A stretch of DNA of 23,477 nucleotides from a virus: IMG/VR virus record IMGVR_UViG_3300003410_000048, positions 1 to 23,477 of that record; one strand, 5' to 3'. The position numbers and the translations under genes are program-made. Within the stretch, counting starts at the first letter, position 1; every line of letters starts with the position of its first letter. A model generated the notes under the pieces. It was not told the DNA's origin. It was given only the letters and a program-made list of their open reading frames with translations, and ran no database searches. Shown in pieces: positions 1 through 23,477 of this stretch.

Positions 1-911
1 TGCATTTCCTCTTCGATCTTATTGACTTCTTCTTGTGCTTCGTTTAAAATACGAACACCGTCAAGTGTAACACCGCCAGGCATCTGCACACCTGCGAACT
101 TACTCAAGTTATTACCCCACTGCAATTTAATCAGTGCAGTAGCATACTTCTTGAGGAACATGTCATTGTACACTTGTGTAAATGTTGCAGGATCAAGGAT
201 TCGATATGCTTCAAAGATGAGATACTCATCGACTGCAATATCTACATTCCAATCCATATCAACGTATACACGATCAGACTTACGGTTGAAGCGAATGTTA
301 GGTGCAGTACCCAATTCCATCTCGATAAGAGATAGGTGACGCTTAACCATGTCGTAGTGAAGTACGGAAGTGGACGAAAGATCAAACAATTCGTTCAGAT
401 GCATTTGATATCGTACATCAAACATATCCATAGTAGACGAATTGGTGAAAGGGAAGACTCTTACAACACCAGTGATTGCATCATTAATTGTGACGTATCC
501 CAATTTGATGTCACCTTCCGCAACAGAGTTTACGACTGCGGCATGTGAACTTGCAACACCTTCTATTGTTTCACCATCAGAAAAATCCCCAACTTCATTT
601 CTAATGCGTAGGGTTGATGATGTAGGAAAGTCGATTACACGCGCCTTTGCACCACTGGTTTGACCGATAATAGTCTCACCTGCAATGAAAGATTCTGCGT
701 TTGTTGTAGTAAGTGTGATGGTGGTAGCGGTTACCTTGTGTTTAAGGTAAGTTCGCTCCACACCATCAAAGTGATATTCTTGAAAATATTGAATCGCTTC
801 ATCAACGCGATCTTCAACTTGATCATCCGATACGTTGATGTCAATGACGCCTTTTCCAAGGCGTCTTAGACAATATTCTTTTAAGTCTGCTCTAGATGTA
901 GGGTTTGCCAT
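1..911 (-). CDS. 13: Neck protein gp13 (partial at its C-terminus)
   Basis: The ATG at 911 opens a frame of 303 codons with no stop to the window edge. It begins MANPTSRADLKEYCLRRLGK and continues DDQVEDRVDEAIQYFQEYHF then DGVERTYLKHKV, the marine T4-like gp13 signature. Further matches are YQMHLNELFD, YDMVKRHLSLIEMEL, RVYVDMDWN, YNDMFLKKYATALIKLQWGN, KFAGVQMPGGVTLDG and a closing helix ending NKIEEEM. gp13 with gp14 forms the neck that closes the filled head and receives the tail. T4 gp13 is about 309 residues, so only a short tail is probably missing. Residues 65-128 look like an inserted module with two GETI-G units. The start is supported by AGGAG 8 nt upstream. Confidence 0.9.
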   Translation of the reverse strand, partial: MANPTSRADLKEYCLRRLGKGVIDINVSDDQVEDRVDEAIQYFQEYHFDGVERTYLKHKVTATTITLTTTNAESFIAGETIIGQTSGAKARVIDFPTSSTLRIRNEVGDFSDGETIEGVASSHAAVVNSVAEGDIKLGYVTINDAITGVVRVFPFTNSSTMDMFDVRYQMHLNELFDLSSTSVLHYDMVKRHLSLIEMELGTAPNIRFNRKSDRVYVDMDWNVDIAVDEYLIFEAYRILDPATFTQVYNDMFLKKYATALIKLQWGNNLSKFAGVQMPGGVTLDGVRILNEAQEEVNKIEEEM

Positions 912-918
912 TTAACCA

Positions 919-949
919 TCTCCTATTTGTTATTATTTATAATAGGAGA
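919..949 (-). promoter_or_regulatory. Hairpin enclosing a late promoter and sequestering the gp13 ribosome site
   Basis: On the minus strand a 9-bp perfect inverted repeat (TCTCCTATT at 949-941, AATAGGAGA at 927-919) has a 13-nt loop. The exact late octamer TATAAATA (941-934) spans the end of the 5' arm and the loop. The 3' arm contains AGGAG, the ribosome site 8 nt from the gp13 ATG. Read-through RNA would fold and hide that site, whereas RNA started at the late promoter would lack the 5' arm. Confidence 0.72.
934..941 (-). promoter_or_regulatory. T4-type late promoter before gene 13
   Basis: Exact TATAAATA on the minus strand, 22 nt before the gp13 ATG and inside the 919-949 hairpin. It would start the gp13 transcript near position 928, just ahead of the AGGAG site. 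Confidence 0.8.
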
Positions 950-950
950 A

Positions 951-1346
951 TTAGCGTAACAAACACTCCACTTGACCATGCTCTTGTGAGTTAGTGGTTA
1001 ATGCTACTGCTTTAACGTCTTGGAAAGATGCTCCATTGTTTGACTTCAGTTTTCCGAAAGATTCAGAAAGAACAAGTGCATCCCCCTTTCCAACGGAACC
1101 CCTAACATTAACAATACACCGTCCCATCAAAGCAACATATGGGTTTCCTGTTTTATCTAAAGCATAGATGACACCAATTACTCGGTTATCTCCAGTACCA
1201 TTAGTTACACGAATCTCATAGTTACCTGACTGAGCGAGAGAACATACAGTACCCACCTCAAGGAGATTGTTTGGGTCAACTGTAAATCTCTCAGCAAAGT
1301 CGGAGATTTGTCTTTCAAGAATTAGTCTACCATTTTTGATAGGCAT
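951..1346 (-). CDS. Beta-rich protein with a fibre-head-like GR(V)-V-G-V--GD motif (131 aa)
   Basis: The centre of the protein reads PYVALMGRCIVNVRGSVGKG followed by DALVLSESFGKLKS. The order ALMGR, V-V-G-V--GD-LV-S, GK--- is like a small beta domain found at the ends of phage fibres and similar trimeric proteins, where it usually reads ALSGRVPVKV-G-V--GD-LV. The rest is beta-rich (GNYEIRVTN, GVIYALDKTG). It lies directly before gp13, where T4 encodes the wac fibritin, but there is no coiled coil here, so it is not a fibritin homolog by sequence. A capsid or neck decoration role is possible. The ribosome site is AGGAG. The stop lies 2 nt before the hairpin that regulates gp13. Confidence 0.7.
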   Translation of the reverse strand: MPIKNGRLILERQISDFAERFTVDPNNLLEVGTVCSLAQSGNYEIRVTNGTGDNRVIGVIYALDKTGNPYVALMGRCIVNVRGSVGKGDALVLSESFGKLKSNNGASFQDVKAVALTTNSQEHGQVECLLR

Positions 1347-1359
1347 TTCTTATCTCCTG

Positions 1360-2040
1360 TTATTGAGAACCGTCAACGTCTGATACTGTTGGTTGTTTAG
1401 TTTCAGACACCGCTAGTGTAGTTGCAAGAGGTTCTGCATCTTCACCCTCAATACCTTGAGTGAATGCAAACTTCCACATTTCTTCTTCGGACAAATCAGT
1501 TCTTTCCAAATCTTTAGGTGAGTTTGGAAGAATCTGTAGAATGTCTTCGGATTGAACCATCCAGTGTTTAATTTCTGGTTTTGGAAAACGCTTCTTGATA
1601 GCAAGGCGGCGTGCTTGTACTGCATTCTTGAGGTCTTCTTTACCTTCAACCAACCACTCCCACAATGCACGAGTCAATAGTGGTTCTGGTGGCATAACCT
1701 GTCTGCGGCGAGCAATGTACTCACCCTGATCAAGAATATCCTGAACCATAGGAGCAAGTCTACGGAGTTCTGCTTGTGTTGGTTTCGGAAGAACGTTATC
1801 CTCATCCCACTCAAGAGTTTCGTAGTTTTCACCTTCCATTGACCACTGACAGTTTGGGAAAGCAATTCTCAATACGTTAGAAACACGATCTGCAGTAGAA
1901 CGTTCTCTGAAATATTCATTGTATCGAGCAAGATCATTCTCATCTAAAATACCACCATAACCCCACTTCTCTTGAATCGCTTCAATTTCTGCTTTAGTTG
2001 GAGGACCTTTCTTGATGAGTTCTTCAATATCAATTGCCAT
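1360..2040 (-). CDS. Unrecognised soluble protein with a PKPT-AEL motif (226 aa)
   Basis: No family is recognised with confidence. The protein is acidic and helical, with no signal peptide or membrane segment. Visible segments are PTKAEIEAIQEKWGYGG near residues 15-31, then ENYETLEWDEDNVLPKPTQA around 71-90, then PPEPLLTRALWEWLVEGKED around 117-136 and a basic helix (VQARRLAIKKRFPKPE). The pattern aromatic, W, then PKPT-(A/E)EL is like the short motif in XkdW-type and tail-fibre-assembly proteins, so a chaperone role for the fibre genes just upstream is possible but weakly supported. The C-terminal 25 residues are low-complexity. It has its own late promoter and a strong ribosome site, and the next gene follows 13 nt after its stop. 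Confidence 0.7.
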   Translation of the reverse strand: MAIDIEELIKKGPPTKAEIEAIQEKWGYGGILDENDLARYNEYFRERSTADRVSNVLRIAFPNCQWSMEGENYETLEWDEDNVLPKPTQAELRRLAPMVQDILDQGEYIARRRQVMPPEPLLTRALWEWLVEGKEDLKNAVQARRLAIKKRFPKPEIKHWMVQSEDILQILPNSPKDLERTDLSEEEMWKFAFTQGIEGEDAEPLATTLAVSETKQPTVSDVDGSQ

Positions 2041-2072
2041 TTTAATCTCCTTGGAATTAATTTTTCTCTATC

Positions 2073-2080
2073 TATTTATA
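2073..2080 (-). promoter_or_regulatory. T4-type late promoter before the 226-aa gene
   Basis: Exact TATAAATA on the minus strand in a 59-nt intergenic gap, 32 nt before the ATG at 2040. An AAGGAG ribosome site lies 7 nt ahead of that ATG. Confidence 0.82.
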
Positions 2081-2099
2081 AGAATTTCATTTTTGTTGA

Positions 2100-2603
2100 T
2101 TAAGACAACCCAGAAGAAATTTCTTTAACAATCAAAAATCCTTCGTAAATGTAATACGTTCTACCAGAGGCAACCTGAGATTGAACTTGATTCACCTGCG
2201 CATTAGTGTTGCCTGGTTTGTAAGCGTGTCTGAAACCAGAAGTGCGCGAAAAATCGTGGAAGTTACCATAGTTAGCATGAACCCTATCGTTTTGGTGCAT
2301 ATGTCCACGGACTTGATTACCACCGTTCATACCACCAAACATCTCACCAATATAGTGTTCTTGTTGACCATTTACAGTAAGACGCAATCGAATGTCCGCA
2401 TCTTCGCCAGGTTCTGAGTGTCTGATAGTACACGAAAAATCAGTTTCCATGATAGAATCGCCGTATTGAGGAGTGATTGTAACATTACCCCCGATATTTG
2501 ACCATCCAGTACTTGATGTACTCAAATCACCAATATCCGCGTATTTAAATTGTACTAGCAATGATCCGTGAACGACATGCTTTGTTACTTTTGTTAGTGC
2601 CAT
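2100..2603 (-). CDS. Tandem paralog 4 of a small virion protein family (167 aa)
   Basis: The last copy of the array. The head (MALTKVTKHVVHGSLLVQ), the ITPQYGDS strand, VNGQQEHY and the C-terminal EGFLIVKEISSG identify it. The central region differs from the other three, with an acidic EPGEDADIR loop and a His/Asn/Gly-rich loop (MHQNDRVHANYGNFHDF). The H-PG-TN motif is degraded to YKPGNTNAQ. Divergence confined to the centre and loop, with a conserved frame, suggests a shared scaffold with a variable exposed surface. Ribosome site GAGG overlaps the end of copy 3. A late promoter follows its stop, so the array ends a transcription segment. Confidence 0.76.
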   Translation of the reverse strand: MALTKVTKHVVHGSLLVQFKYADIGDLSTSSTGWSNIGGNVTITPQYGDSIMETDFSCTIRHSEPGEDADIRLRLTVNGQQEHYIGEMFGGMNGGNQVRGHMHQNDRVHANYGNFHDFSRTSGFRHAYKPGNTNAQVNQVQSQVASGRTYYIYEGFLIVKEISSGLS

Positions 2604-2611
2604 CTTAACCT

Positions 2612-3136
2612 CTATGTCAAATTGTGATTGTCGCCAGCGATTTCTGTGATGGTCATAAACCCATCATAGCAATTTACGCTATAAGCACCTGTCACATAAA
2701 TCTCATTTGCAAATGTTTGATTATTGGTACTGCCAGGCGCATGAATATGGTTCATATAGACTCCAGATGCCATCATATTAGCATTCCATGCTTGTTGGAA
2801 ATCATGTTGATTGTGTCTACCATTACGAACCCTCTGGTTACCTTGATATGAATTTCGTCCACCCAAAGCGTTTTCATATGTATATTCGGTTTGACCATTA
2901 ACTTGAACTCTCAAGTGTGCAGTATGATACGAGGTATTAATTGCAGAACCCGTATACATTGAACCTGTAAATACATACTCCAAATGAGAATCTGCATACT
3001 CAGGTTGTAGGGATAATGATTGTCCCCACTGCGACCACGATGCTGAACCATGAGTCTTATCAGAGATATCCCTAGAAACATGTTGTACGATTTGGGAACC
3101 GAATAATACATGTTTAGTTACTTTTGTTAGTGCCAT
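2612..3136 (-). CDS. Tandem paralog 3 of a small virion protein family (174 aa)
   Basis: The start is placed at the ATG at 3136, giving MALTKVTKHV like the paralogs. An upstream in-frame TTG at 3148 would add only MEFR-, and it overlaps the GGAG sequence that serves as ribosome site for the internal ATG, so the longer start is unlikely. The product is about 79 percent identical to the preceding copy, with identical length, so this pair is the most recent duplication in the array. Key segments are GSQIVQHVSRDISDKTH, VNGQTEYTYENALGG, NHIHAPGSTN and CYDGFMTITEIAG. The gap to the next copy is 8 nt, and a single polycistronic message is likely. Confidence 0.78.
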   Translation of the reverse strand: MALTKVTKHVLFGSQIVQHVSRDISDKTHGSASWSQWGQSLSLQPEYADSHLEYVFTGSMYTGSAINTSYHTAHLRVQVNGQTEYTYENALGGRNSYQGNQRVRNGRHNQHDFQQAWNANMMASGVYMNHIHAPGSTNNQTFANEIYVTGAYSVNCYDGFMTITEIAGDNHNLT

Positions 3137-3148
3137 TCTAAACTCCAA

Positions 3149-3673
3149 TTATGTTAATGAATGGTGGTTACCAGAAATTTCAGTTATGGTCATAAACCCA
3201 TCATAGCAACTTACGCTATAAGCACCTGTCACAAAAACCTGATTCTGAAAAATCTGCTCATTCGTATTCCCAGGCGCATGAATGTGATTCATATAAACCC
3301 CAGATGCCATCATATACGCATTCCAATCTTGTTGGAAGTCATGTTGATTGTTTCTAGCATTACGAACCCTCTGAGTGCCTTGATATGAGTTTTGTCCACC
3401 AAGTGCATTTTCATATGTATATTCAGTTTGACCGTTAACTATTAATCTTAAATGTGCAGTATTATATGATGTATTTATTGACGTTCCTGTATACATCGAA
3501 CCTGTAAATACATATTCCAAATGTGAGTCTTTATATTCAGGACTAATAGAGACACTCTCCCCCCAATTAGACCAATTTGATGCACTATGGGTTTTATCAG
3601 ATATATCCCTAGAAACATGTTGTACAATCTGTGATCCAAAAATAACATGCTTAGTTATCTTTTTTAATCCCAT
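3149..3673 (-). CDS. Tandem paralog 2 of a small virion protein family (174 aa)
   Basis: Same family as the flanking genes. It is the close relative of the next copy: equal length, and about 137 of 174 residues identical by hand count, with differences concentrated at the head, in the 30-45 region and around the H-PG-TN loop. Conserved features include GSQIVQHVSRDISDKTH, VNGQTEYTYENALGG, NHIHAPGNTN and CYDGFMTITEIS. The His-rich NQHDFQQ and NHIHAPG segments could bind metal, but this is speculative. The start is MGLKKITKHV with a weak GGGA ribosome site; a start-stop triplet pair (ATG TAA) sits just upstream and overlaps the real start by one base, which could modulate initiation. Confidence 0.77.
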   Translation of the reverse strand: MGLKKITKHVIFGSQIVQHVSRDISDKTHSASNWSNWGESVSISPEYKDSHLEYVFTGSMYTGTSINTSYNTAHLRLIVNGQTEYTYENALGGQNSYQGTQRVRNARNNQHDFQQDWNAYMMASGVYMNHIHAPGNTNEQIFQNQVFVTGAYSVSCYDGFMTITEISGNHHSLT

Positions 3674-3700
3674 TACATTTATCCCACATTTGTCTCACAA

Positions 3701-4201
3701 TTAAATAATGTGAGTACCGCCAGTACCAGTAGTAACCCCACTCGAAATTTCTTTTGCCATAAGAAAACCATCAGTACAGTAGTATGTACCACCAGTATTA
3801 TTATTCCTAGTTATCCGAACAGTAATTGCTTGGTTATTTGTAGTGCCAGGCAAATGGCGGTGGAACATACCAATCGAGTTACCAAAAGTTGATGTTTGGT
3901 TATACGATTCGTTGTGTCGTCCTGCAGTCATTGCATTCGCAAGTGTATATTCATTTTGACCATTTACATAAAGATATACTGTAGTTAATGCAGTATCACT
4001 ATTGTGCGCTGTACCACAGCGAATGGTTCCACTAAAATGCAATTCTAATATCGAATCTGCATATTGAGGAGTGAGGTCTAATGTTTGACCCCACTGCGTT
4101 ACACCAGTTGCGTTTGCACTCATATCGTTTTGATCTTGATACTTCATCTGAACGATAAAAGAACCATGTAAAACGTGCTTTGTGAGTTTAGTCAATGCCA
4201 T
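3701..4201 (-). CDS. Tandem paralog 1 of a small virion protein family (166 aa)
   Basis: First in transcription order of four related genes. It shares the head (M-LTK-TKHV--GS--VQ), an SP/TP-(Q/E)Y-DS--E strand, VNGQNEY, an H-PG-TNNQ motif and DGF--(A)KEISSG with its neighbours. Relative to the two central copies the middle is shortened and the C-terminus carries an extra GTGGTHII tail. I recall such MALTKVTKHV proteins as multi-copy structural genes in marine T4-like phages, without known function. Small size, beta-rich sequence and location among fibre genes suggest surface or fibre-tip proteins (inference). The ribosome site AAGGG lies about 10 nt from the ATG. The stop precedes a 27-nt gap to the next copy. 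Confidence 0.75.
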   Translation of the reverse strand: MALTKLTKHVLHGSFIVQMKYQDQNDMSANATGVTQWGQTLDLTPQYADSILELHFSGTIRCGTAHNSDTALTTVYLYVNGQNEYTLANAMTAGRHNESYNQTSTFGNSIGMFHRHLPGTTNNQAITVRITRNNNTGGTYYCTDGFLMAKEISSGVTTGTGGTHII

Positions 4202-4214
4202 CTTATATGCACCC

Positions 4215-6605
4215 TTAAATAAATCTTACAATCTCAAGATAATTTCCATTGTTTGGAATATCTGTGAGATAAAGTTTTGAACCTATTATCATATATTTAG
4301 TATGATCGAGAATTTCACCATCTCTAAATACAATCAATTTTTGTTCATTGTATGTATCCTGAATATTACCAAAGTTGTGCTTTTCAAATACAAAGTCGGA
4401 CAAGTCAAAGATTTGCTGAGTACCGTCACATACGATTGTCTTCTTACGAGTCTCTAGATTTGTTTCTAGTGAAGTACCATCATAGTCGGTAACATCGAAA
4501 ATACCCATTACTTCGATAAATGCTTGGAATGAAGGTGCAGTAGAGAATGTCAAAGTGTATCCATTCAAAGAATAATCTTTCTCTTGAATTACCTCACCAT
4601 CAACAAATACCATGACACCATCATCGTCATACGGAGAAGTTGTAGATTGGAATGGTAATGTGAACTGTGTAGTTGTACCGTCACCAATATCTTGCCAACG
4701 TCTACGATTAGTTGGAGTAACTGTAGTACACTTGAGAACGTGAACGTTGATGTTTGCACCATATGCAGGAACATCATCAAAGAATGATAACTTGTTCCCT
4801 ACGACCATATATGAGTTATCGTGCTGATAAACACCATCAACGTGTACGATTACTGTTGAATCTGAATCTGGGTGTAGTTCGTTACCAACCTCATTATTGC
4901 TGTCGTCATATAGACGGAAAGTTTGACGATTACCATCACCAGTTGCAGGATTACCTGTCTGAACATATTGCATAGAGTGTTGTGCAGGACAAGCATCAAA
5001 GAAGATCAAGTCAACGAATACATCACCATCCCCTGATTGTGGAGAATCTGTACCTGCACCACCACCTAATGTGAGAGTATCTCCACTTAGGGTGTATGAA
5101 TCTTTATCCTGAATAATGCCGTTTACTACCACCATTACTCGGTCTTTACCCCAACCCATAAATTGGGTATTTCCCCAAGCACCTGCTACACCTGCATTTT
5201 CAAACACAACACTACCAGTAACACCATACTGGAATGTGGTTTGTGCTTCGGTAGTTGATTCCCAAGTAATACGAGATATATCAGCATCCGCAAGAATAAC
5301 TGAGTCGTCATTACCAATGAGACGACTAATATCACGAATCTCTACTTTAGCAGGGTTATTGTTGTGACCTGCATATGAACCAAGGTCAACTACCTGATTT
5401 GATGCACCAGAACCTTCATTGAAGTCTGCTGATAAAATTGTATATTCGTGAGGTGGTTGGATAATACCATCAACAGATACAAGAATCTTACCTTCATCAT
5501 CTGGGAGTGCATATGTAGTTTCCTTGCGGAAAGTATCGTCTTGGAAATCCCAGATGTGGTTATTGATATCCCAGTAACGCTGACCATCACTGTTACGAAC
5601 TGATGTGATACGAACTACTGCGTTATTTGAAGAACCACTCTGAATGATTGTTAAATCTTCAGATGTATTGTAGTTGTATGCAAAGTCTCCACCTGCTAAA
5701 TCTGTGTTGACTGTTACACCAGTTACCACACCACCAGATGCAGTGATATTTACACGCAAACCTTCACCAGAACCACCACGCGCTTCTAGGTTGGTTGCTG
5801 TAGAATATCCAGATGAACCACCAGACTGTAGTGATACACCATTAGGAATACCATCTCTATCTTCGCCGATCATACATCTACGGTTTAGGTTGGTGAAAGT
5901 AGAACCAACCAAACCACGGAATTCCATTTCTTCGTACTGCCCAGGCACGTTCTCTTGAACATACTTGTATTCGTTAACTAGAGCATACTGTCTGTCATTC
6001 TTAATGTTACGACCTTCAGTTACAATCAAGTTATGCTCTGCGGCAGGTTTCTGGTGCATTGGGAAGATGTTCTGATAACCATCTGCTTTCACGCGAGTGC
6101 GCTGAATACTCAAGTTATTAGATGCTTGAACGTTACCAGATGGATCAATTACGTCATATACACCACGGAACTCAATCTCTGAGTTGATGGATGGGGTAAA
6201 CATAAAGATACACTTGTGACCTTCGACAAGGTATTTTTCATCGTTTTGGAGGTCACCATTGATCGATACAAGAATTGAACCATCTTCTGGAGGAATAAAA
6301 CCAATATCGTAAATACGAGAAACGCCATCTGCATAATAGAAAGTGTTACGAGTCGATTGTTTATCTGAAGACTTCAGACATACAATAAGAATCTCAGTAC
6401 CATCGTCTGGAATGTCAGTAAAGATAATTTTATCTGGATGCTTGAAAATATAATCATAGTCACTCAAAAATACACCGTTGATGTAGATTGAGAGTTGATT
6501 ATCAGACGCAGGGATAAAGTCAAGAGTGAAAATCTTGTCTAGACCATTACCAATGACACGCTGTTGTCTTACTTTTACGTCTTTGGTTCTACCGATAAAC
6601 GCCAT
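4215..6605 (-). CDS. Repetitive fibre-like structural protein with about eight beta modules (796 aa)
   Basis: Nearly the whole protein is made of a repeated module of 65-85 residues. Its consensus is DG--Q-F-L, then a strand (V-V-V(D/N)G----), then (D/S)Y-(V/L)-G--L-F, then P--G--I-V. Copies can be seen at about residues 12-77, 86-150, 167-235, 345-425, 455-540, 545-626, 634-705 and 720-796; examples are VIVHVDGVYQHDNSYMVVGN and VMVFVDGEVIQEKDYSLNGY. Between copies three and four lies a Gly-rich insert (residues 235-345) with the GYSTATNLEARGGSGEG pattern also present in gp7-like and gp8. This bead-like architecture fits a fibre or spike shaft. No enzyme domain is seen. The ribosome site is GAGGGGAT, 7 nt before the ATG. 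Confidence 0.8.
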   Translation of the reverse strand: MAFIGRTKDVKVRQQRVIGNGLDKIFTLDFIPASDNQLSIYINGVFLSDYDYIFKHPDKIIFTDIPDDGTEILIVCLKSSDKQSTRNTFYYADGVSRIYDIGFIPPEDGSILVSINGDLQNDEKYLVEGHKCIFMFTPSINSEIEFRGVYDVIDPSGNVQASNNLSIQRTRVKADGYQNIFPMHQKPAAEHNLIVTEGRNIKNDRQYALVNEYKYVQENVPGQYEEMEFRGLVGSTFTNLNRRCMIGEDRDGIPNGVSLQSGGSSGYSTATNLEARGGSGEGLRVNITASGGVVTGVTVNTDLAGGDFAYNYNTSEDLTIIQSGSSNNAVVRITSVRNSDGQRYWDINNHIWDFQDDTFRKETTYALPDDEGKILVSVDGIIQPPHEYTILSADFNEGSGASNQVVDLGSYAGHNNNPAKVEIRDISRLIGNDDSVILADADISRITWESTTEAQTTFQYGVTGSVVFENAGVAGAWGNTQFMGWGKDRVMVVVNGIIQDKDSYTLSGDTLTLGGGAGTDSPQSGDGDVFVDLIFFDACPAQHSMQYVQTGNPATGDGNRQTFRLYDDSNNEVGNELHPDSDSTVIVHVDGVYQHDNSYMVVGNKLSFFDDVPAYGANINVHVLKCTTVTPTNRRRWQDIGDGTTTQFTLPFQSTTSPYDDDGVMVFVDGEVIQEKDYSLNGYTLTFSTAPSFQAFIEVMGIFDVTDYDGTSLETNLETRKKTIVCDGTQQIFDLSDFVFEKHNFGNIQDTYNEQKLIVFRDGEILDHTKYMIIGSKLYLTDIPNNGNYLEIVRFI

Positions 6606-6620
6606 CTATTTTATCCCCTC

Positions 6621-6950
6621 TTATGGTGTGAACTCAAGAACACTAGCAAATGCATCAATGGATGCATCACGAGAACTAGTAACTTTGAGTGACTCACCGT
6701 CTTGTAAATTGATTGGTCTATCAATGACTAAGTATTGGTTCGCACCTACTGGTTGCATATAAGCAATATTAGTGGAAGAACCACCACCAGATGCAACTAC
6801 TTCAACATTAGCATATAAGTCTTCTAAACCATAAGTATTGCACAGGTAGACTGCGTGTATAACAGCATATTTACCTGCAGGAACTGTGTAAATAGTTGTT
6901 CCTGTATCAGATACTGTCTGCTTACCGTTTTTAAATAATCCGCTTGCCAT
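6621..6950 (-). CDS. Small beta-rich virion protein (109 aa)
   Basis: It begins MASGLFKNGKQTVSDTG and then TTIYTVPAGKYAVIHAVYLC, with a Gly/Ser-rich turn (ASGGGSS) near residue 55 and INLQDGESLKVTSSRD near 80-95. The strand pattern resembles the 111-aa protein at 9128-9463. These small proteins each precede a long fibre gene, so they might form a collar or joint for it (inference from gene order only). The gene has its own late promoter, suggesting that the 796-aa protein and possibly the downstream paralog array are expressed from this point. No other function is visible. Confidence 0.72.
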   Translation of the reverse strand: MASGLFKNGKQTVSDTGTTIYTVPAGKYAVIHAVYLCNTYGLEDLYANVEVVASGGGSSTNIAYMQPVGANQYLVIDRPINLQDGESLKVTSSRDASIDAFASVLEFTP

Positions 6951-6981
6951 TGATCATTATCCCATTAAAATCTGTTATTCA

Positions 6982-6989
6982 TATTTATA
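6982..6989 (-). promoter_or_regulatory. T4-type late promoter before the 109-aa gene
   Basis: Exact TATAAATA on the minus strand, four bases after the stop of the 709-aa fibre gene and 31 nt before the ATG at 6950. A GGGAT sequence acts as a moderate ribosome site. Confidence 0.8.
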
Positions 6990-6993
6990 ATAC

Positions 6994-9123
6994 TTACGAC
7001 ATTGCAATCGCAAAGTAACCAAGGTCTTCGGTGAATGCAGGAGGAATCGCTTTACCTTTACGAACCTTACGCAATGCACCACCCGCAGAGTCATCAGCAA
7101 AGATAATGTAGTCATCATTCTGGAACGATTCTTCTGATGCTAGTTCTGGTAGACCATTAATGATATTGTTCGTACCATCTTCAGTATCTATATGTCTTGC
7201 GAGTATCACATCATCTTGTAGTGTCAATCCAAAGTTAATTGAAGTACTACCCAAGTCTGTCATCGTAGCAGAACCACTACCACGAACATCACCAGTGTTA
7301 GCATTTACTGTTAGCAGTGGATCGTTGACGTTAAATGTTAGTGTATTTGCATTATCATCATACGATACAGACAGACCACTATGAGATGCACTGGTAATCA
7401 TACCAGATGCATAATCTTCAACGTACTCTTCTAGGTTACTCAAACCAGTAGCAGTAAGATTGTTAAAATCTCTAGAAGTAACATTATTTAAACCAGTATC
7501 AACATAACTCTTCGTTGCCGCATGACTACCTGAAGTTGGATCAGTATGTAATGTGATGAACCCTGTCATCGTACCACCTGCAAGACTCAACTTAGTGGCG
7601 ATTGAGTTTGTTACTGTAGTAGCAAAGTTTGCATCATCGTTGATTGCCGCGGCAAGTTCGTTCAATGTATCCAGTGCGCCAGGAGATGAATCAATCAAAT
7701 CAGAAACTGCAGTTCTTACATATGCAGTAGATGCAACTCTTTGAGAATTGTCTGACTGTGGTGCTGTCCAAGTATAGTGGTTAACAGTATTAGGCACCAT
7801 CACCATGTTTGTATGTTTCTTGACAGTTATTGATGCTCCTGCACTTTCAGTTGTAGGTTTGTTACCTCTTCTGTCGATAACAACTACTGAACCACCCGTG
7901 TCTGCGAATGATTCAATACGCCATGAGCGATTATTTGCAGAATTTGAAGCGCCTTCGATAAGAACAATATCACCAACAGCATAATTCGATGTGAAGAAAC
8001 CTGATGTTCCACTTAAAATTTTACCAGTTGTATTATCAAATGAGATGTTAGTATTTGCTGAAGAAATAGTTGTCTCTGCACTTTCTTCTTCCAACATCAT
8101 CATATATTCATAGTCTTCACCTTCGTCATCAGTGTAACCAATACCAAAGTGAATACCTGATGAACCATCGTCAGTGTGTTGGGAAGTGATGTGTAGTTTA
8201 CCACCAGATACCGCTACCTGTCCAACATTCAGTGCTGTAGAATCTTTAAATACTACTGCGGCATATGCATCATCACCTGAGTTGATTTCATCTTGAATCG
8301 TAAACTCAACAGAACCCGCACCAGATGCTTGGTTAGAGAATGTGATTGTACCATCAATCTTAACATCACCGACAATATGAACTTTCTCTTCTGGATTTTC
8401 TGTACCAATACCTAAGCGAGATGTACCAGTGTTTGCGTAAAGTAACTGAGAATCGGTCTGACCACGAACCACAAAGTCCATGTCAATCTGACCATCATTG
8501 AAGATTACCAAGTCATCGCGTAACTTAGCGATATTGACCTGAGAACCCCCAGAGTAAACGTTTATATCAACTTCACCTGCTTCAGAACCATCAGTTGTAA
8601 CTCTCGCTTTCGCTTCGATGGTAGCATATTCGATCTCTTCTTGCGCAGAGTTAAAACCAGTGTATAATACTCTCCCAAGTAAATCTCCATCTGCAGGTGA
8701 TGCAGAATTTCTGCGCATGTAAACAGTAGGTCCTGGAAGCGCACCATCATCCACACACTCCAAAATCATGTTGTCGCCAACGACATGCAACTCTGCTTCT
8801 GGTGAACTAGTGAAAACACCTAGTCGTTCTTGCGCATAACTTGTTCTATCTAGATGAAGCGCACCGTCACCAATATCTGCAACGTCAGAGACGTTCACAT
8901 CAATATTAGGTGAAGTAAGAGATGTACTTGTGGTATTAACAATAGTACCGATGTCGGAGGTAATGCTTACCTCATCACTGACATTAATTACAATATCAGC
9001 ATCATCTACTGTAATATTTGTTTGTGTTGAATTATCGTCAATACCTGTGGAAGAGAAATTCTCAATCTTACCACCAGATACGCGATCACCACTTACTTTG
9101 GGTTGCTTACCTAGATATCTCAT
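6994..9123 (-). CDS. Tail-fibre-like structural protein (709 aa)
   Basis: Fibre hallmarks are frequent. Two LG-(F/G)T-(S/N)P-E--(L/V)H(V/I)VGD units lie near 101-117 and 237-253. A GALDTLNELAAAINDDANFA segment lies at 483-501 and LAGGTMTGFITLHTDP with HAATKSYVD at 515-543, motifs common in phage tail-fibre shafts and trimeric fibre domains. Residues 366-435 contain a beta module with GASNSANN and ESAGAS that also occurs in the giant protein. The first 80 residues are low-complexity, rich in Asp, Ser and Thr, and may be the virion-attachment part. The C-terminus (DDYIIFADDSAGG, then an RKVRKGK cluster) probably ends the fibre. There is no recognisable enzyme domain. Which structure it belongs to (side fibre or baseplate fibre) cannot be told from sequence. 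Confidence 0.8.
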   Translation of the reverse strand: MRYLGKQPKVSGDRVSGGKIENFSSTGIDDNSTQTNITVDDADIVINVSDEVSITSDIGTIVNTTSTSLTSPNIDVNVSDVADIGDGALHLDRTSYAQERLGVFTSSPEAELHVVGDNMILECVDDGALPGPTVYMRRNSASPADGDLLGRVLYTGFNSAQEEIEYATIEAKARVTTDGSEAGEVDINVYSGGSQVNIAKLRDDLVIFNDGQIDMDFVVRGQTDSQLLYANTGTSRLGIGTENPEEKVHIVGDVKIDGTITFSNQASGAGSVEFTIQDEINSGDDAYAAVVFKDSTALNVGQVAVSGGKLHITSQHTDDGSSGIHFGIGYTDDEGEDYEYMMMLEEESAETTISSANTNISFDNTTGKILSGTSGFFTSNYAVGDIVLIEGASNSANNRSWRIESFADTGGSVVVIDRRGNKPTTESAGASITVKKHTNMVMVPNTVNHYTWTAPQSDNSQRVASTAYVRTAVSDLIDSSPGALDTLNELAAAINDDANFATTVTNSIATKLSLAGGTMTGFITLHTDPTSGSHAATKSYVDTGLNNVTSRDFNNLTATGLSNLEEYVEDYASGMITSASHSGLSVSYDDNANTLTFNVNDPLLTVNANTGDVRGSGSATMTDLGSTSINFGLTLQDDVILARHIDTEDGTNNIINGLPELASEESFQNDDYIIFADDSAGGALRKVRKGKAIPPAFTEDLGYFAIAMS

Positions 9124-9127
9124 TTAA

Positions 9128-9463
9128 TTACACATCCTCTAGAATTGAAAGGATTGCTGAAGCGCCACCTGCTGTATCACAAGTGACTGCAACTTTATCA
9201 TCTTCTTCTAGTACAATTTTCTGACCTGCAATGACAGATGCAGTAGAACCAACTGGTACTGGAAGTGCTTTAGTTAGATTTACCCATGCGGATGCACTGT
9301 CATCCCAAATCTCAACAGTGATGCCAACGTCTGCAGTATGAATATTACATACTTCTAAACCAATCAACATCGATCTAGTACCAGTGAGTGAAGGAGTTGT
9401 ATACATTTCTATACGAGATGTTCCAACTGTCGCAGAGATGCTATTTTTAAAATCGTTTGCCAT
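9128..9463 (-). CDS. Small beta-rich virion protein (111 aa)
   Basis: The sequence begins MANDFKNSISATVGTS, continues IEMYTTPS and then LIGLEVCNIHTADVGITVEI, with VPVGSTASVIAGQKIVLEED near residues 69-88 and ends LSILEDV. Alternating strands with a late ILEE/GD turn suggest a single beta-sandwich. The 109-aa protein at 6621-6950 has the same strand order (YT-P, I--V--CN, PVG, I-L--G--L-V), so the two are probably distant paralogs that alternate with the long fibre genes. I recall similar small proteins in marine T4-like phages, without a known function. The 709-aa fibre gene starts 4 nt after this stop, and its ribosome site GAGG lies within the last codons here. Confidence 0.72.
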   Translation of the reverse strand: MANDFKNSISATVGTSRIEMYTTPSLTGTRSMLIGLEVCNIHTADVGITVEIWDDSASAWVNLTKALPVPVGSTASVIAGQKIVLEEDDKVAVTCDTAGGASAILSILEDV

Positions 9464-9489
9464 TAGAATCTACCTTTAATGTTCAATAT

Positions 9490-9497
9490 TATTTATG
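9490..9497 (-). promoter_or_regulatory. Candidate late promoter (CATAAATA) before the 111-aa gene
   Basis: CATAAATA, one base from the TATAAATA consensus, overlaps the stop codon of the 117-aa gene and lies 26 nt before the next ATG. Placement and spacing match the exact octamers elsewhere in the window. An AAAGGT ribosome site follows. Confidence 0.5.
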
Positions 9498-9846
9498 CAC
9501 TATCACCAGTGAAATCAAAATCGTTTAGACCAAAAAGTTCTTGAGGATGACAGTCATATGCCATGATATGACCTACCGTCAAACGCTCCGCATCGATCTG
9601 ACGCTTTAATAAGTTGATACCGTCAACTAAGTCAATATCACCATCTTCATTATAGTCAGCGATTAAAGACGCTTCAAGTGTTGAAATATCCCCAACATCA
9701 TCGACCAAATCATTAACTGCAGTTGTTACTACAGAAGCGAGTCTTGGGTTGGTAGCATCAACATCACCTAACGCACTGTTCAAGTCGTTAGATTTATTGA
9801 TCCAACTTTGAAACGAATCACCTCTTGTTACTGTGATAACTGCCAT
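9493..9846 (-). CDS. Small structural protein with a dockerin/EF-hand-like calcium loop (117 aa)
   Basis: The N-terminal 30 residues resemble the preceding 93-aa protein (MAVITV, W-NK-N, LGDVD). Residues 64-75 (DYNEDGDIDLVD) fit an EF-hand or dockerin type I loop: Asp64, Asn66, Asp68, Asp72 and Asp75 occupy loop positions 1, 3, 5, 9 and 12, with Gly at position 6 and Ile at position 8. This is followed by GINLLKRQI, the helix pattern typical of dockerins. Only one full repeat is visible, although the acidic tail NDFDFTGDS might be a remnant of a second. Calcium binding is therefore plausible. The gene sits in the fibre cluster; a calcium-dependent joint between fibre proteins is a reasonable but unproven guess. 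Its stop overlaps a late-promoter-like sequence. Confidence 0.75.
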   Translation of the reverse strand: MAVITVTRGDSFQSWINKSNDLNSALGDVDATNPRLASVVTTAVNDLVDDVGDISTLEASLIADYNEDGDIDLVDGINLLKRQIDAERLTVGHIMAYDCHPQELFGLNDFDFTGDSA

Positions 9847-9847
9847 G

Positions 9848-10129
9848 TTAACCTATCGCAATAATTACTGAACGTGGAATTTGTTCCGCACTAGCGAGGG
9901 AATCAAAACTAGACTTAACTTCGTTAACCGCAGAAACCGCACTGAGTTTAGTTGCAGTAGTTAAATCATTAAGATCACCTACAGTATCTGCAATCTCATT
10001 GACTGCACCAACAATATTATCTGCAGTTGTAACTAGTGTATCAACATCACCCAATTTTGTAGAAACTGAGTTTTGCTTAACTCTCCACTGATCAAGGTTG
10101 TCTGATAACTGTACTGTAATGACTGCCAT
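9848..10129 (-). CDS. Small fibre-like protein with NE(I/V) helical repeats (93 aa)
   Basis: The protein has LGDVDTLVTTADNIVGAVNE followed by a second unit GDLNDLTTATKLSAVSAVNE. This roughly 30-residue repeat (G-DL-TT, then (V/S)AVNE(I/V)) is common in phage tail-fibre shafts and helical trimerisation segments. The N-terminus (MAVITV, then D, W, K-N, LGDVD) is shared with the next gene, so the two look like diverged paralogs with a common attachment head. The start overlaps the stop of the 74-aa gene in TAATG, with GAGGAA as ribosome site. The next gene begins 1 nt after its TAA. Probably a minor virion or fibre-associated subunit. Confidence 0.72.
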   Translation of the reverse strand: MAVITVQLSDNLDQWRVKQNSVSTKLGDVDTLVTTADNIVGAVNEIADTVGDLNDLTTATKLSAVSAVNEVKSSFDSLASAEQIPRSVIIAIG

Positions 10130-10353
10130 TAATGCTTCCTCGCGATATCAAGAAGGAGAGACTTAATCTCTCCAATCTCATCTTTAAGAGTATTTATCTC
10201 ATCACACATAGACTGCATTTCTTGTCTTTCTGTTTCGCGTCTTTCTTTTCGTTGCAAAGCAGAAACGTAGTCGGAACGATTCGTTGATAGAATCGCCCCT
10301 GTGTTTACGTCTCTCACAAGAGTGGAATGTCCTTTTACCTTTAGTCTATCCAT
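10129..10353 (-). CDS. Small coiled-coil phage protein (74 aa), function unknown
   Basis: The N-terminal half reads LKVKGHSTLVRDVNTGAIL, then NRSDY, a short conserved-looking head that I recall from small genes in marine T4-like phages. The second half (about residues 36-72) is strongly charged with regular Leu/Ile spacing (EINTLKDEIGEIKSLLLDIA), a probable coiled coil. It starts 1 nt after the giant gene stop, with a weak GGCGGTG ribosome site, and its stop overlaps the next start by one base (TAATG), so it is probably translated in coupling with both neighbours. The context suggests a virion or assembly role. No catalytic motif is visible and I do not assign a function. Confidence 0.75.
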   Translation of the reverse strand: MDRLKVKGHSTLVRDVNTGAILSTNRSDYVSALQRKERRETERQEMQSMCDEINTLKDEIGEIKSLLLDIARKH

Positions 10354-10354
10354 G

Positions 10355-13300
10355 TTACACCGCCAGTGCTATAACTCTCAGATTCTTGATTCTTGGAACA
10401 ACTGTAGTATCTACAGACTTCATCACAACCTTGACTGAGATTGAAGTAAATGCATCCAAGTTCTCAACCGTATGTGAACGTTCCTTGAACGTGATTGTGT
10501 TTGCATCTGGTGTATCAGCAACATCAATCTCTGCTTTTACGAATGGAATATCCTTGAATGGTACATCTTCACCTTCTTTGATAATCTTATAGTAGACTTC
10601 CAAAGTGGTTCCTGATGGACGGTTCGCATCGTAAATGATCTTGAATGCTGTAGCAGGATCATCCAAATTGAAACGTCTAGTTGCATAGTTCGCTTCGTTA
10701 GATGCACCTTCTGGAGCAATATCAGCAAGGAATCGCTCACCAACAACCATTGTTACTGAAGAACCTGCAGACTCATCTGTCAAGATTGAATCTACGGTTA
10801 CGGAAGAACCATCCGCTTCCACACGCAACACTGTGTGAGTTCCATTGTTAGCAGAGTTAGATGCACCAGTTACAGTGATCACTTTACCAATATCAAGAGT
10901 TTGGAATTGCGCTTTAGTGGTTGCGTCTGCAGTCGAAATCTTAGAAGACGATGCAGTGAATGCAACATTAGCATTTGCACTTACAATTGTTCTTGAATCG
11001 ATATCACTGTCGTTGATATCACTCGCATCTACATTGTTAATTCTGTTAGCAACACAGAATGCTGACACCCTAGTCGTATCTATAACTGGAGATACTGCAG
11101 GGTTAGTCGAGGTCAAAGTCGCTTTCAAAATCAATGGCGAGTTGGTCAAAGACTGAGCAGATTGGTTACCTGCGCTACATACCATCTTACGAGTAGAGAA
11201 ATAGAAGTTATCATTCTCAATAATATTAGTAAGTGGTGAGTAGTCATATGACTGATCGATAATTTGCATATCATAAGTGATAGCAGTATCTGTCAATTTG
11301 ATCTGAGAAATAGTAGGTTGAATTACATCTACCAAAATATTTCTAGTCGCTTTAACTCCAGTACCACCGTAGAATCCTTTACTCAATGCAGATTCTGTAC
11401 CAAGAATGTCACCAGATGCAATCGTGATTACATAAGAATCCATGTCTACTGATGTTATGGTGTGATCTCCATTGAGAACATCTGCAGGGATACCCTGAGA
11501 AAGATTGGAACCACCATAGTTACCATCAGCAACACCAGAGATAGTTACAGTATCACCGACACCGAAACCGTGATTTCTTTGGATCACACGAACTTTACCA
11601 GTACCGTTTGTCATCTCAAATGGGTTGGTCTTGAGATGTACAACCGATGGAGCAACACTCTGGAAGTCAACTGTAGCAGTCTTAGTAGTGTCAAAGTTTG
11701 CACGATACAAATTGAACTTCATGTCACGCAACTGGTGAGGTGTCTGAACACTACCGTTCTGCGACAAGAAGAATGTACCTACAAGTGGGTTGACCGATAC
11801 AATGCGATTGTCTGCTAGGTTCAACTGACCGACTTCAGAGAAGAAGATTCTCGCGCCAGGTTCATCAGTCTTAACTGTCAACGAGTATTCCTCACCTTGC
11901 TGTAAGTAGATAGGTGATGGGAATGTGAACGTTGTAGCAACTGTACCGTTATCAGAAATGTTCAACTGATCTGCGCGGAGTGTTGTCTGTGCCATTGGTA
12001 GAATCTTGAACGATGGGATACCATCCACAACGTTACGGATTTCTACGATCATTGGACGAGTACCACGAGTGTTGAAGAACAAGTCAACCTTCGTTACAAA
12101 TGCACCGCCAGGAGTGTTAACAACAAATGTCTGTGATAGTGGATCATGACCACCACCGCCACCACCAGAGTTACCACCACCACTTGGTGCAGGAGGAACA
12201 AATGAACGGAGGAATCTATTAGACTGTGTTACACGGCGAACTTCTCTACGCTCTTCAACGCGGTCACGAACAAACTTCGCAGTCTTAGTAGAGAGGATTG
12301 TCGCTTCGCGAGTTTCCGCAATACCTGTTGCGTAGTAGATTTCTTCTGCTTTTGTTGAGAACAATCCAGTTTGAAGATTGTTGGTAAGTGAATCGATCAA
12401 GCGTAATACACGATTACCTGTACGGAATCTTACTGATTCTGAGTTAGGAATTGTATATACACCGATAAAGTTACCAATATCACTTGAGAACAAGTCATCA
12501 GTGTCTTTCTTCAGACTTGGAATAACTGTAGATGATGTAGTACCATTGATACCTGCAATCTCACATTGGTTGAGAACACCATTTGCATTAAGCAGTGTAC
12601 CCTCACAAACGTCACCGATACCAAATCCATTCTTCACGTTGATCACAAAGATATCAACAGGAAGAAGAGTTACTTCGTCATCTGGATTGTCATAAGATTG
12701 ATATGCAACAACTGCAGATGCTTGTAGTCTTTGTAATGAACCACCAGAAGTGAAAGCAGTAATCGTAGAAATGTTAGACTCATCAAGATTCTTGATTGTA
12801 ACAACGTTTCCAGATACTGCAGTTACCAAGTAAGTGTTACCCTTAGAAACTGTATAGTTAAGTTCTGTAGAACCACCGACACCAGAAAGTTGTACATGAT
12901 GACCAACTGAAATACCGCTAGTAGATGTTACAGTTACATTAACTAAACCTGGCGCACTAGGTTGTGCAACGTTAGTAATTGAAACCGCACTATGAGTTTG
13001 GTTCTTAATTACGTCACCAAATGCATATGCTTGTTGGAAATTACCATCGTCATCTTGACGCGCAACAGCAATCGCTTCATCGAAACCTGCAGGTGGCATC
13101 TCATTGAATTCAAACAATGAACGATCATCTGCAGTAATTGTAAATATGTCCGCAGGACGAATGTAGTTAGTTACATTTTCACTGTCAAAGAATGCTTGCA
13201 GTTTAGTATCTGGTTTCAAGTTCTGCGCAAGAATAGTCACAGGACGAGAACGGATGTAAGGAATCATCGAAATGTTGACGATTCTATCACCCAAGTTCTG

Positions 13301-16300
13301 ATTGATTGTGTTAGGTACAATCTGTGTACGCTCACCTTCACGAACCTGACCAACTTGTGTTGCGAGAGTGATGTTCTGATAAACACCAACTCGACCACCA
13401 CCAATACCACGTTGGAAGGTAGAACCAGTACCAATAACCTCTGGTTGACCTGACCATTCGTCTTGCCATTCGTTCCAACGAGTACCAGTAACACCTAACT
13501 CTTCTGCCATAAACTGAAGTGCATCAAAGTTATTGTCATCTTGTACTACTAAGTCTGGACGGCGAGTTGTATCTTTCCACTCATCGCTAGGCGGAACAAG
13601 TTCGATCTCACCAGTATATGCGGCAATCTTATATGGGTTAACATCGATTGCATCTGTAGCATATGGGTTATTGATGAAGTTTGTATGCTCATATGGTAGA
13701 GTAATCAAATCACCAGTACGCTGATAGTTTGCATTACTACGATCTGCATTAGATGTAGCAGACTCTACGAGACGAACATTCTCTGTGAAGTGCATTGGAC
13801 GACATTCTTTATTCGTGAAGTCAACCGATACACGGTAGTCTTTAGATTGTACATCACCAACACCATGACCAGTAAATGGATCAACAATGAAACCATTCTT
13901 GAATCGATCAAAACCATCCGCATCTTTAATCTGAAGATCGGCAGTTTCTTTTTCAAGCATGTTCAGTGTAGTGTAGTATTCTAAGTTCTCAATACGCTTT
14001 TCAAGTTTACCAATGTCTCGCATTGTGTAACGCTTGTTGTCAAAAGATTTGACCACCACCTCTTTAGTATTAAGAGTGTATGCAGGAATACTCATTTGAT
14101 ACAGAACCATCCCAGACTCAGGGTCTTTTGGAGGTTGTGGTACAAGAGAAGGTACACCTTGCAATACAGAGAATACACCAAACTCATCGACATAAACTTT
14201 ATCGATACGAGGTAGGTAGTAAGAGAAATCTGATTCTACGTTCTCACCAATCTTTGGAAGTTCTGATACAGATGCAGTACCAAGTGTAAACCCTGCACCA
14301 GTGTCATCTACGCGAGGACGGAAATCCAAGCAATCGCGGAGTTCAAAAGTCTGACCGTTGTTACCAGAAGATTGGAAGTTAGGAATGTCTTCGTAATCAA
14401 TCTGACCAGTATATGAGTCAACTGAGAAGTAATCCCCTGCACCATGTGAGAAGTAATCGAATGTTACACGAACAGAACCTGTTGGAACTGGTTGCCCAGG
14501 ACGCAACTTAACACGACCAATGTCGTAGAATGCGTCACGCTGACCATCATCCAAGTCGTAGCGGTCTGTGATATCAATTGCACCTGTACCTGTCCATGCA
14601 CCGAATCCAGATTGCATCTGAACCGATACTAGACGGAAGATATCTGCTTTTCCAAGAAGAAGTTCTGTCTTTTCAACGTCTGCTTGTGCAGTGACATCTT
14701 TGGTATGATTTTCGTGAAGGGTCTTAGACTTCTCATCACCATCATCACCAGAAACACGAACTGATGCTACCAAGATGAGTGAGTCATTTGCAACCAAATC
14801 ATATGTTGAAATCAAGTTAGCAATTTCTACAGTACGATCATTACCAGACAGAGAGATATCCCCAGTTGTAATTGGGATAATATCACCTGCAGATACAGTT
14901 CCTGAAGTGGTAGATTCTACAACAAGTGTGTAGTTAGACAAGTCTGAAACAGATTCATATGTCTCACTCTGACCATCCAAGGTAATACTGATTGTACCAG
15001 TACCAGAAACTTCATCTGTAAGAATACGGCGAACCGTATACGCAGTAGACTTAACGTTATCTGGATTAGCAGATGAGTCACCACGGAGTTTTCTGATACG
15101 AGCATATTCGATTGGGAATACAAGTTTCTTGTTAGATGGATCAAGTACTTTAGAAGTAAACTTAGTAATCGAACCACCTGCAACAGTTGCAGAAGCATTT
15201 GCAGAAAGAACCGCATTGAGGTTATCTGTTACTGATTGTACTTGTACAAGTGTTCCTTCAACATACAGATAATCCCCTGCTTTCAACTGAGAGTTGAACA
15301 GAGTACCTACACCAGTAAGTGCAGTAGAACCAGATGTGATGGATGCAGTACCAGTAAGTTTTACTTCTGATGCTTTTACATCAACTTCAAATGTTGAACC
15401 ACTGTTAACAAAACCTTTTACGTCATTCTCAAATGATTTACCTTCATTCATCTGAATGTCAAACAAACCTAGACGATAAACAGTACTAGCACCTGCAGTA
15501 TAATCACCAGAGTGAAGTTGGATACCGCGCACACGAGCAACACCTACGACTGAACCACCATTTCCACGGAAGTCGTCTACTAGGTTTACCTGCTCAAATG
15601 ATGCAAAGTTTGGATAACCCTTTAAGTTCTGTACAAGAACATAGTTACCTAAAGGAGTTTTGATTGGAGTATCGACTGCTCTAGCAAAAGTTCTCGCTTT
15701 AGGTACATCGAGATACTTGGTTGCAATTGTTTCAATCTCATAACCTGAGATGTATGCTTTGCCAGGTTCTACACCTACCGCAAGTTTTGAATCATCTCCA
15801 TTATCTGCAGAAGAGTATATACCAAAGTTAGAACCATCATTTAAATGCTCACGAACATCAATACCAAACTTACGAACTTCGTAGTTTCCTGATTCATCAA
15901 ATGTTCTGCGAGCAAGAGTGCGCTCTAACACCGAATAGTTTGTGTTCTTAACAACCTGCTCTGGTAAACCATTTACAATACGAGCAAGTTCTACAAAATC
16001 TTTGTCGTCAGTTGAATCTAAACCGATCTTAGCAAGAGTCAGTTCGATCTGATAACGGTGTGCGCCAGGAGCGGCATAGTTAGACGAACCTGTTGCGTTA
16101 TCCTTTAGATTTTCATCATCTTCAGGAGTAATGGTATTTTGAACTACACGGAAACCCACACGATAGTTTGGTGAGTTTGTGTACTTGTCAAGAATGATCA
16201 CTTGTTCATCATTCTTCACAAAGAAACCATTGATGTAGTAAATACCTGCGTGTACTTTAACAGCAGAACCAGTACCTGTTGCTCCAGTAGCGAGCAACGA

Positions 16301-16831
16301 GGCACTAAGTTCAGTTGTTTGATCTGCGGAGAGTTCTGGATTCTTCTTGACTGTATTATCAGAATTCAAAGTAGTGATTGTCTCACCATTTTTGAAAATC
16401 TTCGTGTCACCGTCTGTACCACTATTTTCATACTTGATGTAAAGGGTGATCGGATCAGAGGATGTTGCGGCGAGAGTTCCGATAACCCTTGCCTTTACAC
16501 CTGTGTCACTACCAGTAATGATCTTATTATAAAAGTTTTGACGATAGTTCTCTACGTTAGTCGTATTGAACGTTGACTGCAGTTTTACAAAACGATACTC
16601 AGTATCAATGTTAACATCGCCAGGGATTACCTGTGCGCCATTTTCAAAGATATGATCACCAAATCTTTCAATTTGATTCTGCAGTACAGTCTGCAACTGA
16701 GTGAGTTCCCTTGCCTGAACAGGGAATCCTGGGCGAAAGAGAACTCGATGGTAGTTCTCTTCTTTCGCACCGCCAGTTGCTTCAAAGTCGTCAAAGTACG
16801 GATCGACATTAAAGTCAAGTTTCTGATCCAT
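10355..16831 (-). CDS. Giant DUF4815-type virion structural protein (2158 aa)
   Basis: The N-terminus is the classic DUF4815 pattern: NYHRVLFRPGFPVQARELTQ followed by LQNQIERFGDHIFENGA (residues about 26-65). This family is found in large structural proteins of marine and other myoviruses; its biochemical role is not established. Residues 105-152 carry a GVKARVIG module ending KNGETIT. Residues 490-560 form an STALTGVGTLF-type beta module. Around 930-995 is a conserved helical stretch (YTMRDIGKLEKRIENLEYYT, then RFKNGFIVD). A Gly-rich linker (GGGNSGGGGGG) at about 1550-1560 leads to a conserved DPLSQTFVVNTPGGAFVTK domain. The last 600 residues are beta-rich and include a GASNSANNG module near 1990. 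The gene lies where T4 has genes 9-12, so a peripheral baseplate role is likely, but that is inference. Confidence 0.85.
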   Translation of the reverse strand: MDQKLDFNVDPYFDDFEATGGAKEENYHRVLFRPGFPVQARELTQLQTVLQNQIERFGDHIFENGAQVIPGDVNIDTEYRFVKLQSTFNTTNVENYRQNFYNKIITGSDTGVKARVIGTLAATSSDPITLYIKYENSGTDGDTKIFKNGETITTLNSDNTVKKNPELSADQTTELSASLLATGATGTGSAVKVHAGIYYINGFFVKNDEQVIILDKYTNSPNYRVGFRVVQNTITPEDDENLKDNATGSSNYAAPGAHRYQIELTLAKIGLDSTDDKDFVELARIVNGLPEQVVKNTNYSVLERTLARRTFDESGNYEVRKFGIDVREHLNDGSNFGIYSSADNGDDSKLAVGVEPGKAYISGYEIETIATKYLDVPKARTFARAVDTPIKTPLGNYVLVQNLKGYPNFASFEQVNLVDDFRGNGGSVVGVARVRGIQLHSGDYTAGASTVYRLGLFDIQMNEGKSFENDVKGFVNSGSTFEVDVKASEVKLTGTASITSGSTALTGVGTLFNSQLKAGDYLYVEGTLVQVQSVTDNLNAVLSANASATVAGGSITKFTSKVLDPSNKKLVFPIEYARIRKLRGDSSANPDNVKSTAYTVRRILTDEVSGTGTISITLDGQSETYESVSDLSNYTLVVESTTSGTVSAGDIIPITTGDISLSGNDRTVEIANLISTYDLVANDSLILVASVRVSGDDGDEKSKTLHENHTKDVTAQADVEKTELLLGKADIFRLVSVQMQSGFGAWTGTGAIDITDRYDLDDGQRDAFYDIGRVKLRPGQPVPTGSVRVTFDYFSHGAGDYFSVDSYTGQIDYEDIPNFQSSGNNGQTFELRDCLDFRPRVDDTGAGFTLGTASVSELPKIGENVESDFSYYLPRIDKVYVDEFGVFSVLQGVPSLVPQPPKDPESGMVLYQMSIPAYTLNTKEVVVKSFDNKRYTMRDIGKLEKRIENLEYYTTLNMLEKETADLQIKDADGFDRFKNGFIVDPFTGHGVGDVQSKDYRVSVDFTNKECRPMHFTENVRLVESATSNADRSNANYQRTGDLITLPYEHTNFINNPYATDAIDVNPYKIAAYTGEIELVPPSDEWKDTTRRPDLVVQDDNNFDALQFMAEELGVTGTRWNEWQDEWSGQPEVIGTGSTFQRGIGGGRVGVYQNITLATQVGQVREGERTQIVPNTINQNLGDRIVNISMIPYIRSRPVTILAQNLKPDTKLQAFFDSENVTNYIRPADIFTITADDRSLFEFNEMPPAGFDEAIAVARQDDDGNFQQAYAFGDVIKNQTHSAVSITNVAQPSAPGLVNVTVTSTSGISVGHHVQLSGVGGSTELNYTVSKGNTYLVTAVSGNVVTIKNLDESNISTITAFTSGGSLQRLQASAVVAYQSYDNPDDEVTLLPVDIFVINVKNGFGIGDVCEGTLLNANGVLNQCEIAGINGTTSSTVIPSLKKDTDDLFSSDIGNFIGVYTIPNSESVRFRTGNRVLRLIDSLTNNLQTGLFSTKAEEIYYATGIAETREATILSTKTAKFVRDRVEERREVRRVTQSNRFLRSFVPPAPSGGGNSGGGGGGHDPLSQTFVVNTPGGAFVTKVDLFFNTRGTRPMIVEIRNVVDGIPSFKILPMAQTTLRADQLNISDNGTVATTFTFPSPIYLQQGEEYSLTVKTDEPGARIFFSEVGQLNLADNRIVSVNPLVGTFFLSQNGSVQTPHQLRDMKFNLYRANFDTTKTATVDFQSVAPSVVHLKTNPFEMTNGTGKVRVIQRNHGFGVGDTVTISGVADGNYGGSNLSQGIPADVLNGDHTITSVDMDSYVITIASGDILGTESALSKGFYGGTGVKATRNILVDVIQPTISQIKLTDTAITYDMQIIDQSYDYSPLTNIIENDNFYFSTRKMVCSAGNQSAQSLTNSPLILKATLTSTNPAVSPVIDTTRVSAFCVANRINNVDASDINDSDIDSRTIVSANANVAFTASSSKISTADATTKAQFQTLDIGKVITVTGASNSANNGTHTVLRVEADGSSVTVDSILTDESAGSSVTMVVGERFLADIAPEGASNEANYATRRFNLDDPATAFKIIYDANRPSGTTLEVYYKIIKEGEDVPFKDIPFVKAEIDVADTPDANTITFKERSHTVENLDAFTSISVKVVMKSVDTTVVPRIKNLRVIALAV

Positions 16832-16861
16832 CCAAAAGTCTCCTAGTGTGATCTTATAATT

Positions 16862-16891
16862 GAATTCTTAGAGATATTTATCTTAGAATTC
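16862..16891 (-). promoter_or_regulatory. Imperfect palindrome with a late-promoter-like octamer, between gene 8 and the giant gene
   Basis: Two GAATTC-containing arms (16862-16868 and 16885-16891, seven paired bases) flank a smaller AGAT/ATCT pairing. The centre on the minus strand reads GATAAATA (16875-16882), one base from the late consensus. It overlaps the gene 8 stop and lies 43 nt before the ATG of the 2158-aa gene, ahead of a good AGGAG site. It could be a promoter, a 3' end hairpin for gene 8 mRNA, or both. There is no following U-run, so it is not a classical terminator. Confidence 0.5.
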
Positions 16892-18238
16892 AACAACCAG
16901 TTTGATATCTTCAATCTGGTCAGATGCACGATTAATTGGGCGTCTATGTTCAACATAGAGGATATCACCCGAATCTGGTTCTACTTCTGGGTCACCAAGT
17001 GCAGAAGATGTACCAGTTGCCGCGGAAGTATTACCAGTGATAGTTTCACCAGTTTGGAAAGTACCAAACCCAGTTTCAATATCTTGATAATATTTAAGGA
17101 CAAGATTATCAGCATCCCAATCTACAACAATAGCATTTGCCGCTGAAGTTCCACCAACAATACGCTCATCAACATCAAAATTACCAGACTGACCTGATGA
17201 CTGCAGAGTAATAGTTTTAGTCGCAGACAAGGTAGACCCTGAAGATACATTAGTTGTTCCGAAATCCTGTGGATCACGAATCAGACCAATACGTCTATAA
17301 TCGTTGTTTACAGGGAAGTCACCAGAACCATCGTCATACTCAAGACGAGTATTCATCATGACATAGAACCCACCAAGTTCTTCAACTGCAGATAACCCAT
17401 GACCACCTTCTGGTGAGATTACAACTTTTGCAGTTGCACCAGTACCGTCACCGATAATAGTTATTTCTGCCTGTGTGTAACCAGAACCAACATCACCGAT
17501 GGAAATTGTATCTACCGCACCACCAGAAACTGTAGCAGTCGCTGTAGCACCAGTACCATCACCGATAATAGTTACTGTTGGAGCAGAGGTGAACCCAGAA
17601 CCACCCGCAGTAAGTTTAATTTGCTCAACGGTTCCGGCAACTGCATTTTGCTGAACTTGATACTGTGTATAATACGGATCAGATACGCCAGGATTAGATA
17701 AAATTTTCTTCACTGGAATAAAGTCAGTTGACAAGAACTTCAATGCGTCTGCCGCAGAAATTGAGTACATGTACTTCCAACGATACCCATCTGCAGTAGC
17801 GATGATAGAAGTTCCAGTACCTGTTGGTTTTTCTGATGAAGCAGTACCACCATTGTTAGAGATACACTTGTACACATTATACTCATCAGTCATTACATAG
17901 AATAATGCTGAGTATAAGTTAGTCGCACCACTTGTTGCAGTGTAACTGTCAGAATAGTCATGAGCATACTCATCGTATGTCAATCCACTAATCCAATCTC
18001 TTCGCACAATAGCATGTGTAACATCAGTTGACTGAACTCGCTTCATTGCTATCATATCATCGTAGATATTAAACATTGAATCTTGGTTATCCAACGGAGT
18101 TGCAGGAACCTGATCGTTTGCCCATGCTTTTGGACGACCAATGAACAAATACATGTTCGTAGGAGCATTCTCGCTGAATGCTTCTATAAATTGTTCCGAA
18201 TTATGGAGTCGGAACTTGTTAGTAATGATTGCCGCCAT
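16883..18238 (-). CDS. 8: Baseplate wedge subunit gp8
   Basis: This 451-residue protein matches marine T4-like gp8, the wedge subunit that binds gp7 and gp10 in T4 (T4 gp8 is 334 aa). Diagnostic segments are the N-terminal ITNKFRLHNSEQF, then YLFIGRPKAW, then VYKCISNNGG with KPTGTGTS around 120-145, then DGYRWKYMYSIS at 150-161 and a C-terminal YVEHRRPINR with DQIEDIKLVVEF. The extra length comes from inserted beta modules: residues 205-275 hold two copies of a TIIGDGTGATA unit separated by 37 residues, and residues 352-412 hold a paired GE-I-G-TS-A module. The gene has its own late promoter and a strong ribosome site. Its stop codon lies inside an imperfect palindrome ahead of the next gene. 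Confidence 0.9.
   Translation of the reverse strand: MAAIITNKFRLHNSEQFIEAFSENAPTNMYLFIGRPKAWANDQVPATPLDNQDSMFNIYDDMIAMKRVQSTDVTHAIVRRDWISGLTYDEYAHDYSDSYTATSGATNLYSALFYVMTDEYNVYKCISNNGGTASSEKPTGTGTSIIATADGYRWKYMYSISAADALKFLSTDFIPVKKILSNPGVSDPYYTQYQVQQNAVAGTVEQIKLTAGGSGFTSAPTVTIIGDGTGATATATVSGGAVDTISIGDVGSGYTQAEITIIGDGTGATAKVVISPEGGHGLSAVEELGGFYVMMNTRLEYDDGSGDFPVNNDYRRIGLIRDPQDFGTTNVSSGSTLSATKTITLQSSGQSGNFDVDERIVGGTSAANAIVVDWDADNLVLKYYQDIETGFGTFQTGETITGNTSAATGTSSALGDPEVEPDSGDILYVEHRRPINRASDQIEDIKLVVEF
17436..17463 (-). repeat. Direct repeat copy 1 in gene 8 (28 nt)
   Basis: A 28-nt unit recurs 111 nt away at 17547-17574 with one base different. It encodes the second TIIGDGTGATA strand-turn-strand unit of gp8, so this is an in-frame 37-codon tandem duplication whose central motif remains nearly identical at DNA level. 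Confidence 0.8.
17547..17574 (-). repeat. Direct repeat copy 2 in gene 8 (28 nt)
   Basis: The partner of 17436-17463, with 27 of 28 bases identical by eye. It encodes the first TIIGDGTGATA unit of gp8 in the order of translation. Confidence 0.8.
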
Positions 18239-18271
18239 TTTAATCCTCTTCCTTTAAAAAGAATGTAAAGT

Positions 18272-18279
18272 TATTTATA
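18272..18279 (-). promoter_or_regulatory. T4-type late promoter before gene 8
   Basis: Exact TATAAATA on the minus strand, directly abutting the TAG stop of the gp7-like gene and 33 nt before the gene 8 ATG. The leader contains a good ribosome site (AGAGGAT) ahead of the ATG. Confidence 0.82.
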
Positions 18280-20946
18280 CTAGTTACTGAGTTCGATATA
18301 TGTATCAAACGCAATATTCGTCTTTTTACCTGTATTATTAACTAGATCATCTAGATTAATATGTGACAGGTGACCGATTTGGGTATTTGCATAGGTATCC
18401 CAATAACCTGCATTATAATCACTTGAAGTTCCGACACTGGTATAGTCTTGACTCCAAGCATCACGATAAACCTCACCACCCTGATCTATAGAAACAGTTC
18501 CTGCTTCAGAATAGGGTGCAAATAAAAACTTAAAACGCTCAAGCGTATGGTATGTAGGACCCAACGCTTTAGCATATGAATAATCTGTTAATTGTATATC
18601 ATCTATCTTTAATGTAACTAACCTTTCCTTTAGTTCTACCAATGCACCTTCAATAATATGAATAGGATCACGTTTGATAGCAATATGTAGAATTCTCTGA
18701 CATAATGCTTGCGCTTCCAAGTTAATCTCATGTTTAATATGTTCATCATTTTGGAATACACTACTTGATGCAACTAAATCAAGATATTCATAATATTTGG
18801 TAATTCCTTGCGGTAGTGTAGAAACTAAAGTGGAAGGAGGAACCAATTCACGATAGTATGAGTTACCCATTTTAATAGTATATTGTTTAACCAATTCAAT
18901 CTTAGCATCAATATTTACCAATGGTTCAAATGATCTTGGTAAAATTAGAGATGGGATTAAGTCTGGAGTTTGTTGTATTCCTGCCATAATAATATTATTA
19001 GCAAGACCATAAACTTCCAGTTCTAGATATCTATCAGAGAATCCACGAGCAGAAGCATCCACTGTTGATTGGATCAACTGTTGAATTTGTTTGAATCTTG
19101 GTTGGTTACCATTCAATCTTAAATTTGATCCACCATATACTCTTGCACGAACAGAAGTCTGAACCGACACCTCACCAAAGAGAGCAAGACCAACTGGATG
19201 TAAAATTCGCTTGACTGCATCACGCCAAACATTAATTGACTGACCAACCTTAATTACATAAGAGAAGTCTTGATAGAAGAATGAATCTTGAATCTTCTTA
19301 GACGCTTCAGAAATACGACCATCCGCATTCACAAACTTACCAAGAGTGGTAGCAACTGCTCCACTATGAGCAGTGATTGTAGGACGTTGAGCATCAAGTA
19401 CTTCTGCTTTAGCACCAGAAGTTACACCAACTAAGTGGTGTGGTGCATCGAAAATGTCATCTTCTGTATCTGGTTCAACACGAATCAAACCAGTGTTGTA
19501 GTCTACGGATAAAAGTGTTCCTTCTACTGGAGTTGCCCCATCTTGGAGAAGTTGATTACCATCTTCCAAAAGAAGATACTCACCATTCTCTAAGAGAAGT
19601 TCAGGGTTTTCTTCGCGTACTTTTTCTCCTGCGAGGAATGTACCAGTAATCTCATAGCACTGTAGATTTGCTCTACCTTGGATTCTAGGTGCTTCTGTAT
19701 ATCCAGTACCAAGAGAGATACGCTCAACTTCAATGATTCTACCAATAGAGTCTGATTGCACACGGAAGATTGCACCTGTACCATCAGAAAAATCTTCAAC
19801 ATCTACAATTGGAAGTTCTGGGAAGTTCTGTCCACCATTGAGAATCTCAATTTCTTGAATCTCACCGATTACTCCATTATTCTCATCCAAGAGATAATGA
19901 GTATGTGGATCGCCATCTGAGATGGTAGCATCTTCAAGAATAATATTCTCACCACTCTCAAATACGATGAAGTTAACCTCTTCTAGTATTTTACTACCAT
20001 CTTCAAAAGTAATGAAATCAGAACCATTCTCAACTAACATTGCAGGTTCAGTACGAGCAACCCTCGCTGAGAAACCAGAACCGATAGTTGGGGATGTTAC
20101 CTCTAATGGTTCCCCTGCAACATATCCAGAACCACCATCTAAAACTAAGATTCGGTCAATTGATCCACGACCAGTTCCAATAATAGCGAACTGTGCGTCT
20201 TCACCAGTACCACCGTAAACTTCCAGACCGTCTTGCTCTGAATAGTATGCACCACCATCTTCGATGGTTACACCTGTGATAATATGATCAATCTCACCAG
20301 TAATAGTAATTGTTCCATTCGTAGCGGTTACTGTCTGACCTGCTACAAACTCACCTTCAATTGACTCTGGAGTAATGACACATTGGTTGACTAGAGTTGA
20401 ACCAACGTTAAATGAAATTACCGATTCGATTGTTGCGGTTGCTTCTTCGATGTTATTTGCAGGAATCGCTTCTTGCTTGATCTGAAGACCAACAATATCA
20501 CCAATCTCACCAGTTACATTGATAAGGTGAATTACCTCATTAATATTATACTTACCATCAGAAACTCTAAGCATGTCTCTCTTTGGATAGTAAATTTCTG
20601 CTTGCTCATTAAACAGCAGTCTGAAGAGAAGTTCGATTGATTTAGTAGTACCCTTCGCTTCGTAAAATTCTTTGATGTACTTTGCAACTTGACGCTTATC
20701 AGCAACCATAGTATCAGGAATGTCTACCATGTATTCCTGACGGAAGTGTTCTACAAAGTCATCAATAGTGCGATCAATATCATTATACAACTTCGCGTTA
20801 CGAGTCGCTTCAATTGCACCACCTTCTTGCTCAAGGAATTCATAGTATGCTTCAAGAAAAGATACAAAGGTAGGATAGTCGGATTTTACAAACTCAGGAA
20901 GTTGTTCACCGACAATCGCAGAAATCTTTTCGTTAATACTAGGCAT
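18280..20946 (-). CDS. 7: gp7-like baseplate wedge protein with beta-module insertions
   Basis: An 888-residue protein located between gp6 and gp8, where T4 encodes gp7 (1032 aa), the wedge initiator. The gp7 name rests on position. Residues 1-135 are helical and carry EFVKSDYPTFVSFLEAYYEF and then a KGTTKSIELLFRLLFNEQAE segment, seen in large myovirus wedge proteins. Residues about 195-300 and 360-425 hold GGSGY/GTGY-type beta repeats. Residues 303-343 and 447-470 hold short ENG-EDG repeats such as LLLENGEYLLLEDG. Residues 545-595 (ASKKIQDSFFYQDFSYVIKV, then WRDAVKRILHPVG) form a conserved segment, and the rest is less repetitive. The gene starts 3 nt after gp6 with a CGGAG ribosome site inside the gp6 3' end, and ends TAG directly against a late promoter. 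It could also be annotated as an unnamed wedge protein. Confidence 0.72.
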   Translation of the reverse strand: MPSINEKISAIVGEQLPEFVKSDYPTFVSFLEAYYEFLEQEGGAIEATRNAKLYNDIDRTIDDFVEHFRQEYMVDIPDTMVADKRQVAKYIKEFYEAKGTTKSIELLFRLLFNEQAEIYYPKRDMLRVSDGKYNINEVIHLINVTGEIGDIVGLQIKQEAIPANNIEEATATIESVISFNVGSTLVNQCVITPESIEGEFVAGQTVTATNGTITITGEIDHIITGVTIEDGGAYYSEQDGLEVYGGTGEDAQFAIIGTGRGSIDRILVLDGGSGYVAGEPLEVTSPTIGSGFSARVARTEPAMLVENGSDFITFEDGSKILEEVNFIVFESGENIILEDATISDGDPHTHYLLDENNGVIGEIQEIEILNGGQNFPELPIVDVEDFSDGTGAIFRVQSDSIGRIIEVERISLGTGYTEAPRIQGRANLQCYEITGTFLAGEKVREENPELLLENGEYLLLEDGNQLLQDGATPVEGTLLSVDYNTGLIRVEPDTEDDIFDAPHHLVGVTSGAKAEVLDAQRPTITAHSGAVATTLGKFVNADGRISEASKKIQDSFFYQDFSYVIKVGQSINVWRDAVKRILHPVGLALFGEVSVQTSVRARVYGGSNLRLNGNQPRFKQIQQLIQSTVDASARGFSDRYLELEVYGLANNIIMAGIQQTPDLIPSLILPRSFEPLVNIDAKIELVKQYTIKMGNSYYRELVPPSTLVSTLPQGITKYYEYLDLVASSSVFQNDEHIKHEINLEAQALCQRILHIAIKRDPIHIIEGALVELKERLVTLKIDDIQLTDYSYAKALGPTYHTLERFKFLFAPYSEAGTVSIDQGGEVYRDAWSQDYTSVGTSSDYNAGYWDTYANTQIGHLSHINLDDLVNNTGKKTNIAFDTYIELSN

Positions 20947-20949
20947 CTA

Positions 20950-22896
20950 TTAGACTCCGTAGTCAACCCCACCAGAACCACTTGACGAATCTGTAGCGAT
21001 TGAGGCAGAACCAGTAGTTACTGTGGTTTCAGTTGATGCATTTCTAGAAACATCAAATGATGATGTTGTCTGGTAATCTGTACCTGCTGAAGACTCGCGA
21101 GTTGCAATCTTATCAACGATAGATTCAACCTTAATATCTTGTTCTTCGATCAACAATAAACTATTTCGTACAGAGACAACATCGTTAGACTCTGGAACGA
21201 TACGAACAATGATTACACGGTTGGGTTCAACTGTAGATGCAGGATTTAGTGCATCAACGACAACTTCACCTGTAGCATAGTTCACAGTACCTTGGTTTAG
21301 GTTTGTGTAAACTTTGGTGTTTGTACCTTCTTCCAAATAGTATGCACGAACAACACCATTTCCATCATCATCCAAGAAGTGTACCTCAGTACGACCACTA
21401 GGAATAAAACCTGTGGAGGAGATTGCAGATGGTGTACCAGGACCCTGTGTGTAAATTTTATTATACGTCTTGAGGATGTATCTAATTTCCTGACCAAGTT
21501 TAGCAACAATGTGTCGCTCCAACTTGAGAGTCGTGATGTTAGAAACAATACCCACATCAGACTGATCGATCAATCTCATCAACTTAGAGAATCTGAATAC
21601 AGAATCAAAGTTCTTAATTTCTGTATTGTAGTAGTTCATAATAGTATCACGAACTTTTTGCTCAATAACAGACTCTGAAGATTCGGTAGAGTTTGGATTC
21701 CAATATACAGTAACTGATGGAACGATGTGCAAATAAACAGGGTCAGTAATTTCTGGTGTAATGGACACCATAGACTTGTTTGCTAGGATACCATCAGAAA
21801 TTGATTGCTTAGTCAAAGAGGTAAGACGCTCACCAGTTTTAGGTTTGATACAAAGGAATACTTTACCATACACTGGAGGATCGTTATCCTCACCACCCCA
21901 TACTTGAATCGCATCAACGTTTGGATACAACTTAGGAACAATTACCTTGTAATCGTCTGCAGTGACTGCTCTGTTCTGAGATGATCTATAACGAGGTGCA
22001 TTGAACTTAACGCTGTCAACACTTTCTCGCTTAGAACCACCTGTAGAATTAGAAACAACAGATATAGTTGCATCAGTAGAACCACCAACAGATGTTGCGA
22101 GTGTAAATCTATTTGCACCATTCGATTCTTCTTCGTTTGTAATCAAATAAGAGATTGTGATGACTGCACCGTCTGGTAATTCTTTACCGATGATACCATC
22201 ACCAAACTTGATTTCGTAGTAACCTTTATCTGCCGCTTCAAGGAAGTAGACTTCCGAGTCACTTGCAACGTCAATGTAGTTACTGTACTGTTCATACACA
22301 ACGGTAGCACTTCCAGTTACACCTTCGCGCACTGAAACCTTCAAGGTTGAAGTATCTGCTTTTGCATCTTGAATTAAGAAACGCTGTGTATCATCTGAAG
22401 CATCATTAACGTATTGGAAGTTTACAAGAGTACCTTCGCGAACTGGAACGTCAAGGAAAGAATAAACTCCACCAGTTACTGTGGTAGAGATATCTGATAG
22501 TACGACATACTGGTAGGTAGTGTCAGCAACCGTAGTATTGAACAGTGTACCGCGTGGCATTGTAAGTACGGTAGGTGAACCAGATGGGTTGTTAACGGTT
22601 ACGTTGATACGAGCAGTTGGAGAAGTAGATGAACGAGGAACATATCCCAACATCTTAGCATGTGCAAGAACAGAGTCGCGCTTGACTGCAGTGTCAAGGA
22701 ACATCTCATTCGCTACCATGTTTGCATAGTATGCATTATAGTGAGTGTTGTACGCAAGCAAATCCATGAGTACAGACATACCTGACCCTTCAAAGTCAAA
22801 ATCCTTAAACTTGTCTTGTGACTTGAGGAATGCCTTTAGATTGCTCTTGATGTTGTCAAAATCAAGTTCCGTGATTCTGATTCTCTTATCTGCCAT
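20950..22896 (-). CDS. 6: Baseplate wedge subunit gp6 (baseplate J-like)
   Basis: The 648-residue product is close in length to T4 gp6 (about 660). gp6 dimers form the inner ring linking the baseplate wedges. The N-terminus has the expected pattern: ITELDFDNIKSNLKAFLKSQ, then FEGSGMSVLMDLLAYNTHY, then NEMFLDTAVKRDSVLAHAK. A baseplate-J type core follows with YYEIKFGDGIIGKELPDGA around residues 225-245 and a NRAVTADDYK segment in the middle, typical of this family. The C-terminal tail (about residues 590-648) is rich in Ser, Thr and Gly and looks disordered. The gene ends in tandem stops (TAA TAG) 3 nt before the gp7-like gene. Its ribosome site (AAGG) lies in the last codons of gene 25, so translational coupling with gp25 is likely. 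Confidence 0.92.
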   Translation of the reverse strand: MADKRIRITELDFDNIKSNLKAFLKSQDKFKDFDFEGSGMSVLMDLLAYNTHYNAYYANMVANEMFLDTAVKRDSVLAHAKMLGYVPRSSTSPTARINVTVNNPSGSPTVLTMPRGTLFNTTVADTTYQYVVLSDISTTVTGGVYSFLDVPVREGTLVNFQYVNDASDDTQRFLIQDAKADTSTLKVSVREGVTGSATVVYEQYSNYIDVASDSEVYFLEAADKGYYEIKFGDGIIGKELPDGAVITISYLITNEEESNGANRFTLATSVGGSTDATISVVSNSTGGSKRESVDSVKFNAPRYRSSQNRAVTADDYKVIVPKLYPNVDAIQVWGGEDNDPPVYGKVFLCIKPKTGERLTSLTKQSISDGILANKSMVSITPEITDPVYLHIVPSVTVYWNPNSTESSESVIEQKVRDTIMNYYNTEIKNFDSVFRFSKLMRLIDQSDVGIVSNITTLKLERHIVAKLGQEIRYILKTYNKIYTQGPGTPSAISSTGFIPSGRTEVHFLDDDGNGVVRAYYLEEGTNTKVYTNLNQGTVNYATGEVVVDALNPASTVEPNRVIIVRIVPESNDVVSVRNSLLLIEEQDIKVESIVDKIATRESSAGTDYQTTSSFDVSRNASTETTVTTGSASIATDSSSGSGGVDYGV

Positions 22897-22897
22897 C

Positions 22898-23299
22898 TTA
22901 TCTTAACCTTTGTAGATAGGTTGTGAAAACCTGTTCTTCGTTAGTACTAACAACATAAAAATAAATCTGTATCGTATATTCGTTTGAATCTGGATTCGGA
23001 TTAACGAGTACACGAGAAAGTTCTACCCTTGGTTCATGATTCACAACCGTATTACGAATCGACTGCTCTAACATTCTACGCAGTTGCGGAGAATCATTCT
23101 CAAACAACAACGCATGAATGTTCCCACCAATCTCTGGGTGAAATGGTCTTTCGTAAGTAGATGTCAAAATCAAATGACGTAATGAAGACTTAATTGCTTC
23201 CACATCTAGTTTACGCCCAACATCATTCGTATTCGGATTGCGTGTGAATAGCATATCCAAATCAGAAAAGTTGGTTGTTTGTCTTGTAACTTTCGCCAT
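22898..23299 (-). CDS. 25: Baseplate wedge subunit gp25 (GPW/gp25 family)
   Basis: This 133-residue protein has the length and signature of T4 gp25, the lysozyme-like sheath-anchoring wedge subunit at the inner baseplate. Visible family features are the early FSDLDMLF and NPNTNDVGRK segments, the ERPFHPEIGG loop with downstream ALLFEN, and the HEPRV motif around residues 88-92 (the family's EPR motif). The ATG at 23299 is supported because the conserved region begins about ten residues later. No good Shine-Dalgarno sequence lies within 5-12 nt; the nearest purine run (AGGA) is about 20 nt upstream, beyond the late-promoter octamer. Gene 6 follows after a 1-nt gap. In T4, gene 25 is not next to gene 6; the 25-6-7-8 order is characteristic of marine T4-like phages (recalled knowledge). 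Confidence 0.93.
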   Translation of the reverse strand: MAKVTRQTTNFSDLDMLFTRNPNTNDVGRKLDVEAIKSSLRHLILTSTYERPFHPEIGGNIHALLFENDSPQLRRMLEQSIRNTVVNHEPRVELSRVLVNPNPDSNEYTIQIYFYVVSTNEEQVFTTYLQRLR

Positions 23300-23304
23300 A
23301 TGAT

Positions 23305-23312
23305 TATTTATA
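23305..23312 (-). promoter_or_regulatory. T4-type late promoter octamer before gene 25
   Basis: The minus strand reads TATAAATA, an exact match to the T4 late promoter -10 element. It lies four bases after the PAAR-gene stop codon and only five bases before the gene 25 ATG. Initiation a few bases downstream would give an mRNA with almost no leader. Confidence 0.6.
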
Positions 23313-23316
23313 CCAC

Positions 23317-23477
23317 TTATCCTGCAAAGACATTGGAGGAACCAGAAGAAATAACATGTGATGAATAATCATCACCCAATCTTCCAATACCCTTACCGTT
23401 TACGAAAACTGTACTTGAAAAACTTGACAACTTAGGTGCATGTGGGTTGCAACAAGGTCCTGCGTATAGATGAGTTA
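23317..23477 (-). CDS. PAAR-domain baseplate spike-tip protein, C-terminal part (partial)
   Basis: The gene enters from the right edge; the last 52 codons and a TAA stop are present. The visible protein begins THLYAGPCCNPHAPK, continues STVFVNGKGIGRLGDD and ends SSGSSNVFAG. The pattern of Cys/His residues, then VFVNGK, then a GD turn, then GS-NVF-G is typical of PAAR proteins, which form a small metal-stabilised cone on the tip of the central spike (T4 gp5.4 is the phage example). The canonical Pro-Ala-Ala-Arg is replaced by KGIGR. The Cys pair and the two visible His residues are candidate metal ligands (inference). It lies 17 nt upstream of gene 25, so the spike tip and the baseplate wedge are encoded side by side. 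The N-terminus is outside the window. Confidence 0.8.
   Translation of the reverse strand, partial: THLYAGPCCNPHAPKLSSFSSTVFVNGKGIGRLGDDYSSHVISSGSSNVFAG

What the first reader, a model, noticed from the sequence alone, without database searches (positions are those of the whole stretch)
911..953. Late promoter nested in a hairpin that would silence gp13 translation from read-through RNA
A 9-bp perfect inverted repeat starts right after the upstream stop codon. Its 3' arm is the gp13 ribosome site and its loop region holds TATAAATA. RNA initiated upstream would mask AGGAG; RNA initiated at the late octamer would lack the 5' arm and be translated. T4 gene e is the established case of this logic. 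Seeing it at the neck-protein gene of a marine relative suggests gp13 dosage is timed separately from the fibre genes before it.
Basis: partly seen in the sequence, partly recalled or inferred. Interest (0 to 1): 0.62.

Follow-up and report, generated by a model that had tools for sequence, protein, structure and literature searches.

The report
Late promoter inside gp13 ribosome-site hairpin
In this T4-like marine phage the start signal for making neck-protein RNA sits inside an RNA hairpin that would hide the ribosome site on any longer RNA, a trick known from a few T4 genes but here found repeatedly, with different stem sequences, at the same neck gene in many uncultured phages.

Summary
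Confirmed. On the minus strand, a perfect 9-bp inverted repeat (949-941 / 927-919) starts one base after the upstream stop. Its loop holds the T4 late octamer TATAAATA (941-934) and its 3' arm is the gp13 Shine-Dalgarno (SD). Folding predicts that opening the SD costs 11-12 kcal/mol in read-through RNA but 2.3 in RNA starting at the predicted +1 (928).

The close relatives keep the octamer nested in the hairpin, with different, compensated arms (TCTCCAAGGTAT/ATACCTTGGAGA; TCTCCGAAATAT/ATATTTCGGAGA). Among 249 octamer-gene pairs in 12 contigs, gp13 has the strongest nested stem in 11 contigs. Of 64 gp13 protein clusters, 15 hold stems of 9 bp or more, in several separate places of the gp13 tree. 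The same scan on T4 ranks the proven cases I-TevI and e first.

The mechanism is the established T4 gene e type. New are its recurrence at an essential structural gene and that in most relatives the stem also ends in T5-7, like an intrinsic terminator. The window's copy has no T-run, so SD masking is the better reading here. An insulator role at the edge of a variable gene island is plausible. No transcript data exist.

The parts
941..949 (-). 5' arm of the hairpin, TCTCCTATT; present only in RNA that starts upstream
   Evidence: Perfect 9-bp inverted repeat with 919-927
934..941 (-). T4-type late promoter octamer TATAAATA, in the loop
   Evidence: Exact octamer; all five copies in the window are on the coding strand just before genes; kept in relatives
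928..928 (-). Predicted late transcript start (+1), octamer start + 13
   Evidence: T4 geometry; the octamer-to-ATG distance spikes at exactly 13 in related contigs; not mapped by experiment
919..927 (-). 3' arm AATAGGAGA, containing the gp13 Shine-Dalgarno AGGAG
   Evidence: AGGAG starts 13 nt before the ATG
3..911 (-). gp13, T4-like neck protein (head-tail adaptor Ad2); cut by the window edge
   Evidence: PHROG 211, E 1.4e-40
951..1346 (-). Upstream cistron, 131 aa, function unknown; its stop codon (951-953) lies one base before the 5' arm
   Evidence: ORF list; no Pfam or PHROG match; relatives in the same place

Best explanation
A gene e-type lock on gp13. RNA that reaches gp13 from upstream cistrons folds the 9-bp stem and hides AGGAG, so it makes little gp13. 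Once late transcription starts at the octamer inside the loop (predicted +1 at 928), the new RNA lacks the 5' arm, carries a free ribosome site and is translated. gp13, and probably gp14 behind it, therefore answer to their own late promoter and not to whatever is transcribed upstream. In most relatives the same stem also ends in a T-run, so it probably terminates upstream transcription as well; the window's copy lacks the run and should act by masking alone. Shown by computation: the sequence, the predicted folds, conservation through compensated arms, specificity for gp13. Inferred: the transcripts, the translational effect, and the insulating purpose at the edge of a variable gene island.
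For: dG to open the SD 11.3-12.1 kcal/mol in read-through RNA vs 2.3 in late RNA. Sister phages keep octamer plus pairing with different arms. Strongest nested stem of the genome in 11 of 12 contigs. One random member per cluster: 11 of 36 have 12 bp or more vs mean 0.45, max 2, in shuffles. Compensatory changes at pairs 1-3. Several separate places on the gp13 tree. The same scan on T4 ranks I-TevI and e first. Literature: the e hairpin reduces lysozyme synthesis 100-fold (PMC3014915).
Against: No transcript or translation data. The stem is A/T-rich and only 9 bp in the window. The upstream stop is one base before the 5' arm, so a terminating ribosome could open it; in T4 gene e the 5' arm also lies at the end of the upstream gene nudE. 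Many gp13 clusters lack the hairpin. T-runs in relatives favour termination as well.
Confidence: 0.72

Rival explanations
1. Mainly a transcription terminator: the stem stops upstream RNA polymerase just before gp13, and the promoter inside it restarts transcription. The masked SD is a by-product of using one arm twice.
For: T-run of 5-7 within 11 nt of the ATG in 46 of 73 hairpin-bearing gp13 leaders vs 4 of 155 without the hairpin and 4 of 237 other late genes.
Against: The window has UGGUUAAAUG after the stem, no T-run; L194 and L306 also lack it and L442 and L094 have only T3, yet they keep the stem over the SD. The terminator scan lists neither the window's stem nor that of L003, though its loop limit of 8 would exclude them anyway.
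Confidence: 0.12
2. Translational coupling: a ribosome ending the upstream cistron opens the stem, so gp13 is translated from the long RNA only when the upstream gene is.
For: In the window the 5' arm begins one base after the upstream stop, within reach of a terminating ribosome.
Against: The distance is not conserved: 31 nt in the sister cluster represented by L083 and up to 25 nt in other clusters. It would not explain an octamer nested in the stem.
Confidence: 0.08
3. Another role of the stem in RNA, for example a processing site that separates the cistrons.
For: Stems of 14-22 bp in some relatives.
Against: Only 9 bp in the window; nothing specific supports it; no Rfam match.
Confidence: 0.05
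4. Chance: an SD and a pyrimidine-rich stretch that happen to pair.
For: Seven perfect repeats of 9 bp or more with short loops exist in the whole window, and 15 of 237 other late genes reach 9 bp.
Against: Compensated conservation in the sisters, top rank at gp13 in 11 of 12 contigs, and the shuffle and arm-swap tests.
Confidence: 0.03

Closest known systems
T4 gene e (lysozyme) late-promoter hairpin; also soc and 49 (PMC3014915)
   Same: Octamer within or beside the 5' part of a stem that hides the SD in longer RNA; RNA from the late promoter lacks the 5' arm.
   Different: There the longer transcripts are early ones and the gene is a lysis gene; here gp13 is a structural gene behind late-type genes, and most relatives add a T-run.
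T4 I-TevI, I-TevII, I-TevIII, segB and Aeh1 mobE hairpins (PMC2988022)
   Same: Late promoter placed so that late RNA cannot form the SD-hiding stem.
   Different: Mobile endonuclease genes, not an essential virion gene.
T4 gene 13 leader
   Same: A hairpin (GGGGCC/GGCCCC) also precedes the SD.
   Different: No late octamer in the gap, and the stem abuts the SD without pairing it.

Membership tests
T4 gene e-type late-promoter / RBS hairpin | Stem in the leader pairs the Shine-Dalgarno | tested here: met
   9-bp perfect stem over AGGAG; SD almost never unpaired in the longer RNA
T4 gene e-type late-promoter / RBS hairpin | T4 late octamer placed so that late RNA lacks the 5' arm | tested here: met
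   TATAAATA at 941-934, predicted +1 at 928, first base of the 3' arm 927
T4 gene e-type late-promoter / RBS hairpin | Pairing conserved in relatives | tested here: met
   Different, compensated arms in sister phages
T4 gene e-type late-promoter / RBS hairpin | Late 5' end mapped between the arms | not testable with these tools
   No RNA data; only the indirect spacing signal
T4 gene e-type late-promoter / RBS hairpin | Longer RNA is poorly translated | not testable with these tools
   Needs a reporter or ribosome profiling
Intrinsic transcription terminator | T-run directly after the stem | tested here: not met
   Window has UGGUUAAAUG; met in most relatives
Any Rfam 15 family | Covariance-model match | tested here: not met
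   No match up to E 0.5 in 13 relative loci or up to E 1 in the window

The most novel reading that the evidence does not exclude
In several lineages of uncultured T4-like phages gp13 carries a compact three-in-one insulator: an intrinsic terminator whose loop is a late promoter and whose 3' arm is the ribosome site. It recurs at the boundary between a variable gene island and the conserved neck operon, so neck-operon expression is independent of whatever genes enter the island.
Probability: 0.4. Interest if true: 0.7.

Novelty: new member of a known kind. Interest (0 to 1): 0.56.

Why it matters
The known late-promoter hairpins mostly guard genes that are harmful or mobile if made early (lysozyme, homing endonucleases). 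Finding the same device, by sequence, at an essential structural gene in several separate places of the gp13 tree suggests that T4-like phages also use it to set boundaries inside the late region, where variable host-recognition genes meet conserved head-tail genes. It is directly testable with a reporter and with 5'/3'-end RNA-seq, and the natural variants with different arms are ready-made controls.

Tried and rejected
Chance: disfavoured by shuffles, arm swaps and conservation. A first permutation over 92 octamer-gene pairs was inconclusive (8 observed, permuted mean 3.5, max 9); near-identical gp13 leaders were swapped among themselves there, so the one-per-cluster tests replaced it. Rfam: nothing. 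Plasmids: no near match. A cultured phage with a long nested gp13 stem: none found; the nearest isolate is Pelagibacter phage Mosig with a weak 8-bp stem; HTVC008M has CATAAATA and a weak A/T-rich stem that reaches its AUG. The group at 48% identity (L008-L055) has mostly a 4-bp GTCC/GGAC stem and was not counted. A clade with TATACATA in place of the octamer and a stem of about 10 bp (L365, L396; leaders printed, stem read by eye) was counted as lacking the hairpin, which is conservative. Papers: in the titles, abstract openings and passages read, none reports this hairpin at gp13; subscription papers are not covered.

Full report
WHAT IS THERE. The window is the whole held virus record of 23,477 bases, with baseplate, fibre-like and neck genes on the minus strand. 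The gene at 911-3 is gp13, the T4-like neck protein (PHROG 211, E 1.4e-40; 46% identical to the neck protein of Pelagibacter phage HTVC008M). Read from the upstream stop, the minus strand is TAA T TCTCCTATT ATAAATAATAACA AATAGGAGA TGGTTAA ATG. The arms are 9/9 complementary with a 13-nt loop. The late octamer TATAAATA occupies 941-934, and the SD AGGAG is in the 3' arm, 13 nt before the ATG. All five TATAAATA of the window lie on the coding strand in gaps before genes, as expected of real late promoters. Of the five, only this one is nested in a stem over the SD.

IS IT MORE THAN CHANCE? In 20,000 dinucleotide shuffles of the 42-nt gap, 38 held any perfect repeat of 9 bp or more. In 12 contigs (the window and 11 relatives), 249 late-octamer/gene pairs were scored for a stem joining DNA upstream of the predicted start to the SD region. 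gp13 had 9-20 bp in 11 of 12 contigs and 4 bp in one. It had the best score of its contig in those 11, and the ten best scores overall are all gp13. The other 237 genes had 0-11 bp, 15 of them reaching 9. The contigs are related, so these are not 12 independent trials.

The finding would have failed if relatives kept the octamer but lost the pairing. The closest relatives (gp13 68-70% identical) keep both, with different arms: TCTCCAAGGTAT...ATACCTTGGAGA, 12-14 bp. The next (53%) has TCTCCGAAATAT...ATATTTCGGAGA, 12 bp. Across 234 distinct gp13 leaders, 165 have NATAAATA at 10-80 nt, and stem lengths fall largely into two groups, a peak at 4-5 bp and a broad one at 12 bp and more. With one random member from each of the 36 protein clusters that have an octamer, 11 have 12 bp or more, against a mean of 0.45 (max 2) when only the 5' segment is shuffled; for 9 bp or more it is 14 against 3.5 (max 8), and against 2.9 (max 7) when 5' segments are swapped between clusters. 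Among 14 cluster representatives, the three pairs inside the SD core are all formed and each uses three pair types; these rows were chosen for having stems, so the shuffle test is the unbiased one. On a gp13 tree of 64 clusters, the 12 clusters in which at least half the members have the hairpin need 6 changes, at least 4 forced by well-supported branches. It was therefore gained or lost repeatedly; gains and losses cannot be told apart.

POSITIVE CONTROL. The same scan on phage T4 ranks 144431 minus (MKSGIYQIKNTLNN, which I recognise as I-TevI) and gene e (66997 minus, annotation) first and second of 32. Both are experimentally established (PMC3014915, PMC2988022). The wider contig scan also returns proteins that look by eye like GIY-YIG and HNH endonucleases, which fits that literature; no family search was run on them.

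HOW IT PROBABLY WORKS. With 60-150 nt of upstream RNA, opening the SD costs 11.3-12.1 kcal/mol; in RNA starting at 928 it costs 2.3 (37 C). At 20 C the values are 14.4-14.6 and 3.2. Shifting the start by 2 nt changes little. The +1 is set from T4 geometry (octamer start + 13, my own knowledge). Indirect support: in these 12 contigs the distance from octamer start to ATG spikes at exactly 13 (26 cases; 1 at 12 and 3 at 14), with 0-1 at 13 for five scrambled octamers, as expected if +1 lies there and some late mRNAs start on the AUG itself. Read-through RNA should then be poorly translated for gp13, and late RNA well translated. This last step is inference.

TERMINATOR QUESTION. In relatives, 46 of 73 hairpin-bearing gp13 leaders have a T-run of 5-7 within 11 nt of the ATG, against 4 of 155 gp13 leaders without the hairpin and 4 of 237 other late genes. 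Many therefore look like an intrinsic terminator whose loop is a promoter and whose 3' arm is an SD. The window copy (UGGUUAAAUG) lacks the run, as do L194 and L306, while L442 and L094 have only T3, yet all keep the stem over the SD. I take SD masking as the shared function and termination as an added one in many relatives. Neither is shown by experiment.

WHY AT gp13? Immediate downstream neighbours are homologous in all 1770 cluster pairs, immediate upstream neighbours in only 109. A published comparison of pelagimyophages places a hypervariable host-recognition island between VrlC and the neck gene gp14 (PMC7029224). gp13 thus stands at the border of variable and conserved genes, where an insulating lock makes sense. 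This is a hypothesis: hairpin clusters share some upstream neighbours (19 of 105 pairs), and clusters without the hairpin face the same variability.

COMPARISON AND NOVELTY. It works like T4 gene e and meets each defining feature that could be tested from sequence; mapped 5' ends and translation are untested. It is a new member of a known kind. New here are the gene (an essential structural one), the recurrence, and the frequent joining with a terminator-like T-run. In the passages I could read I found no report of it at gp13.

LIMITS. Long-stem forms were found only in uncultured contigs. Mosig (8 bp, weak) and HTVC008M are the nearest isolates.

Noticed in passing
window 23299-23312 minus (gp25) and 11 related contigs: The gap from late octamer start to the gene's ATG is exactly 13 nt in 26 cases (1 at 12, 3 at 14; five scrambled octamers give 0-1), so the predicted late mRNA starts on the AUG itself: a class of leaderless late mRNAs, gp25 among them in the window and in several relatives.
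   Followed up: partly
L365, L396, L362 (leaders printed): A gp13 clade where TATACATA stands in the place of the octamer; L365 and L396 have the arms GCTCCTGATGC / GCATCAGGAG around it. A variant late promoter in the same nested place?
   Followed up: no
L113, L115, L146 (loci): Small, hydrophobic-looking proteins of 89-106 aa also stand behind an octamer nested in a 12-bp TCTCC...GGAGA stem: possible lysis genes under the gene e logic; not searched for family.
   Followed up: no
window 2612-3673 minus: Two similar tandem ORFs (2612-3148 and 3149-3673; starts MALTKVTKHVLFGSQIVQ and MGLKKITKHVIFGSQIVQ), with more distant look-alikes at 2100-2603 and 3701-4201; three of the four were searched in PHROGs without a match.
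   Followed up: no
L247 (T4 93592-93624): T4 gene 13 itself has a strong GGGGCC/GGCCCC hairpin just before its SD and no late octamer in the gap.
   Followed up: no
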